Source: Microlunatus sp. Gsoil 973
Lineage (GTDB): Bacteria; Actinomycetota; Actinomycetes; Propionibacteriales; Propionibacteriaceae
Direction: 5' to 3'
NCBI RefSeq assembly: GCF_009707365.1
Contig: NZ_CP046122.1
Location: 3,286,001-3,350,000 of the forward strand
Length of the DNA stretch: 64,000 nucleotides
Below the pieces are notes generated by a model. That model was not told the DNA's origin. It saw only the letters and a list, made by a program, of their open reading frames with translations, and did no database searches. Made by a program: the position numbers and the translations under genes. This document shows positions 1 to 64,000 of this stretch, piece by piece (position 1 is the stretch's first letter; each line of letters starts with the position of its first letter).

Positions 1-709
1 TCTGCAGCACCAGGCCGCGGAATGCGTACTCCTCGCCTGCCGACTGGAACGGGATGCCGATGATCACCATGATCAACAAGATGACCCAGTGCTGGGGACG
101 CGGCCCGATCTCCTGGCCGAACGCTACCTGGAGGACGACGAAGATCACGAAGATCGGCACGGTGATCACCAGGCAACGGGCGAACCAGCGCCAACGGAAG
201 CGGCCCGCGACCGAGGACAGATAGCCCGGCCGGACGCCGTTGACGATCCAGTTGGCCAGCATCGCCGAGGGGATCAAGGAGACCAGGCTGATGATCACCA
301 CTGCGAAGGTCAGTGGAGCCATCGGGCTGGTCGTGGAGATCCGACGGACCACGTCGGACACCGGAGTCCCGGTGGCGACCAGCACTCCACCGACCACCAG
401 TCCGGTGATCACCTGCACCGCGACCGCCAGTGCCGCGCAGAGCAGCACGGTGACCAGTGGTCGCCACCAGCGGTGTCGGGGGCCGCGCAGCATGTGCTGG
501 TACTCGACCGGTGCGGTCGGCATCGGATCGGGTTGCCGTGCCCACGCGGGGACGGGATAGCCCGGCGGGAAGCCGGCCTGCGGATAACTGCCCGGCGGGC
601 TTCCTGGTGGGAGGTTGCCCGGTGGAAAGCCCGACGGGCCGTACGGGGCCGGTTGGCCTCCGGCAGGAGGCTGGACCGGCGGCTGGTACGGCCTGTCGGG
701 CTGCGTCAT
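1..709 (-). CDS. CPBP family intramembrane metalloprotease (partial, C-terminus beyond window)
   Basis: The reading frame starts at the ATG at 709 and is still open at base 1, giving 236 residues. Residues 1-65 are rich in Pro, Gly and Gln, typical of a cytoplasmic tail. Several hydrophobic segments follow. At the very edge the protein reads GEEYAFRGLVLQ, which contains the EExxxR motif (E226, E227, R231) of the CPBP (CAAX protease and bacteriocin processing) family of membrane-embedded metalloproteases. The later His motifs lie outside the window. It lies 40 bp downstream of hppA on the same strand. The substrate cannot be deduced. Confidence 0.85.
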   Translation of the reverse strand, partial: MTQPDRPYQPPVQPPAGGQPAPYGPSGFPPGNLPPGSPPGSYPQAGFPPGYPVPAWARQPDPMPTAPVEYQHMLRGPRHRWWRPLVTVLLCAALAVAVQVITGLVVGGVLVATGTPVSDVVRRISTTSPMAPLTFAVVIISLVSLIPSAMLANWIVNGVRPGYLSSVAGRFRWRWFARCLVITVPIFVIFVVLQVAFGQEIGPRPQHWVILLIMVIIGIPFQSAGEEYAFRGLVLQ

Positions 710-749
710 AGCTGCGATTGTGTCAGTCGGGGACAAACGCCCCGGCTGC

Positions 750-3110
750 TCATTCGGTCTTGTCCACAGCAAGTTCCGGCTCGGTGGCGCCGGCTCCGCT
801 GCCGCCGGTGTTGCCGGCATCGGAACCGTCGTTCTCCTCCGCGATGCCGACCTGGCGGCGGGTGCTGATCACGACCATCGTCACGACGATCGCGAAGGCG
901 GCCAGGGCGATGACGTACCGCATCGGATTCGGCGAATCCGACAGCGAGCTCATCGACACGACAGCGGGTGCGATCAGCAGTGCGACCAGGTTCATCACCT
1001 TGATCAACGGGTTGATCGCGGGGCCCGCGGTGTCCTTGAACGGGTCACCGACCGTGTCACCGATCACCGTTGCCTCATGCGCAGGCGAACCCTTGCCGCC
1101 GGCGTAGCCATCCTCGACGATCTTCTTGGCGTTGTCCCACGCGCCGCCGGAGTTGGCCAGGAACACCGCCATCAGAGTGCCGGTCGCGATGGCGCCGCCC
1201 AGATAACCCGCGAGCGCCGGCGCACCGAGGCCGAAGCCGACCGCGATCGGGGCCATGATCGCCAGCAGGCCAGGCGTTCCGAGCTCGCGCAGCGAGTCCC
1301 GCGTCACCATGTCGACGACGCGGCCGTACTGCGGCTTGCCGGTGCCTTCCATGATCCCGGGAATCTCGCGGAACTGCCGGCGTACCTCGAAGACCACGGC
1401 ACCAGCGGCACGGCCGACGGCGTTGATCGCCAGCCCGGAGAACAGGAACACCACCGCGGCACCGGCCAGCACGCCGACCAGAACGGCCGGGGCGTACACA
1501 ACGGCCTGGGAGGTGAACTTGTCGTACGCATCAGCCAACACACCACGGATGGAGTCGGTGTAGGACCCGAACAGAGCAGTCGCCGCAAGCACGGCAGTAG
1601 CGATCGCGATGCCCTTGGTGATCGCCTTGGTGGTGTTTCCGACAGCGTCCAGCTCGGTGAGGATCTGGGCGCCCTCGCCCTCGACGTCGCCCGACATCTC
1701 GGCGATGCCCTGCGCGTTGTCCGAAACCGGACCGAAGGTGTCCATCGCAACGATCACGCCGACGGTGGTGAGCAGACCGCACCCGGCCAGCGCGATGCAG
1801 AACAGCGCGACGATCCCGGAACCACCGATGAGCAGGGCGCCGAACACCGCGGCGGCGATCACCAGCGCCGTGTAGACCGCCGAGGACAGTCCCAGCGAGA
1901 TGCCGGAGAGGATGACCGTCGCGGCGCCGGTCAGGGACGTCTTTGCGACGTCGCGGGTGGGCCGGTCCTCGGTGCCGGTGTAGTAGCCGGTCAGCGACAG
2001 AATGATCACGGCCAGCAGGATGCCGATCAGCACCGAGATCAGCGCCACAACGCGCGGATCGTCGATCGGACCGCTGAAGGTGGTGCCCGACGGCAGGCCG
2101 AGATCGGCGAAGTTGGACGGCAGGAAGATGAACGACGCGATCGCCACCAGCACGGCGGAGATCACCGCTGACAGGTAGAAGGACCGGTTGATCGTCCGCA
2201 GGCCGTTCTCGCCGGTCCGCGGCTTGGTCAGGAAGATGCCGATGATCGCGGTGATCACGCCGATACCCGGGACGATCAACGGGAAGATCAGTCCGTCGGC
2301 ACCGAAGGCGGCCTTGCCGAGGATGAGCGACGCAACCAGGGTGACGGCGTAGGACTCGAACAGATCGGCTGCCATGCCGGCGCAGTCGCCGACGTTGTCA
2401 CCGACGTTGTCGGCGATGGTGGCGGCGTTGCGCGGATCGTCCTCGGGGATGTTCTGCTCGACCTTGCCGACCAGGTCGGCGCCGACGTCTGCTGCCTTGG
2501 TGAAGATGCCGCCGCCGACCCTCATGAACATGGCCAGCATGGCGGCGCCGAAGCCGAATCCCTCGAGGATGGTCGGTGCATCGCTGCGGAAGAGCAGCAC
2601 CACCAGCGAAGCGCCGAGCAGGCCGAGGCCGACGGTCGACATGCCGACATGGGCGCCGGTCCGGAAGGCGATCCGCATGGCCGGGTTGCGGCCGTCCTCG
2701 CGGGCTGCTGCGGCAACCCGGACGTTCGCCCGGACTGCCAGCCACATGCCCAGATAGCCGATCATCGCCGAGAAGAACGCCCCCACCAGGAAGGCGATCG
2801 ATCGACAGATCCTCAGCAGCAGCTGTGAGGCCCCGGTGTCGCTGTGGGCGGGCAACGCCAGAAGCAGCAGGAACGCGGCGACCGCGAACCCGCCGAGCGT
2901 CCGGAACTGGCGGCCGAGGTAGGCGGCCGCGCCCTCCTGGACACCCTGGGCGATGGTCCGCATGTTTTCGGTGCCCTCGCCGGCGACAAGGACCTGACGC
3001 CGGAAGACCAACGCCATGGCGAGAGCGATCAGAGCGATGACGGCGACGATGGCCACCACCGTGAGGTTGCCGGCCGACAAAGAAACTTCAAGCGCGGTCG
3101 GAACGTACAT
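750..3110 (-). CDS. hppA: K+-independent membrane-bound proton-translocating pyrophosphatase
   Basis: This is a 786-residue polytopic protein that couples pyrophosphate hydrolysis to proton export across the cytoplasmic membrane. The catalytic loop reads FTKAADVGADLVGKVE near residue 210, followed by the acidic NVGDNVGDCAGM region, and a second acidic site lies near the C-terminus (DTVGDPFKDTAGP). Near residue 490 the protein reads GNTTKAITKG. The Lys after GNTT is the known signature of K+-independent H+-PPases; K+-dependent enzymes have Ala there. The ATG at 3110 is chosen because AGGAG lies 8 bases upstream and the next residues match usual N-termini. A frame open to 3161 would add 17 unlikely residues. 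The last 25 residues are acidic and Ser/Gly-rich. Confidence 0.95.
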   Translation of the reverse strand: MYVPTALEVSLSAGNLTVVAIVAVIALIALAMALVFRRQVLVAGEGTENMRTIAQGVQEGAAAYLGRQFRTLGGFAVAAFLLLLALPAHSDTGASQLLLRICRSIAFLVGAFFSAMIGYLGMWLAVRANVRVAAAAREDGRNPAMRIAFRTGAHVGMSTVGLGLLGASLVVLLFRSDAPTILEGFGFGAAMLAMFMRVGGGIFTKAADVGADLVGKVEQNIPEDDPRNAATIADNVGDNVGDCAGMAADLFESYAVTLVASLILGKAAFGADGLIFPLIVPGIGVITAIIGIFLTKPRTGENGLRTINRSFYLSAVISAVLVAIASFIFLPSNFADLGLPSGTTFSGPIDDPRVVALISVLIGILLAVIILSLTGYYTGTEDRPTRDVAKTSLTGAATVILSGISLGLSSAVYTALVIAAAVFGALLIGGSGIVALFCIALAGCGLLTTVGVIVAMDTFGPVSDNAQGIAEMSGDVEGEGAQILTELDAVGNTTKAITKGIAIATAVLAATALFGSYTDSIRGVLADAYDKFTSQAVVYAPAVLVGVLAGAAVVFLFSGLAINAVGRAAGAVVFEVRRQFREIPGIMEGTGKPQYGRVVDMVTRDSLRELGTPGLLAIMAPIAVGFGLGAPALAGYLGGAIATGTLMAVFLANSGGAWDNAKKIVEDGYAGGKGSPAHEATVIGDTVGDPFKDTAGPAINPLIKVMNLVALLIAPAVVSMSSLSDSPNPMRYVIALAAFAIVVTMVVISTRRQVGIAEENDGSDAGNTGGSGAGATEPELAVDKTE

Positions 3111-3353
3111 ATAAGCACTCCTGTGGATGCTGCGGGAAGTGGTAGGGGGCGAACTCCACAACGCGCCGTTGCGCGCAGCTTGCCCGGAGTCTAACGGTGA
3201 CTCACCTGACCGGGCATGAGCCGGGGCAAATTATGCAGCATCCGCTCAAGCAGCCGCTACCGCGGTGCCTGTCGGCAGGTCGATGCAGCGCGTGTCGGTG
3301 CGAGGCGCGACACTGGTGGGGTGACGACGTCGGTGCGACCGGAGAGGCGGGAG

Positions 3354-5681
3354 ATGTCGGACGGGCAGGGCCTGCTGGACTCCGAGCAGGTGCGCCACCG
3401 CCGGCGGCTGCCCGAACGGGTCGCCCGCTACGCCGACTGGCCGTCCTGGCTGCCGGTCGAGGTTGTCGATGCGGTCCGGTCGCGGGGAATCGAGCGGCCG
3501 TGGCAGCACCAGGTTCAGGTCGCCGACGCGGCATATGCCGGGTGCCCGGTCGCGGTGACCACCGGCACAGCATCCGGCAAGACGCTGGGCTATCTGCTTC
3601 CGGTGATGGCGGCGACCTACGGTGGAGCTGCCGCCACCGCTCCAGTGCCGCTGACCGCACGGACCCAGACGCGCAGCCTGTTACGCCCGAAACGCCCGCA
3701 CACCGCCTTGTATCTGGCGCCGACGAAGGCGCTGGCGCACGACCAGTTGCGGGCGGCCGGCGAGTTCGGACTTCCCGGATGGCGGGTCGCCGCGGTCGAC
3801 GGTGATTCCGACACCGCGGAACGGGACTGGGCCCGCGACCATGCCGGCTACGTGCTGACCAACCCCGACTTCCTCCACTACTCCGTGTTGCCCAATCACG
3901 GTCGCTGGGCCGGCTTCCTCGGCAACCTGAGGTACGTCGTCATCGACGAGGCGCACCGCTACCGGGGCGTCTTCGGCAGCCACGTCGCCCAGGTCGTTCG
4001 TCGGCTGCGCCGACTGTGTGCCTCCTACGGCGCCAATCCGGTGTTCATCCTGGCCTCCGCGACCGTGACCGGTGCCGACCGGATGACTGCCGAACTGGTC
4101 GGCTGCGAGGCCGACCGGGTGACCGTCGTCGACCAGGATGCGTCGCCCCACGGAGCGGTGGACTTCACCCTGTGGGAGCCGATGCAGTATCCGACCGACG
4201 AGGCAGCGCACCTGATGGCACGGTTCGTGGATGCGGGCCTGCAAACGGTCACATTCATCGCGTCGCGTCGGATGGCCGAACTGACCGCGGTCCGTGCCCA
4301 GGAACAGGTCGGCGTCGGTGGCGACGGCCCGCCGAGGATCGATTCCTACCGGGCGGGCTATCTGGCCTCGGACCGGCGGGCGCTGGAGGCCGGCCTGCAG
4401 GACGGGTCGTTGCGCGGGTTGGCGGCGACCAATGCGCTCGAGCTCGGCGTGGACGTGGCCGGCCTGGACGCGGTGATCATCACCGGCTTTCCCGGCACCC
4501 GCTCGGCGCTGTGGCAGCAGGCCGGCCGCGCCGGCCGGACCGGACGGGACGCCGAGGTTGTGTTGATCGCGGCGAGGAATCCACTCGACGCCTACTACTT
4601 CGATCACCCGGAATTGCTGTTCGACGAGCCGATCGAACAGACCGTCCTGCACGCGGCCAATCCGTACGTGCTCGGCCCGCACCTGGCGGCCGCCGCCCAG
4701 GAACTGCCGATCACCGAAGCCGACGCCTGTTGGTTCGGTCCCCAGATGATCCCGGTGCTGCACCGGCTGGAATCCCAAGGCGTGTTGCGAAGGCGGCCCG
4801 CCGGATGGTTCTGGCCACGGCCCGAGCGGGCCGGCGACGCGGTCGACCTGCGCGGTGCCGGGGGTCCCGTGATCGAGATCGTCGAGATCGACAGCGGTCG
4901 CGTCCTCGGCACCGTTGACCAGGCAGGATCGGACGGCACGGTGCATCCGGGAGCCGTCTACCTGCACCAGGGCGACAGCTATCTGGTCGAGGAGCTCGAC
5001 CAGGAGGAGTGCGAGGCGCTAGTCAGTGCGGCCCGCCCGGGTTACTACACCGAACCTCGCGGTACCCACGACGTCCAGATCGTCGAGGAGCTGCAGCACC
5101 GGCCGTTCGGCAACGGTGTGCTCCACTACGGCGAGGTGGACGTGTTCTCCCAGGTCGTCGGCTATCTGCGTCGAGACGAGGTCACGTCCGACGTCTGGGA
5201 CGAGACACCGTTGGACATGCCGGAGCGGCGGTTGCGGACGAAGGCGACGTGGTGGACCTTCGACGGGTCCGGTCTCGACCTGTCGGCCACCCAGCTGGGC
5301 TCTGCCGCCCACGCGGCCGAGCACACCGCCATCGGGCTTCTCCCGATGTTCGCGCCGTGTGATCGGTGGGACATCGGCGGCCTGTCCACCATCCTGCATC
5401 CCGACACCGGGACACTCACCGTGTTCGTGCACGACGGCCATCCCGGCGGTGCCGGTTTCGCCGAGCGGGGATACCAGGTCGCCGAGGCCTGGTGGGCGGC
5501 AACCCTGGAACGCCTGAACTCCTGCCGATGTGAACTGGGCTGCCCGTCCTGCGTTGTCTCGCCCAAGTGCGGCAACGCCAACCAGATGCTCGACAAGCAG
5601 GCGGCCATCTGGTTGCTCGAGGCGCTGTTGCGTGATCCTGCGCCGACCGACGTCGGCAGTTTCTCCCAACCGCAGGTCTGA
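3354..5681 (+). CDS. DEAD/DEAH-box helicase with C-terminal DUF1998-type cysteine cluster
   Basis: This is a superfamily 2 helicase of 775 residues. Visible motifs are Walker A TGTASGKT (about 70-77), the DEAH box in VVIDEAHRYRG (about 196-199), the RecA2 motif NALELGVDVAGLDAVI and the arginine-finger motif QQAGRAGRTGR. The C-terminus has a four-cysteine cluster CRCELGCPSC...KCGN (about 723-741), as in the YprA/MrfA and Hrq1 type with a DUF1998 (MZB) domain. It matches the 'helicase/secretion neighbourhood' DEAH helicase that in actinobacteria sits beside Tad pilus genes, as here. The ATG at 3354 has GGAGAGG six bases upstream; a GTG at 3321 is the alternative. DNA repair is the likely role by analogy with MrfA. 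Confidence 0.88.
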   Translation: MSDGQGLLDSEQVRHRRRLPERVARYADWPSWLPVEVVDAVRSRGIERPWQHQVQVADAAYAGCPVAVTTGTASGKTLGYLLPVMAATYGGAAATAPVPLTARTQTRSLLRPKRPHTALYLAPTKALAHDQLRAAGEFGLPGWRVAAVDGDSDTAERDWARDHAGYVLTNPDFLHYSVLPNHGRWAGFLGNLRYVVIDEAHRYRGVFGSHVAQVVRRLRRLCASYGANPVFILASATVTGADRMTAELVGCEADRVTVVDQDASPHGAVDFTLWEPMQYPTDEAAHLMARFVDAGLQTVTFIASRRMAELTAVRAQEQVGVGGDGPPRIDSYRAGYLASDRRALEAGLQDGSLRGLAATNALELGVDVAGLDAVIITGFPGTRSALWQQAGRAGRTGRDAEVVLIAARNPLDAYYFDHPELLFDEPIEQTVLHAANPYVLGPHLAAAAQELPITEADACWFGPQMIPVLHRLESQGVLRRRPAGWFWPRPERAGDAVDLRGAGGPVIEIVEIDSGRVLGTVDQAGSDGTVHPGAVYLHQGDSYLVEELDQEECEALVSAARPGYYTEPRGTHDVQIVEELQHRPFGNGVLHYGEVDVFSQVVGYLRRDEVTSDVWDETPLDMPERRLRTKATWWTFDGSGLDLSATQLGSAAHAAEHTAIGLLPMFAPCDRWDIGGLSTILHPDTGTLTVFVHDGHPGGAGFAERGYQVAEAWWAATLERLNSCRCELGCPSCVVSPKCGNANQMLDKQAAIWLLEALLRDPAPTDVGSFSQPQV

Positions 5682-5696
5682 CCGCGCGGTGCCGGT

Positions 5697-5702
5697 TAGC
5701 CT
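5697..5702 (+). promoter_or_regulatory. -10 box TAGCCT, leaderless start of the DUF2804 gene
   Basis: TAGCCT ends six bases before the GTG at 5709, so the predicted transcription start coincides with the start codon. No Shine-Dalgarno sequence is present. No clear -35 box is visible. Confidence 0.5.
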
Positions 5703-5708
5703 GGCCAG

Positions 5709-6737
5709 GTGATCACTGCGGACGCACTGGTCGAGCACCGGAGTCGGCGCTGGGGGAGGCTCGCCGGCCGACCGGACCTGGTCAATCCGCTCGACGCGTT
5801 CACCGGACCCCGCCGCCGATGGGAATCCTTCCGGCTCAAGGAGTGGATCGGCTTCACCCTCATCCATCCGGACTGGGCCAGCTCCATGATCATCCAGGAC
5901 GCCAAATACCTGGCCACCTCGGAGATCTACGGCTTTCACCGCGCAACGGGCGACCTGTACGAACGGTCCGCGGCGGGCAGGGGCCGGGCACAGCTGCCGG
6001 CCCGGTTGTTCGATGCCGGCCGTTGCGTGTTCGAGACGGACGGCCATCGCCTGGAGTACGCGTTCGACCGCGATCATGATCACCATCGGATCCTGATCAA
6101 CATCACCGGCTCGCCCGCCCGACCGGCATTCAGCGGTGAACTGCACCTGGATGCCGGCAGGTCTTCGGCCGCGCTCGCGGTCAGCTCCCCTTTGCGCCGC
6201 AGACAGAGGCCCTCGGCGGCGGCGATGTTCACCTACAAGGTGATCTTCCCGGCCTGTGGAGAGTTGATGATCGCCGGCCACAGGGTCGTCTTCGATCCGA
6301 CCCGCGACGTCGCCATCCTCGACGAACACCGCAGCCATCTCCCCTATCGCACGGACTGGACCTGGGGGACCTTCGCGCTGCAGACGCCGGCCGGCATCGT
6401 CGGAGCGAACTGCACGACCCGATCCCAACCGCCCGGGACTGAAGAGGAGTCCTGTATCTGGACCCCGCAGGGCTGCGAGGCGGTGGCCGGAATGTCCTTC
6501 ACCCCATTGTCCCCCGGCCGGCTGGCGCCGACCCGAGTCTCCGCGGACGACGGCAGGCTCGACCTGATCTTCACGCCGCAGGGCCGCAAAGATGCCACGC
6601 CCCAACTGGTCGTGGCGTCGATGAACTATTTCCAACAGTGTGGGACCTACCGCGGGACCGTACGTGGCCTCGACGGCACCGTGTACCAGATCGACGACGT
6701 GCCGGGGGTGCTGGAACGGATGCATGCCCGACTCTGA
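5709..6737 (+). CDS. DUF2804-like protein
   Basis: This is a 342-residue soluble protein of unknown function that resembles the DUF2804 family. The family assignment is from recognition of the overall pattern: an N-terminal stretch with LVNPLDAFTGPRRRWESFRLKEWIGFTLIHPDW and a C-terminal half rich in beta-strand-like segments. No catalytic motif or signal peptide is visible. The protein starts with a GTG that is probably leaderless. It lies 27 bp after the helicase and converges on the Tad operon. A lipocalin-like or structural fold is possible, but nothing here gives a substrate. Confidence 0.65.
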   Translation: MITADALVEHRSRRWGRLAGRPDLVNPLDAFTGPRRRWESFRLKEWIGFTLIHPDWASSMIIQDAKYLATSEIYGFHRATGDLYERSAAGRGRAQLPARLFDAGRCVFETDGHRLEYAFDRDHDHHRILINITGSPARPAFSGELHLDAGRSSAALAVSSPLRRRQRPSAAAMFTYKVIFPACGELMIAGHRVVFDPTRDVAILDEHRSHLPYRTDWTWGTFALQTPAGIVGANCTTRSQPPGTEEESCIWTPQGCEAVAGMSFTPLSPGRLAPTRVSADDGRLDLIFTPQGRKDATPQLVVASMNYFQQCGTYRGTVRGLDGTVYQIDDVPGVLERMHARL

Positions 6738-6766
6738 CCGCTGATCGTCAGGTATCCGTCTGCCGA

Positions 6767-7129
6767 TCATCGGACCGGCCCGGCGCCGGCGGTGGCGGTG
6801 ATCACCACCGGCAGCATCGGCACCCGCGTCGGCACAGCTGCGGTGATCCGCACCGAGAGCACGAAGTCCGTCCGGTCACCGATGACTGAACATCCGGCCA
6901 GGTGCTGATCGTTCCGGGCGGCGATGGCCCGCGCCGCTGCGCAACCGTTCTCCCCCGTTCCGTACGCCTGTGCCCCGGCCAAGGCGGCCAGGTCGGCTGC
7001 GGCGGCAGCGCGGTGATGCGCCACCAGGAAGCGACCGAACACTGCGACGGCCGAGGTGAGGCTCAGCAGGAAGATCACCACGGTCAGTGCAAGCAGGGTG
7101 CCGCTTCCGCGCTGGGCAGTGGTGTTCAT
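6767..7129 (-). CDS. TadE-like protein of the helicase/secretion neighbourhood (Rv3654c-like)
   Basis: This is a 120-residue protein with one N-terminal membrane segment (about residues 9-33) after a short basic stretch (QRGSGTLL), followed by an Ala-rich helix with AADLAALAGAQA. This is typical of TadE/TadG-like minor pseudopilins and of Flp-associated proteins. Unlike the two genes upstream it lacks the Glu at position +5 after the Gly cleavage site, so it may not be a prepilin-peptidase substrate. It is the last gene of the Tad operon and overlaps the preceding stop by 4 bases. Confidence 0.8.
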   Translation of the reverse strand: MNTTAQRGSGTLLALTVVIFLLSLTSAVAVFGRFLVAHHRAAAAADLAALAGAQAYGTGENGCAAARAIAARNDQHLAGCSVIGDRTDFVLSVRITAAVPTRVPMLPVVITATAGAGPVR

Positions 7130-7563
7130 CGCTGCTCTCCGGGCTCCCGGACTGCGGTCGCCTCGGCGGTCACGGTGATCGCCGGGACGAAGTCGAATGG
7201 CTTGGACCGCACCCGCACCTGCACGGTGAGCTGCTGTCCACGCCCGATGATCTTGGTCGTTGCGCCGTGCGGCGCCTGCGATTCAGCCAGCCGAACGGCG
7301 TCCTGATCACCGCGCGCCGCCTGCCTGGCGACGTCTCGGGCCGTGTCGATGCATCCCACCTGGACGCCGAACAGCAGAATGCCCCATCCGAAGACAGCCA
7401 TCAGGATCGCGATGATCAACATGCCGAAGACGAGTTCGACCGTGACCATTCCGTGCTGGTCCGGCCGTCCGACCTGGGAGTGGGCCCGGCGCGCGTGACG
7501 GGCATCATCGTGGCGGCTGCACCGCGTCGCGGTCCGGATGCCGGCGGCCCCTGCCGCCGCCAT
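7126..7563 (-). CDS. TadE family pseudopilin
   Basis: This is up to 145 residues long. The segment HG-MVTVELVFGMLIIAILMAVFGWGILLFG has the form of a class III prepilin site: cleavage after Gly, Glu at +5, then a hydrophobic stretch. This marks it as a TadE-type minor pseudopilin of the Flp/Tad system. The leader before the cleavage site is long (38 residues) and basic if the ATG at 7563 is used. No strong ribosome binding site supports that start, so the real start could be further in. It overlaps the next gene (ATGA, 7126-7129). Confidence 0.8.
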   Translation of the reverse strand: MAAAGAAGIRTATRCSRHDDARHARRAHSQVGRPDQHGMVTVELVFGMLIIAILMAVFGWGILLFGVQVGCIDTARDVARQAARGDQDAVRLAESQAPHGATTKIIGRGQQLTVQVRVRSKPFDFVPAITVTAEATAVREPGEQR

Positions 7564-7597
7564 CGCGAACCGTCTCGGTGCCCGCCGCCGACCGCGG

Positions 7598-7810
7598 TCA
7601 GGCCTTCACCCCCTTGATCAGGCCCAGGATCCAACTCAGCAGCTGGAGCATCAGCTGGCCGACGGCCGGGTTGTGGATGACCGACACCACAACGGTGATG
7701 ATCGCGATCACCAGAATGATGCCGAAGATGAACTCGACGGTCACCAGTCCGCGTTCGCCGTGGCTGCCCATCGTGCCGGTGCCCGGTTCCCGCGCTGCGA
7801 CTTCTGTCAT
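7598..7810 (-). CDS. Flp-type pilin-like protein (DUF4244)
   Basis: This small protein of 70 residues has the processing site RG-LVTVEFIFG (cleavage after Gly, Glu at +5) followed by one hydrophobic segment and a second amphipathic stretch ending LLSWILGLIKGVKA. It matches the DUF4244 (Rv3656c-like) protein that occupies the major pilin position in actinobacterial Tad loci. The ATG at 7810 is chosen over one at 7831 because AGAGGAG lies about 5 bases upstream of it. After processing the mature peptide would be about 49 residues. Confidence 0.85.
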   Translation of the reverse strand: MTEVAAREPGTGTMGSHGERGLVTVEFIFGIILVIAIITVVVSVIHNPAVGQLMLQLLSWILGLIKGVKA

Positions 7811-7983
7811 GCAGAACTCCTCTGTGTTCATGGCATCGCATCGATGCCGTGTTTCCCCTGCACAGGAACACTGCGACTGGCGCCGGAGGTTGGTTCACGC
7901 CATCCGGAATCTGTGGACAGCGCTTCGAGGTGCTCCCGATCTGTGCATAACCAGCTGCGCCGCACCAGCCGCAGTGCCGCGCA

Positions 7984-8790
7984 TTAGCGCAGCGCCTGCA
8001 GGATGCCGGAGGCCACGATCGGCACGATGCTGATCAAGAGGAAGGCAGGCACGAAGCAGAGCATCAGCGGCGGCACGGATCTGACGCCGACGGTCCGTGC
8101 TCTGGCCTCCCGCTCGCCGCGGCGATCGCGCCGGGCGATGGCGGCGTGCCGCTGCAAGGCGGCGGCGATCATGGTCCCGGACTGCACCGACCGAGCCAGG
8201 TCGACGCTGACCGGGCCGAGGGCTGGATGATCACCCAGCGAACGCCAGGCCTCGGCATCGTTGCGACCGAGATCGATACCGGCGATCACGCCGCGCAGGT
8301 CTTCGGCCAACGGTCCCTCCGAGACGTCGACGAGCTCACGGACAGCCGAGCGCAGTGGCAATCCGGCGGCGATCGCCGCAGACAGCAGGTCGAGCGCCGT
8401 GGGTAGTTCATCGACGAGTTGTTGTCGCCGGCGCCGGGCGCCCGGCGCTTCCAACCGACAGGCCAGCAGGTACGCGGCGATGCCGGCCGCCGGGGCAGCG
8501 CACCAGGCGATCGGCCCGATGTCGGTCAGCCCCTGCAGACCGAGGGGGACGACGACGGCGGCAGCCAGGCCGAACGCTTTCCGGTGCCCCGCCGGCAGCG
8601 ATCCCGGTCGCGGGGCGAACAGTCCAGCGACGGCGCCGGAGCCACGCTGCGGGCTGCCGCCCGGAGGCGCACCGGAACGGTGAGCGGACGTCCCGAGCCT
8701 GCGTAGCCCGGTCGACGGCCCGGAGATCATGGCGCCCACGGCCGTGCCCGCCAGCAGGACGGCCACGACGGCGGACAGCTGGTTGATCAT
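7984..8790 (-). CDS. tadC: Type II/IV secretion system F family protein, TadC-like
   Basis: This is a 268-residue membrane protein with a T2SSF domain. Its central part (PTALDLLSAAIAAGLPLRSAVRELV) and the C-terminal hydrophobic pair (PPLMLCFVPAFLLISIVPIVASGIL) are typical of TadC, a platform protein in the inner membrane that works with TadB and the TadA ATPase. The gap of 173 bp to the pilin gene downstream has no other gene. That gap, 7811-7983, may carry a separate promoter for the pilin genes, whose start has the strongest ribosome binding site in the operon. Confidence 0.88.
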   Translation of the reverse strand: MINQLSAVVAVLLAGTAVGAMISGPSTGLRRLGTSAHRSGAPPGGSPQRGSGAVAGLFAPRPGSLPAGHRKAFGLAAAVVVPLGLQGLTDIGPIAWCAAPAAGIAAYLLACRLEAPGARRRRQQLVDELPTALDLLSAAIAAGLPLRSAVRELVDVSEGPLAEDLRGVIAGIDLGRNDAEAWRSLGDHPALGPVSVDLARSVQSGTMIAAALQRHAAIARRDRRGEREARARTVGVRSVPPLMLCFVPAFLLISIVPIVASGILQALR

Positions 8791-8862
8791 CGACTATTGC
8801 TTCCCGCCCTCGGCCCGGTTTCCGGGCCCGCCCTGTATGTGTCGCGGTGATGGAGAACCGTG

Positions 8863-9681
8863 CTAGATCGCAGCACGATCGGCGACCCGCTCCATCCAGA
8901 GCACGCCCGCGCAGGCCAGCAGGGTGCCGATCACGAGACAGGCCCATCCGTACGGCGACCTCGTGAGGAACCGCAGCGGATCGCCACCGATGGCATATCC
9001 GAGACCGATCCCGGCCAGTGGGAGGACCGCCATGATCTTGCCGCTGGCCCGCGGCCCCGCCGCCTCACTCGCGATCACCAGACCGAGTGCATCATCCTCG
9101 AAGAGTCCCTCGGCCACCTTGTCGAGCGCGTCCCCCATGTCCGCGCCGGTGCGGATCGACAGTTGCCAGGCGCGAGCGATCTCCGCCAGACCGCCGTACC
9201 CGGGCGTCAGCGCCTGCCGCCGCCAGACCGCGACCGGATCGCCACCGAGATCGACCACCGCTACCGCGGGTGCTAGGACGGGGCAGTCCGCGGCCGCCGA
9301 CCGAACAGCAACCAGAGGAGGTTGGCCGATCCGGACCTGGGTCGCCAGGACCGAGCAGGCCTGGGCCGCCTCTCGCCGACCGGCCGCCGCGCGACGACGG
9401 ACGACAGCGGCCCGGACCAGCACCCAGGTCGTCGCGGCAGTGATCATCACGGGCACACTGAGCCAGAACGCGCGAGCGCCGACGGCCGCGCCGAGCGACA
9501 CCGGAACGGCGACGCCGACGCACCCGAGCAGCATCGTCCGCGGCCGACGGCCCGGCACCGGCCGTGTCCGGATGTGCTGATCGACGGGGACGAGTCGGGC
9601 CAGCATCGACCGGCCGGGCGCAGGGCCCACGGCCAGCCCGCCGCAGATGCCGGCCAACACAACCGCGACAGTGATCATCAC
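8863..9681 (-). CDS. tadB: Type II/IV secretion system F family protein, TadB-like
   Basis: This is a 272-residue membrane protein, the TadB partner of TadC. It has an N-terminal hydrophobic segment, a second pair around residues 55-85, a cytoplasmic T2SSF helical domain (ARAWQLSIRTGADMGDALDKVAEGL) and C-terminal membrane segments. The start overlaps the tadA stop by 4 bases, so the genes are translationally coupled. 72 bp separate it from tadC. Confidence 0.88.
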   Translation of the reverse strand: MMITVAVVLAGICGGLAVGPAPGRSMLARLVPVDQHIRTRPVPGRRPRTMLLGCVGVAVPVSLGAAVGARAFWLSVPVMITAATTWVLVRAAVVRRRAAAGRREAAQACSVLATQVRIGQPPLVAVRSAAADCPVLAPAVAVVDLGGDPVAVWRRQALTPGYGGLAEIARAWQLSIRTGADMGDALDKVAEGLFEDDALGLVIASEAAGPRASGKIMAVLPLAGIGLGYAIGGDPLRFLTRSPYGWACLVIGTLLACAGVLWMERVADRAAI

Positions 9682-10826
9682 CGGGACAGGATCCGTTCCA
9701 GCGCACCGGCTCCGGCGCCGGTCCGTACCCGTCGGGCATCGAACTCCACCGCCGAGACTGCCGTGACCAGTCCGCGCGTTCCGGCCCGCTCCAGGACGCT
9801 GAGCTCGCTGACCCGACGCCTGCCCTCCGGATCGCGGCGGATGTGCACCAACAGGTCGAGCGCCGAGTGCACCTGGGCGTGTACCGCGTCACGGTCGAGG
9901 CCACCGATGGCGGCCAGAGCCTCCAACCTGGCCGGCACGTCGGCGGCCGAGTTCGCGTGAACCGTCCCGCAGCCGCCCTCGTGACCGGTGTTCATCGCGG
10001 TGAGCAGATCGCAGATCTCCGCACCGCGGACCTCGCCCACGACGAGTCGGTCGGGGCGCATCCGCAGCGCCTGCCGGACGAGGTCGGTCATGGTGACCGC
10101 GCCGGTCCGTTCGGCGTTGCCCGGGCGCGCCTCGAGCCGTACGACATGAGGATGCCGGGGCGACAACTCCCGGGAGTCCTCGACAATGACCAACCTCTCG
10201 GCCGGAGGCATCAGCGAGAGCAGGGCGGCGAGCAGGGTCGTCTTGCCCGACCCGGTGCCCCCACTGATCAGGAACGCAGCCCGGGCGGTGATCATCGCCG
10301 TGAACAGGTGCGCACCCGCCGCCGGAATCGTTCCCGCCTCGGTCAGATCCTCGAGGCTGAGGGTCTTCCTGGCCGGCACGCGTAACGAGATGCAGGTACC
10401 CGGGTCGGCGAGCGACCCGAGAATGGCGTGCACCCGGGTTCCGTCGGGCAGCCGGGCGTCGACGAACGGCGTACTGTCATCGAGCCGCCGGCCGACCGAC
10501 GCCGCGAGTCGTTGGGCGAGGCGTCGCACCTCGGCGTCAGACCCGAACCGCACGCCGGCGTCCTCCAGGCCGGAGCCCCGATCGATGAATACCTGGTCCG
10601 GACCGTTGACCAGCACGTCGGTGACCCCTTCGGTTCGCAGCAGCGGGTCCAACGGGCCGGCGCCGACGCTGTCGCGGCGGATCGCCTCGACCGTCGCCCG
10701 CAGCGCGGCGTCACTGACCAGCATCCCCTCGGCGCGCATCGCCTCGGCGACATCGGCGGCGGTGTGTGCCCTGCCCAGCGCTGCCAACTTGGCCCGGATC
10801 GGCTCAAGTTCCGCAACCGCCGTCAT
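9678..10826 (-). CDS. tadA: TadA family CpaF-type secretion ATPase
   Basis: This is a 382-residue hexameric ATPase that powers Flp pilus assembly from the cytoplasmic side. Walker A is GGTGSGKTT near residue 190. It is followed by the Asp box VIVEDSRELSP, the Walker B-like region RPDRLVVGEVRGAE and the His-containing loop TGHEGGCGTVHANSA. The protein matches the 'helicase/secretion neighbourhood ATPase' type. It overlaps the CpaE-like gene upstream (4 bases) and tadB downstream (4 bases), so all three form one transcription unit. Confidence 0.93.
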   Translation of the reverse strand: MTAVAELEPIRAKLAALGRAHTAADVAEAMRAEGMLVSDAALRATVEAIRRDSVGAGPLDPLLRTEGVTDVLVNGPDQVFIDRGSGLEDAGVRFGSDAEVRRLAQRLAASVGRRLDDSTPFVDARLPDGTRVHAILGSLADPGTCISLRVPARKTLSLEDLTEAGTIPAAGAHLFTAMITARAAFLISGGTGSGKTTLLAALLSLMPPAERLVIVEDSRELSPRHPHVVRLEARPGNAERTGAVTMTDLVRQALRMRPDRLVVGEVRGAEICDLLTAMNTGHEGGCGTVHANSAADVPARLEALAAIGGLDRDAVHAQVHSALDLLVHIRRDPEGRRRVSELSVLERAGTRGLVTAVSAVEFDARRVRTGAGAGALERILSR

Positions 10827-12040
10827 AACGATCCGCCCTCGTCGAGCAACCGGTCCAGCAGGCGGCTGCTCAGCCGGCCCAGGGGACTTCGCGGTAGCCG
10901 GCCCGGCGGATCACCGCGCTCAGAGCCATGCCGCAGCGTGGCATCCGTGCCGACGGCCCCGGCCAACGGCACGCCGACCGACTCCGCAACCACCTCGGCA
11001 TCGATCGCTCCACCGCGGGGTCGACGCACGATCAGCGCCAGCACAGTCGTCAGGTCCCGCAATGAGGCGGCCGTGACCCGGCCGGCGGCGATCCCCCGGA
11101 CATCCGCCGACACCACGAGCAGAGTGGCCGTCGATCGCCGCAGCGCCTCGACAACGGCGGGGGCCGGCGATCGTGGCAGGTCGACGACAACCACACGGTG
11201 GCTGCGGGTGGCCGATGACAACACCGCTCGCACTGCCTCCGGCGACAGTGTGTCCGGGCCTTCCCCGCGGGCGGTCGACAGGATGTCCAGGCCACCGAGT
11301 CTGGGAAGGTGGCCGGTGAGATCGCCGAGATGCCCCTGCGCCGCACCCAGCCTCGGCCATCTCCAGCCGGCCACCCCCTCAGCCCCGACGAGGAGGTCGA
11401 TCCCGCCGCCGAGCACGTCGAGGTCGACCAACATCGCCGGAAGTCCGAGGGAAGCCGCACCCACGGCCAGCGCGGCCGCGAGCGACGACGTCCCGATACC
11501 GCCCGATCCACCGACAAGCGTGACCAGCCGACCGGTCCCTGAGCCACGTCCGATGACGTCGGAGACTGCCGCGGTCAAGGTGCCGGCGCCGTCGGGCATC
11601 CCGATCACCGCCGCACCGAGAGGTGCCGACCACGCCGACATCTCAGCGAGCCGGGATTCCGGGCCGACGACGTACACCTCGGTCCGGTGTGGCAGCAGCA
11701 ACTCCGCAACCCCACGAGCGCGGTCGGCTCCGATGACCACCATCGGCGCCGCGGACCACAGTGACCGGATTGCTGCCGTCGAGTCGGACACGGTCGGCTC
11801 CGCACCGGCCGCCGCTGTCGCGGCGAGGACGCTGTCCAGCAACTCGATGTCGGCCGTCAGCAGGAGCGGATGATCGCTGGCCGGTCCCGCCTCGGGGCGC
11901 AGCCAGTCATCCTCATCTGTTGCGGGCGTCCGACGCCGCCCTGCGCGCTGGTCGGCCGTCGGCATCACCTTCGACGTTGCCCTCGAGGTTGCATCCGAGG
12001 TTGCATCCGAGGTTGCATCCGGGGTCGGGTTCTTTCCCAC
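10823..12040 (-). CDS. CpaE-like/Ssd-like MinD-family ATPase
   Basis: This is a 405-residue protein and the first gene of the Tad operon. A receiver-like N-terminal domain (about 55-155) is followed by a deviant P-loop region TLVGGSGGIGTSSLAAALA near 170 and MinD-like motifs (LVDLDVLGGGIDLLVG; VVVDLPRSP). The Lys of the classic Walker motif is missing from GGIGTSS, as in many CpaE-like proteins. In Mycobacterium the homologue (Rv3660c, Ssd) affects septum formation. The GTG at 12040 has AAGGTGA 4-5 bases upstream. The N-terminus carries TSDA-type tetrapeptide repeats encoded by 12-bp tandem repeats. An internal ATG at 11965 would skip them. Confidence 0.85.
   Translation of the reverse strand: MGKNPTPDATSDATSDATSRATSKVMPTADQRAGRRRTPATDEDDWLRPEAGPASDHPLLLTADIELLDSVLAATAAAGAEPTVSDSTAAIRSLWSAAPMVVIGADRARGVAELLLPHRTEVYVVGPESRLAEMSAWSAPLGAAVIGMPDGAGTLTAAVSDVIGRGSGTGRLVTLVGGSGGIGTSSLAAALAVGAASLGLPAMLVDLDVLGGGIDLLVGAEGVAGWRWPRLGAAQGHLGDLTGHLPRLGGLDILSTARGEGPDTLSPEAVRAVLSSATRSHRVVVVDLPRSPAPAVVEALRRSTATLLVVSADVRGIAAGRVTAASLRDLTTVLALIVRRPRGGAIDAEVVAESVGVPLAGAVGTDATLRHGSERGDPPGRLPRSPLGRLSSRLLDRLLDEGGSL
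11977..12024. repeat. 12-bp tandem repeat inside the CpaE-like gene
   Basis: Four units of 12 bp, ttgcatccgagg in the best copies, lie end to end. They encode TSDA/TSRA-type repeats near the N-terminus of the CpaE-like protein on the minus strand. Confidence 0.8.
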
Positions 12041-12533
12041 GCTGTCACCTTGCGACTGTCAGCCCCGGCTGTGCCGCGCCCAGCCGGAATCTGTGGATAA
12101 CCGGCGCCCTCCGAAAACCTGTGGACAACCCATCCGGCGGGCCCGCCGACCGGAGACCTCCGTCGCCATGATCAACTATGGGACGGCTGCTTGGAGTTGC
12201 TACTGGTCGGTAGCAGATTCCTGACGTCGAACCCTTCTCAAACGGCCTGCGGTGGGGTACAAAGGAAGTCGAGCAGAACTGATGTATCTCGCACCGTCTG
12301 CCGGCCGGGATCGTCGCCCCGCTTAGGATTTTGGCGGTTAGGAGCCGTAGAGGTGGCGAGCCCGACGCTGACCGTGAGGTCGCCCGGAGGCGGCGCGTGA
12401 TCGGCAGTGATGCTCGCGCACAATCCGAGTACCCACGCGGTGATCACCCATCCGTAGAGGGCAGTTGCGATCCGGGTCCGCCCGGGCCAACAGTGCGTGT
12501 GCACGCTTGGTCGCTCGGACGAGTGCGCAGGCC
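12041..12533. other. Intergenic stretch without a convincing gene
   Basis: About 490 bases between the CpaE-like gene and the hairpin after the Fic-like gene. It should hold the promoter of the Tad operon. A minus-strand open frame (12238-12609) with one hydrophobic segment exists, but its codon use and composition look like chance. I see no RNA gene or repeat here. Confidence 0.4.
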
Positions 12534-12557
12534 GGCGCCCACAGGTCTGTGGGCGCC
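12534..12557 (-). terminator. Hairpin downstream of the Fic-like gene
   Basis: GGCGCCCACA (12534-12543) pairs perfectly with TGTGGGCGCC (12548-12557) around a 4-base loop. It lies 33 bp after the stop of the minus-strand gene. There is no T run, as is common for actinobacterial terminators. Confidence 0.6.
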
Positions 12558-12589
12558 GAGTCGCGTCCGGAACGATCCCCGTTCGTGGT

Positions 12590-13351
12590 TCAGCCTCGGC
12601 GGCGGCCACCCCGGAGCGTTCCGGCCGGCCGGAGCGGAGACAACTCAGCCCCTCTGGTCACGGCCGCCGCGACGTGCAGCAGCCACTCCCGGACGCCGTT
12701 GGCTGCACCGGACCGATATCCGTCCAGCGCACGGCGATAGTCCGCACCCGATTGCAGGTGTCCCAACTCGGGAACGGTGACCGGTGGCCGGTCGAGGTCA
12801 CCGGCGATCATGATCATGTGCTCGACCGCTCGGCCCACGATCCCGTTGCCGATGCTGAACGGGCTCACGGTGATCAACTCGGCGTGCGCCACCGCGGCCA
12901 CCACGATCACCGGCGCCGTCGTCGGTGCGGTCAACAGCCGCCCGAGCGACGCCATCCGCTCCGCCGCTGCCGGGTCGGCCCGGACCCGACCAAGATCATC
13001 TTCGGGCAGCAGACCGCGAGCCAGTACGGCATGAGCTCTGGCCACCGCCTGCAGGGGTGAGACCCGGATCAGTGCCGCACAATCGACCAGTTCGACGTAG
13101 AGACGAAGTGTTCCTGCCTCCCAGCCGGAACGACCCGGTCGTCCATCCTGGTCGGAGGTCTCAAGATCACCGAGCTCGGCGTTGGCCCGCGCGGCCCGGA
13201 CCAGCGCGTCGGCCTGCTGCTCGGGTGTGACCTGGCGACGGCCACGGTCCCGCAACACGGCATCCACCGCATCCCGCGCGGCCATCACCGCGGATGCTAC
13301 GCCTTCCAGACGTGCCAGATCGGCCAGCGGGTCGGAGTTCGGCGATGCCAC
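12590..13351 (-). CDS. Degenerate Fic-fold-like protein of the Tad neighbourhood
   Basis: This is a 253-residue protein, mostly helical. Residues around 165-180 read AHAELITVSPFSIGNGIVGR, which lines up with the Fic motif HPFx(D/E)GNGRxxR. The catalytic His is Ser, the acidic residue is Ile and the first Arg is Ile, while GNG and the last Arg remain. AMPylation by the usual mechanism is therefore unlikely. It sits upstream of the CpaE-like gene on the same strand, in the position where actinobacteria often carry a conserved unnamed protein (Rv3662c position). The Fic relationship is my inference from the motif. A role in the pilus or septum system would fit the context but is not shown. Confidence 0.65.
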   Translation of the reverse strand: MASPNSDPLADLARLEGVASAVMAARDAVDAVLRDRGRRQVTPEQQADALVRAARANAELGDLETSDQDGRPGRSGWEAGTLRLYVELVDCAALIRVSPLQAVARAHAVLARGLLPEDDLGRVRADPAAAERMASLGRLLTAPTTAPVIVVAAVAHAELITVSPFSIGNGIVGRAVEHMIMIAGDLDRPPVTVPELGHLQSGADYRRALDGYRSGAANGVREWLLHVAAAVTRGAELSPLRPAGTLRGGRRRG

Positions 13352-13394
13352 CGAGCCATCGTGTCACGCCTGAGGCATCCGCCGATGCGGACAC

Positions 13395-13400
13395 TAGACT
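13395..13400 (+). promoter_or_regulatory. -10 box TAGACT, leaderless start of the methyltransferase gene
   Basis: TAGACT ends six bases before the ATG at 13407 and no ribosome binding site is visible, so the mRNA probably begins at the start codon. Confidence 0.5.
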
Positions 13401-13406
13401 CCGACC

Positions 13407-14165
13407 ATGCCCGATCAGCGCCGTGCCCCCTTCCCCGAGGCGGCGATCTCCTGGATGCTGGGCGATTCGCCCCAGCGCCTCCTTGACCTCGGGTCCGGAC
13501 GTGGCCGACTGGCCAGGATGGCCGCTGCGGCCGGCCACCGGGTGCATGCGTTGGATCGCTCCGCGTCGGTGATCGGCCGGCTGGCTCCGCGCGTCCCCAC
13601 CGGATTACACGTTGTCGCGCAGGCCGAATCTCTCCCGTTCGCAGACCAGACTTTCGATGTGGTCAGCTCGGCAGAGACGCTGCACCGCTTCGCACCGGGG
13701 TTGGTCAGCGTGGAGATCGCTCGCGTCCTGCGGCCCGGCGGCAGGCTGGTGGCGGTCTACCTCACCCGCGACGACACGGTTCCGTGGGTGAAGAAGCTCG
13801 CCCGAATCCTCCAGGAGGTTGATCCCGACGCGATGAGCGGCGATTTCGGCCAGGGCTCGGTCGAGGCGATGGCACAGACGCCGTACTTCACAGACCTGGA
13901 GCGACGGAACTTCCGCAACTGGTTGCCGATCGACCGACCCGGCTTGCTGGACATGGTCGTCAGCCGTCCGGCGACCGCCGAACTGGACGATTCACGCCGG
14001 GCCGCACTGCTGAAGGAGGTCGGCGGCCTCTATGACAACTACGCGCGGTCACCCGAACCGCTGTTACTACCCTTCCAGGCCTCCTGTTGGCGGGCCCGGG
14101 TCGACCACCAGGAGCTTGCCCTGACCAGCGGTGAGGACGGGTTGGACATTCCGCTGGGTCTGTGA
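13407..14165 (+). CDS. Class I SAM-dependent methyltransferase
   Basis: This is a 252-residue cytoplasmic enzyme. Motif I is LLDLGSGRGRLARMA (about 25-39). The acidic residue that binds the SAM ribose is in HALDRS (about 50). Motif II is FDVVSSAETLHRF, and the post-motif LRPGGRLVAVYLTRDD follows. This is the Methyltransf_11 arrangement found in small-molecule and quinone or lipid methylases. The substrate cannot be read from the sequence. It is transcribed divergently from the Fic-like gene, with only 55 bp between the starts. Confidence 0.85.
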   Translation: MPDQRRAPFPEAAISWMLGDSPQRLLDLGSGRGRLARMAAAAGHRVHALDRSASVIGRLAPRVPTGLHVVAQAESLPFADQTFDVVSSAETLHRFAPGLVSVEIARVLRPGGRLVAVYLTRDDTVPWVKKLARILQEVDPDAMSGDFGQGSVEAMAQTPYFTDLERRNFRNWLPIDRPGLLDMVVSRPATAELDDSRRAALLKEVGGLYDNYARSPEPLLLPFQASCWRARVDHQELALTSGEDGLDIPLGL

Positions 14166-14207
14166 GCCGGCTGCGCACTGTCGGAAGCCCGACGTACCGT
14201 TCCTGCC

Positions 14208-14807
14208 ATGGCTGATCCGGGAGTGCGCACTGGCGAGGACATCCTCGACGAGGATTGGTACGGCAATGAGCTGGACGGGCTGCGGTTCGTCGACTGTCGA
14301 TTCAGCCGCGTCGACTTCACCGAGGTCCGCAGCCGCAACGTGATCTTCGATGCGTGTCGCTTCGGCAATTGCGCCTTCAACGCCTCGGAACACCACGAGA
14401 CCAGCTTCGTCGCGTGCACCTTCGCGCGCAGTTCGTTCTTCTCGGCCACTCTGTCCGGCTGCAAACTGTCCGGATCGATCTTCACCGACTGCGAGTTTCA
14501 CCCGATCACGATCAAGGGTGGGCTGTGGCAGGGGGTCACGTTACGCGGCGCGGATCTGACCAAGATCGACTTCACCGGAGTGGACTTCCGGGACGCCGAT
14601 CTGTCCGATTCCGATTTCGGCGGAGCGACACTGCGGTCGGCCAATCTCAGCCTTGCGACCGTACGCAACACCCGGTTCGTCGACGCCGATCTGACCGGCT
14701 GCACCCTCGACGGCGTCGATCTCACGGCAGCGGTCCTGGGCAACACCCATGTCGACATCGCCGGCGCGATCACCATCGCAGCCGCGCACGGTGCGGTGCT
14801 CGACTGA
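14208..14807 (+). CDS. Pentapeptide repeat protein
   Basis: This is a 199-residue protein built almost wholly of pentapeptide repeats of the A(D/N)LXX type, for example LRGADLTKIDFTGVDFRDAD and ANLSLATVRN. They fold into a right-handed quadrilateral beta-helix. Cys and Phe are frequent at the central position in the first half (DCRFSRVDFTEV), as in Qnr and McbG-like proteins that mimic DNA and shield gyrase. That function is only a possibility here. A TACCGT -10-like box lies seven bases before the ATG, so the transcript may be leaderless. The gene converges on the RND permease with no gap. Confidence 0.85.
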   Translation: MADPGVRTGEDILDEDWYGNELDGLRFVDCRFSRVDFTEVRSRNVIFDACRFGNCAFNASEHHETSFVACTFARSSFFSATLSGCKLSGSIFTDCEFHPITIKGGLWQGVTLRGADLTKIDFTGVDFRDADLSDSDFGGATLRSANLSLATVRNTRFVDADLTGCTLDGVDLTAAVLGNTHVDIAGAITIAAAHGAVLD

Positions 14808-17800
14808 TCAGCCGGATCGCCGGAAGCGACGAGCCAGCCGCTGCAGTGGTCCTCCGGTGTCGGCCTGGGCCTTGGTCCGGGCCTCGGCTTCGGCACGGGC
14901 CTCGGCTTCCGCCCGGGCAACCGACGCCTGCAGGGCCGCCTCGCGGGCCGCAGCTTCCTCAGCCTCCCGGGCGGCCTGCGCCTCTGCCTCGGCGCGGTCG
15001 ATCTCGGCGCGGCGGGCAGCGAGTTGGGCCTCCCGCGCCTCGCGTTCGGCCTCCAGTCGAAGCTGCTTGCGCTCCCGGCGCCCCTCCACCAGCCGATAGA
15101 GCACCGGAACCAGGATCAGGGTCAGCACCGTCGAGGAAACCAGACCACCGATCACCACGATCGCCAAGGGCTGGGAGATGAACACACCGCCACCTGTTAC
15201 ACCGAGCGCCATCGGCACCAGCGCGAAGATCGTCGCGATGGCGGTCATCAGAATCGGACGCAGCCTTCGCCGGGCCCCGTTGATCAACGCCTCGTTCACC
15301 GATTCACCGGCCGCGCGGTAGTGGTTCACCAGGTCGATCAGAACGATCGCGTTGGTGACTACGATGCCGACCAACATCAACAATCCGATCAGCGACGGTA
15401 CGCCCAACGGAGTATCGGTGATCACCAACGCCAGCAGCGCTCCGACCGCCGCGAACGGGATAGAGACCAGCAGGATCAGCGGCTGAACCAAGCTCTTGAA
15501 GGTCGCAACCATGACCACGTACACGATCGCGATAGCGACCAGCAGCGCCAACCCGAGCTGGGAGAACGCATCGGCCTGGTCGGAGCTGACACCGCCCAGC
15601 TGCGTCGAAGCTCCCGCAGGAAGATCAAGTCCGTCCAGAGCCTTTGTCACATCGGAGTTGACCGCACTCAGGTTGTCACCGATCGGCGTCAGCGAGACGG
15701 TCGCGCTGCGCTGACCGTCTCGCCGACTGATCGACGGCGCGACCTTGGACTCGGTGACGTCAGCCACCTGGGACAACTTGATCTTCTCGGGCTGCACCGG
15801 ATCCTGGGTCGTCACGACCGAACCCGTACCTGCTGTCTGCCCGGCGGCGCCACCCGGGTCTGCCCGACCTGCACCGGTCTGACCGCCGCCCGCCTGGCCG
15901 CCGCCCGCCTGGCCGGCTCCCGCCTGGCCGGTGCCAGTCTGATCCGTGCCAGTCTGATCCGGCTGACCCGCACCGGCCTGGCCTGCACCCGACGGGCCTG
16001 CTGTCGTTGGGCCTGTGCCCGACTGACGGGTTTGGGCGGACGCCGGCACGGTGATCTTGAGATCGCGCAGCTCCTGCAGACCGACCGGAGCATCGGCGAC
16101 CTTGAGTACCACATCCTCGTCGTCACCGGTGGTTTCGATGCTGCCGACGACCGCCGGTGCCAGAACGCCCTTCAACGTGTCGGTGATCTGGCTGACACTC
16201 AGCCCTTTGCGCTGGGCCTTGATCGGGTCGATGTCGACCTGAACGATCGGCTGGGCAGCAACGATCGAGGAACTCAGGTCGCTGACCCCCAGCACCGTCT
16301 TCATCCTCCGGTAGACCAGATCCGCCGCCTGCTCCAAACGATCTCGGTCCGGCGCGGTGATGTTCACCTCGACGTCGGAGCTGGTACCGAAGCCGGAGCT
16401 GGCACTGACCGTCACTGATCCGACGTCGGACAGCTTGTCGATCGCCGTCCTGACATCACGCTGGATCCGTTCTTGATCATCCTCGGTGTCAGTGGTCACC
16501 GCGAACGATGCGGAATCGCTGCCGCCACCGAAGATGCCGGCGAAACCGCCGCCGCCGATGGTCGTCTGTACGGTCTGTACGCCGGGCACACCACGGATCG
16601 CATCCTCGACCTTCGACGCCTTGGTGCTCTTTGCGTCCAGGCTCAACGCCGGCGCGAAGTCCTGGGTCACCGAGAGGGTGTTCTGGCCGCTGTCGCCGAG
16701 GAAATCCGTCTTCAGCTGCGAGGACAGGGTGCCCGTGCCGCCCATCACCAGCAAAGCGATCAGGATCGTCACGATCGGATGCTTGGTCGCGGCGCGGATG
16801 ATCGGCACATAGCCGCGCTGTAAAAGGTTCCGGTGTTCCTTGGCCTCGGCCTGCTCGCGTACCTGATCAGCATCGACGGTCACCTTCGGCGCCCGCAGGA
16901 ACCAATACGCCAGTACCGGAATGATCGTCAGCGCCACCAACAAGGAGGCGAGCAGAGCGATGGTGACCGTCAGCCCGAAGGGCCGGAACAGTTCGCCGAC
17001 CTGGCCCCCGACCAGAGTGATCGGCAGGAAGACGGCAACAGTGGTCACAGTCGCTGCCGTGATCGCAGTGGCGACCTCGCGCACCGCGGTGGTGATCGCC
17101 TTGAGTTTGGGCTCGCCGTAGGCCAGGTGACGCTTGATGTTCTCGATCACCACGATCGAGTCGTCGACGATCCGCCCGACGGCGATGGTCAACGCACCCA
17201 GGGTGAGGATGTTCAGCGAGTAGTCGGCCACCCGCAGACCGATCAACGTGATCAACACCGAGACCGGGATGGACACCGCTGTGACCAGCGTCGAGGTGCC
17301 GGAGAGCAGGAAGATCAAGATCACCAGAACCGCCATCACCAACCCGAGTCCGCCCTCGGTCAGCAGATCGTCGATCGACTGGGTGATGAACGGCGCCTGA
17401 TCGAAGACCGTGGTGAACTTCGCATCGTCGCCGAGCTTCTTCGCGATGTCGGGCAGCGCGGCATTGACCGCATCGCTGACGTCGACGGTGTTGCCCTCCG
17501 GCGTCTTGGTGATCGACACCGATAGGGAGTCCCGGCCGTTGGTCCGGGAGATCGAAGTGGTCGGTGCATTCTTCTCGCTGACCTTCGCGACGGCGCCGAT
17601 CCTGATCTTGGATCCGTCCGGCGCCAGCATGCGGAGATCGGCGACATCGGCGGCCGACCGCAACCGCTCGCCGACATTGACCGACATCGTGCGGTTGCCG
17701 GCGTCGATGCTTCCGGCCGATGTGACCAGCCCGGAGGACTGCAGCGTCTGCTGCACGTCGGTTGTTGTCAGCCCCTTCTTCTGCAGCTTCTTCAGGTCAA

Positions 17801-18359
17801 GATCGACTTCGATCCGCGGGTCCGGGGCCCCCGAGATCGTCACCGCCCGCACACCGTCGATCTTCTGCAGATCGGGTACGGCGATGTTGCTGAGTCGGTC
17901 GGCCAGCGTCGCCTTGTCGCCTGCGCTGGTGACGCTGAGCTGGACGACCGGGAAGTCCTCGACGCTGCCGGTGCTGACCTGGGTGTCGGCATCATCGGGC
18001 AGCGCCGACTTGATCCGGCTGACGGCCGCCTGCAGATCCTGTTGGGCGGCGGTCATGTCGGTGCCGTACTGCATGTTGACGATGACCTGGGATGTTCCGG
18101 TCGATGAGGTCGAGGTGATGTCCTCGATACCGGAGACGCCGCCGACTGCCTGCTCGATCGGTGTCGTCACGCTCTGCGCGACCACCTGCGGTGCGGCCTC
18201 CGAGTAGGTGGTGGTGATCACAGCCGTGGGGACACTGATTGACGGGATGAGTTCCTGTTTCAGTTGTCCGGCGGTGATCGCCCCGAAGACCATGACGAAC
18301 ACCGTCACCAGCGCGATCAACGCGCGGTTACGCAGGCTCAGGTTGGCCAGTCTCCCCAT
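14808..18359 (-). CDS. RND family efflux permease (AcrB/HAE1-like)
   Basis: This is an 1183-residue proton-driven exporter of the RND superfamily. The N-terminal membrane anchor is followed by PN/PC porter domains, and duplicated six-helix bundles are visible, including GRIVDDSIVVIENIKRHL, where the Asp pair of TM4 of this family sits. The second half has the matching GIVVTNAIVLIDLVNHYR. An unusual Gly/Gln/Thr-rich insertion (about residues 776-845) made of GQAGG/GTDQT repeats interrupts the second extracytoplasmic loop. The C-terminal 80 residues form an Ala/Glu/Arg-rich coiled coil. No adaptor or outer-membrane gene is nearby, consistent with a monoderm. The substrate is unknown. Confidence 0.9.
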   Translation of the reverse strand: MGRLANLSLRNRALIALVTVFVMVFGAITAGQLKQELIPSISVPTAVITTTYSEAAPQVVAQSVTTPIEQAVGGVSGIEDITSTSSTGTSQVIVNMQYGTDMTAAQQDLQAAVSRIKSALPDDADTQVSTGSVEDFPVVQLSVTSAGDKATLADRLSNIAVPDLQKIDGVRAVTISGAPDPRIEVDLDLKKLQKKGLTTTDVQQTLQSSGLVTSAGSIDAGNRTMSVNVGERLRSAADVADLRMLAPDGSKIRIGAVAKVSEKNAPTTSISRTNGRDSLSVSITKTPEGNTVDVSDAVNAALPDIAKKLGDDAKFTTVFDQAPFITQSIDDLLTEGGLGLVMAVLVILIFLLSGTSTLVTAVSIPVSVLITLIGLRVADYSLNILTLGALTIAVGRIVDDSIVVIENIKRHLAYGEPKLKAITTAVREVATAITAATVTTVAVFLPITLVGGQVGELFRPFGLTVTIALLASLLVALTIIPVLAYWFLRAPKVTVDADQVREQAEAKEHRNLLQRGYVPIIRAATKHPIVTILIALLVMGGTGTLSSQLKTDFLGDSGQNTLSVTQDFAPALSLDAKSTKASKVEDAIRGVPGVQTVQTTIGGGGFAGIFGGGSDSASFAVTTDTEDDQERIQRDVRTAIDKLSDVGSVTVSASSGFGTSSDVEVNITAPDRDRLEQAADLVYRRMKTVLGVSDLSSSIVAAQPIVQVDIDPIKAQRKGLSVSQITDTLKGVLAPAVVGSIETTGDDEDVVLKVADAPVGLQELRDLKITVPASAQTRQSGTGPTTAGPSGAGQAGAGQPDQTGTDQTGTGQAGAGQAGGGQAGGGQTGAGRADPGGAAGQTAGTGSVVTTQDPVQPEKIKLSQVADVTESKVAPSISRRDGQRSATVSLTPIGDNLSAVNSDVTKALDGLDLPAGASTQLGGVSSDQADAFSQLGLALLVAIAIVYVVMVATFKSLVQPLILLVSIPFAAVGALLALVITDTPLGVPSLIGLLMLVGIVVTNAIVLIDLVNHYRAAGESVNEALINGARRRLRPILMTAIATIFALVPMALGVTGGGVFISQPLAIVVIGGLVSSTVLTLILVPVLYRLVEGRRERKQLRLEAEREAREAQLAARRAEIDRAEAEAQAAREAEEAAAREAALQASVARAEAEARAEAEARTKAQADTGGPLQRLARRFRRSG

Positions 18360-18540
18360 AGACGCTCAGTCCACCATTCGTGATCGGCCCACCCGGGCAT
18401 TCGTCGTCGGGCCCGGACAATATGCGGTCCGGCGCCCGGACAAGTGTCACCCAGCATCGGCGCGAAAACGATCGGGGACAACCCCCATCAGGACGAGATG
18501 TGCTCCATCCGCGGGTGGAGAACCGGCAGCGGTGCGTACC

Positions 18541-18788
18541 GTGAAATTGCGGAACCGAGACTTCCGGCTGCTGTTCACCGCAGCGACGGTCGGATATCTG
18601 TGCTCCATCGGTGTCGGCCTCCGGTACGCCGCCGGTCGCCGCGACCTGCTGGGCACCTACATCGTCGACAGGGTCGGAATGTTCATGGCCGTGCCGACCT
18701 CCTGTTCCCGGCTTTCGGTATCGACGTCTCCGGTCACCCCGCGCACGTACGGGAAAGGGAACGCCGGCCGCGGCTTCCTGACCTCTAG
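18541..18788 (+). pseudogene. Remnant of an MFS transporter gene
   Basis: From the GTG at 18541 the translation starts KLRNRDFRLLFTAATVGYL, a typical MFS first helix. It then jumps to AGRRDLLGTYIVDRVGMFMAVPT, which resembles the loop and helix 7 region of the same family (GTYIVD, MPTALFPA). The sequence between is missing. A further 1-base shift near 18700 restores LLFPAFGID in another frame. This looks like a transporter gene reduced by an internal deletion and a frameshift. No product is expected. Confidence 0.6.
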
Positions 18789-18789
18789 T

Positions 18790-18827
18790 GGGAAACCTGT
18801 GCTGGGAGTACCCAGCACCCGTTTCCC
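18790..18827. promoter_or_regulatory. Long inverted repeat upstream of acs
   Basis: GGGAAAC (18790-18796) pairs with GTTTCCC (18821-18827), and GTGCTGGG (18799-18806) pairs with CCCAGCAC (18811-18818), with a 2-base internal loop between the two stems. It ends 17 bases before the TAGGCT box of acs. It may be a terminator that insulates acs or a regulator binding site. Confidence 0.55.
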
Positions 18828-18843
18828 AGAAATCAGCGATCGT

Positions 18844-18849
18844 TAGGCT
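18844..18849 (+). promoter_or_regulatory. -10 box TAGGCT of acs
   Basis: TAGGCT lies 35 bases before the GTG start of acs. The predicted leader contains GAGGAGG at 18872-18878, a strong ribosome binding site. Confidence 0.4.
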
Positions 18850-18884
18850 GTGGACGCGAAGGACTTCACCCGAGGAGGCGTGCT

Positions 18885-20843
18885 GTGAGCGACGAGACCC
18901 TGGAGAACCTGCTGACCGAGGACCGGCGGTTCCCGCCGCCCGCGGATCTGGCAGCGCAGGCCAACGTCACGCAAGCGACGTACGACGAGGCAGCGGCCGA
19001 CCCGGAGGCGTTCTGGGGGAAACAGTCGGATCGAGTCAGTTGGGCCACCAAGCCGACCCAGGTGATCGACTGGAGCAACCCGCCCTTCGCCAAGTGGTAC
19101 GCCGACGGCACGCTCAACGCGGCCTACAACGCCTGCGACCGGCACGTCGAGGCCGGCAACGGCGACCGCGTCGCCTTCTATTTCGAGGGCGAGCCCGGTG
19201 ACAGCCGGGCGATCACCTATGCCGAGCTGACCACCGAGGTCAAGAAGGCTGCCAACGCCCTGCTCGAGCTCGGTGTGCAGAAGGGTGACCGGGTCGCCAT
19301 CTACATGCCGATGATTCCGGAAGCGGCCATTGCGATGCTGGCCTGCGCCCGGATCGGCGCGCCGCACACCGTGGTCTTCGGCGGATTCTCCGCCGAGGCG
19401 CTCGCCAGCCGGATCGAGGACTGCGGCTGTGAGGTCGTGATCACGGCCGACGGTGGATTCCGTAAGGGCAAGCCGTCAGCGCTCAAACCGGCCGTCGACC
19501 AGGCGATCCAGCACGTCGGTGGAGTCCGCAACGTACTGGTCGTCCGGCGGACCGGAGAGCAGATCGACATGACCGAGGGTCGCGACCTGTGGTGGGACGA
19601 GTTCGTCGGCAGGCAGTCCGCGGAGCACACTCCCGAGGCGTTCGAGGCCGAGCACCCGCTCTACATCATGTACACCTCCGGCAGCACCGGAAAGCCGAAG
19701 GGCATCCTGCACACAACGGGTGGCTATCTGGTCGGCACGGCGTACACCCACTGGGCGACCTTCGATCTGAAACCGGAGACCGACGTCTTCTGGACCGCCG
19801 CCGACATCGGCTGGGTCACCGGTCACTCCTACCTCGTCTACGGACCGCTGGTCAACGGCACCACCAGCGTGATGTACGAAGGGACGCCCGACACTCCGCA
19901 CCAGGGCCGCTGGTGGGAGATCGTGGAGAAGTACAAGGTGTCGATCCTGTACTGCGCGCCCACCGCGATCCGGACCTTCATGAAATGGGGTTCGGACATC
20001 CCGGCGAAGTTCGATCTCTCCAGCCTGCGGGTGCTGGGCTCGGTCGGTGAGCCGATCAACCCGGAGGCGTACGTCTGGTACCGCACCCACATCGGTGGTG
20101 ATCGGACGCCGGTGGTCGACACCTGGTGGCAGACCGAAACCGGCATGCACATGATCACGCCGATGCCCGGCGTCACGTCCGGCAAGCCGGGTGCTGCGAT
20201 GACACCGTTCCCGGGTGTCTCGATCGACGTCGTCAACGATGAGGGCCATCCCGTCGGCAACGGTGAGGGCGGTTACCTGGTGATCACCAAGCCCTGGCCG
20301 GCCATGCTGCGGACGATCTGGGGCGACGACGAGCGCTACGTGAGCACCTATTGGTCGCGCTTCGAGGGCCTCTACTTCGCCGGAGACGGGGCGAAGAAGG
20401 ACGAGGACGGCGACCTCTGGTTGCTCGGCCGGGTGGACGACGTGATGAACGTGTCCGGCCACCGGATGTCGACGACCGAGATCGAATCGGCCCTGGTCTC
20501 CCATCCGAAGGTTGCCGAGGCCGCAGTGGTCGGCGCGACCGATGACACGACCGGCCAGGCGATCGTTGCGTTCGTCATCCTGCGGTCCGAGGCGGGTGAC
20601 GGTGGCCCGGATGTTGTCAAGGAGTTGCGCCAGCACGTGTCGACCGAGATCGGCCCGATCGCTCGTCCGCGGCAGATCATGGTCGTCGAGGAGCTGCCGA
20701 AGACCCGCTCGGGCAAGATCATGCGGCGGCTGCTCCGGGACATCGCCGAGAACCGCGAGCTCGGGGACGTGACCACCCTGCAGGATTCGACGGTGATGGA
20801 CCTGATCAAGTCGAATCTGGCCACCGCCGGCAGCGAGGATTGA
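18885..20843 (+). CDS. acs: Acetyl-CoA synthetase (AMP-forming)
   Basis: This 652-residue enzyme of the ANL family makes acetyl-CoA from acetate, ATP and CoA through acetyl-AMP. The full length equals the family norm. The AMP-binding core [11 protein letters not shown] lies at about 262-272. The [12 protein letters not shown] motif, the hinge region [21 protein letters not shown] and the C-terminal catalytic Lys in [10 protein letters not shown] (about 610) are all present. That Lys is the usual target of reversible acetylation. The GTG at 18885 follows GAGGAGG by 6 bases. The neighbouring crp-type regulator fits the known link between CRP/GlxR and acetate metabolism, but no binding site was identified. 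Confidence 0.97.
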
Positions 20844-20884
20844 TCACCCGAATCGCCGGTTCGCCGATCCGGATCGTGGTCGGA

Positions 20885-20909
20885 TGCCCCGGGCCCGCTG
20901 CCCGGGGCA
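20885..20909 (+). terminator. Terminator of acs
   Basis: TGCCCCGGG (20885-20893) pairs perfectly with CCCGGGGCA (20901-20909) around a 7-base loop, 41 bp after the acs stop. Confidence 0.75.
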
Positions 20910-20953
20910 GGACGGCTGTGCTCGTGACCCCAACTCGCGGGTGGCGTCCGCAA

Positions 20954-21070
20954 GCTCAACGTTTGACCCTGCGGCTGATTTCGGGCAGTCCGAACGACCG
21001 CAGACTCAAACGTTGACCTTGCGATCGTCACAGCGATCGTCAGAGCGATCGTCACGGCGATCGGCGATCG
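20954..21070. repeat. Short direct and inverted repeats after acs
   Basis: ctcaacgtttgaccctgcg at 20955 and ctcaaacgttgaccttgcg at 21005 are near-copies whose cores CAACGTTTG and CAAACGTTG are reverse complements of each other. A 12-bp tandem repeat gcgatcgtcaca follows (21021-21056, three copies), then two cggcgat units. No gene is present between 20844 and 21123. Confidence 0.6.
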
Positions 21071-21123
21071 GCGGTGAGGGGCTGTGCCGCGGTCTTGCGG
21101 ACCGGGATCGCACCGGGTCGTGG

Positions 21124-21666
21124 TCAGTAGCCGGTGCTGCCGTCGATCGCTTCCCGGAGCAGGTCCACGTGTCCCAGGTGCCGGGCGTACTCCTCGATCA
21201 TGTGCAGGTAGACCCAGCGCAGATTGAGCGGTTCGTCGTGCCGCAGTCCGGGCAGCGGCTGGTCGAGGTCGTCGACCGCCGCTGCCTGCTGCCGGGAGAC
21301 CGGAAGCTGGGCATGGTACGCGTCGAGGTCGCGCAACGCGGTCGCCGGATCGGCCTCATTGAAGTCGCCGTCCGGATCGTTCTCGCGGTAGAGCATGGGG
21401 ATCGACTGGCCGGCGGCGATGTTGCCGAACCAGTAGCGCTCGACTTTGGTCAGGTGCCGGACGATACCGATCAGGCTCAGCGTCGACGGCGGCACCGAGC
21501 GGCGGCACAACTGTTCGGCGGTCAGACCGCCGACCTTGATCGGCAGCGTCTGACGATAGAGCTCGAGCCAGGCCTCGAGGGCCCGCCGGTCGGAGTCGAG
21601 GAACGGCGGATCGGCGCGTTCATCGGCGACGAGCGGGCTGGTCGGCTCGGAAGGGTTCTGAGACAC
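21124..21666 (-). CDS. DinB family protein (DUF664-type)
   Basis: This is a 180-residue protein with the four-helix DinB fold. It has PPSTLSLIGIVRHLTKVERYWFG in the first half and LRWVYLHMIEEYARHLGHVDLLREAIDG at the end. The His residues at these places (RHLTKVE, HMIEEYARHLGH) are those that bind a divalent metal in DinB/YfiT-like proteins. Some members are mycothiol-dependent enzymes, but this is not certain for the DUF664 branch. The GTG at 21666 is preferred to a start at 21774 because AGGTAGG lies upstream and the longer form would overlap the divergent ybjQ-like gene. Confidence 0.8.
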   Translation of the reverse strand: MSQNPSEPTSPLVADERADPPFLDSDRRALEAWLELYRQTLPIKVGGLTAEQLCRRSVPPSTLSLIGIVRHLTKVERYWFGNIAAGQSIPMLYRENDPDGDFNEADPATALRDLDAYHAQLPVSRQQAAAVDDLDQPLPGLRHDEPLNLRWVYLHMIEEYARHLGHVDLLREAIDGSTGY

Positions 21667-21757
21667 GTCCGCCGAACCTACCTGACCACCGTCCCTCGGC
21701 GAGACTCCCGACGGCAGGACCTTGGGCGATGACCTGTGAGTCTGGTGGAATCGACGC

Positions 21758-22471
21758 ATGATCATCGTCACCACGAACGAGATTCCCGGCTACAGCATCG
21801 ATGCGGTGCTCGGCGAGGTCATGGGCATGACCGTGCGGAGCGCCAACCTGGGAGCGAACTTCGTCGCGAGCTTCCGCGCCATGGGCGGCGGTGAGATCCA
21901 TGAATTCACCAAGATCGTCTACGAGAGCCGCAACGAGGTGATGAACCGGATGTGGGCCGACGCGCAGCAACGCGGCGCGAACGCGATCGTCGGCATGCGG
22001 TTCGACACCGGTGACATCGCCCAGGCCTTCACCGAGGTCTGCGCCTACGGCACGGCGGTTGTTGTCCGGCCGATCCCCGACGGTGAGGACGGGGCGACGG
22101 TGCAGTCCGCCCAGCAGGCGGCGCAGTCCGGGCCCCGGGCAGCGGCTCCCTCCGAAGCCCGGCCCCAGCGTCGTCCGCCGACGGAACCGGCCCAACCGTC
22201 GGCCCAACCGTCGGCCCAACCGTCGGCCCAACCGTCGGCCCAACCATCCGTCCAAGCACCCGCCCAACCATCGGCGCACGCACCCGATCCGCAGCCCGTT
22301 CCCGGCGAGTACGGCTACTCCCCGCAGGTGCCGCCGCCCACGGGTTGGCGTCCCACCGGCCGCCCCGACAACCCGAACGACAACCCGAACGACAACCCGA
22401 ACGACAACCCGACCCAGGACCCAGACCACCCGCAGCAGGGCCCGTGGCAGCAGCCGCCGTACAACCGCTGA
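21758..22471 (+). CDS. YbjQ/DUF74 family protein with proline-rich repeat tail
   Basis: Residues 1-105 form a YbjQ (DUF74) domain: [24 protein letters not shown], then [21 protein letters not shown]. The domain is a pentameric fold of unknown function that has been linked loosely to metal binding. Most family members stop there. This one continues for 130 residues of low-complexity sequence, with five AQPS repeats (coded at 22189-22248) and NDNP repeats (22367-22414). The tail could be a disordered interaction arm. The TGGAAT box ends six bases before the ATG, which suggests a leaderless mRNA. Confidence 0.82.
22189..22248. repeat. 12-bp tandem repeat, five copies (AQPS-coding)
   Basis: The unit ggcccaaccgtc is repeated five times, the last with one change (ggcccaaccatc). 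It is in frame with the YbjQ-like gene. Confidence 0.9.
22367..22414. repeat. 12-bp tandem repeat, four copies (NDNP-coding)
   Basis: The unit gacaacccgaac is repeated three times exactly and once with one change, in frame with the YbjQ-like gene. Confidence 0.9.
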
Positions 22472-22610
22472 CCCGCCGCGGCCGATAGCCAAGCCCGATG
22501 CCGGGTAAGGCCGCTGCGAGCGACGGCTGGGCCCGCCCGGAACGTTCAGCCGTTAGGCTCAGGCGCAACGATCATCGTCGTCGTGGCGTCATTCGGCGCG
22601 GGAGGAGACC

Positions 22611-23108
22611 ATGGCAATGACGAGCACCAACACGGGACAGGTTCCCCAGGCGCCCGGAGTCGGGGACATCCTCAAGGACATCCAGGCCGAGGTCTCGAAC
22701 CTGATCAAGGATGAGGTCGAGCTCGCGAAATCCGAACTCGTGCCCTCGGCGAAGAGCGGCGGCATCGGCGCCGGACTCTTCGGCGGCGCCCTCTACTTCG
22801 TGCTGAACGCGTTGATTCTGCTGTTCATCGCCGGCTCGCTGGCGATCTGGAAGTGGCTCGACCTGCCGATCGCCCTCGGCTTCGTAATCATGGCCGGGGT
22901 GCTCATCGTGGTCGCCGTGATCCTCGGACTGATCGGTCTTGTCGCCGTCAAGCGGGTCAAAGGACCGGAGCGGGCGATCGCCCAGGGCCAGCGCACAGCT
23001 GATTCGGTGAAGGCCGCAATCGCCCGCGGTAATGCCGCGGCGACGGCGAAGAAGATCGAGGGATCGGCGGACCAGCCGCAGATCGCCGCTCGGGCGAGCC
23101 GCAACTGA
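22611..23108 (+). CDS. Phage holin superfamily III-like membrane protein (actinobacterial)
   Basis: This is a 165-residue protein with an N-terminal amphipathic helix (LKDIQAEVSNLIKDEVELAKSEL), two membrane segments (about 55-78 and 85-110) and a charged, Ala-rich C-terminal tail. This is the Actino HolinX-3 (DUF1469-like) architecture. Despite the name there is no phage context; the gene is part of the conserved block next to acs. A TAGGCT box at 22553-22558 and GGGAGGAG before the ATG suggest an ordinary leadered transcript. Confidence 0.82.
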   Translation: MAMTSTNTGQVPQAPGVGDILKDIQAEVSNLIKDEVELAKSELVPSAKSGGIGAGLFGGALYFVLNALILLFIAGSLAIWKWLDLPIALGFVIMAGVLIVVAVILGLIGLVAVKRVKGPERAIAQGQRTADSVKAAIARGNAAATAKKIEGSADQPQIAARASRN

Positions 23109-23204
23109 CCCGCACCGCGGGCGGCCGCCGCCCGTCGTCGGGCGGAGAGCCTGATCCGTCACGCGGCGGATGTCCGTACGACCGATTGTCGTTACCGTGT
23201 CCGG

Positions 23205-24581
23205 GTGAGTGGCTCTGTAGCGAACGGCGCCGGCGTCTCGTGGTCCGCCCTGGACCAGATCCTGCCGAGTGCCGAACCGCCCTATCCGGGCTGGCGTCGG
23301 CCGTCTCCGGGACCGACCGGCTTCCGGGCCGACCTGATCGGCGCCGTTGCGCTGACGGTCGGAGCGGTGATCACCATGCCGCTCTATCCCTGGGCAGGCC
23401 TGATGCCACCGACCCGGGCGCCGCTGTGGCTCGAACTGCTGTGGTCGGGTGCCGTGGCACTCCCGCTGGCCTGGCGGAGGCGGTATCCGACAATCGTCGC
23501 GGTCGCCGTCTCGGCGCTCTACATGGCCGGTGGCATCGCGTTCGGCGTCTCGCTGTTCTTTCCGATGATCGCCCTGTTCGTCGCCTTCTACACGCTCGGC
23601 GCCTGGGAGTCCGACCGGCAACGTGCCTGGTGGACCCGGATGATCATCATTGCCGCAATGTTCATCTGGTTGGTCATTTCGATCTTCGTGTACGCGACCG
23701 GCCACCACAACGACGAACCAGCAGTGACCGGCCCGTTCTCACCCTTGGTATCGCTGGTGCTCATTCAGTTGCTCACCAACACCACCTTCTTCGCCGTCTC
23801 CTACTATCTGGGCAACCGCGGGTACGCCGAATCGATCGACCAGGATGCGCTGGAACGCCGCACGATCGAACTCGCCCGGGAGCGCGAGCGAGCCGCGGCG
23901 CAGGCGGTCGCACTGGAGCGCCTGCAGATCGCCCGCGAACTGCACGATGTCGTTGCCCACCACGTCTCGGTGATGGGTGTGCAGGCCAGCGCTGCCCGCA
24001 TCGCCTTCGACCAGAATCCCGACGTTGCCCGGCGGTCGTTGAGCCATGTCGAGTCGAGTGCCCGGACGGCGGTCGACGAGCTGCACCGGATGTTGACCAC
24101 GCTGCGCGACCCCGAGACCTGTGATCACGATCATTCATTCGGGCAGGATGCCGAGGTGGGTGCCACCGTGGGGATCCGCCAACTCCCGGCGCTGATCGGA
24201 CAATCCAATGCCACCGGACTGCCCACCCGCCTGGAGATCATCGGCGAGCCCGGAGACCTGCCCTCGGTGGTTGACGTGAACATCTACCGCATCGTGCAGG
24301 AGGCGCTGACCAACGTGCGCAAACACGCAGGACCCCACGCGACCGCAGACGTCCGCCTCCGTTACTACGCCGACGAGGTCGAAGTGGAGGTCACCAACAG
24401 CGGTGCCGCACCGTCGCGTTCGGTGGCCGTGCGATCCGGGCTCGGCCAGGTCGGCATGCGGGAGCGGGTTGCCGCCTCCGGTGGCACGATCGAACTCGGT
24501 GCGCTGGCCCGGGGCGGCTACCTGGTCCGGGCGAGGATGCCGCGGTCGGACCGTGCGTCGTTGGTCGGTACCGGGAACTGA
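23205..24581 (+). CDS. NarL-family sensor histidine kinase
   Basis: This is a 458-residue kinase. After a 40-residue cytoplasmic start there are five or so membrane segments (about 42-200) with almost no extracytoplasmic domain, so it may sense within the membrane. The dimerisation domain HisKA_3 has QIARELHDVVAHHVSVMGVQ, with the phospho-acceptor His near 246. The HATPase domain has EALTNVRKHAG (N box) and GLGQVGMRERVAASGG (G box). TACCGT ends six bases before the GTG, so it is probably leaderless. The stop overlaps the response regulator start by one base. Together with the ABC exporter genes downstream this resembles LiaRS or drug-sensing modules. Confidence 0.9.
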   Translation: MSGSVANGAGVSWSALDQILPSAEPPYPGWRRPSPGPTGFRADLIGAVALTVGAVITMPLYPWAGLMPPTRAPLWLELLWSGAVALPLAWRRRYPTIVAVAVSALYMAGGIAFGVSLFFPMIALFVAFYTLGAWESDRQRAWWTRMIIIAAMFIWLVISIFVYATGHHNDEPAVTGPFSPLVSLVLIQLLTNTTFFAVSYYLGNRGYAESIDQDALERRTIELARERERAAAQAVALERLQIARELHDVVAHHVSVMGVQASAARIAFDQNPDVARRSLSHVESSARTAVDELHRMLTTLRDPETCDHDHSFGQDAEVGATVGIRQLPALIGQSNATGLPTRLEIIGEPGDLPSVVDVNIYRIVQEALTNVRKHAGPHATADVRLRYYADEVEVEVTNSGAAPSRSVAVRSGLGQVGMRERVAASGGTIELGALARGGYLVRARMPRSDRASLVGTGN

Positions 24582-25326
24582 TGATGAGTGACGCTATGGA
24601 CCGGCCGGCGATCCGGGTGCTGTTGGTCGATGATCACGACCTGGTGCGGTACGGCTTCCGGGTCATTCTCGATATTGCCGACGGCATCGAGGTGGTCGGT
24701 GAGGCCGGCGACGGCGATGAGGCGGTCCGGCAGGCCCAGGCATTGCTGCCGGACGTGATCTGCATGGACGTCCAGATGCCGACGAAGGACGGCCTGGCGG
24801 CCACCCGGGAGATCATCGCCGATCCGCGCATCGGGGCCGCCGTACTGATCCTGACCACCTTCGATCGCGATGATTACCTATTTCAGGCCCTGGAAGCTGG
24901 GGCCAGCGGGTTCCTGCTGAAGAACGCCTCACCGGAGAATCTCGTCGAAGCCGTCCGGGTCGTGGCCGCGGGCGAGGCGCTGCTCTCCCCGCCGTGACCC
25001 GCCGGGTGATCGCCGGATTCGCCGGTCGTCGTGACCATGCAGCGCGTGAGCGACCCGGTCCCTCCTCCGGGCAGCAACCGGGCGGAGCGACAGCTGCCGG
25101 ACAGGCGGACGTGCCTACCCCGCCGCTGACCGATCGCGAGTCGGAGGTCCTGCAGTTGGTCGCCCAGGGCATGTCCAATGCCGAGATCGCTGCCCGGCTG
25201 GTCGTCGGCGAGGCCACGGTGAAGACCCATGTCTCCAATGTGCTGGCGAAGTTGCAGCTCCGGGACCGGATCCAGGCAGTGATCTACGCCTACGAGCACC
25301 GTCTGGTCACCCCGGGCACGGCCTGA
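24581..25326 (+). CDS. NarL/FixJ-family response regulator (frameshifted)
   Basis: The receiver domain (24581-24990) has LLVDDHDLVRYG, the phospho-acceptor Asp in CMDVQMP (about residue 63) and the LLKNAS Lys. The frame then stops with SPP-stop at 24997. The LuxR-type DNA-binding domain continues one frame over from 24994 (VTRRVIAGFAG...LTDRESEVLQLVAQGMSNAEIAARL...VKTHVSNVLAKL) to 25326. Adding back one base near 24990 gives SPAVTRR, the usual sequence of this family. A consensus error or a recent mutation is the simplest reading. The two parts meet in a GTGA overlap, so separate translation cannot be excluded. Confidence 0.85.
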
Positions 25327-25399
25327 TCGCCACAGTTCCCTCCCGAGACGGAGCCGCAAGACCCATCTGCCGGTGGATGTGGTGACGCTGTGGTCTTCC

Positions 25400-25405
25400 T
25401 AGCCT
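25400..25405 (+). promoter_or_regulatory. -10 box TAGCCT, leaderless start of the ABC ATPase gene
   Basis: TAGCCT ends six bases before the GTG at 25412. No ribosome binding site is visible. Confidence 0.5.
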
Positions 25406-25411
25406 GAACGT

Positions 25412-26295
25412 GTGCTGGAGATAACCAAGATCAACAGATCATTCGGCGGCCGGCAGGTGCTGACCGATGTGAGCTTCACCGTGATCGGCGGCCGGATCAC
25501 CGGCTTCGTCGGCCGCAACGGCGCCGGCAAGACGACGACGATGCGGATCATCCTCGGTGTGCTGGCCGCCGACAGCGGTGAGGTCCGGTTGGACGGCTCG
25601 CTGCTCACCCCGGCCGATCGCCGGCGGTTCGGCTATATGCCCGAGGAACGCGGCCTTTACCCGAAGATGCCGGTCGGTGAGCAGTTGATCTATCTCGCCC
25701 GGCTGCACGGTCTCAGCCACCCGGCTGCCCGGCGGAACACCGCCGATCTGCTGGAGAAACTCGAGCTATCAGACCGGGCGAGCGACAAGGTCGAGACCCT
25801 GTCGTTGGGTAACCAGCAGCGGGCACAGGTCGCGGCCGCCCTGGTTCACGATCCTCAGGCCCTCATCCTGGACGAACCGTTCTCCGGACTGGATCCGTTG
25901 GCAGTCGACGTCGTGTTGTCGGTGCTGCGGGAACGCGCCGCTGCCGGAGTTCCGGTGCTGTTCTCCTCCCACCAGCTGGACATCGTCGAGCGACTCTGCG
26001 ACGACCTGGTGATCATTGCCGACGGGACCGTCCGTGCCGAGGGCCCGGGGGTGACCTCCGCGACCAGTACGCCGGCAACACCTACCAGGCGACCTTCGGC
26101 GGCGATGCCGGCTGGCTTCGTGATCAACCCGGCATCACCGTCCGTGAGTTCGACGGCCCGAACGCTGTCTTCGACGCCGACTCGCCCGAGGTGGCGCAGT
26201 CGGTTCTTGCCTCCGCGATCGGCCGCGGACCTGTCCTCAGCTTCACCCCCCGCCGGCCACGGCTGGCCGAGATCTTCAAGGAGATCATCCAGTGA
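25412..26295 (+). CDS. ABC-2 type exporter ATP-binding protein, NatA-like (frameshifted near C-terminus)
   Basis: The nucleotide-binding domain is complete: Walker A GRNGAGKTTT (about 32-41), the Q-loop, the signature LSLGNQQRAQVA, Walker B ALILDEPFSGLDP and the switch His in FSSHQLD. After VRAEGPG (near 26050) the frame is lost. The normal C-terminus (LRDQYAGNTYQATFGG...RPRLAEIFKEIIQ) continues in another frame to the TGA at 26293-26295. One base seems to be missing in the run ggcccggggg (26042-26051). The stop overlaps the permease GTG by three bases. The pair resembles the NatAB sodium exporter type, though the substrate is unknown. Confidence 0.85.
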
Positions 26296-27422
26296 CCCAG
26301 ACCGCCGTCCTGAACCGTCCCGCCGTTGGCCCGGGCCTGAGCTTCGGCCAGGCCGTACGCCTGGTCGCCGAGCGGGAGATCCTGACCCGGGTTCGCAGCC
26401 GCGCCTTCCAGGTGTCCACCGGAATCATGCTGGCCGCCGTCCTAGCGGGCGTGATCATCAGCGGTCTGCTGGGTGGCCGGACCAGCACAACGTCGGTGGC
26501 CGTGGTCGGCGACGTGGCCGGCCAGGTGCAGCACGCCGACGGGCTGGAGATCACCCGCGCTGATTCGGCGGCCGCCGCGGCCCGGATGATCGAGAACGGC
26601 ACGGTCGAGGCCGCCGTCGTTCCCGACCCGTCGAGCCCGGCGAAGATCAAGATCATTGCCGACGACCAGGCGCCCGACGCGTTGGTCAACAAACTCAGCG
26701 TCCAGCCAGAGGTGACCCTGTTGCACCCGCCCGCGGTGTCGCCGGGACTGCGTTACATCGCGTCGTACGGCTTCGGGATCGTCTTCCTCATGTCGGCTGC
26801 GACCTTCGGGGGCACGATCGCCCAGAGTGTCGTCGAGGAGAAGCAGACCCGGATCGTGGAGATCCTGATCTCCAGCGTGACCAGCCGCACCCTGCTGACC
26901 GGCAAGATCCTCGGGAACAGCCTGTTGGCGTTCGCCCAGGTGGTGTTGCTCGGCGCCTGCGCGGTGATCGGCCTCTCGACCACCGGAGAGAACAGCGTGT
27001 TGTCCGCGCTCGGCGCACCGATGGCCTGGTTCGTGATCTTCTTCGTGATCGGTTTCGTGCTGCTGGCGGCGATGTTCGCAGCCGCTGCGTCGCTGGTATC
27101 CCGTCAGGAGGATGTGCAGTCCACCGTCACGCCGGTGACGATGCTGGTGATGGTTCCGTACTTCCTGGTGATCTTCTTCAACAACAACGATGTCGTGCTG
27201 ACGATCATGTCGTACGTGCCGTTCTCTGCCGCCGTCGGCATGCCGTTGCGGATCTTCCTGTCCCAGGCCGCCTGGTGGGAACCCCTGCTGTCGCTGTTGG
27301 TCCTGATCGGCGGCACAGTCGGGGTGATCATGATCGCAGCGAAGATCTACGGCAACGCGCTGCTGCGCACCGGGGCGAAGGTGTCGGTCCGGGAGGCACT
27401 ACGCAGCAGCGGGGTGGAGTGA
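26292..27422 (+). CDS. ABC-2 type transporter permease, NatB-like
   Basis: This is a 376-residue membrane protein. One membrane segment near residues 45-65 is followed by an extracytoplasmic domain (about 66-155), then five membrane segments. The motif QSVVEEKQTRIVEILISSVTSRTLLTGKILG is typical of the NatB/ABC2_membrane_3 family. It pairs with the ATPase upstream (GTGA overlap). The preceding two-component system suggests regulated export, for example of an antimicrobial or a cation. Confidence 0.88.
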   Translation: MTQTAVLNRPAVGPGLSFGQAVRLVAEREILTRVRSRAFQVSTGIMLAAVLAGVIISGLLGGRTSTTSVAVVGDVAGQVQHADGLEITRADSAAAAARMIENGTVEAAVVPDPSSPAKIKIIADDQAPDALVNKLSVQPEVTLLHPPAVSPGLRYIASYGFGIVFLMSAATFGGTIAQSVVEEKQTRIVEILISSVTSRTLLTGKILGNSLLAFAQVVLLGACAVIGLSTTGENSVLSALGAPMAWFVIFFVIGFVLLAAMFAAAASLVSRQEDVQSTVTPVTMLVMVPYFLVIFFNNNDVVLTIMSYVPFSAAVGMPLRIFLSQAAWWEPLLSLLVLIGGTVGVIMIAAKIYGNALLRTGAKVSVREALRSSGVE

Positions 27423-27426
27423 ACGG

Positions 27427-28134
27427 TCAGCGCGCGGTCTTCGGCCAGTCGTCGGCCTGGAACTGATCATCGATGCCCAGGTGGTCGATCAGCTCCAGCG
27501 CCTCGGTGGCCAGGTTGTGCTGGGCGGCCGGCTCGAGCACCCGGGCGGACTGGGTCCGGAAGACCTCCCGTCCGCCGAAGCGAAGCAGCACGTGCAGGCG
27601 GCCGGTGGCGAACTCCCCGTCGCTGAGCCGACCGTACTCCCGGCGCACCTGGTCGACGTAATGGCGGTACGCCTCCGGTTCCGCGGCCAGGATCGCCAGG
27701 TCGGCGTCGCAGAGCAACTCCCCGTCCGGATCGGAACCGCTGGGATGGTGGCCCTCGGTGAGCCGGACCAGGCGGGCGATCTCGCCGATCTCCTCCTGTT
27801 CGAAACCGGACCGACCAAGCGTACGGATCGCCAGCCGGGCCGACGCCTCCTCGTTGCTGATCTGACCCGGCGGGATCGCGTACACGGCGTCGTGGAACCA
27901 GGCCGCCAGCCGGACCATGAAGAGGTCGTGCTTGGCGGTCGCGAAGTCCTCGACGCGGTCCAGGACCGCGGTCAGGTGGCTCAGGCCGTGGTAGTGCCGT
28001 TGCGGTTCGCCGTACCGGCGGACCAGGTCCTCACCGATGTGCCGGTGGCCGGGCAGCAGTTCCTCGAACCGGGCCAGCAACTCCGACACCTGCTGGCCGG
28101 TGTCGTCGGGCAGGTCGGCAAGGTCGGGGGTCAT
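27427..28134 (-). CDS. HD domain-containing protein
   Basis: This is a 235-residue predicted metal-dependent phosphohydrolase. It has HYHGLSHL near residue 47, the HD pair in LAAWFHDAVY (about 77-86), and a second helix with EGHHPSG and CDADLAIL that completes the metal site. The proteins of this branch are often annotated as N-methyl-D-aspartate receptor NMDAR2C-like by transfer, which carries no meaning here. The start overlaps the stop of the NUDIX gene (ATGA). Confidence 0.82.
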   Translation of the reverse strand: MTPDLADLPDDTGQQVSELLARFEELLPGHRHIGEDLVRRYGEPQRHYHGLSHLTAVLDRVEDFATAKHDLFMVRLAAWFHDAVYAIPPGQISNEEASARLAIRTLGRSGFEQEEIGEIARLVRLTEGHHPSGSDPDGELLCDADLAILAAEPEAYRHYVDQVRREYGRLSDGEFATGRLHVLLRFGGREVFRTQSARVLEPAAQHNLATEALELIDHLGIDDQFQADDWPKTAR

Positions 28135-28818
28135 GCGGGTTCAGCTCCTGTCGGTGCGTCCAGGTCGGGGCCGGCGACGGGTTGCCGGCCAAGATAGCGT
28201 GACGGTACCGCCATCGTCCGGCCCTGGTTCCACGGCCGCTGCCAGCCTCCCCGAGTCAGGACGCCGTTCAACACATAGGCGGTGAATCCCCAGATCAACA
28301 GGTCGTCGACCAGGGAATCCCGGTCCTCGCCGGCCGCTCGGGTGGACCATCGTGTAGCGGTTCCCCGGAGTCGTGAGGTCCGCGATCGGCACTCGGCGGA
28401 CCGCCGCGACCTCACCAGGATCGACCACGGCGACCGGCGTGGTCTGCCGCCACCAGCCGAGCACGGGCGTCACCTGGAACCCGGACACCTCGAGATCCAG
28501 CGGCGACATCTCGCCGAAGACCTCGACACCGGACGGATCGAGCCCGGTCTCCTCGGCCGCCTCTCGGAGCGCGGCCGCCACCAGGTCGGCGTCGCCGTCC
28601 TCCAGCCCGCCGCCGGGGAAGGCTACCTGCCCGGGGTGGGAGCGCAGCGACGCGGCACGCTCGATGAAGAGCAGATCGGGCCCGCGACGATCTTCGCCGA
28701 AGAGCACCAGGACGCCGGCCGGGCGGCCTGCTGCAGGTTCGGCGGCAAACGTACGTTCTGCTTCGGAAAGGCTGTGCTGCAACGGCCGCAGCCAGGTAGG
28801 CAGCTCGTGGTCGGTCAC
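28131..28818 (-). CDS. CoA pyrophosphatase-type NUDIX hydrolase (frameshifted)
   Basis: The first two thirds read in one frame from the GTG at 28818: FIERAASLRSHPGQVAFPGG, then the NUDIX box with REAAEETGL and ADLTTPGNRYTMVHPSGR. This is the layout of the NudL/CoA-diphosphatase branch (Rv3672c position). Near 28335 the frame is lost, and DSLVDDLLIWGFTAYVLNGVL continues in another frame to 28131. One extra base in a GGCCGGCGAGG stretch explains it. The start overlaps the stop of the thioredoxin-like gene (GTGA). Confidence 0.82.
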
Positions 28819-29433
28819 AGCCGCACCCGGAGATGATCATGGATCAACGCGCGCAGCTGGGCATCGCTGGTCAACGGCTTGACCTGGCGGTAGACGATCC
28901 TGCCGTGCGCGTCGACCAGGAACGTCTGCGGCACTCCGATGATCTTGAGCGGACCCTTGACCTGCTGGTGCGGGTCCCGCACCTGGGGGGTAGCGCCACC
29001 TCGCGCTGCCGGCGAACCCGATCGCGGCGGCCGGATCGGGATCGGCGTAATCGATGCCGATGAAGTCGACCTTGTCGCCTGCCTCTTCGGCGACCGTTGC
29101 CAGGTGCGGCGCCTCGATCCGGCAGGGACGGCACCACTGTGCCCAGATGTTGATCACCATCGGCCGGCCACGGAGACCGGCCAGCCGGACAGTGCGGTGA
29201 CTGCCCAGGCAGCCCAGGGTGACGTCGGGCAGCCCGTCGGACAGCGCAGCCCGGTCGCCGGACCTGGGGCAGTCGGGGATGCCGGCCCGTTTCCTGGCGG
29301 ACTGCAACTGCTTCTCCGAGGGCCGAGGAGCGGCAGCCGTCGCCTGGTCCGGGGACGGCGTGGCCGCAGGTGATCCGCTGCATCCGGCGAGCATCAGCAC
29401 GACAGCCAGGGCGGCGAGAAGGCGCCGCATCAT
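28815..29433 (-). CDS. TlpA/thioredoxin-like lipoprotein (frameshifted)
   Basis: The N-terminus is a lipoprotein signal: [20 protein letters not shown], with the lipobox Cys near 19. The thioredoxin fold has the active site [15 protein letters not shown] (CxxC) near residue 110, so it is a membrane-anchored extracytoplasmic disulfide oxidoreductase (Rv3673c position). After SARWRYP the frame breaks at a C6 run (28985-28990 as G6 on the plus strand). The remaining [28 protein letters not shown] continues in another frame to the stop at 28815. One extra C would account for this. Confidence 0.82.
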
Positions 29434-30177
29434 CCTCGGGGTTCCCGGACCAGCTTCGCCGCCTTGGTCTGATCGGTCGGTCCCTCGCCGTAGGACGGGC
29501 ACCAGCGGGCAATCGGGCAGGCACCGCAGGCAGGATTGCGGGCATGGCACCGTCGGCGCCCGTGCCAGATGACGTTGTGACTCAGCTGGGTCCAATCCTT
29601 GCGCGGGAACAGCGAGGCCACCTCGGCCTCGATCTTGTCCGGCTCGGTCTGTTCGGTCCATCCGAACCGGCGGACCAACCGGGCGAAATGGGTGTCGACG
29701 GTGATCCCGGGGACGCCGAACGCGTTACCGAGCACCACGTTGGCGGTCTTGCGGCCGACGCCGGGCAGGGGTGACCAGTTCCTTGAGTTTGCCGGGCACC
29801 TCACCGCCGTATCGCTCGACCAGGTCGGCCCCGAGTTTCATCAGGGTCTCGGTCTTGGCCCGGAAGAATCCGGTCGGCTGCAGCAGGGTCTCCAGCTCGG
29901 CCCGGTCGGCGGCAGCGTACGCCGCGGCGTCGGGATATTTCGCGAACAGCACAGGGGTGACCAGGTTGACCCGCTTGTCGGTGGTCTGGGCCGACAGGAT
30001 TGTGGCGACCAGCAACTCCAGCGGGGTGGTGAAGTCGAGCTCGGTGTGGGCGTCGGGATAGGTCTGGGCGAGCACCCGGTTGATGGTGCGCGCCCGCCGC
30101 ACCAGAGCCGTACGACTCGGGTCACCGGTCTCGGCTTTGGCGGCGCTCCGGCTGCCCCGGGTCGGACCTGACGTCAT
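29430..30177 (-). CDS. nth: Endonuclease III (frameshifted)
   Basis: This DNA glycosylase and AP lyase removes oxidised pyrimidines. The N-terminal part has [22 protein letters not shown]. The HhH motif [13 protein letters not shown] holds the catalytic Lys, and VDTHFARL holds the catalytic Asp. The [4Fe-4S] ligands [17 protein letters not shown] are spaced C-x6-C-x2-C-x5-C. The two parts lie in different frames: KLKELVT at about 29772, then LPGVGRK. One extra C in a C4 run (29768-29771) explains the break. The ATG at 30177 is chosen from family length. The stop overlaps the lipoprotein gene start. Confidence 0.88.
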
Positions 30178-30340
30178 GACGATCAGCCTACTGACGGGGC
30201 CCGACAGCCCGGCACGGCGGCTTCGGGGACGTTCGGTCACGGAGCGGTCGCAGTCCGACGGTGCCTGCACCGGTCCGGGTGCGGTCCCAGGCCCATGACT
30301 GTAGCCTGTGCGAGGAAATTGCAGATGACCAGGAGGGCAC

Positions 30341-31018
30341 GTGGACCCCGAAGTCTTGAAACAGGCTCCGCTGTTCAAGGGACTTGAGGACGAGGCAGTA
30401 GCTGCACTGTCAGCTGCGATGGGGACGGTCAAGCTCGCCAAGGGCGAGATCCTGTTTCACGAGGGTGACACCGAGGACCGGCTGTATGTGGTGGTCAGCG
30501 GCAAGGTGAAGCTGGGCCGCAGCGGCTCGGCGGGCCGGGAGAACCTGATGGCCGTCCTCGGGCCTGGACAGATGTTCGGGGAGCTGTCGGTCTTCGACCC
30601 CGGTCCTCGCTCGACCACCGCGACTGCGGTGACCTCCGCGGAGTTGCGGGTCCTGGAGCACGACGTGCTGAACAAGTGGCTGGTCGGCCGGCCGGAGGTG
30701 GCCCAGGGCCTGCTGAGCCAGCTGGCCGGCAGGCTCCGGCGGGCCAACGACACCAACGCCGATCTGGTCTTCTCCGATGTGCCCGGCCGGGTGGCCAAGG
30801 CCCTGCTGGATCTGGCGACCCGCTTCGGTGACCATCGCGAGGACGGGATCCACGTTCATCACGATCTGACCCAGGAGGAGCTGGCCCAACTGGTCGGCGC
30901 CTCCCGGGAGACCGTGAACAAGGCACTGGCCGACTTCGCTGCGCGGGGCTGGATCCGGCTCGAGCCGCGGTCGGTCACCCTGATCGACGTGGAACGGGTC
31001 GAGCGCCGCGCCCGGTAG
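30341..31018 (+). CDS. crp: CRP/FNR family transcriptional regulator (Crp/GlxR-like)
   Basis: This is a 225-residue regulator. The cyclic nucleotide-binding fold (about 10-120) has the phosphate-binding cassette [19 protein letters not shown], where FGELS and the RS pair contact cAMP in this family. The C-terminal helix-turn-helix reads [29 protein letters not shown]. Both length and position beside nth match the Rv3676/GlxR orthologue. The GTG start has AGGAGG six bases upstream, and TAGCCT lies at 30302-30307. It is likely a global regulator of carbon metabolism. Confidence 0.93.
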
Positions 31019-31038
31019 GCCCACGCCGGGTTCCCCGT

Positions 31039-32577
31039 CTAGGACGCGCCGAGGGTCGCACGGGTGGTGTGTGACTGGCCGTCCCGCTGGTAGGTCAGGC
31101 TCACCGCTGTGCCAGGCGCGTAGTAGTGCGTCGCTGCGATCAGCCCGTCCGCCGTTGTGACGGTGAAGCCGTTCAACGACGTCACCACATCGCCTGCCTG
31201 CAGTCCGGCTTCGGCGGCGGCGCTTCCGGGCTTGACGCTCTGCAACTCCACACCCGTCGTGGTCGAGCCGAGGCTGCTCCCGTCGGTTCCGGAGATGGTC
31301 ACCCCGAGTACCGCGTCGTCGGACTTGCCGGTTGCGATCAGCTGCGAGGCGACCCGGACCGCAACATCGGACGGGATCGCGAATCCGATACCGATGTTCC
31401 CGGCCTGTTCACCGCCAGAGCCCTCGTCGGTTGACGCGATCGAGGAATTGATCCCGACCACCGACCCATTCAGGTCGACCAATGGTCCGCCGGAGTTGCC
31501 GGGATTGATCGCGGCGTCGGTCTGGACAGCCATGTACACGGCATCGTTGTTCTCTCCGGACCGGACCGGGCGGGCGACATTGGAGACGATGCCGCTGGTC
31601 ACGGTCTGCGACAGTCCGAGTGGTGCCCCGACCGCGACCACGGACTGCCCGGTGCTGATCGAACCGGACTTGGCGAAATCGGCGGGCACCAGGTTCTTCA
31701 CGCCGCTGACCTTGATCACCGCCAGGTCATCGGTCTCGTCGGTCCCGACCACCTTGGCCGATGCAGTCCGGCCGTCGCTGAAGGTCACCGTGATCTTGGA
31801 CGGGCCGTTCGGCTGCATGCCGCCCAATCCACCGTTGGTCTGGCTGAGCGCTGCCACGACGTGGTTGTTGGTCAGGATGTGGCCCTTCTTGTCCAGCACG
31901 ACTCCGCTTCCGATGTCACCGCTGTTGCCGGCCTGCACCGTGATTGTGACCACCGACGGCTCGATCACCTTGGCCGCGCCCTCCACTGTCCCGTCGGCCT
32001 TGGCCTGTTGGGGCGCCGTCTGGGTCGTGACGGCGATCGGCGAGGCGATGCTTCCCGACCCCTGGTCGAGGAATGCATACGAGCCGATCCCCGCACCGGC
32101 GCCGATCACCGCGGCCAGGGCAAGAGAGGCGATCACCAGTGGCCCGCGGCGCCGGTTGCCGCGCCGGCTCGGCGGCTGGTTGCCTGCTGCCGGCGGCGTT
32201 GTCCCGCCCGATGTTCCGTACGGGCCGGGCTGCTCGGAGGTGAACGCCTGACCGTACGGGTTTCCCGGTCCGTACGGGGTGTGCTGCTGATAGCCGGTCC
32301 TGCCGTAGGCAGTGGTCCGGAAGGGGTCGGCCGGTGGGTAGCTGTAGCCGCCGTGCGGGCTCTGCTGATAGCCGGGATGATCGGCCGAGGGGGTGCCGAA
32401 GCCGTGGGCGGCGCCGGGCGGGTTGACGCCGGGGCCATCGGACGGGGGCACATTGGGCTGGGGCCCGTCGGGCTGGGGCGCTATGGGCTGGGTCGGCTCC
32501 GCTCCGGAGTCGGCACCGAACGGGTGGCCGAAGGGCTGCGCCCGGCCCTCCGGGTTTTCCGGCAACTGTTGGTTCAT
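31039..32577 (-). CDS. HtrA/DegP-like S1C serine protease with PDZ domain
   Basis: This is a 512-residue membrane-anchored protease. The first 140 residues are a Pro/Gly/Tyr-rich cytoplasmic tail. One membrane segment follows (LVIASLALAAVIGAGAGIGSYAFL). The trypsin-like domain has the triad His in LTNNHVV, Asp in TDETDDLAVIKV and Ser in NPGNSGGPLVDLNG. A C-terminal PDZ domain (about 420-500) has GSAAAEAGLQAGDVVTSLNG. The active site faces outside the membrane. This is the common actinobacterial HtrB/PepD arrangement. It converges on crp with 20 bp between the stops. Confidence 0.92.
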   Translation of the reverse strand: MNQQLPENPEGRAQPFGHPFGADSGAEPTQPIAPQPDGPQPNVPPSDGPGVNPPGAAHGFGTPSADHPGYQQSPHGGYSYPPADPFRTTAYGRTGYQQHTPYGPGNPYGQAFTSEQPGPYGTSGGTTPPAAGNQPPSRRGNRRRGPLVIASLALAAVIGAGAGIGSYAFLDQGSGSIASPIAVTTQTAPQQAKADGTVEGAAKVIEPSVVTITVQAGNSGDIGSGVVLDKKGHILTNNHVVAALSQTNGGLGGMQPNGPSKITVTFSDGRTASAKVVGTDETDDLAVIKVSGVKNLVPADFAKSGSISTGQSVVAVGAPLGLSQTVTSGIVSNVARPVRSGENNDAVYMAVQTDAAINPGNSGGPLVDLNGSVVGINSSIASTDEGSGGEQAGNIGIGFAIPSDVAVRVASQLIATGKSDDAVLGVTISGTDGSSLGSTTTGVELQSVKPGSAAAEAGLQAGDVVTSLNGFTVTTADGLIAATHYYAPGTAVSLTYQRDGQSHTTRATLGAS

Positions 32578-32746
32578 GCCAGTTACAGTTCCTCGGCCGC
32601 CTATGGGTCAGCTGTGCATCGGCTGTTGGCTCGTTCTGAACGCTTCTGCAGCTGAAGCAGGCCACCGATCCGCCGCCGAAGTGGAAAGGTGGGTGGAGAG
32701 TAGGTACGTCCCTTCCGGAGCTGCCCGATCCTGGCGGAGGACAACG

Positions 32747-33697
32747 ATGATGACCCGTGCACGGCGTGGCCCCCGGCCGGCGCAGCTGTGGTTCATCGGC
32801 GTGACGATCGTCGCCGTCGTCGGCGTGCTGCTCGGGATTCACGTCCTGTCGGGCGATCGGGCCTACACGCCCCAGGCGGCGGTACGGCAGTACTTCACGG
32901 CCCTTACCGAGCGCGACGCCGACCGCGTCGTCGACCTGGAACCGGACCTTGATCAGCAGTCGTACGCGATCAGCGTGCTGCAGAGCCCGGACTACCGACC
33001 GCCTGCCAGGGTACGGATCGGGGAGATCGTCCGGACCGGTTCCGGCCGGGCCTCGGTCGAGACCAGCTACACGATCAACGACCAGCCGTTCACCTCGTCG
33101 ATCACCGTGGTCCGCGACGCGAGACGGTCGATCCTGGGTCTCCGCACCTGGCGCACAGTCCGGACGCTTGCCGGGGTGCAGCTGAACAGCCCGTTCTTCT
33201 CCGGGCCCAAGATCAACAACCGGCTGATCCCGCAGAACAGCGATGCGGTGCCGCCACTGTTGCCCGGCGGCTACCGGGTCACCAGCGCGCCGAATCCGCT
33301 GGCGGACGTACCACCCGCGGAGGTCGCCGTACCGGTGGGCGCCGCCGGCGCGGCCGACCTCACGCCGCGCCTCAAAGCCGGTGCAAGGATGGCGATCGAT
33401 CCGCTCGTCGCCGAGTACGTCGACCGGTGTATCGACGCGGTGAACCACCGCAAGCCGACCCGCGATTGCAGGTTCGTCGCAGGCGTCGAGGTCCGCGCCG
33501 GTGAGATGATCACCGTCGACCGGTATCCCCGAAGCAAGCTCGTGCTGTCCGACCACGGCATCCAGGTGACCACGGCGGAGAAGGGACGGCTTTGGGTCGT
33601 CGCCCCTGAGGCCCACGATCGGCATGTCCGCTACTCCGTGGCGGGGTTCGTCTACCTGAACACCGACAACGACCCGTTCTTCAGTCCGAGAATCTGA
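32747..33697 (+). CDS. Membrane-anchored extracytoplasmic protein of unknown function
   Basis: This is a 316-residue protein. A basic start is followed by one membrane segment (QLWFIGVTIVAVVGVLLGIHVL). The rest should lie outside. Residues 40-70 (AAVRQYFTALTERDADRVVDL) resemble the helical start of NTF2-like or DUF4878-like domains. The remainder has many short beta-type segments and two Cys near 236 and 247 (DRCIDAV, TRDCRF) that could form a disulfide. The ATG at 32747 has GGAGG six bases upstream. It is divergent from the HtrA-like gene and overlaps the MBL gene at its end by 17 bases. Function unknown. Confidence 0.75.
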   Translation: MMTRARRGPRPAQLWFIGVTIVAVVGVLLGIHVLSGDRAYTPQAAVRQYFTALTERDADRVVDLEPDLDQQSYAISVLQSPDYRPPARVRIGEIVRTGSGRASVETSYTINDQPFTSSITVVRDARRSILGLRTWRTVRTLAGVQLNSPFFSGPKINNRLIPQNSDAVPPLLPGGYRVTSAPNPLADVPPAEVAVPVGAAGAADLTPRLKAGARMAIDPLVAEYVDRCIDAVNHRKPTRDCRFVAGVEVRAGEMITVDRYPRSKLVLSDHGIQVTTAEKGRLWVVAPEAHDRHVRYSVAGFVYLNTDNDPFFSPRI

Positions 33698-34496
33698 CCC
33701 CGATCGACTCCAGATAGTCCAGTTGCGCACGCACCGACTGCTCAGCAGCCGGCCACACCGACGGATCGACATCGGCGTAGACCCGACGAACGATCTCGGT
33801 CGGTGTCCGATCACCCGCCGCGACCGCGGCCCGCACCTGGTCGAGCCGGTCCTGTCGGTGTTCGCGGTAGAAGGCCAGGACTCCGGCCGGATCGGCCACC
33901 CGGTCGCCGTGGCCGGGCAGGATCTCGGCCACATCATGCCGCGCAACAATGTCGATCATGACGTCCAGCGAACCCAGGTAGGCACCGAGGTCGCCGTCCG
34001 GATGCGTGATCACCGTGGTGCCCCTGCCGAGAACCGTGTCCCCGGTGAGCAGATAGCTGGTGCTGCCCGGTTCGGTGATCAGGAAGGAGATCGAGTCACT
34101 GGTGTGGCCGGGGGTCGCGACGACCTGCAACGCCAGAGCGCCGAGGGCACGACGGTAACCGTCGACCAGCAGATCCGCTCGGGAGTCGGCGACACCCGGA
34201 TCCGCTGCCATCACACGGCATCCGGCAAGTTCTGCCATCCTGCCCGCTCCGTCGGTGTGATCTCGGTGCCGATGGGTGATCCACACCGCCGCCGCGGATC
34301 CTCCGGCAGCCGCCAGCACCCTGTCCAGATGATCTTCATCCAGTGGCCCCGGATCAACGATGATCGGCGGTTGATGATCAACATCCCCGACCACCCAGGT
34401 ATTGGTGCCGTCCAAGGTCATCGGTCCGGGATTGAATGCCAGGACCTTCTGGACGACGGGGCTCACCCGTTCATAGGCGTACGGCATCAGATCCAC
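33681..34496 (-). CDS. MBL fold metallo-hydrolase (Rv3677c-like)
   Basis: This is a 271-residue metallo-beta-lactamase fold enzyme. The metal motif is ITHRHRDHTDGAGR (HxHxDH, about 74-81), the third-strand His is in VVATPGHTSDSISF, and Asp is in LLTGDTVLG. The family resembles LACTB2-like hydrolases, some of which are RNases. The GTG at 34496 lacks a good ribosome binding site; ATG at 34487 is a possible alternative. It follows the NUDIX gene on the same strand. Confidence 0.88.
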   Translation of the reverse strand: MDLMPYAYERVSPVVQKVLAFNPGPMTLDGTNTWVVGDVDHQPPIIVDPGPLDEDHLDRVLAAAGGSAAAVWITHRHRDHTDGAGRMAELAGCRVMAADPGVADSRADLLVDGYRRALGALALQVVATPGHTSDSISFLITEPGSTSYLLTGDTVLGRGTTVITHPDGDLGAYLGSLDVMIDIVARHDVAEILPGHGDRVADPAGVLAFYREHRQDRLDQVRAAVAAGDRTPTEIVRRVYADVDPSVWPAAEQSVRAQLDYLESIGVRFSD

Positions 34497-34513
34497 CCGT
34501 CAACAGCTCGTGA

Positions 34514-35203
34514 TCATGATCGCTCGGGACCGTAGTCGAAGACCCAACCGTCCGGACCGTTGACCAACCGGGGAAGGACCGTCTCGATCATGCGGTCCGT
34601 GGCCGCGGCGAGGGCGGCCGACACCGAGTCGAAGCCCGCCAACTCGATCAGGATCGACCTGGTCGGCGGCAGAACCGCGATCTCACCGGAATCGGCTGCA
34701 GCCAGCAGTTCCGTCGGAGACCTCCACTCCGCGGCGGACGTCTCGCCCGACACGTCGGCTGCCTGTTGTCCGTCCGGAAGACCCGCCAAATAGAAGAAGG
34801 TGTCGTACCGCCGCGGCTCGAACGCCGGGGTGATCCAATGCGCCCACGGCCGCAACTGCTCCGGATGGAGCCGGACGCCGGTCTCCTCCTCGGTTTCCCG
34901 GACCGCACAGGCCGTCAACGCCGGATCTGCCGGATCATGATCATCGGCGGGTACGCCGTCGAGCGGGTCGAGCCTGCCGCCCGGAAAGACCACCATTCCG
35001 GCCGCGAACGGCATCCGGGAATGCCGGTGCAGCGCGTAGGTCTCGAGCCGACGGTGATGGTCGCGCAGCAGGACGACGCTGGCCGCGGTGTGCGCGGGCG
35101 CCGGGCCGGACGGCCCGGCTGACTGCAAGCCATCGATCACCGACGCCGGGACGGCGCGATCGAGACGGGCGAGAATGTCGCGCGACGATACTCTCATCGA
35201 CAC
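34514..35203 (-). CDS. NUDIX hydrolase (NUDT19-like)
   Basis: This is a 229-residue protein with a NUDIX box that carries an insertion: FPGGRLDPLDG, then after about 12 extra residues CAVRETEEETGV. The insertion and the following WITPAFEPRRYDTFFYLAGLP match the NUDT19/RP2 branch, which hydrolyses acyl-CoA or related diphosphates. It lies 13 bp after the RidA stop and 17 bp before the MBL gene, so these three genes are probably co-transcribed. Confidence 0.83.
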   Translation of the reverse strand: MSMRVSSRDILARLDRAVPASVIDGLQSAGPSGPAPAHTAASVVLLRDHHRRLETYALHRHSRMPFAAGMVVFPGGRLDPLDGVPADDHDPADPALTACAVRETEEETGVRLHPEQLRPWAHWITPAFEPRRYDTFFYLAGLPDGQQAADVSGETSAAEWRSPTELLAAADSGEIAVLPPTRSILIELAGFDSVSAALAAATDRMIETVLPRLVNGPDGWVFDYGPERS

Positions 35204-35216
35204 TGCGTCCCGAGCT

Positions 35217-35858
35217 TCAATCGGTGGCGATCTGGGCGATGATCTCCACCTCGACCGGCGAATTCAGTGGCAGCGAGGAGACACCGACCGCACTCCGGGC
35301 GTGTACGCCGTCCTCGCCGAAGATCTCACCGAACAGGTCACTCGCACCGTTGGCCACCTTGGGTTGTGCGTCGAAGTCGGCGGTGCCGGCGACGAACGCG
35401 GTGACCTTGACGATCCTCCGGATGTTGTCGATGCCGCCGGCGGCCTCGGCGACCGCGGCGATCGCATTCAGGGCAGCGCTGCGAGCTGCGGCTGAGGCAT
35501 CCTCGACACTGACCTCGGCACCGAGTTTTCCGGTCACTACAAGCTGCCCGCCGACCAGCGGCAGTTGTCCCGAGGTGTACACGAGATCACCGAGCACCAC
35601 GGCTGGTTGGTAGGAGCCGATCGGCTGGGCAACCGACGGCAAGGTCAGGCCGAGGTCGGCGATGCGCTGGCCTGCCGTCATCCCCTGCCCGCCCTGCCGC
35701 GGTACCTCGATCGGCCGCTTCAGGTAGGCGACAAGATTCTCCGGATTCATACCCGGGACGATCTGCACCAGTTCCCAGCCGTCGGCACCCCAGTTGTCGA
35801 GGATCTGCTTGGTGGCGTGCACCAGCACCGGAACGGTCACGTACTCCCATTTCGTCAT
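35217..35858 (-). CDS. DUF4177-RidA fusion protein
   Basis: One open frame of 213 residues contains two units. Residues 1-50 are a DUF4177 domain (MTKWEYVTVPVLVHATKQIL, WELVQIVPG). Residues 60-213 are RidA, the enamine/imine deaminase family: LPSVAQPIGSYQPAVVLGDLVYTSGQLP and ending in SLPLNSPVEVEIIAQIA. RidA from residue 60 has its own ATG at 35681 with a GGCAGGGG stretch just before it. In related actinobacteria I expect two separate genes. Here the linker IEVPRQGGQG has no stop. The ATG at 35858 has AGGGTGAG seven bases upstream. RidA protects PLP enzymes from reactive 2-aminoacrylate. Confidence 0.85.
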   Translation of the reverse strand: MTKWEYVTVPVLVHATKQILDNWGADGWELVQIVPGMNPENLVAYLKRPIEVPRQGGQGMTAGQRIADLGLTLPSVAQPIGSYQPAVVLGDLVYTSGQLPLVGGQLVVTGKLGAEVSVEDASAAARSAALNAIAAVAEAAGGIDNIRRIVKVTAFVAGTADFDAQPKVANGASDLFGEIFGEDGVHARSAVGVSSLPLNSPVEVEIIAQIATD

Positions 35859-35982
35859 GTAGCTCACCCTACTGACGCCCCTCGGGTACGCCGTCTGTGG
35901 ATAACCGGCCCAAGGCGCCGACCGACATCCCTAGCGTTCCGTGCGGGCCCGACGGTCGGGTCTGAAGGAGGAACGATTCGTA

Positions 35983-36735
35983 GTGGCCACCAACTCCGGC
36001 GAGGCCGACGGCGCGGAGAGTCCCTGGCTGCGGCCGGGATTTCTGGCCAGCGGTTGCGTCGTCGTGGTGATCCTCGCCCTCGGCGTCTACGTCGGTATCA
36101 GCAGGATCACCGACCACCGGGCGGACCAGGACGACACCGCCACCGTCGCGCCCACGTCACGGTCGGGCGCGACCCAGGCAGCCCGCAGTGACCGATGCGG
36201 GTTGCCGGAGCCCGCCACCACCGGTGCCGAGCCCATCGGTCTCGACCGGCGGCACACGACCTGGCGGTACAGCAATGTCACGGCCTATCCGGTGTCCGCC
36301 GTGTACGGACCAGGCAGGACGTCGGAACACGGTTTCCGGTACTGCTTCCAGCATTCCGCCGGTGGTGCGTTGTTCGCCGCAGCGAACGCGATCGCGTTCG
36401 ACAACGCCGACGTGAGTCAGGCGCGGGCCTGGTCGGAGTACATGGTCGCCCAGGGACCCTATCGGCAACAGCAGCTCGCGGGCGACTACGTGCCTCGTGA
36501 CCCGGACCTCCGGCTGCAGATCATCGGCTACCGGATCCTCAGCTACACCGCCGACGAGGCACTGGTCGACATCGCGGCGCGGGCCTCGACCGCTCAGGAC
36601 ACCATGATCATCTCCTGTGTCTTTGACCTGGTCTGGCAGCACGGGGACTGGCACTTCACCACGAACCATCCCGATCCGGTCAATGTCGTCCGCGTCGGCG
36701 ACACGACCGGCTACTCTCCCTGGGGCGCCGACTGA
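35983..36735 (+). CDS. VirB8/TcpC-like membrane-anchored protein
   Basis: This is a 250-residue protein with one membrane segment near residues 20-42 (GFLASGCVVVVILALGVYVG) and an extracytoplasmic domain ending in an NTF2-like pattern (DEALVDIAARASTAQDTMIISCVFDLVWQHGDWHF). This form is seen in TcpC/VirB8-like subunits of Gram-positive conjugation systems and in DUF8175-type proteins. The family call is inferred from architecture and from its partner, the VirB6-like gene, whose ATG overlaps its stop by one base. The GTG at 35983 follows AAGGAGG by 11 bases. The function is not established. Confidence 0.6.
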   Translation: MATNSGEADGAESPWLRPGFLASGCVVVVILALGVYVGISRITDHRADQDDTATVAPTSRSGATQAARSDRCGLPEPATTGAEPIGLDRRHTTWRYSNVTAYPVSAVYGPGRTSEHGFRYCFQHSAGGALFAAANAIAFDNADVSQARAWSEYMVAQGPYRQQQLAGDYVPRDPDLRLQIIGYRILSYTADEALVDIAARASTAQDTMIISCVFDLVWQHGDWHFTTNHPDPVNVVRVGDTTGYSPWGAD

Positions 36736-38324
36736 TGTGCTGGCCGGAACCGGTCTGCAACCTCGACGACATGGGCAAGGACGTCGTCCGGAAGATCTCC
36801 TACGCGATCATCGACTCCCAGACCGACACGCTGACCACGCTGGGCACGTTCTGGACCCGCTACCGGACGCCCGACCTGACCGGCGGCGCCGCACCGACCG
36901 TCGCCGGACCCGCCCCGCACGCCACGAATATCGCAACCGTTCTCGGATACGTCACCTGGATCGGCCTCGCTCTGGCCGTGCTTTCCCTGATCGCCCTGGG
37001 CGGGCTGCTCGCCGTCCGGATGCGCACCGGTGAAGGGATCGCTGCGCTGGGCAGGATGGGAGCCGTGCTCGGCGGTGTCCTGCTGCTGTCGGGCGCTACC
37101 TCCGTCGTCACCCACGCACTGCCGGCGGGGCCGCACGGTGTCGGCGGAGCCACGGGTTTCATCCAGTCGGCTCTGTGGTGGTACATGGCCGCAGCAGCGA
37201 CAGCATCAGTGTTGATCGGCGCGATCCGAATGATCTGGGAGCAGCGGGCCCACCCCGGGCGCGAGTTGGTCAGGAGTCTTCTGACCTTGATCGTTGTTGC
37301 AGGCGCCGGCGTCACGATCGTCAACATGTTGATCACTGCCGCGGACTCGTTCTCGGTCTGGGTGATCGACCAGGGCATGAGGTGCGGGCCGGAGGACAGC
37401 CAGTGTTTCGTGAACAGCGTGAAACGCATCCTCAAGATCAGCGAGGGTGACGGCACCTTCGACGGGACGCTGTTGATGATCATCATCGGTCTGGTGGCGT
37501 TGCTGTCGGATCTGATCCAGATCGTCCTGATGGTGGCCCGCTCCGGGATGCTCGTCCTGCTCACCGGGGTCCTGCCGATCGCCGCGGCCGCAACGAACAC
37601 CGAGATGGGCAAGCTCTGGTTCAAACGATGTGTCTCCTGGCTGGTCGCCTTTCTGCTGTACAAGCCGATCGCTTCGCTGATCTACGCAGCCGCCTTCAAG
37701 CTGGTCACCAACCAACTGCGGACCGAGGACGAGCTGTTGAGCATGTTGACCGGCACCATGCTCATGTTGCTGGCCGTCCTGGCCCTTCCGGCACTGTTGC
37801 GCTTCGTGGCGCCGATGGCGAGCGCTGCGTCGAGTGGGCATGCGTCCGGGGCCGCGGTCATGATGGCCGCAGCGCGGCTGCCCTCGGGTGCCCGGTCGAC
37901 CGCCACCCATGAATCGGCCCGGTCGTCGACAACGACGTCCGCCCCCAGCGGGTCGACCAATCCGAGTGCGACCGGCGCCGGCTCCGGTGCCGGCCCGAGC
38001 GGGTCGGGGGGCGGATCGGGCGGACCCGCCGGCACCGCACAGACTGGGCGATCCGGTGGCGGCAGTGCGCCGCGACAGTCAGCCGGCAACCCGCACACAA
38101 CCGGCTCCGCCCCGAACGGCTCCTCGGGAAGCGCGGGAAGCACCGACGCCGGCGCAGCGCAACCCGACGGCGCACAGACGGTGACGACGACCACCACCGA
38201 GAACACCCGGGGACGTCGGTACTCCGACGGACCGGGCGCATCCGGCCGCGCACTGCAGGGCGCCGCGCTCGCCGCGGGCGCTGTCCATGCCATCACAGAG
38301 GAGTCGACCGGGTCCGGTGGCTGA
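36735..38324 (+). CDS. VirB6/TrbL-like polytopic membrane protein
   Basis: This is a 529-residue protein. It starts with a short extracytoplasmic loop with two Cys (MCWPEPVCNLDD), followed by about eight membrane segments up to residue 370. One pair flanks a Cys-containing loop (MRCGPEDSQCFVNSVKRIL). The C-terminal 150 residues are Ser/Gly/Thr/Pro-rich and soluble. This arrangement matches the VirB6/TrbL channel subunits of type IV secretion, with LWFKRCVSWLVAFLLYKPIASLIYA as a typical segment. No VirB4 ATPase, coupling protein or relaxase lies nearby, so the pair is either an orphan or part of a system coded elsewhere. Confidence 0.65.
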   Translation: MCWPEPVCNLDDMGKDVVRKISYAIIDSQTDTLTTLGTFWTRYRTPDLTGGAAPTVAGPAPHATNIATVLGYVTWIGLALAVLSLIALGGLLAVRMRTGEGIAALGRMGAVLGGVLLLSGATSVVTHALPAGPHGVGGATGFIQSALWWYMAAAATASVLIGAIRMIWEQRAHPGRELVRSLLTLIVVAGAGVTIVNMLITAADSFSVWVIDQGMRCGPEDSQCFVNSVKRILKISEGDGTFDGTLLMIIIGLVALLSDLIQIVLMVARSGMLVLLTGVLPIAAAATNTEMGKLWFKRCVSWLVAFLLYKPIASLIYAAAFKLVTNQLRTEDELLSMLTGTMLMLLAVLALPALLRFVAPMASAASSGHASGAAVMMAAARLPSGARSTATHESARSSTTTSAPSGSTNPSATGAGSGAGPSGSGGGSGGPAGTAQTGRSGGGSAPRQSAGNPHTTGSAPNGSSGSAGSTDAGAAQPDGAQTVTTTTTENTRGRRYSDGPGASGRALQGAALAAGAVHAITEESTGSGG

Positions 38325-38337
38325 CGGGAGGCGCGTG

Positions 38338-38355
38338 CCCGGTGCGGGCACCGGG
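38338..38355 (+). terminator. Hairpin after the VirB6-like gene
   Basis: CCCGGTGC (38338-38345) and GCACCGGG (38348-38355) form a perfect stem 13 bp after the stop. A second, weaker hairpin follows (tggca...tgcca). Confidence 0.6.
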
Positions 38356-38411
38356 TGGCATGTCGGGAGTGCCATCCGGTGTCCGCCTCCGGCGAGGGTG
38401 CCGCAAAGGGT

Positions 38412-38795
38412 TCAGCGGCAGAGACAGAAGGGGTGGCCGCTGGGGTCGAGATAGACCCTGAAGGTCGGGCTGTCGTCAGGTCCCTCGACAGGCCGGGCGC
38501 CCAGCGCGATGGCGTGCTTCTCGGCAGCATCGAGGTCGTCCACGCGGAAGTCGATGTGGAACTGTTGAGGCACCCTCGGGTCCGGCCAGGACGGCGGCGT
38601 CAGGTCCGGCGCCAGCTGAAAGTTCAGCACCGACCCGTCCGGCCCCTTGAGATCGGCCCAGTCCGATTCCACATTGGGCTCCGGCCAACCGAGGAGATCG
38701 GCATAGAACTTGGCGAGACCGCCGGGGTCCGGAGTGTCGATGACCACCGAGATGATGCTGACTGCCGGGGTTGCGTCTGTGCTGGTGTCGCTCAT
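38412..38795 (-). CDS. VOC family (glyoxalase-like) protein
   Basis: This is a 127-residue single-domain vicinal oxygen chelate protein: VSIISVVIDTPDPGGLAKFYADLLGW at the start, WADLKGPDGSVLNFQLAPD in the middle, and QQFHIDFRVDDLDAAEKHAIALGA then FRVYLDPSGHPFCLC at the end. The metal ligands His (QQFHIDF) and the C-terminal part are partly kept. Many such proteins bind antibiotics or small metabolites, but no substrate can be assigned. The ATG at 38795 is chosen because the domain begins about ten residues later; a start at 38936 adds 47 unlikely residues. Confidence 0.85.
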   Translation of the reverse strand: MSDTSTDATPAVSIISVVIDTPDPGGLAKFYADLLGWPEPNVESDWADLKGPDGSVLNFQLAPDLTPPSWPDPRVPQQFHIDFRVDDLDAAEKHAIALGARPVEGPDDSPTFRVYLDPSGHPFCLCR

Positions 38796-38946
38796 GGCCT
38801 CAGCTTGCCGTCCGCCTCTGACAACTCTGTTCCTGGCGATCAGGCGGCGCCGGGCTGCGCATGGGCCGTCGATGGTCAGCACATGAGCAGGTGTGCCGCC
38901 CATCGGGCCGAGGCGGCCGAGCCGAAAGTCATCCAAGTGCGCGCAT

Positions 38947-38952
38947 TACCAT
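38947..38952 (+). promoter_or_regulatory. -10 box TACCAT, leaderless start of the F420 reductase gene
   Basis: TACCAT ends six bases before the ATG at 38959. A CGGAG sequence also lies within the gap but is too close to act as a ribosome binding site. Confidence 0.4.
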
Positions 38953-38958
38953 CGGAGC

Positions 38959-39633
38959 ATGACTGAGGCCCCCGCAACCGGTCCGTACGAACGGCCACGA
39001 TCGATCGGCATCCTCGGCGGCACCGGACCTCAGGGGCGGGGTCTGGCCCGTCGGTTCGCGGCGGCCGGTTATCAAGTGGTGATCGGCTCCCGTTCCGCCG
39101 AACGCGCCGCGGCGGCGGCCGCGGACTTCACCGGGCTTCCGGTGAGTGGTGTCGCGAACGCGGATGCCGCCGGCGCCGACCTGGTCATCGTCGCGGTGCC
39201 CTACGACGGGCACGCCGAATTGCTCGGCGAATTGGCGCCGAAACTGGCCGGCAAAATTGTCGTGGACTGCGTCAATCGAATCGGCTTCGACAAGCAGGGC
39301 CCCTACGCAATTGCAGTTCCGGACGGATCCAGCGCCCAGGAGGCGGCCCGCATCCTGCCGGATTCCACAGTGATCGGCGCCTTCCATCACGTCAGCTCCG
39401 TGCTGCTGGACGATCCGGGCGTGGACCGGGTCGAGCTGGACGTCCTGGTTCTCGGCGAGGACCGGGCGGCGATCGAGTCGGTGTGTGACCTCGTCACGGC
39501 CATCCCCGGCGCCCGCGGCATCTACGGCGGGCGGCTACGCAACTGCGGCCAGGTCGAGGCGCTGACGGCCAACATCATCGCGATCAACCGCCGTTACAAG
39601 GTCCACGCCGGCATCCGGATCACCGACGTCTGA
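38959..39633 (+). CDS. F420H2:NADP oxidoreductase (NADPH-dependent F420 reductase)
   Basis: This is a 224-residue Rossmann enzyme that exchanges hydride between NADPH and the deazaflavin F420. It has the dinucleotide motif IGILGGTGPQGRGLARRFAAAGY (about 15-37), the NADP-phosphate region IGSRSAERA and the F420-binding part TVIGAFHHVSSVLL. The length and motifs match the Fno/NpdG family. It fits a cell that makes F420, supported by the LLM-type enzyme at 61.4 kb. The gene is next to arsA on the same strand, 13 bp apart. Confidence 0.88.
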   Translation: MTEAPATGPYERPRSIGILGGTGPQGRGLARRFAAAGYQVVIGSRSAERAAAAAADFTGLPVSGVANADAAGADLVIVAVPYDGHAELLGELAPKLAGKIVVDCVNRIGFDKQGPYAIAVPDGSSAQEAARILPDSTVIGAFHHVSSVLLDDPGVDRVELDVLVLGEDRAAIESVCDLVTAIPGARGIYGGRLRNCGQVEALTANIIAINRRYKVHAGIRITDV

Positions 39634-39646
39634 GGCCTACGGCGAT

Positions 39647-40654
39647 ATGGACACACCACGTCGTCCGAGCTGGTTGACGCCGCCTCCGGTCGACGGCCCA
39701 CGACACACGCTGCACATCGTCACCGGCAAGGGCGGCACCGGCAAGACGACCATCGCCGCGTCCCTGGCCTGCGCCCTGGCAACCCCGGGCCGTCGGGTCC
39801 TGCTCTGCGAACTCGAAGGACGAGAGGGCGTCAGCCAACTGTTCGGCGACAAGCCGCTGCGTGGCGCCGGCGAACGGCGGCTGATGACCACGCCGGCCGG
39901 CGGCCAGGTGCACGGGCTGTCGATGGATCCCGAGAACGCACTGATGGAGTATCTGGAGACGTACTACCGCCTCGGGATCGCAGGCCGGGCCCTCGACCGC
40001 TTCGGCGTTGTCGACTTCGCGACCTCGATCGCCCCCGGCCTGCAGGATCTCCTGCTGATCGGCAAGGTGTACGAGGTGGCCCGCCGGCTGATCAAGAGGA
40101 TGCCCAACGCCTATGACGCGGTGGTGCTGGACGCGCCGCCGACGGGGCGGATCGCCAACTTCCTGAACGTGCACGAGGCGGTGTCCGACCTTGCCAAGAT
40201 CGGGCCGATCCGGGGTCAGGCCGACGCCATCGGAGCCGTGCTGCGATCCGAGCACACGGTCGTACACCTGGTCACCTTGCTGGAGGACATGCCGATCACC
40301 GAGACCATCGAGGCCGTGACCGATCTGGCACCCACCAAGATCGAGATCGGCACCGTGATCGCCAACATGATCACGCCGAACACACTGAGCCGCGACCAGC
40401 TCGAGATGGCCGTGGAGGGCAGGCTTCCGCTCAAGGTCCCCGGCCTGTCCGAGGTCGCCAACAAGACCCTCGCCGACGAGTTCGCCATCGACGCACAGCG
40501 CCTCATCGACGAACTGCAGCGCCGGGAGCGGCTGCAGGAACTCGGCCTCCCGATCCTGAACGTTGATCTTGATCCGTTGGGCATCGACGAGGCGGCGATC
40601 CTGGCGATCGCCACAACCTTGCGCAGCCAACTGGCCGACGAGGTGCGGGCGTGA
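39647..40654 (+). CDS. ArsA/Get3 family ATPase (Rv3679-like)
   Basis: This is a 335-residue P-loop ATPase of the ArsA/GET3 class. The deviant Walker A is VTGKGGTGKTTIAASLACAL (about 24-43). Switch regions are in CELEGREGVSQLFG and VLDAPPTGRIANFLN. It overlaps the second ArsA-like gene by 4 bases. In mycobacteria the pair works as a heterodimer linked to envelope integrity. The usual metal or tail-anchor Cys motif (CxxC) is not visible. Confidence 0.9.
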   Translation: MDTPRRPSWLTPPPVDGPRHTLHIVTGKGGTGKTTIAASLACALATPGRRVLLCELEGREGVSQLFGDKPLRGAGERRLMTTPAGGQVHGLSMDPENALMEYLETYYRLGIAGRALDRFGVVDFATSIAPGLQDLLLIGKVYEVARRLIKRMPNAYDAVVLDAPPTGRIANFLNVHEAVSDLAKIGPIRGQADAIGAVLRSEHTVVHLVTLLEDMPITETIEAVTDLAPTKIEIGTVIANMITPNTLSRDQLEMAVEGRLPLKVPGLSEVANKTLADEFAIDAQRLIDELQRRERLQELGLPILNVDLDPLGIDEAAILAIATTLRSQLADEVRA

Positions 40655-41700
40655 CCGATCTGGATGTCGCCGGCGCGATCAACGATCCGCAGACCAGGAT
40701 CATCATCTGCTGCGGCTCCGGCGGGGTCGGCAAGACGACGACCTCGGCCGCGCTTGCCGTCCGGGCAGCCGAGTCCGGACGCCGGGTGGTGGTGCTGACC
40801 ATTGACCCGGCCCGCCGGCTGGCCCAGTCCCTGGGCGTCGAACAGCTGGACAACACCCCGCGCCCGGTGCGTGGCATCGACACCTCGTCCGGCGGCAGCC
40901 TGGACGCGATGATGTTGGACAAGAAGCGGACCTTCGACGAGGTCGTCGCCGATCACGCAACACCGGAGAAGGCCGAGGCGATCTTCGCCAATCCGTTCTA
41001 CCAGGCGCTGTCCACATCCTTCGCCGGGACGCAGGAGTACATGGCGATGGAGAAGCTCGGCCAGCTGTCCGCCCAGGCCGATGCCGACGGTCGGTGGGAC
41101 CTGATCATCGTCGACACGCCACCGTCACGCTCTGCGCTGGACTTCCTGGATGCGCCAGAACATCTGGCCAGCCTGCTCGACGGGAAGTTCCTCCGGCTGT
41201 TGCTGAATCCGTCCAGAGGGCCCTTCCGGCTGATGGGCGTCGGCTTCAACCTGGTCTACTCGGCCATGGAGAAGATCCTCGGCGCCCAGGTGATCACCGA
41301 CGTGAAGACGTTCGCAGCGGCGTTCGAAACGCTGTTCGGCGGATTCCGTGCACGGGCGGCGAAGACGCTGGCCCTGCTCGAATCCGACCGGACCACGTTC
41401 CTGGTCGTGGCGACCCCGGAACCTGACGCGTTACGCGAGGCGAGCTTCTTCGTCGATCGGTTGACCGAGTCAGGACTACCGTTGTCCGGCCTTGTGGTCA
41501 ATCGCACCCACGGCAGCGAGTTGGAGATCTCAGCGGAACGGGCGCTGGCCCTGGCCGAGGATCTGGAATCGGCTGCCGAGCGTACGAACGGCGGTGATCA
41601 CCAGGCGGAGATTGCTGCGCTACGGCGACACGCAGACCGAATGCGTCTTGTCGAGCGGGAACACCGCCTGCTGGCCCGGTTCTCCCTCGTCACGACCTGA
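40651..41700 (+). CDS. ArsA/Get3 family ATPase (Rv3680-like)
   Basis: This is a 349-residue partner of the preceding ATPase. Walker A is CCGSGGVGKTTTSAALAV (about 18-30). It also has VLTIDPARRLAQSLG (switch I region), LIIVDTPPSRSALDFLDAPE (switch II) and LVVNRTHGSELEIS near the end. The start overlaps the upstream stop (GTGA). Downstream, whiB4 lies convergent at 41762. The order ArsA-ArsA-WhiB4-PonA2 is the conserved actinobacterial one. Confidence 0.9.
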   Translation: MTDLDVAGAINDPQTRIIICCGSGGVGKTTTSAALAVRAAESGRRVVVLTIDPARRLAQSLGVEQLDNTPRPVRGIDTSSGGSLDAMMLDKKRTFDEVVADHATPEKAEAIFANPFYQALSTSFAGTQEYMAMEKLGQLSAQADADGRWDLIIVDTPPSRSALDFLDAPEHLASLLDGKFLRLLLNPSRGPFRLMGVGFNLVYSAMEKILGAQVITDVKTFAAAFETLFGGFRARAAKTLALLESDRTTFLVVATPEPDALREASFFVDRLTESGLPLSGLVVNRTHGSELEISAERALALAEDLESAAERTNGGDHQAEIAALRRHADRMRLVEREHRLLARFSLVTT

Positions 41701-41761
41701 TGTCGCGCTGCGGAGGGTGCCGGACCAGCCCGGCGATGTCACCGACCTCGACGCGCTCCGG

Positions 41762-42037
41762 CTACTTGGCGCCGCCCTGGCCGACGAGAATTGATCGCCA
41801 GCTCCGGACGTTGGTGTGCTGACGAAGCAGCAGACGCCGTTCGCGCTCGGTCATACCTCCCCACACGCCCCATTCGATCCGATTGTCGAGTGCCTCGGCG
41901 AGACACTCCGAACGGACTGGACAACCGGCGCACACCGTGCGTGCCCGCTTCTGCTCGGATGCCTCGACAAAGAGTGCGTCCTCCATGCCGCGACACTTCG
42001 CTTGCAGCGCCCAATCTTCTTGAAACAACGCAGTCAT
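41762..42037 (-). CDS. whiB4: WhiB family transcriptional regulator (WhiB4-like)
   Basis: This is a 91-residue iron-sulfur protein. The four Cys ligands are C15, C36, C39 and C45 (AKC, VCAGCPVRSEC). They are followed by the turn GVWGGMTERERR that binds sigma factor, and a basic tail RRLLLRQH. The position between the ArsA pair and ponA2 identifies it as the WhiB4 orthologue, a redox-sensing regulator. The ATG at 42037 is preferred to a GTG/ATG further upstream; GGGGGA lies about ten bases before it. Confidence 0.93.
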   Translation of the reverse strand: MTALFQEDWALQAKCRGMEDALFVEASEQKRARTVCAGCPVRSECLAEALDNRIEWGVWGGMTERERRLLLRQHTNVRSWRSILVGQGGAK

Positions 42038-42152
42038 TATGCGTATCCCCCAATACACCAACCGACCCGTGTCCTATGGCCCCGACGGCCTGACGGACAG
42101 TTCCCCAGCGAATCGGTGATGGAATCGTACGAAGCCGTTTAAGGTTTGACTA

Positions 42153-42165
42153 GGGACTAAAGACC
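42153..42165. promoter_or_regulatory. DosR/DevR-box-like sequence between whiB4 and ponA2
   Basis: GGGACTAAAGACC matches the core of the mycobacterial DosR box (GGGACTWWAGTCC) at 12 of 13 positions. It lies in the divergent region between whiB4 (start 42037) and ponA2 (start 42238). The match is by eye and no DosR orthologue is proven here. Confidence 0.35.
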
Positions 42166-42237
42166 AAGATTTTTCCGCAACACTTGCACAGCCCTAGAGA
42201 TTCGGTCTGGACTTGAACGTCCCGTAGCCTGTAACGC

Positions 42238-44728
42238 ATGCCGTTCAGCCCCAAGCGCGCGGGAAGCGTCGCCTACTCGGCTGCCATGTTTCTCGTGGTG
42301 AGCATGGTCGCAGGTCTCCTGGTCGCCGGGCTCGCCGTCCCGGTTGCGGCGATGGCGGGGGTGGGCGGTCGTGCCGCGGTCAAGACCGTCAACGATCTGC
42401 CACAGGACTTCACCACGCCGCCGCAGGCGATGAAGACCAAGGTGACCATGGCCAACGGCGACACGTTGGCGTACTTCTACGACCAGGACCGCATCTACAA
42501 GCCGCTGGACGACATCGCGCCGATCATGCGCGAGGCGCAGCTGGCGATCGAGGACCACCGCTTCTATCAGCACGGCGCGTTGGACGTCCAGGGCACGATC
42601 CGCGCGTTGCTGTCCAATGCCGCGGCAGGCGGCGTCACCCAGGGCGGGTCGAGCATCACCCAGCAGTACGTGAAGATGGTGCGCATCCAGGAGGCCCAGC
42701 TCGCCGGTGACGAGAAGGGCGTCAGAGAAGCCCAGGACGACACCGTCTCGCGGAAGATCCAGGAGCTCAAGTACGCGATCGGCCTGGAGAAGAAGCTGTC
42801 CAAGGACCAGATCCTCGAGCGCTACCTGAACATCGCCTATTACGGCGACGGTGCCTACGGTGTCGAGGCCGCCGCCCGGCACTACTTCGACACGTCGGCC
42901 AAGAAGTTGAGCCTGCCGGAGGCCGCCATGCTCGCGGGTCTTGTGCAGAGCCCGGATTCGGACAACCCGGTGCAGCACCCCGACGCCGCGATCGCCCGAC
43001 GCAATGTGGTGCTGGACCGGATGGCCGAGCTCAAGGTGATCACCGCCCACGACGCGGCCAAGGCCAAGAAGACCAAGTTCGACCAGGACAAGGTCCGGAG
43101 TTCTCCGAACGGCTGTGTCAGCAGCCGGTACCCGTTCCTGTGCACCTATGTCTACAACAGCTTGCTGAAGCTGCCCGCGCTGGGCAAGACCCAACAGGAC
43201 CGAGTGAACACGATCAAGCGTGGTGGCCTGACCGTCGAGACAGCGATCGACCCGAAGACCCAGGACGCGGCGCAGAAGGCGGTCAGCAACTACGTCGGGC
43301 CGAGGGACCCGGTGATCGCGACGATGTCGATGATCCAGCCGGGCACGGGATTGATCATCGGCATGGCCCAGAGCCGGCCGGAGATGGGCGGGGACGTCAA
43401 GAAGGGCGAGACCTACTACGACTACCCGGCGCCTCCGGATCTGGGCGGCAGTTCGGGTGGCTTCCAGTCCGGCTCGACCTTCAAGGCGATCACCATCGCC
43501 GCGGCATTGGAGGAGGGTGTCTCGCCGTCCAAGACCTACAACGCCCGCTCGCCGCTGCCGATGACGGGGACCCGCTGGAAGACCTGCGACGGCAACTTCA
43601 CGCTGACCGAGCCGTATTCGCCGAAGAACTCCACCGGTGTCAACGGCGTGATGAACATGCGCAAGGCGGCGGAGTACTCGGTCAACACCTACTTCCTGCA
43701 ACTGGAGCAGACCATCGGCCTGTGCCCGGTGGTCAAGATGGCCAGCAAGCTGGGCGTCAAGTTGGCGTCGGGACAGCCGATCGAGGATTCCGCGTACGCC
43801 TCGGCGCCCTCGCTGACCCTTGGTGTGGCCAACATTGCACCGCTCAGCCTGGCGGAGGCGTACGCGACCTTCGCTGCGCGCGGCATCCACTGCGATCCGA
43901 TCATCATCGACAAGATCACCAACTACCAGGGCAAGGACATCGACCCGCCGAGCGCCAACTGCAAACGGGTGATCTCCAAGGATGTCGCCGACGGAGTCAA
44001 CGATCTCCCTGCAGAGCGTGATGCAGGGCGGGGCGACCGGTTCGCCGGCACGACTGGATGACGGCCGACCCGAGGCGGGCAAGACGGGTACGACCGATGA
44101 CAACCAGGCGGTCTGGTTCGCCGGTTACACACCGGATCTGGCCGGAGTTGCCTCCATCGCCGAGGACGTCACCCGCAAACCGTTCCGGCACGGGCACGTC
44201 CGCTCGGGCGGTCTGCTCGGCTACCAGCTCGACACTGGTGTGATCCTGCAGGGCACCGGTGGCGGTGACGCCGGCGCCGGAATCTGGAAACCGGCAATGA
44301 CCAAGGCGCTCAAGGGCGTGGACCCCACACCCTTCCACGGCTACAAGAACAGCGACACCACCGACGGCCATCTGGTCGACGTACCCGACGTGTCGGGGAT
44401 GAGCGTCGGCAAGGCGACCCGGATCCTCGAAGAGGCGGGCTTCAGCGTGGTGCCGACGTCGATCTACAGCAACTCACCGCAGGGCTACTTCCTTGGCTTC
44501 TCCCAGTACGGCGGAAAGCTGCCGAAGTTCAGCACCATCTACGCGGTCTACTCCGCCGGTCCTGCGCCACAGAAGCAATCCGGCGGAGGCAGCAAGAAGA
44601 AGAGTGGCGGCAGCGACAACAACTCCGGAGGCGACAAGAAGTCCGGCGGTGACAAGAGCTCGGGTGGCGATAAGAAGTCTGGTGGCTCCGGTGGCTCCGG
44701 TGGCGACAAGAAGAACGGCAAGCACTGA
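42238..44728 (+). CDS. ponA2: Bifunctional class A penicillin-binding protein, PonA2-like (frameshifted)
   Basis: This enzyme builds peptidoglycan outside the membrane. One N-terminal membrane segment is followed by a GT51 glycosyltransferase (AIEDHRFYQHGALD, GGSSITQQYVKM) and a transpeptidase with the serine motif GSTFKAIT (about 412), SVN (about 481) and KTGT. A PASTA domain (VPDVSGMSVGKATRILEEAG) and a Lys/Gly/Ser-rich tail end it. The frame breaks after DVADGVNDL (near 44007) and resumes as LQSVMQGGATG...GKTGTTDDNQAVWF in another frame. One extra C in ctccctg accounts for it. Everything essential is present once that base is removed. Confidence 0.9.
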
Positions 44729-44735
44729 CGCTGCG

Positions 44736-44753
44736 CCCGGGACTTGACCCGGG
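44736..44753. terminator. Hairpin between ponA2 and the YqeY-like gene
   Basis: CCCGGG (44736-44741) and CCCGGG (44748-44753) form a stem around a 6-base loop. It is 7 bp after the ponA2 stop and could serve both convergent genes. Confidence 0.5.
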
Positions 44754-44778
44754 ACTTTATGACGCCCGGACGGGCCGG

Positions 44779-45249
44779 TCAGGCGCTCAGCTGACGCTTG
44801 ACCTCGTCCGCGACCGCCTTGCCGTCGGCTCTGCCCTTGGTCTGCGGCGTGACGACACCCATCACCTTGCCCATGCCACGCATGCCCAGCTCCGCAGCGC
44901 CGGTTGACGTGATCGCCTCGGCGACGATCGTCGACAGCTCCGCTGCGGTCAATGCCGACGGCAGATACTCGGCAAGGATCTCGCCCTCGGCATCCTCCTT
45001 GTCGGCCAACTCCGGCCGGTCGGCGTCGCGGTACGCCTGGGCCGACTCACGGCGCTTCTTGGCCTCGCTGATCACCACGTCCCGTACTTGATCGTCGGTC
45101 AGGCTGGTCGCCTGGCTGCCGGCCGTCTCGGCGCGACTGACCGCGGTCAGGACGCCACGGATGGTGTTGGCGCGCAGCTGATCGCGCGCCTTCAGCGCCG
45201 TGGTCAGATCGGCGCGCAGCCGGGTGAGCAGTTCGGTGTCGGTGGCCAT
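44779..45249 (-). CDS. GatB/YqeY domain protein
   Basis: This is a 156-residue helical protein of the YqeY family, related to the C-terminal domain of the GatB amidotransferase subunit. It has LRADLTTALKARDQLRANTIRGVL at the start, then VISEAKKRRESAQAYRDADRPELADKEDAEGEILAEYLP, and ends in MGKVMGVVTPQTKGRADGKAV. These segments are typical. The family may act on tRNA or in amidotransfer, but the role of stand-alone members is unknown. The ATG at 45249 fits the family length. It is divergent from the phosphoesterase gene. Confidence 0.9.
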   Translation of the reverse strand: MATDTELLTRLRADLTTALKARDQLRANTIRGVLTAVSRAETAGSQATSLTDDQVRDVVISEAKKRRESAQAYRDADRPELADKEDAEGEILAEYLPSALTAAELSTIVAEAITSTGAAELGMRGMGKVMGVVTPQTKGRADGKAVADEVKRQLSA

Positions 45250-45303
45250 GGGCCCAAGTCTGACACCCGGCGGCCACCCGCTTTCGCCGGAGTTCGGCTC
45301 GGG

Positions 45304-45309
45304 TAGCCT
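45304..45309 (+). promoter_or_regulatory. -10 box TAGCCT before the metallophosphoesterase gene
   Basis: TAGCCT ends seven bases before the ATG at 45317, so the transcript may be leaderless. This supports that ATG as the true start although it lies in a different frame from the enzyme. Confidence 0.45.
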
Positions 45310-45316
45310 TCTCGGC

Positions 45317-46251
45317 ATGCCTGACCGCTCCCCCGACAGACCCGTTCGGCCGCGGGTCGGATCGCCCGAGGGGCCGGAACGGTCGCCGCGTTCGGCGCCG
45401 GGTGTCTGGCCTACGCGGGGCTGTACGAGGTGCGTGCCTTCACTGTCCGCCGAGTTCGGATCCCGGTGCTCCCACGGGGCGCGCGGCCGATTCGCGTCCT
45501 TCACCTGTCCGATCTGCATCTGACGCCGTACCAGCAGGCGAAACAGCGATGGCTCTCCCGGCTTGCCGCCCTGGAGCCCGACCTGGTGATCAACACCGGT
45601 GACAACCTGGGGCATCCGGACGCCGTTCCGTACGTGACGATGAGCCTCGGGCGGTTGCTCGAGTTTCCGGGCGTGTTCGTCTGGGGCTCCAACGACTTTC
45701 ACGGACCGCGGCCCAAGAACCCGCTGCGCTACCTCACCCAGCCCTCTCACCAGCCCCAGCCGCGCGAGCCGGAACTGCCGTGGGAGGACCTTCGCAAGGC
45801 GTATGTCGATGCCGGCTGGGTCGACCTGAGCGAGGTCAGGGCACGACTTCAGATCGCCGGGCATGACCTGGAGTTCCGTGGCACCAGCGACGCCCACCTG
45901 AACATCGATCGGTACGGCGAGGTCGCCGGGCCGCCCGATCCGGCCGCCTCCGTCGCGTTGGGGGTCACCCACGCTCCGTACCGTCGCCTGCTGGATGCGA
46001 TGACCGCCGACGACCTGGATCTGGTCGTCGCCGGACACACCCACGGCGGGCAGGTCTGTGTCCCGGGCTATGGTGCGCTCGTCTCCAACTGCGATCTTGA
46101 TCCACGGCAAGCCAAGGGTTTGTCGACCTATCAGTACGCCGGCAAGCGAACCTTCCTGCACGTTTCTGCCGGTGTCGGGACGTCTCCGTACGCCCCGGTG
46201 CGGTTCGCGTGTCGACCCGAGGTCACGCTGATGACCCTGGTCGGCCGCTGA
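45317..46251 (+). CDS. Metallophosphoesterase, Rv3683-like (probable frameshift near N-terminus)
   Basis: The catalytic part has VLHLSDLHLTPYQQ (DxH), INTGDNLG (GD), WGSNDFHGP (GND-like), VTHAPY and VAGHTHGGQVCVPG, the full set of calcineurin-like metal ligands. An N-terminal membrane segment (VAAFGAGCLAYAGLYEVRAF) places it at the membrane, as in YaeI-type enzymes. The frame that codes this has no start codon between the stop at 45322 and a GTG at 45430, which lies inside the conserved part. ATG 45317 has a promoter-like box but is one frame off. A missing base near 45325-45400 is the likely reason. Confidence 0.82.
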
Positions 46252-46270
46252 CCGAATCCGTTGTCGCGGC

Positions 46271-46387
46271 TCAGAGACCGCCGCCGACGTTGCGTTGCAC
46301 CAACATCAGAACCCCTTTCAAGATCAAACCCGACACACCACGAACTGCTGGCCACAGACCGCCTCCGACGTTGCGCTGAGTGACCAT
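46271..46387 (-). CDS. Read-through unit: micro-ORF that lost its stop and fuses to the last unit
   Basis: The unit starting at the ATG 46387 reads MVTQRNVGGGLWPAV. The stop is replaced by TGG, so the frame runs on in phase into the last unit and ends after its MLVQRNVGGGL, giving 38 residues. It is a hypothetical product of the array's downstream end. Confidence 0.35.
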   Translation of the reverse strand: MVTQRNVGGGLWPAVRGVSGLILKGVLMLVQRNVGGGL

Positions 46388-47903
46388 GTCAAACCACCTC
46401 AAGATCAATCCCGACTCAACCCCCGGTCGCCGATCACAGACCACCACCGACGTTGCGCTGAACGAACATCTCCACTCCTCTCAAGATCGACCCCTATCAC
46501 CGAACAAGCAGTCTCAGAGACCGCCACCGACGTTGTACTGAACGAACATCTCCACTCCTCTCAAGATCGACCCCTATTACCGACAAGCAGTCTCAGAGAC
46601 CGCCACCGACGTTGTGCTGAACGAACATCTCCGCCTCCTTCCAAGATCAGAAACCAACAGCTCCGACAACCACGCCTCAGAGACCGCCACCGACGTTGTA
46701 CTGAACGAACATCTCCACTCCTCCCAAGATCGACCCCTATCACCGAACAAGCAGTCTCAGAGACCGCCACCGACGTTGTGCTGAACGAACATCTGAACCC
46801 CCTTCGAAAAGGTCCCGACTCAAACCACAGATCAGCAATCAGAGACCGCCGCCGACATTGCGCTGAACAAACATCCCTGCCTCCTTCCACATCGAAATCC
46901 GATCCAGTTCCCTGCCATCAATCAGAGACCGCCACCGACGTTGCGCTGAACGAACATCTCCACTCCTTTCAAGATCGACCCCTATCACCGAACAAGCAGT
47001 CTCAGAGACCACCACCGACGTTGCGCTGAACGAACATCTCCACTCCTTCCAAGATCAGAAACCAACAGCTCCGACAACCACGCCTCACAGACCCCCGCCG
47101 ACATTGCGCTGAACAAACATCCCTGCCTCCTTTCACATCGAAATCCGATCCAGTTCCCTGCCATCAATCAGAGACCGCCACCGACGTTGCGCTGAACGAA
47201 CATCCCCGCCTCCTTCCAAGATCAGAAACCAACAGCTCCGACAACTACGCCTCAGAGACCGCCACCGACGTTGTACTGAACGAACATCTCCACTCCTCTC
47301 AAAATCGACCCCTATCACCGAACAAGCAGTCTCAGAGACCGCCACCGACGTTGTACTGAACGAACATCTGAACCCCCTTCGAAAAAGTCCCGACTCAAAC
47401 CACAGATCAGCAATCAGAGACCGCCACCAACGTTGCGCTGAACAAACATCCCCGCCTCCTTCCAAGATCAGAAACCAACAGCTCCGACAACCACGCCTCA
47501 GAGACCTCCACCGACGTTGTACTGAACGAACATCTCCACTCCTCTCAAAATCGACCCCTGTCACCGAACAAGCAGTCTCAGAGACCGCCACCGACGTTGT
47601 ACTGAACGAACATCTGAACCCCCTTCGAAAAAGTCCCGACTCAAACCACAGATCAGCAATCAGAGACCGCCACCAACGTTGCGCTGAACAAACATCCCCG
47701 CCTCCTTCCAAGATCAGAAACCAACAGCTCCGACAACCACGCCTCAGAGACCTCCACCGACGTTGTACTGAACGAACATCTCCACTCCTCTCAAAATCGA
47801 CCCCTGTCACCGAACAAGCAGTCTCAGAGACCTCCACCAACGTTGCGCTGAACGAACATCTCCACTCCTCTCAAAATCGACCCCTATCACCGAACAAGCA
47901 GTC

Positions 47904-47939
47904 TCAGAGACCACCACCGACGTTGCACTGAACGAACAT
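47904..47939 (-). CDS. Micro-ORF with Cys at residue 5 (MFVQCNVGGGL)
   Basis: This is the only unit with TGC at codon 5. All other residues keep the consensus. Translation is predicted, not shown. Confidence 0.4.
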   Translation of the reverse strand: MFVQCNVGGGL

Positions 47940-48070
47940 CCCGCCCTCCTTCCAAGATCAGAAGCCAACAGCTCCGACAACCACGCCTCACAGACCCCCG
48001 CCGACATTGCGCTGAACAAACATCTGAAACCCCCTTCGAAAAAGTCCCGACTCAAACCACAGATCAGCGA

Positions 48071-48106
48071 TCAGAGACCGCCGCCGACATTGCGCTGAAC
48101 AAACAC
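48071..48106 (-). CDS. Micro-ORF with GTG start (VFVQRNVGGGL)
   Basis: The ATG is replaced by GTG, another valid start codon, with GGAAGGAGGCAGAG just upstream. This substitution keeps the unit translatable. Confidence 0.4.
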   Translation of the reverse strand: MFVQRNVGGGL

Positions 48107-48318
48107 CTCTGCCTCCTTCCAGGATCGACCCCAATCACCAAACAAGGCAGCCTCAGAGACCGCCACCGACGTTGTGCTGAACAAACATCCCCGCCTCCTT
48201 CCGTGTCGAATCAAGACCCGCCTCCCGGCGCCGATCAGAGACCGCCGCCAACATTGCGCTGAACCAACATCTCTCCCCTCCTTCCATGATCAAACCGACC
48301 CCCGGCCACGTACACCTG

Positions 48319-48354
48319 TCACAGACCGCCGCCGACATTGCGCTGAACGAACAT
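48319..48354 (-). CDS. First intact micro-ORF of the array (MFVQRNVGGGL)
   Basis: In the direction of transcription this is the first complete unit. The unit before it (48408-48442) is one base short: it starts ATGTCCGTTCAGCG, then shifts frame and would read NVGAGL only after a 1-base correction. Confidence 0.4.
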   Translation of the reverse strand: MFVQRNVGGGL

Positions 48355-48468
48355 CTCTCCACCCCTTTCCGTCGTAGACCACTACGCCATTTCAGAGACC
48401 GCGCGCGTCAAAGACCGGCGCCGACATTCGCTGAACGGACATGTTCACCGCCTCTGAAAGCAGCAGTC

Positions 48469-48505
48469 GGGGCTGGGAAGCCACATCCGTGGATTTCCCA
48501 ACCCC
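48469..48505. promoter_or_regulatory. Large inverted repeat at the head of the micro-ORF array
   Basis: GGGGCTGGGAAGCCAC (48469-48484) faces GTGGATTTCCCAACCCC (48489-48505) across a 4-base loop. Only a few pairs are wobble or bulged. A TACAAT box on the minus strand (48521-48516) would place the transcription start just before this hairpin, so it may form at the 5' end of the array RNA. Confidence 0.5.
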
Positions 48506-48585
48506 GTATGTAGGCATTGTACGGATGTTGACCGGCTCCAGCCTGCGATGAAAGAACCATTGCAAATGGCGATACTCGACCGGGA

Positions 48586-48591
48586 TACGAT
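48586..48591 (+). promoter_or_regulatory. -10 box TACGAT, leaderless start of the ArsR-like gene
   Basis: TACGAT ends six bases before the GTG at 48598. No ribosome binding site is visible. Confidence 0.45.
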
Positions 48592-48597
48592 GGCGCG

Positions 48598-49227
48598 GTG
48601 GCGCCTCCCGACGACGATGACGCAGGGCCCTGCCAGACACCTGAACTGTCGGTCGAAGCCTTGCTGAAGCTGGCCAACGTCGTCCGATTCCGTGCCTACA
48701 TCGCACTCCGCGCCTTTGGGTCACTGCGTGCCCGCCAGCTCGCCGAGTTCACCGGCGTGACCGAGACCAGCATGAACCGTCACCTGGACGTGCTGGCAGA
48801 GATCGGCTTCGCGACCGCCAAGCGCGTCGGCAAGACTCGCCAGTCCTGGCTCTGGTCGGCGGTCCCTGGCGGCGTACGGGTCGGTCGGATGGAAGGCGGG
48901 CAGATGCAGGATGCCGCCCTGGAGTGGCTGCGTGCCGTGAGCGGCGCCCAGGGCATCTTGGCGTCGCAGTGGCCGGCGGTCGCGCCCACTTGGCCGCAAG
49001 CCTGGCAGTCGGCTGCCGAAACGTCGGACTGGGTGATGCATCTGACCGCCGAGCAACTCGACGGGCTGGCGGCCGACCTGCGCTCGGTGGCGATGAAGTG
49101 GAAACAGGCCTCGGCCGCCAATGAACAAGCACGCGAACAACAGACGACCACGCCGGAGGATCCCGACTGGATCGCACCCGTCGTGGTGATCCTGAACGCG
49201 TTCCCCTACCCCCACCGGCCTGAATGA
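48598..49227 (+). CDS. ArsR-type winged-helix transcriptional regulator
   Basis: This is a 209-residue regulator. The winged helix lies at about 20-85: LSVEALLKLANVVRFRAYIALRAFGSLRARQLAEFTGVTETSMNRHLDVLAEIGF. The rest is a helical domain of unknown ligand (about 100-190). No metal-binding Cys pair is visible. It is transcribed divergently from the micro-ORF array and overlaps the MFS gene by 4 bases (ATGA), so it probably controls that exporter. It could also act on the array through the shared 160-bp region. Confidence 0.82.
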   Translation: MAPPDDDDAGPCQTPELSVEALLKLANVVRFRAYIALRAFGSLRARQLAEFTGVTETSMNRHLDVLAEIGFATAKRVGKTRQSWLWSAVPGGVRVGRMEGGQMQDAALEWLRAVSGAQGILASQWPAVAPTWPQAWQSAAETSDWVMHLTAEQLDGLAADLRSVAMKWKQASAANEQAREQQTTTPEDPDWIAPVVVILNAFPYPHRPE

Positions 49228-50474
49228 GCGGCTCGAAGGCGCTGACACTGCGGGAGACCATGCGCGCGGCGCCGCGGTGGGCGTTGGTCTATCTGCCCAC
49301 CAGCGCGCTGGACAGTCTGGTCGAAGCGCTGTGGTTGTTCACGCTCGGGTGGGAGGCGTCCCGCGCGGGATCGGCAGCCGGCCTGGTACTTGCCGCCGGC
49401 GCCGTTCCGGCCGTCGCGTTCGTCCTCTGGGGCGGCTCGCTCGCCGACCGCCTCGGTGCGCACCGCGTGGCGATCTGGACGATGGCCGCGCGAGTGGTCG
49501 TGATGGTCGCCTGGGCGGCGGTCGTCATCTCCGACACCGCTCCCATCTACCTTGCAGCCGCGGCGGCCTTCGCGGTGGGCGCGATCGCCGGGATCCATGA
49601 CCCGGCCGTGTCCGCAGTTCCGCAACTTCTGGTGCCGACCGGCGGCCTGGAAGCCAGTACGAACGCCCAACGGATCTCGGTACGGCTGGTGCAGACGGTC
49701 GGCCCGGCACTCGGTGGCGTGATCGCCGGCTGGTCGGGAATCGGCGCGGTGGTCGTAGTGGCCGCCGTCATCGGTCTGGTCCCGCTGGCCGGGTTCGCGC
49801 TGCTCCGGACAACCCGGCGGCCGGCAACCGACGGTCAGTTGCAGCATGCCGACACCGGTTGGCGCTCATTGCTGTCCGGATTCCGGTGGATCGCCCGGGA
49901 CCCGGTGATCCGCCGTACGGTCCCGGTCCAGGGCGTGATCAATCTGACCACCGCCTCTATCCTGATGGCCGCGCTGCCGCTGCAGGCACGAGCGTCGGGC
50001 TGGGGTGCCGACGTCTACGGATTCGCCACGGCCGGGTTCGGCGGCGGCATGTTGGCCGGAACTGTCATCGCCTTCAGTATCCGCGCCCGCGCACCGCGAC
50101 ATCGGGTGGCGATCGCGGTGGTGTGTGCGGCGATCACCAGCGTGTTCGTCGTCACCACCGGATGGGCACCGACGGCCGCGCTGGCCATTGTGTCGGCCGG
50201 GTTGATGGGCCTGTTTCTCGGCCCGGTGGGCTCGATCCTCACCGGGTGGACGATGGCGACAACAGCAGCCGCCGATCCATCCATGTACGGGCGGGTGTTC
50301 GCCGTTCTGCTGCTGGTGACCACGGCGGCCGAACCGATCGGCTATCTGGTGTTCTCGGCCCTCGCGGCAGTGACCTCGGTCGGGGTGGCAGCCGCAACGT
50401 TCGGCGCGGCCGGGGTGCTATTCGCCGGTCTCGCGCTGGGAGCGCGCGCTGTGCGTACGAGCAACCACGGCTGA
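49224..50474 (+). CDS. MFS transporter
   Basis: This is a 416-residue membrane protein with 12 predicted segments. Loop 2-3 has WGGSLADRLGAHRVAIWTMAARVVV, the typical MFS motif A (GxLaDrxGrr). PVQGVINLTTASILMAALPLQA begins the second half, and it ends in a short polar tail. It resembles the MFS_3/enterobactin exporter branch. It is coupled to the regulator upstream. The 3' end overlaps the convergent XRE gene by 57 bases. Confidence 0.88.
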   Translation: MSGSKALTLRETMRAAPRWALVYLPTSALDSLVEALWLFTLGWEASRAGSAAGLVLAAGAVPAVAFVLWGGSLADRLGAHRVAIWTMAARVVVMVAWAAVVISDTAPIYLAAAAAFAVGAIAGIHDPAVSAVPQLLVPTGGLEASTNAQRISVRLVQTVGPALGGVIAGWSGIGAVVVVAAVIGLVPLAGFALLRTTRRPATDGQLQHADTGWRSLLSGFRWIARDPVIRRTVPVQGVINLTTASILMAALPLQARASGWGADVYGFATAGFGGGMLAGTVIAFSIRARAPRHRVAIAVVCAAITSVFVVTTGWAPTAALAIVSAGLMGLFLGPVGSILTGWTMATTAAADPSMYGRVFAVLLLVTTAAEPIGYLVFSALAAVTSVGVAAATFGAAGVLFAGLALGARAVRTSNHG

Positions 50475-50756
50475 GGATCGTTCCCGGGCGATGTATCCGG
50501 CCAAGGATGACGGCGTCGCCGATTCGATGTCCGGATCGAAGAACCAGTTCGCCGGTACTCCGGTCGCGGCGATGAGAGCCGCGACCGTGTTAAACCTCGG
50601 ATCTTCGATCTCCCCGCGGATCAACTTGTAGCAATGGTTCTTCGACAGCTCGCACCCGGCCTCGGCCATCGCTTGGCGCAGCTGAGGTCCATTGAGCCCG
50701 CTGAAGTCGATAGCGACTTGGGCCCGCTCGGCGAAGTTCACAACTCGTGTCGGCAC
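50418..50756 (-). CDS. XRE-family helix-turn-helix regulator
   Basis: This is a 112-residue protein. The helix-turn-helix reads LNGPQLRQAMAEAGCELSKNHCYKLIRGEIEDPRFNTVAALIAATGVPANWFF, a Cro/C1-type domain near residues 20-75. The remainder is charged and may be disordered. The GTG start lies at the predicted transcription start, so the mRNA is probably leaderless. The upstream DNA is AT-rich and has two inverted repeats that could be its operators. Confidence 0.78.
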   Translation of the reverse strand: MPTRVVNFAERAQVAIDFSGLNGPQLRQAMAEAGCELSKNHCYKLIRGEIEDPRFNTVAALIAATGVPANWFFDPDIESATPSSLAGYIARERSSAVVARTHSARSQRETGE

Positions 50757-50763
50757 GAGGTAT

Positions 50764-50793
50764 ATCTTAATGATACTTCTCTATTTCTGGCAA
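50764..50793 (-). promoter_or_regulatory. Promoter of the XRE gene (TTGCCA-18-TAAGAT)
   Basis: On the minus strand TTGCCA (50793-50788) and TAAGAT (50769-50764) are 18 bases apart. The start would fall near 50757, next to the GTG at 50756. This is one of the clearest sigma-70-type promoters in the window. Confidence 0.6.
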
Positions 50794-50805
50794 GTTCTTG
50801 CAGAA
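50785..50805. promoter_or_regulatory. Inverted repeat over the XRE promoter, candidate operator
   Basis: TTCTGGCAAG (50785-50794) and CTTGCAGAA (50797-50805) are an inverted repeat with one extra base in the left arm. It covers the -35 box of the XRE gene, as expected of an autoregulatory site. Confidence 0.45.
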
Positions 50806-50944
50806 TCCTCTTACGCGTGCGCTACTCTATTGACAGCGGCACAGAAGGCCGGGGCAAGTATCTTTTACATGTACCCCTTCGAAGCCGTCGTGCGAGCCAC
50901 ATAGTGGCGCCATCCGGGGGAATGGAAATCCGCACCTTGAGCGT

Positions 50945-50978
50945 GGGGTAGTCCTGACGGCCAGGTCAGGGCTACCCC
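50945..50978. terminator. Strong orphan hairpin
   Basis: GGGGTAGTCCTGAC (50945-50958) pairs with GTCAGGGCTACCCC (50965-50978) with one G-T wobble and a 6-base loop. No supported gene ends here; the stretch 50757-51089 has only chance open frames. It may end an unrecognised small RNA or the XRE-side region. Confidence 0.5.
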
Positions 50979-51089
50979 GCCTCGAGCAAGATCCGATGAT
51001 CACGACTTGCACCGCCGCTCAGGCATACCGATTCGAAGTGTTCGGTTGCCGTGGGCTACACTCTCCGAGGCCCTGTTCTTCAGGGCCAC

Positions 51090-51166
<77 letters not shown>

Positions 51167-51173
51167 ACCACAA

Positions 51174-51204
51174 CCGGCCCCTGATCAGGCAGATCAGGGG
51201 CCGG
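51174..51204 (+). terminator. Terminator of tRNA-Pro
   Basis: CCGGCCCCTGATC (51174-51186) pairs perfectly with GATCAGGGGCCGG (51192-51204) around a 5-base loop, 7 bp after the tRNA. Confidence 0.8.
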
Positions 51205-51262
51205 TCGCATTTCCGGGATCAGGCCTCACAGGCCGTGGTGTTACCAACTGTGTTACATCACC

Positions 51263-51910
51263 TCAGTCGCCACTGGCCTTGTACACCTCATCCACGACCA
51301 GGGCGCCGGTCTGGACTACCGGCCGAATCTGATGCCGATAGAGGGGACCGGGCCGAGCGCGGCGGAATGATCGACGGACGTTCGTAGCGGATCGCGCGGT
51401 CCGCCTCCGCGAAAGGGCGATCATCCCGCGCATGTCGCCTGGCTGCCGAACCGCATCGCGCCGACGGAGCATCGGAGGCCTCGGCCAAGGCGACGAGCGC
51501 CTGATCCCGGGTCGGCAGGACTTCTCCGGGTCCTGGCCGACATACCCGGCCGTCCCAGACGAGTTTCGCGTGCACGACATGGGTAGGAACATTGAGGGGC
51601 CGGTACTCCCGACCTTCCCGGCTCGCGAATCTCTGCCCGATAAGGCGGTCGTCTGCTCGGCCGCGAGGAAATCAGCAGCATCCTGGCGAGGCAGCGTTGA
51701 CCGCTCGCGGCGACCCCGCCGTCGTGGTGATCTGGCGTTCCGGTCTTGATCTTGATCTTCGGCTTGATCTTGGTCGGCGTCGTCGTGCCTGCGTTGATCT
51801 GTGTCGGTTTCGACCGGCCTCGTAGACCTTGACTCGCCTTTCCAGCGTCCGTAGCGCCGCTGTCTCATCTTCCCGCGCCGAAGTGCTTGATCCGCTACCT
51901 CGGGCGTCGA
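51263..51910 (-). pseudogene. Decayed tyrosine integrase next to tRNA-Pro
   Basis: The end of the frame reads LYRHQIRPVVQTGALVVDEVYKA, close to the C-terminal stretch common in actinobacterial phage-type integrases. Upstream pieces such as LPTRDQALVALAEAS and GMIALSRRRT look like the start of the catalytic domain, but they fall in different frames. No continuous product exists. The position directly after a tRNA 3' end is typical for an integrated element. The left boundary is approximate. Confidence 0.45.
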
Positions 51911-51979
51911 AGCCGACGGCCTTCTCAGCAATGAATCGCTGGCGTCCCAGCGAACGCTGCCTCGCCGGGCGGCCTCCGG

Positions 51980-52191
51980 CCACTCGCGGTCGCGCCGCGC
52001 CACCCTCAACGAACTCGATCAACGCCGAACCATGGATCAGCCCACGCCGGACAACCTTGATCGAACGCAAGCAGCCGAGACTGGATCAGCTCGTACAACA
52101 GTTCACGACTCAACCGCAACGCCTGGACGGTCTCTTCCACCGAGTCGACCACCGGCGCGATCACCGATGATGCCCGGCCTTGATGGGTCAT
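51980..52191 (-). pseudogene. Excisionase-like HTH protein (frameshifted)
   Basis: The first frame (from 52191) reads DSVEETVQALRLSRELLYELIQS. The second frame continues LRSIKVVRRGLIHGSALIEFVEG. Joined, they make a complete MerR-type excisionase (HTH_17) domain. One extra base near 52075 breaks it. It sits just upstream of the integrase remnant, the usual xis-int order. Confidence 0.6.
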
Positions 52192-52199
52192 CGCACCTG

Positions 52200-52529
52200 A
52201 CTCCCTGCAATGCCAGACTCTTGGAATTGTCGATCTTGCTCGCGGTACCGACCTCCGACGCGAGCATCAGTAGACATGCGGCGACACCGGGCGACGGTCG
52301 GTCGACTCGCGGTCCAGGAAGGCGTGATCCCAGCGAAGCACTGCAGCCCCTCGGTCAGGTGCCCGTCAAGATCGACAACACGATGTAGTTGTGCAGCCGA
52401 TCCGGCGTGGTGCGATTCGAAGACCGCATCGACCTGCTGTGGCGTTGATGACTTCGGCGGCTGCCCCGGCTGACCAATCGGCATCTCCGCGAGCTCGACG
52501 ACATTCCGTTTCACCCGCTCCTGATCCAC
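52200..52529 (-). pseudogene. Fragment of a second tyrosine integrase
   Basis: The start reads VKRNVVELAEMPIGQPGQPPKSSTPQQVDAVFES, the junction between the core-binding and catalytic domains of phage integrases. In a neighbouring frame RLHNYIVLSILTGT follows, the region before the first catalytic Arg. Later SKSLALQ resembles the strand after it. Several frame changes and the lack of the C-terminal half mark it as a remnant. Confidence 0.5.
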
Positions 52530-52692
52530 CCTCTCGAACCGCTCGGTTGAGACGACCGAACTGATTTCATGATCGTCTCCTCGCCAGCCCGATGGGTACT
52601 TTGGTCCCTCATTTCGCGTTTCTCGCGCGGATCATCGATCTGCTACTTACGGTGTCTGCATTGGTCGCTTGACTCACGCGGAGGGCGCAGCA

Positions 52693-52857
52693 ATGACCGT
52701 GCGCAAGAACGACACTGGACGCCACCCTGACGTGCACGGACCTCGGCGGCGGGTCGCTGATATCGCACTGGGCAGCCACACGACCGAAGATAGGACATTT
52801 CGAGAACGATCAGGCATGCCCGTGGCTGGTCGGACCGAGAGTCGCCGAGCGGCCTAG
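52693..52857 (+). CDS. Possible small protein, unknown
   Basis: This is a 54-residue frame starting MTVRKNDTGRH with GGAGGG six bases upstream of the ATG. It is basic and polar with no recognisable motif. It lies in the decayed island between the integrase fragments and the phospholipase D-like gene. It may be a chance frame. Outside it the stretch 52530-53000 shows nothing else. Confidence 0.25.
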   Translation: MTVRKNDTGRHPDVHGPRRRVADIALGSHTTEDRTFRERSGMPVAGRTESRRAA

Positions 52858-53001
52858 GCCCCTTGGTGGGTGAGGCTTTCCGATCCTCAACCGGTCCGAT
52901 GACGTAAACAACCCCGGAGCTGTTACACCGAGACCATCACGAATCACCGGGACCAGAAGTCCACTAATCGGTGGATCAACTCCTTCATCGCCGAGGGGGA
53001 A

Positions 53002-54208
53002 ATGAAGAGTAGACGGATCCTCAGCACTCATGCGAAACGAAAGGCAGCCCTGGCAACGCTGTCGTGTGTTCTGGCAGCTGCGCTTTGGCCGGCGAGTGGC
53101 GCTGACGCCGCGACGGATACATACACACCGGCAGCCGGTGTCACCTTCAATAACCCGTATGGCTCGACCGGCTCGCAGTACGCGATCGAAAACAAGGTCG
53201 TAAATTCGATCCACTCCGCACCGTCCGGCTCCGACGTAACGATCGTGACGTACAACTTCACTTATCCGAGAGCCGCGGACGCGCTGATCGCGGCCGACGC
53301 GCGCGGAGTACATGTGCGCGTACTCGTTGCTACCGTCACGTGGTGGGACCCCCAAACGACGCGTCTGAGATCGGCGCTGGGCACGGACAAAACCGACCAA
53401 AGCTTCATCACACACTGCAGACGCTCGTGCATGTCGGACCGAACTGGATCCTCGATGCACGCCAAGTTCTTTCTGTTCTCCAAAACCGGCAGGGCGTCGC
53501 ACGTCGCCATGTTCGGCTCCAGCAACCTGAGTATCAACAGCGCGATATTGGCATGGAACAACCAGTACACAACGGTTGGACAACCGCGCGTCTACGCCAT
53601 GCTTTACCAGTACTTCCTTGACATGACGAAAGACAGAACCAATGAGAGGTACTACCGGGTCAGGGATTTTGGCAATGTCAAGTTGTATCTCTATCCGAAG
53701 AATTACAACAACCCGACGATCCTTGATGTGCTTAATGGTACGACGTGCAAAGCCGCGAGAGGATACGGCTCGGGCCATGGGCGAACGCTGATTCGACTCG
53801 ACATGTTCCAATGGACTGCGGGCAGGATCGATATAGCCAAGAAGTTGCGCAAATTGTGGCTCAATGGATGTTCGGTACGAATTATCTACAACAAGTGGCG
53901 AGTCAACGAGTCTGTCAGGGAGATCTTGATGGCTCACGACCGAAGGCGTGGCGACATCCCGATATGGAACGCGACCAGACCCCGTACAGGGGCCGAACTA
54001 CTATACGCACAACAAAATCTTGAGCATCAGCGGTGGCTGGTTTGGCGATACGAGCACGAAGGTCGTCTATGGCGGCTCAGAGAACTTCGCTGCGTCGGCA
54101 ACGACCGCAAACAACGAGTTGCTGTTCCGAATCGTGAACAACCACGTCTACGACCAGTATGGAGCGGACTTCGTGAAGGTCCGAAATCACAGCAAACGTC
54201 TGAATTGA
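53002..54208 (+). CDS. Secreted phospholipase D-like protein (frameshifted)
   Basis: A signal peptide (RKAALATLSCVLAAALWPASGADAA) is followed by two PLD half sites. The first is HAKFFLFSKTG with GSSNLS (about 152-175). The second is HNKILSISGGW with GSENFA, which lies one frame over. The final Asp of the classic HxKxxxxD is Ser in both. Frame one runs to about 53976 (IPIWNAT), then PVQGPNYYTHNKI continues to the stop at 54208. One extra A in gcgaccagacc explains the break. Codon use is less GC-rich than in the neighbours, so transfer with the tRNA-linked island is likely. GAGGGGG precedes the ATG. Confidence 0.78.
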
Positions 54209-54478
54209 GCCAACGACTTCAGAAAATCGGCGAATCTATTGACGTGACAGGCAGCCGGACTTTTCCACAGTTCTTGGTACCACCGTCCTACGGATCGGCG
54301 CCGTTGCCCTGAACGCGATCCTGCGCGCAGCGGCGAGCGCTCGGGGGCGGCATTGCGGAGGTCGAGGTTCACACCGGCGACGGCGAGGCTCATGGTCCAG
54401 TCGCGAGCCACGATCGGCTACGGGCTGGCATCAGCGGGGTATCGGTCCAGCAACGGTGGCCGCGGGTGCTCGAGCGGG
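54209..54478. other. Intergenic stretch without a convincing gene
   Basis: 270 bases between the phospholipase-like gene and the GNAT gene. A minus-strand open frame (54187-54411) starts like a protein (MARDWTMSLAVAGVNLDLRNA) but has no support. Composition returns to high GC here, which may mark the end of the island. Confidence 0.35.
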
Positions 54479-55027
54479 TCAGCGGCCTGATCGGTTGACC
54501 CCGGCGGGAGACAGCGACTTCCGTCTGTGGATGGTTGTCGGATGGTCGAAGCCAGGGTGCGCCTCACGCGCCGTTTCCACGTAGCCGAGTTCGCTGAAGA
54601 ATCGTTGGTTCGCGGGGAGTGCGATGCGTGCGCTCATCCGGACGCCGGCCAGGCCGCGCCTGGCTGCTTCGGCTTCGACGGCTCCCACCAGGAGTCGACC
54701 GATGCCGCGGCCGCGTGCCGACGGGATCACCGCGAGTCGTCCGAAGTAGAGATCGTCCTCGACGGGTCGGATCATCACGCAGCCGAGGGCGGCCTCGTGC
54801 TGCTCCGCGATGATGGCGCCGGAGCCGTCCGCGAACTCGCGGGCGATCCGATCGGGCGTCTCACCGAAGGCCGCAGACTCCGGCACGAGTCGTCCGCGAT
54901 ACTGCTCGAATGCCGTGGCGATCGTGGCAGCGAGGGTCGATGCATCCTCCGACGACGCAGCGCGGAGCACAAGATCATCATTGCCATGATGCCGGTCGAC
55001 CGGTGACTTCTGGCGGGCGCTGTCCAT
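54479..55027 (-). CDS. GNAT family N-acetyltransferase
   Basis: This is a 182-residue protein. The acetyl-CoA site reads LAVIPSARGRGIGRLLVGAVEAEAARRG (Q/RxxGxG/A form), and the last part has ALPANQRFFSELGYVETARE. The N-terminal region LVLRAASSEDASTLAATIATAFEQY is typical of the fold start. The ATG at 55027 is preferred over upstream starts; GAGG lies about nine bases before it. The substrate is unknown. Confidence 0.87.
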   Translation of the reverse strand: MDSARQKSPVDRHHGNDDLVLRAASSEDASTLAATIATAFEQYRGRLVPESAAFGETPDRIAREFADGSGAIIAEQHEAALGCVMIRPVEDDLYFGRLAVIPSARGRGIGRLLVGAVEAEAARRGLAGVRMSARIALPANQRFFSELGYVETAREAHPGFDHPTTIHRRKSLSPAGVNRSGR

Positions 55028-55133
55028 GTCGGAAAGCCTCGCGCAACGCGGCCCGTCGGGTCCACCGAATTCACCCCGCATGCCGTCTTGATGGCCATCA
55101 CCCTTGTGCTGGAGCATGTGAAAGGGTTCTCCT

Positions 55134-55826
55134 GTGCCCGACCACAGCAACGCCGACGTCATCTCGCCGTCCCTTCGGACAGCAACCACCCTGATGAATC
55201 TCCGTGAGGTCGGTGGCCCCGGTTTCCAAGCCGGACGCCGCCGCACGGTCTACCGCTCCGACACCCGCCCGGTCGATGCCGATGCCTATCCGGTCGGACT
55301 GACTGCGGTCCTTGACCTGCGGCGCGACGACGAGGTGGCCGCGGTCATGCACCCCTTACAGGCGGTCGACGGCTACCAACGGGTGCCGCTGTTCGACCCG
55401 ACGTCGGCGGTCGAAGCCGCAGCCGACGCCGTGGAACTGCACGAGCAGTACATTGATTGGCTTGAGCGGCACCGGACGACGATCGCCGAGGCGTTCCGAG
55501 CGCTGTCTCGAACCGACGGCGACGTGTTGGTCTGCTGCTCGGCCGGGAAGGACCGGACCGGTGTGGTCAGCGCGCTGCTGGCCAGGCTCTGGGGCGCCGA
55601 CCTGCAGCGGATCGGCAAGGACTACGGCGCCACCCGGCAGAACCTCGCGGAGCGATTCGCCGCCGAGCTCGCCGCCAGCGCCGACCCGGAGCGGACACTG
55701 ATCGGTCAGCGCTGCTTCCCGGAGGTGATGATCACCGTGATCGGGCACGTCGAGGAGCAGTACGGCGGGGTCCGGGAGTATCTGCTGTCGATCGGCCTGA
55801 CCGAGGTGGAGATCGATGGTCTGTAG
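55134..55826 (+). CDS. Tyrosine-protein phosphatase (IphP-like)
   Basis: This is a 230-residue cytoplasmic phosphatase. The active site is VLVCCSAGKDRTGVVSALLARLWG, the CxxGKDR P-loop of the IphP/MptpB type (catalytic Cys about 133). N-terminal LREVGGPGFQAGRRRTVYRSD is the usual family start, and LDLRRDDEVAA carries the Asp-containing loop. Some relatives act on phosphotyrosine, phosphoserine and phosphoinositides. The start is a GTG at 55134. It is divergent from the GNAT gene. Confidence 0.9.
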   Translation: MPDHSNADVISPSLRTATTLMNLREVGGPGFQAGRRRTVYRSDTRPVDADAYPVGLTAVLDLRRDDEVAAVMHPLQAVDGYQRVPLFDPTSAVEAAADAVELHEQYIDWLERHRTTIAEAFRALSRTDGDVLVCCSAGKDRTGVVSALLARLWGADLQRIGKDYGATRQNLAERFAAELAASADPERTLIGQRCFPEVMITVIGHVEEQYGGVREYLLSIGLTEVEIDGL

Positions 55827-55922
55827 GAACACCGCGCGCCGACGGCCCCGCCTCCGGTACCGACTTTCCGGCCGAGAACGGGGTACGTCGGATGAGCCCG
55901 AGCTCATCAGGAGGACCAGTTG

Positions 55923-56372
55923 ATGACCGAAGACCTGCCCGACAAGGACCACACCACACCCAGCGGGGTCAGCGACGAGACGGTGACCGCCCTCGGCCAA
56001 TTGTCCGAAGCGTTGGAGACGTGTGAACGCGCCCGCGGGCACCTCTACAGCTTCCACCAGCTGACCGGTTCGGCCGACATCCAGCTGGGCAACGCGATCG
56101 ACGCCCTGCGGAAGGCCGGGCACGACGAGGTCGCGGGACAGCTGGAGACGGAATTGCTGGGTCGCAACGTCGTCGCCGGACGCTGGACGTTCCAGATCAT
56201 CGAGGACTACGACGACAACTACTGGCAACTGTTCCGTGATCTTGAAAGAAGCGCCCGTGAGGAACTGGCCGAGGGTCGGAGGCATCTCTACGAAGCGCGG
56301 ATGAAACAACACGAAAGGTCGAAGGGCCGCCCCGGGCACGAGGCGACACCTGATGAGCTGCCGTCACCGTAG
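55923..56372 (+). CDS. Conserved actinobacterial protein of unknown function
   Basis: This is a 149-residue acidic, helical protein without membrane segments. It has SDETVTALGQLSEALETCERARGHLYSFHQLTGSADIQLGNAIDALRKAG and then VAGRWTFQIIEDYDDNYWQLF. I recall similar unnamed proteins in other actinobacteria but cannot name the family. AGGAGG lies five bases before the ATG at 55923. It is 96 bp after the phosphatase on the same strand and may share its transcript. Confidence 0.75.
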   Translation: MTEDLPDKDHTTPSGVSDETVTALGQLSEALETCERARGHLYSFHQLTGSADIQLGNAIDALRKAGHDEVAGQLETELLGRNVVAGRWTFQIIEDYDDNYWQLFRDLERSAREELAEGRRHLYEARMKQHERSKGRPGHEATPDELPSP

Positions 56373-56413
56373 CCGCGGTCACCGCGTCGGCACGGCGGGC
56401 GCAGTCGGTTGCT

Positions 56414-57061
56414 TCATCGTGGCCGCTGGACGCCGACGAGTTCGGGGCGGAGGCCGGCGTCGCTCGGACCGACGTGCCGGTGCACGATCCAACGATGCTT
56501 GCCGATCTGGCGTACGCGATGGAAGCCGTACTCCTCATACAGCTCGACGGTCATCTCGAACAGGAAGCGGCCGTGGGCGACCCTGCCGGATGTCGCCTCC
56601 GGAAGTGCCTCGACGAGCCCTCCACCGGCCTGTGCGATGAGGTCCAACGATCCTTCCAGTGCTGCCCGGCCGATCCCTTGCCGGCGGTGCTTGCTGTCGG
56701 TGTAGTAGCAGGTGATCCGCCAGTCCGGCGTCGGCGGTGGATCCTCGTTGTACGCGCGCCGGTTGTGCTCGATGATCGGCTGCTCGGCGAGCCGTCCGTA
56801 CTTGGCCCAGCCCTGTGCCAGCCCGTCCGCGTCGAAGACCAGCGCGGCGTGAGCCCGACCGCTGCGGACCAACTCTTCCTTCTTGGCGCGCTTGTCGTAC
56901 TTCTGGAAACGGTACGTCTCGCCGTTGTCCATCGCGTGATGACCCATGCACCAACATCCGCCGAAGACGCCGTTGTTGCGTTCCACCAATTCGGCGAACG
57001 CGTCCCAGGTCGACGGATCAAGGGCACGAACGGTGTATCTCCGGGTCAAACCTTCCGACAT
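56414..57061 (-). CDS. GNAT family N-acetyltransferase
   Basis: This is a 215-residue protein. The N-terminal part has NNGVFGGCWCMGHHAMDNGETYRFQKYDKRAKKEELV, typical of a family with a CWCM motif that is common in actinobacteria. The acetyl-CoA site lies in CYYTDSKHRRQGIGRAALEGSLDLI. The end reads YEEYGFHRVRQIGKHRWIVHRHV. The substrate is not known. It is followed on the same strand by nothing closer than the phosphatase pair and converges with 55923-56372. Confidence 0.85.
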   Translation of the reverse strand: MSEGLTRRYTVRALDPSTWDAFAELVERNNGVFGGCWCMGHHAMDNGETYRFQKYDKRAKKEELVRSGRAHAALVFDADGLAQGWAKYGRLAEQPIIEHNRRAYNEDPPPTPDWRITCYYTDSKHRRQGIGRAALEGSLDLIAQAGGGLVEALPEATSGRVAHGRFLFEMTVELYEEYGFHRVRQIGKHRWIVHRHVGPSDAGLRPELVGVQRPR

Positions 57062-57109
57062 CAGCGTTCCTCCTCCGCGGTCCGACCTGTCGCTGTCCGG
57101 TGCGAACGC

Positions 57110-58048
57110 CTATGGTTTGCCGGATGACGCGCCCGCACGGCGCAGGCGCTCTCGAGCCTCATCCTCCACCAGTGAGGTGACAGGGCCGCCGACTGCGTAC
57201 TGATACTTCGCGTCGTTGGCCCGTGTCCACACTCCGGCAGCCCAGGACCGTTCGAGCTCGTCGGTGCTGAACGTTCGGCCCCGCGCAGCGCGATAGGCGG
57301 CGAGAAAGCGCTCGGTGTCGTCCACACTGGCCAGCCGGTCGGCGCTCTTGGTCGAGTACAGCGCCGCGGCAAATCCGACCAGGACGGCTTCGCTGTCGCT
57401 GACCATGCTGTCCCAGTCGTGTACGACCAGCAATCTGTCCCCGCTCCAGCGCAGGTTGCCGGCGAGCCAGTCGCAGTGCCCGATCACGGGTTCGGATTCG
57501 CCTGTTCGCAGCCGATCACGCGCACTACGCCCGGCATCGTCGATCCACTCCGCGCCGGACACCTGATTGAGGTCGAGGTCGGTGCCTTCGGATTGTGGCC
57601 ACAGCATGTCTCCTGCCTGGTTCCAGGCTGCCCACGACGGAGGCGGATCGAGGGTGGCCACCTCGTCCGGGCCGGGTGCCAGCCGGACCAACCACGCGTA
57701 CGCCTCGGCGAATGCCACCGCAGCATCCGAGGTGGGGAACATCGCACCGTCCGGGACCAACTCTTCTGCAGTCGCCACGTCATGGCCGAAGGCTGCGGGA
57801 TCGGTGAGCGGCCGCGGACAGGGGTACCCGGCCAGGAACAGACGTCGTTGAACGTCGACGCAGGCCGCGATCCGTGGTGAATGAGGGCGGATCTTCACCA
57901 CAACCTCCTGGCCGTCGACCAGCCGCAGGCCGACGACCGACGACAAGTGACCCGTTCGGAACAACTCCTCCACCGGCGGACTGCCCAGCCGCCGCAGGCA
58001 CCATTGGGCGAGGCGACCGGGATCAGGATCGGCGACCCTGAGTGGCAT
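57110..58048 (-). CDS. Aminoglycoside phosphotransferase-like kinase
   Basis: This is a 312-residue protein with the APH fold. The catalytic loop reads VIGHCDWLAGNLRW (HxDxxxxN, about 190-200), and the metal-binding segment VVHDWDSM follows. The N-lobe has GQEVVVKIRPHSPR with the ATP-binding Lys. The substrate may be any small hydroxylated compound; resistance cannot be claimed. It lies 48 bp upstream of the GNAT gene on the same strand. Confidence 0.82.
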   Translation of the reverse strand: MPLRVADPDPGRLAQWCLRRLGSPPVEELFRTGHLSSVVGLRLVDGQEVVVKIRPHSPRIAACVDVQRRLFLAGYPCPRPLTDPAAFGHDVATAEELVPDGAMFPTSDAAVAFAEAYAWLVRLAPGPDEVATLDPPPSWAAWNQAGDMLWPQSEGTDLDLNQVSGAEWIDDAGRSARDRLRTGESEPVIGHCDWLAGNLRWSGDRLLVVHDWDSMVSDSEAVLVGFAAALYSTKSADRLASVDDTERFLAAYRAARGRTFSTDELERSWAAGVWTRANDAKYQYAVGGPVTSLVEDEARERLRRAGASSGKP

Positions 58049-58127
58049 TCACCCATCCTCTCGCAGAAAGAGGTCGCCGGTCGGTCCATGATCGATCCCG
58101 GCCGCCACACCCGCGGTGCCCTCGGTC

Positions 58128-58577
58128 CTAGCAGAGCCAGTACGGGCTGGCGTTGTAGTAGTTGAGAACCGACCAGGTGTTCGGTCCGATGATCCCGTCG
58201 ACGGCGATATGGGCGCAGCTCTGAACCTTCTTCACAGCCGCCAGCGTCTTGGGCCCGAAGCTGCCGTCCTGGGCCAGGCCGGCATGAATCGTCCAATTGA
58301 TCTCACACTGTGCCTGCCGGACAGCCGTGCCGCTGCTGCCGTACCTGAGCAACGGCTGCGACCCGGTATAGCTGCAGAACCGGGTGATCGCGGACGGTGA
58401 CACCGACAGCCCTCTCACCGGCTGAACAGCAGATCGGGAGTTGATCAGCTGCTGTGATCCAGACGTCTTCGGTTGTGCCGCTTGTGCGGGCTGCCCGAGT
58501 AATAGCAGCAGCGCCGCTGCGGACACCAGCATGGCGCCGGCCTTCGAGGCCACCGACATCCTGTTGATCAATTTCAC
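58128..58577 (-). CDS. Secreted peptidoglycan-binding domain protein
   Basis: This is a 149-residue protein with a signal peptide (SKAGAMLVSAAALLLLLGQPAQAA). The C-terminal PGB_1 domain has LLRYGSSGTAVRQAQCEINW, then DGSFGPKTLAAVKKVQSCAHIAVDGIIGPNTWSVLNYY. It has four Cys in the mature part, including a final Cys, which may form disulfides. No catalytic domain is present. The GTG at 58577 has AAGGGG about nine bases upstream; a longer frame from 58679 lacks such a site. Confidence 0.83.
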   Translation of the reverse strand: MKLINRMSVASKAGAMLVSAAALLLLLGQPAQAAQPKTSGSQQLINSRSAVQPVRGLSVSPSAITRFCSYTGSQPLLRYGSSGTAVRQAQCEINWTIHAGLAQDGSFGPKTLAAVKKVQSCAHIAVDGIIGPNTWSVLNYYNASPYWLC

Positions 58578-58897
58578 GATGGTTACCCCTTTTCGATCTT
58601 GCTCGGTCTGATACCGATGCAGATGGATGGCCACGAGCCTCGGCCACCGGCCGGGATACAGCAATCTTTTGTTCAACATCGCAAATCCCTCGCAGATGAC
58701 CCCTTCGCATGCTGTGCGCCCCGACGTTGGTCACCGGCAGGAACGCCGACGATCATGAACCTTCGTGGGGTTAGCGTCTCGACCAGATGTCCGCCCCGAG
58801 GATTGATCATGCCTACGTCGAAGCCTCTGTTGGGGCAGACCGTGTTGGAAGCCGACGATGAAGGACACGCCGCGTGCAAGCAGGGGACGAGCCGCTG

Positions 58898-59836
58898 ATG
58901 CCCACAATCCGGTCACATCCGAAGGTTTCGGTGGTCTACTCACCACACCAGTCGGTGTTCCTCCAACTGGTGGACGGCGCACGGCGGTCGACGATCCGGC
59001 ACTACTGTCCGGGGTGGCGCTTGCCGGACGCTGTCGTCCGTGCTGACCGGTGCGGAGTCCTTCTGACCTTGGCCGCCGGCGGACGAGGAACGGTGCCCGA
59101 CGCGCTCGTGCCCATCCCGGCGGACCGGGATGTCGGTGCCGACGAGCAGATCGCAGCGCTGCTGGACTATCCCACCGACGAGTTTCGGGACCAGGCCCTC
59201 GCGGCGACCTCGGCCGCCTGGCGCCCGGCTGCCGACCACCCCCGGCTGTGGCTGCAGACCTACGCTGCACTCTGCAAGATCACCTGGGACCATCTCCAGC
59301 CACGGTGGCAGGCCGCCCGGCCGATCTTCGACCGGGCAGTCGAGAGGGCCGGTGTCGCATCGGTCCGCTCCGGTCTGGATGCAGTCCTGGACTCGCTCAG
59401 CCCGCGTATCCGATATCGGCACAGTGATCTTCTGCTGAACCAGGAGGAGACCATGCCGGTCGGGGACCGAGAACTGGTTCTGGCGCCGAGCATCGCGCCA
59501 CGAGACACCTACTTCATCAACGACTCCGACGCGACGTTGCTGTCGGTCGCCTATCCGGTCCGTTCGATCCAGGACCGCGACGACGACCTGCCGCTGACCG
59601 ACGCTCCGAGCCTGGTCCTCGGATCGACGCGAGCGTCGATGCTGAGGTTTCTCCACGGCCCGCGAACCGTGGGCGCAATCGCCACCCACCTGCAGATCTC
59701 ACCATCGGCCGTGAGCCGGCACTGTGATCAGCTGGCATCTGCCGGGCTCATCTACCGGCAGCGCCACGGGCAACGCGTGGAGATCATCCGGACCGCGGCA
59801 GGCACCCAGTTGCTGGACGCCCTGTCCAGCAAATGA
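58898..59836 (+). CDS. ArsR-like winged-helix regulator with long N-terminal domain
   Basis: This is a 312-residue protein. The last 75 residues form a winged helix: STRASMLRFLHGPRTVGAIATHLQISPSAVSRHCDQLASAGLIYRQRHGQRVEI. The first 230 residues have no named motif, but the layout is common in actinobacterial ArsR-type regulators placed before an MFS gene, as here. A GTG at 58874, eight codons upstream in the same frame, is an equally possible start. It probably controls the transporter downstream. Confidence 0.75.
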   Translation: MPTIRSHPKVSVVYSPHQSVFLQLVDGARRSTIRHYCPGWRLPDAVVRADRCGVLLTLAAGGRGTVPDALVPIPADRDVGADEQIAALLDYPTDEFRDQALAATSAAWRPAADHPRLWLQTYAALCKITWDHLQPRWQAARPIFDRAVERAGVASVRSGLDAVLDSLSPRIRYRHSDLLLNQEETMPVGDRELVLAPSIAPRDTYFINDSDATLLSVAYPVRSIQDRDDDLPLTDAPSLVLGSTRASMLRFLHGPRTVGAIATHLQISPSAVSRHCDQLASAGLIYRQRHGQRVEIIRTAAGTQLLDALSSK

Positions 59837-59919
59837 CCAGCCGGACTGAGCAGGTCCGAACGGTTGCGCCACGGGCAGTCGCGCGCTGGATGACGCCCTC
59901 AGGGGGTTAACTGGGGCTC

Positions 59920-61208
59920 GTGAAGGCGCAGTGGCGGGTCTTGACCGAGCATCCGAATTTCCGGCGACTGTTCGTCGGCAACTCGATCTCCCTTCTCGGC
60001 TCGAGCGTGACGACTGTTGCGCTGCCCCTGACCGCGGTCGTAGCCCTCGGTGCGTCGCCGGTTCAGATGGGCACCCTCGGAGCCGTTGCCTTCCTTCCCC
60101 ACTTGATCTTGGGCCTGCCTACCGGCGTGTGGGTTGACCGGCTGTCGTACCGCCGCGTCATCATCGCCGCTGATCTGCTGGCCGCGGCCACCCTGGCAGC
60201 AGTACCGCTGCTGGCTCTGACCGGTCTCCTGCAGATGTGGCACCTGTATCTGGTTGTGGTGATCACCGGCGCGGGCAGCCTCTTTTCCACGATCGCGGGC
60301 CAGTCGTTCGCCCCGCAGTTGGTGCCGCGTGGCGAACTGTTGGCAGCCAACAGCACGTTCGCCCTCAGCAATTCTGTCGTTGCCACCACCGGCAGCGCGG
60401 TGGGTGGCGTCCTGATCCAACTCCTGACCGCTCCGGTGGCGATCGCTGTCGACGCCGCGTCGTTCGTCCTGTCGGCTGTCTCGAAAGCTCGGATCGACGT
60501 TCCAGGTGGCTCCGCTGACACCCGGCTCGCCAAGGAGCCGATCTTGACCGGTATCTGGATCGGGGTGCGGGCCGCGCTCGCACACCCTGCGTTGCGGGCG
60601 ACGACGATCGCCGCCACGGTCGGCGCGTTGGCCGGTCAGATGCAGCTGGTGATCGTGATGCTGTTTCTGGTTCGAGATCTCGGGTTGTCGGCCGGTGTCG
60701 TCGGACTGATGGTCGCCGCGGGTGGGATCGCCGGAATTGTCGGCGCGGCCGTCGGGGTGCCGATCACCAGTCGTCTCGGCAACGGGCGGCCTTCATCGCC
60801 GGCATGACGCTGTCCAGCCTGGCCGGATTGGTGATGGCTACCGCCGACGGGCCGGCTGCCCTGGCGATAACTGCCGTGATCGTGGCGCAATTGCTCCGGG
60901 GTTGGGGGCCGACGCTGTACGGGATCAACCAACAGACGATCCGCCAGACCCTGGTCCCGCGGGAACTCCTCGCCCGAACGCAGGCCACCTGGCGATTCCT
61001 GGTCTACGGAATGCAGCCGGTCGGTGCACTCCTCGGCGGCACCCTGGGCTCGGTCTTCGGATTTCGCGCCACCCTGGTGATCAGCAGTCTGATCATGTTG
61101 CTCGGCACCGGCTTCGCACTGTTAAGCCCGTTGCGTACCATGCGCCGACTCCCGGCTGCGGCCGTGGCTGGGCCGTCGACACGTTCGCAACACGAGAATG
61201 CGCAGTGA
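59920..61208 (+). CDS. MFS transporter (frameshifted)
   Basis: The first part (59920-60794) starts WRVLTEHPNFRRLFVGNSISLLGSSVTTVALPL and has motif A as LPTGVWVDRLSYRRVI. The frame then leaves after GNGR at about 60790, and AFIAGMTLSSLAGLVMAT...GINQQTIRQTLVPRELLAR continues in another frame to 61208. One base is missing from gggcggcc. When joined, the protein has 12 segments and about 430 residues. It follows the ArsR-like gene and may be its target. Confidence 0.83.
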
Positions 61209-61391
61209 TCAACGCCCTGGATCGGATGCTCCGCACGCATGACCCACGGTCAACCTCAAGTATCTCGCTTCGCAACCAAGATCTTCGGCGATCATCGGGG
61301 CCGGTCGATGATGATCATGGCGCTCGGCGCTCTCGACGATTGCGACCGTCATTCGGGGACGGCGCCGCCTGGCTGAAGCCGACCGGGGAAC

Positions 61392-62231
61392 TCAGGACCG
61401 CGGCGGACCCTGATGGATCCGCTCCAGCAGGAAGTCGGCGGTCGTCTTCCCGTCCCAATGTGATTCGATCCACCACGTCGCGCCGGCTTCCCGGTACGCC
61501 TCGACATGGGCCACCGCGACAGCCGGATCGGCGTTGTCGGTGACGCCTTCTGCGATGATGTCGAATCCGTCGAGCGAGCCGCGGCGGTCGATCATCCAGT
61601 CCCTGATCTTGGACACGGTTTCCGGTGGAACGGAGTCGTATTCGCCGGCGCCCGGCGATCGGTCGATTGCGATGATTCCGTCCCAGCGGGCGGAACGGGC
61701 CATGGAACGGTCATGCGGCCACGCACCGACCGTCCAGACCGGCACCCGCGGGCGCTGCACCGGGCGCGGCCGGAACACCAGATCTTTCGCCTGGTAGTGC
61801 TTTCCGTCGAAGCCGAAGGGCTCGCCGGTCCACGCGAGATCGAGGATCTCCAGGCATTCGTCCAGCTTCTCTCTTCGCTCCCGGCGACCCGGCTCGTCGG
61901 TGTTGACCCGGGAGTAGCCGCCGTCCCACGCACCACCGAAACCGACCGGCAGCACCAGCCGTCCGCCGGACAGGTTGTCCAGTGTGAGTGTTTCGCGCGC
62001 CACCTTCCACGGACGCCGGCGGGCCAGTGAGAAGACCATCGCTCCGAGCTTGATGCGTTCGGTGACGACCGCCATCGCCCCCAACACCACCCACGGGTCG
62101 TACGCTTCGAGGTCACCGACACAGATGTCATCCCAGACGAAGATGCCGTCCCACCCGTAGGCCTCGGCCTCGCGCGCCATCGCCACATAGTCGTGGACGG
62201 TTCCGGCCGAGGTCACGATTCCGTACTTCAT
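61392..62231 (-). CDS. LLM class (luciferase-like) oxidoreductase, probably F420-dependent
   Basis: This is a 279-residue TIM-barrel enzyme of the bacterial luciferase superfamily. It has MKYGIVTSAGTVHDYVAMAREAEAYGWDGIFVWDD at the start and RRPWKVARETLTLDNLSGGRLVLPVGFGG in the middle. The barrel end has WTVGAWPHDRSMARSARWDGI. Such proteins use FMN or F420; the F420 reductase at 38959 makes F420 more likely. GGGGAGGAGG lies before the ATG. The substrate is unknown. Confidence 0.87.
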   Translation of the reverse strand: MKYGIVTSAGTVHDYVAMAREAEAYGWDGIFVWDDICVGDLEAYDPWVVLGAMAVVTERIKLGAMVFSLARRRPWKVARETLTLDNLSGGRLVLPVGFGGAWDGGYSRVNTDEPGRRERREKLDECLEILDLAWTGEPFGFDGKHYQAKDLVFRPRPVQRPRVPVWTVGAWPHDRSMARSARWDGIIAIDRSPGAGEYDSVPPETVSKIRDWMIDRRGSLDGFDIIAEGVTDNADPAVAVAHVEAYREAGATWWIESHWDGKTTADFLLERIHQGPPRS

Positions 62232-62412
62232 TGTCAGAACCTCCTCCCCTGAGGCTAGCGATCAGCGACCCAGCCGGTCGAGCCCCACTTCGGATCGACA
62301 AGAACGTCATCGCGGACCGCCGGTTCGAGCTGTGGGAGGAGAAAGCCCGGATCCGCGATGACGTTGTTATCAGCCGCTGCATTCGTCGGATCGGACAGCG
62401 CATGGTTGGGGA

Positions 62413-63150
62413 TCAACTCTTGCCGTTGGCGTTGAGTCGGCGACGCACGACTTCCTCGGCCTGCTCCACCATCGGCTCGAGTCGACGGCTGTGCGCGCCA
62501 CGCCAATACACGCGATCACAACCCGTGCACCGGGAGAACTCGCGATAGCTCCGACGCGTCCCCGGCTGAAGCCGGGCAACGACCGCCTCGTACGACACGC
62601 GCTCCAGCGCTGCGCCGCACTGCGGGCACCGCGTCCACGGCGACAACGGCGGTGCGAATTGGTCCAACACGTCGTGAAGTTGAGCCGCCGAACCGGCGCC
62701 ACGGACGAGCGCTCCGGCGGTCACCCGGCGACGGCGCAGCAAGCCGCGATCTTGCGTCAGCAGGACGCGACGCTGATCCGCGGCCTGCTCGGCAAGAACG
62801 GGATCGTCGGCCTCCGGCCGATAGGCAACATCCAGGCCGAGGATCCTCAGCCGGCGCGCCAGGCCGCCGAGATGGACATCGAGAAGGAACCTGGGCGGCG
62901 AGGTCGGTGCTCGCTGCGGCCGTACGACCGGATTGATCACCAGGACGCAGCTCACTGCGCGCTCCTCGGCGCTGGCCACGCGGCCATCGACAAGGAGGTC
63001 CCCCACTTCGGTGAGCGGTATGCCGACTGCCTGGACAACGTGCCCGATCGTGTCGGTGTCCGATGCGGTGACCTGGAACGTGCCGGACCGTCGGGCCGGC
63101 GGGAGTAGGAATCGCAATTCCTGGGCGACCCGCAGCTCCAGCGTTGGCAT
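62413..63150 (-). CDS. Mut7-C RNase domain protein with N-terminal ubiquitin-like domain
   Basis: This is a 245-residue protein. The first 80 residues (LRVAQELRFLLPPARRSGTFQV...IGHVVQAVGIP) form the beta-grasp Mut7-C ubiquitin domain. The Mut7-C domain (about 88-170) has RFLLDVHLGGLARRLRILGLDVAYR and then RVLLTQDRGLLRRR, with the PIN-like acidic residues. A zinc ribbon follows with RCPQCGAAL and RCTGCDRVYWRG. The family is a predicted RNase. The ATG at 63150 is chosen because the domain begins at once. Confidence 0.87.
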   Translation of the reverse strand: MPTLELRVAQELRFLLPPARRSGTFQVTASDTDTIGHVVQAVGIPLTEVGDLLVDGRVASAEERAVSCVLVINPVVRPQRAPTSPPRFLLDVHLGGLARRLRILGLDVAYRPEADDPVLAEQAADQRRVLLTQDRGLLRRRRVTAGALVRGAGSAAQLHDVLDQFAPPLSPWTRCPQCGAALERVSYEAVVARLQPGTRRSYREFSRCTGCDRVYWRGAHSRRLEPMVEQAEEVVRRRLNANGKS

Positions 63151-63181
63151 ACAGCCATCGTCGCACCGCTGGCGTGCGCTC

Positions 63182-63712
63182 ATGTCTTTGCGCACGGCCC
63201 GGCTGATGACGTCGATCTTCCTCATCCGGGACAATCGGCTCCTCCTGCTCTACCGGATCGGATCATCAGCGATACCGAACTCCTGGGTCGGAATCGGTGG
63301 TCACATCGAGCCGGACGAGATTCGCGATCCGACCTCCGCCGTACTCCGAGAACTACGTGAAGAGGTCGGCATCGAGCCCGATGAGATCTCCGACCTTGCG
63401 CGGCGCTACGTCTCATTGCGTGACACCGGCCAGGAGTTGCGGTCGACCTACTACTTCACCGCAAACCTCCGTCCGGAGACGCCTGCTCCAACCGAATGCA
63501 CAGAGGGTGAGCTCTGCTGGTACGACCTGGCCGGACCGAGCACACCATCGCCCATGCCGTCGCCCATGCCGTCGCCCATGCCGCCGACTGCGGCCGTTGA
63601 GCTGGAACACTGGATCACCGAGGGCCGGCACGACGACCTGCTCAGGATGATCATTGTGAGTGGAACCGGAAGTCATCTGCTGCCGCTTCACAATTCGTCG
63701 GCCGCGATGTAG
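63182..63712 (+). CDS. NUDIX hydrolase with proline-rich insertion
   Basis: This is a 176-residue protein with the NUDIX box GGHIEPDEIRDPTSAVLRELREEVGI (Gx5Ex7REUxEExGU, slightly extended; about 37-62). Residues 120-135 contain a PSPM repeat coded by a 12-bp tandem repeat (63549-63584), an insertion not expected in the fold. The C-terminus resembles 8-oxo-dGTP diphosphatase-like proteins, but the substrate is open. It is divergent from the Mut7-C gene with 31 bp between starts. Confidence 0.83.
   Translation: MSLRTARLMTSIFLIRDNRLLLLYRIGSSAIPNSWVGIGGHIEPDEIRDPTSAVLRELREEVGIEPDEISDLARRYVSLRDTGQELRSTYYFTANLRPETPAPTECTEGELCWYDLAGPSTPSPMPSPMPSPMPPTAAVELEHWITEGRHDDLLRMIIVSGTGSHLLPLHNSSAAM
63549..63584. 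repeat. 12-bp tandem repeat, three copies (PSPM-coding)
   Basis: The unit cgcccatgccgt occurs three times, the last with one change, in frame with the NUDIX gene. Confidence 0.9.
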
Positions 63713-63794
63713 TGGGCGAAACCAGGACTCGATCAACACCCTTCGAGTGGTCTGACCGATTGCCCACCTGATCAACACATCGCGCCCATGTCGA

Positions 63795-64000
63795 TCACCG
63801 ATGCCGATCGCGCAGCCAGGTGTGCCAGTCGACACCCGCTGTCTGCGCGTCGGGACCGGGCAGCATCGACCCGCCGGCCATACTCGCCGGCGCAGGGCCG
63901 GGCAACACGATCAGATCGCGTCCCCGGTACTCAACGAGATCCCGTACGAGCCCCACGAGCCGTTCGATCCGCGGCCCGGCCAGCTCCCGGTCGTCGGCGT
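63795..64000 (-). CDS. Unknown protein, C-terminal part only
   Basis: The frame is open from the window end and stops at 63795. The visible 67 residues include RELAGPRIERLVGLVRDLVEYRGRDLIVLPGPAPASM and end in DWHTWLRDRHR. High GC at third positions supports coding. No family is recognised from this fragment. Confidence 0.6.
   Translation of the reverse strand, partial: ADDRELAGPRIERLVGLVRDLVEYRGRDLIVLPGPAPASMAGGSMLPGPDAQTAGVDWHTWLRDRHR

Follow-up and report, generated by a model that had tools for sequence, protein, structure and literature searches.

A tandem array of 12-codon frames with signs of peptide-level selection in an apparently relocatable regulator-exporter cassette of Microlunatus

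Layout of the array and its neighbouring genes

The DNA analysed here, referred to as the window, is a stretch of 64,000 nucleotides from the genome of Microlunatus sp. Gsoil 973 (NZ_CP046122.1, positions 3,286,001 to 3,350,000). Between positions 46271 and 48442 its minus strand carries 27 tandem units, with starts running from 48442 down to 46306 and including those at 47695 and 47449. Each unit comprises a spacer with a purine-rich SD site at its end, followed by a frame of 12 codons. The 26 spacers are 43 to 52 bases long, giving a start-to-start distance of 79 to 88 bases that is not kept in frame. The 12-codon frame is intact and ends in GGGL-stop in 25 of the 27 units, with the general form M[FL]VQxNVGGGL-stop. 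Among these 25 frames, 24 start with ATG and one, at 48106, with GTG, and the encoded peptides are MFVQRNVGGGL (11 units), MFVQYNVGGGL (7), MFVQHNVGGGL (3), MLVQRNVGGGL (2), MFVQCNVGGGL (1), and FVQRNVGGGL following the GTG start (1). A recount of the units, complete frames, and GTG start agrees with the first-pass annotation of this DNA, which had listed the same numbers over the same interval.

The remaining units have decayed in different ways. Unit 1 (48407 to 48442, minus strand) is missing one base in the frame and reads MSVQR and then, in another frame, NVGAGL-stop. Unit 26 (46387 to 46352) begins with MVTQ, where the third residue is the T also found in the peptide of Microlunatus endophyticus described below, and its TGA stop is changed to TGG. 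Because of this change, units 26 and 27 are fused in frame and form a 38-residue frame (46271 to 46387, minus strand) with two copies of the peptide, MVTQRNVGGGLWPAVRGVSGLILKGVLMLVQRNVGGGL. Clustered at a cut-off of 85%, the spacers form ten families, which succeed one another as ABCDEFGGFEGFEGFHFGHEGFGGIJ. Families E, F, G, and H recur, partly as three-unit blocks, which accords with a 246-base period in the array and with a stretch of 272 bases that is repeated exactly at that distance, and the outermost units have spacer families that are each seen once. A two-unit pattern of the form SD-ATG-N30-TGA matches 16 times in the window, compared with 0.01 matches expected from shuffled sequence. 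Rfam gave no match at gathering score in the window, tRNA-Pro excepted, and none at E≤5 between 46200 and 48650. One terminator-like site lies within the array, where 3.0 are expected by chance. The first-pass annotation knew of no described locus of this type, and in the parts of the open-licence literature accessible to us we likewise found no described array of this kind.

A divergent region (48443 to 48597) separates the array from a plus-strand gene for an ArsR-like winged-helix regulator of 209 residues (48598 to 49227). On the array strand this region contains a long hairpin (48506 to 48468) whose outer stem has 12 pairs; it might act as an operator or attenuator, or might stabilise the RNA. 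A search for a sigma-70 consensus promoter on either strand between 46000 and 48800, and at the M. endophyticus array, gave none, and the divergent regions of the two species share no 8-mer that could serve as a common operator. They also lack perfect inverted arms of at least 6 bases with a gap of up to 14, the gap of the hairpin at 48468 to 48506 being wider. The regulator matches NF033788 at E 1.7e-5, which is below the cut-off of that model, and has no Pfam hit; its structure prediction gave a poor model with a mean pLDDT of 37. It is followed on the plus strand by an MFS exporter gene (MFS_1/MFS_3; 49224 to 50474), the product of which is distantly like TIGR00900, Tet(V), EntS, and Mef(B), all below the curated cut-offs. 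The nearest named families of the pump export drugs and siderophores rather than peptides. A minus-strand gene (50418 to 50756) that converges on the MFS gene encodes a protein of 112 residues with no Pfam or NCBIfam hit, which on our own reading is XRE-like. A scan of 28 proteins encoded around the array revealed no recognisable peptide-modifying or immunity function, and no modifying enzyme was noticed on reading the corresponding cassette of M. endophyticus. Further along the window, between 58874 and 61208, there is a second ArsR/MarR-type regulator gene followed by an MFS gene in overlapping frames (59920 to 60807 and 60804 to 61208); inspection of the sequence upstream of this regulator revealed no micro-ORF array.

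Codon-level variation and translation signals

The 25 intact frames comprise 16 distinct sequences, and the pattern of their differences suggests constraint at the level of the peptide. Ten columns vary within codons 2 to 11, and eight of these are third codon positions (hypergeometric P 2.9e-4). The other two variable columns are the first two positions of codon 5, at which R, H, Y, and C alternate. Synonymous changes account for 10 of the 13 derived states, compared with 24 of the 90 possible changes (P 2.3e-4). Parsimony on a tree of the spacers places 30 of 41 changes at third positions for the 25 intact units, or 32 of 46 when unit 26 is included, with a P value that is too small because spacers and frames have recombined and the changes are not independent.

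We also simulated the substitutions with one chosen ORF per spacer family (n=10), placing the same 30 substitutions at random and treating the families as independent, with D and G in fact partly related. There were 7 residue changes, compared with 17.4 expected (P 1.5e-4), and none between N6 and L11, where 10.0 were expected (0 of 20000 trials). The number of intact frames, 9 of 10 compared with 6.4 expected, did not differ significantly (P 0.07). Between families, the spacers have a mean identity of 0.64 (0.58 when shuffled), which falls to 0.59 (0.56 when shuffled) when the last 20 bases are removed; families D and G are the exception, with an identity of 0.81. For pairs of units with spacers less than 90% identical, the ORFs are 86-89% identical. 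NVGGGL is constant across ten spacer families that, from these comparisons, appear mostly unrelated apart from their SD end.

Initiation signals are strong throughout the array. The predicted duplex with the anti-SD sequence has an energy of -11.3 to -16.2 kcal/mol in 27 of 27 window units and of -16.9 to -17.3 in all three units of the M. endophyticus array. As controls, the mean is -7.3 over every 20-mer of the array and -4.55 over 400 random 20-mers of the window, and nine neighbouring genes, with starts picked by us, have energies of +0.5 to -9.6. In the predicted RNA, the accessibility of the SD sites is 0.52 in the window array, compared with an average of 0.38, and 0.42 in M. endophyticus, compared with an average of 0.54, a contrast from which nothing is concluded. 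The SD strengths suggest that the units are translated.

Other sources of the column pattern were considered and rejected. A frame on the opposite strand has the same columns as the third positions, but it contains a stop inside the window unit and differs in M. endophyticus. For a tandem repeat with no coding function, substitutions would ignore codon position, which they do not. The statements of the first-pass annotation that each unit has an SD-like site, that the units differ mainly at third codon positions, and that this reflects selection on a translated peptide all stand. At the level of sequence, selection on a translated peptide is well supported by the excess of third-position and synonymous changes, the six constant C-terminal residues, the SD site in every unit, and a second array that encodes a related peptide with 3 of 3 frames intact. 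Indels and stop codons falling freely inside the frames of homologous arrays had been named as evidence against this view, and the single homologue, that of M. endophyticus, has none.

A second array, the cassette, and its distribution

The first-pass annotation had proposed a search of related genomes for tandem short frames, and a related array is present in M. endophyticus CGMCC 4.7306 (NZ_BMMZ01000009.1). It consists of three tandem units, 80 bases apart, that encode MTTQINIGSGL-stop, with AAGGAGGTGA or AAGGGGGTGA ahead of the start. The array lies upstream of the regulator gene and is divergent from it, in the same orientation as in the window. Between the two species, a unit is alike at 25 of 36 bases in DNA and at 7 of 12 positions in protein when the stop is counted. 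The peptides have in common M, Q, N, G, G, and L as well as a position that is V or I, and they differ at residues 2, 3, and 5, of which residue 5 also varies within the window array. An in-frame ATG upstream of the first M. endophyticus micro-ORF would extend it to MSGTRGNNGEGGDLMTTQINIGSGL (positions 6834 to 6911 of the extracted locus, L041). A strong hairpin follows the third unit, a terminator-like site is found 160 bases past the array (0.8 expected by chance), and a co-oriented, unrelated gene begins ~470 bases downstream of the array, beyond the hairpin.

In the window, the array and its partners lie between a plus-strand metallophosphoesterase gene (45430 to 46251) on the left and a plus-strand tRNA-Pro (CGG) gene (51090 to 51166) on the right. 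The gap between these flanking genes is ~58, 58, 120, and 229 bases in the four other Microlunatus examined, all of which, M. endophyticus included, have the short form. In the window the same gap measures 4.8 kb and is occupied by the module. Aligned to the empty M. endophyticus site, the window sequence matches up to 46251 and again from ~51026, which sets the outer limits of the inserted cassette at 46252 to 51025. In M. endophyticus, the module is instead on contig C9, with the empty metallophosphoesterase/tRNA-Pro site on contig C16. Its regulator, MFS exporter, and XRE-like protein are 77-78%, 65%, and 78% identical, respectively, to those of the window. The array and these three genes occur together in both of the genomes with a regulator at E≤1e-30, and since the linkage is at different sites, the four parts have been kept together at two sites. 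As the module fills the gap in the window and is found elsewhere in M. endophyticus, the comparison of the two sequences places the array in what appears to be a relocatable cassette. No direct repeat of more than 8 bases was found at the cassette edges, and no integrase or transposase was seen on reading the gene content at either locus.

The array has a narrow distribution. With a relaxed peptide pattern, it was found in 2 of 198 genomes of the family, those of the window and M. endophyticus; a third family genome gave an unrelated single match with two mismatches and no stop. The same pattern detects 2 of 20 genomes of the genus, as does the C-terminal core alone. A strict pattern, which is unable to match the M. 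endophyticus peptide, was found in 1 of 96 relatives, the window's own genome. An exact pattern run against a collection of 84,980 species, from which the window's own record may be absent, returned the M. endophyticus array and two single matches, which were rejected as one has no clear SD and the other has an internal stop. No peptide pattern was found in viral contigs, and the array DNA had no match among plasmids and phages. The regulator is similarly restricted: at E≤1e-30, a scan of 293 genomes of the order detects it in just the two that have the array. Some regulator match is present in 14 of the 20 genus genomes, with only that of M. endophyticus close besides the window's own. Among 394 genomes of the class, one regulator other than the window's was found at E≤1e-14, with 32% identity, and none was confirmed in viral contigs.

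To cover other peptides, we used two-unit and three-unit patterns that fix 12 codons and a TGA stop, so that arrays of other lengths would escape them. The two-unit design occurs in 14 of 394 class genomes, with 16 matches in the window's genome and one or two in each of the 13 others, and two genomes gave a single match each with the reversed control. No pair of similar micro-ORFs was present at 13 of the 14 loci from those 13 other genomes. At the remaining locus (genome G451, locus L065, 1345 to 1590), MRRWRR[CW]GAVDDS-stop occurs twice between two larger genes. These copies, ~136 bases apart, give no coding signal because there are only two and they are near-identical; chance or plain duplication, while not proven, may account for this repeat. 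The surroundings of the copies are rich in GATCATG/CATGATC, and a 39-base tandem repeat of 4.7 copies is found at 2443 to 2627 of the same locus. The three-unit pattern matched three viral contigs, none of which has repeated peptides, and these were discarded.

Candidate functions of the array

The array works most like tandem leaderless peptide genes, yet it is not classed with them, and each known family with which we compared it has a defining feature that the array lacks. The PSM alpha genes are leaderless and tandem and have separate SD sites, but there are four of them, they are served by an ABC exporter, and their amphipathic peptides are ~2 times the length of the 11-mer. In the accessible part of the published account, PSM peptides bind PmtR, a GntR-type repressor of their Pmt transport system, and thereby induce the system (PMC5080381). 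The likeness to PSM-Pmt of Staphylococcus aureus lies in short peptides, a dedicated transporter, and a repressor of that transporter, and a corresponding role for the cassette would be assigned by analogy, with an MFS_1/MFS_3 pump and an ArsR-like regulator instead of the ABC transporter PmtABCD and the GntR-type PmtR. Leaderless bacteriocins, such as the aureocin A53-like and thucin-like groups, also have tandem genes with no leader sequence. According to the accessible text of PMC11580447, however, predicted members have a mean length of 50, a mean charge of 4.63, and up to eight core peptides per cluster. The window peptide, which has 11 residues, is glycine-rich, and contains at most one basic residue, is set apart from them by length and composition.

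Microcin C7 provides another tiny peptide gene that adjoins an MFS exporter: the heptapeptide gene mccA lies beside the gene for the exporter MccC, and production requires the adenylating enzyme MccB. That system has a single peptide gene and not a tandem array, and no MccB-type adenylating enzyme was found among the 28 proteins scanned or noticed in the M. endophyticus locus. MIRU elements, in the accessible part of their description, are repeated units of an actinobacterium that hold a small frame and are apparently mobile (PMC12548453). The units of the window differ in lying 43-52 bases apart, in having their own SD, and in the window in having no co-oriented gene after them. Streptomyces plasmids carry regulator and MFS pairs with the same gene order in 5 of 5 loci, with regulators 27-30% identical, but the same five loci have no repeated micro-ORF; a pump and regulator can therefore work without the peptide. 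A leader peptide or attenuator has to lie upstream of a co-oriented regulated gene, whereas the array reads away from the regulator. The first-pass annotation had offered a leader-type sensor as one option, and for a downstream gene this is unlikely, because the next gene in the window is convergent and the downstream genes are unlike in the two species.

Several rival explanations were weighed. The peptide could act inside the cell as a short-lived ligand of the ArsR-like regulator that reports translation capacity, so that a translation inhibitor would derepress the efflux pump and the array would amplify the signal. The strong, separate initiation sites fit such a sensor, as does divergence from the regulator of a pump that is distantly like Tet(V) and Mef(B) (below cut-offs), exporters of ribosome-targeting drugs; the likeness of the pump to Tet(V), Mef(B), and EntS would permit the model. 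We nevertheless consider it unlikely, with related regulator-pump pairs managing without an array and 27 copies seemingly beyond need. The unusually strong SD in every unit could also mean that the RNA acts at the level of the ribosome, either as a sink for ribosomes or anti-SD sequences or with the frames keeping a long RNA covered by ribosomes, and that the peptide is irrelevant. ORF and initiation footprint together would span most of each 80-base unit, as this explanation expects. However, a sink needs neither NVGGGL nor a fixed frame length, the peptide core is held through synonymous changes and largely across species, and there is no common downstream gene to protect, which leaves this explanation rather improbable.

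RiPP precursors can be very short and can be encoded in tandem, and the 11-mer could be a whole precursor modified by enzymes encoded elsewhere. No modifying enzyme was recognised in the flanking proteins scanned (8 + 10 + 10), however, and we give this RiPP-like reading a low probability. The tandem toxin-peptide repeats of E. coli (Ldr, Ibs) offer a precedent for units that each pair a toxic peptide with an antisense RNA, as in type I toxin-antitoxin systems, but the peptide is rich in glycine and not long enough to form a membrane helix, and neither strand has a sigma-70 consensus promoter; this origin is very improbable. Finally, the array might be an old micro-gene with no function that was duplicated in tandem and homogenised by recombination. 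The 246-base period and exact 272-base copy do point to recent duplication, the relative has just three units, and there are two decayed units, one at an end of the array and one adjoining the other end. Homogenisation is blind to codon position, yet third positions vary and first and second positions hardly do, and there is little chance that the array is a functionless repeat of this kind.

The reading that we favour, tentatively and with somewhat less than even confidence, is that the array makes a leaderless peptide at high dose under control of the regulator, and that the peptide is handled by the pump. A minus-strand RNA would contain 25 intact 12-codon genes with a strong ribosome-binding site apiece and would give rise to one leaderless 11-residue peptide at high dose, whose conserved core, Q-x-N-[VI]-G-[GS]-G-L, runs to the free C terminus. 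Together with the divergent ArsR-like regulator, the MFS exporter, and the small XRE-like protein, the array would make up a small relocatable cassette, of which it is one arm. The regulator would control the divergent sequence that separates it from the array, and the pump would export the peptide or protect the cell from it. For this sequence of events we infer transcription, translation, ArsR-like regulation, export, and any outside target, and both the role of the peptide and its link to the pump are presumed. The conservation of the C-terminal half up to the carboxyl end, the free middle residue, and the separate initiation sites suit a peptide whose ends are defined and that is needed in quantity, and would suit a leader or coupled frame less well. 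Because the constant partners of the array are a regulator and an exporter, a regulator-controlled peptide that is exported or tolerated by way of the pump would be favoured, by analogy.

A broader proposal, which we regard as possible but put forward with more reserve, is that the locus represents a new way of organising genes. A mobile cassette would set how much of one 11-residue peptide is made by repeating the whole 12-codon gene, ribosome-binding site included, in tandem; it would bring a regulator and an exporter dedicated to the peptide, and might serve signalling, antagonism, or self-maintenance among related soil actinobacteria. Micro-genes of this kind are below the usual annotation size, and an entire class of loci that make peptides may thus escape notice. 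Here, codon-level selection is visible on a 12-codon gene in 25 intact copies, and because this gene is linked to a regulator and a pump within a relocating cassette, its function can be tested, for example in M. endophyticus CGMCC 4.7306.

Elsewhere in the window, a penicillin-binding protein gene (42238 to 44728) is apparently split, by a frameshift or a sequencing error. One frame (42238 to 44061) encodes the transglycosylase and most of the transpeptidase, and the remainder, with the KTGT motif, is in an overlapping frame (43982 to 44728). Tandem 18/36-base repeats at 44608 to 44713 encode a GGDKKSGG-type tail of this protein.
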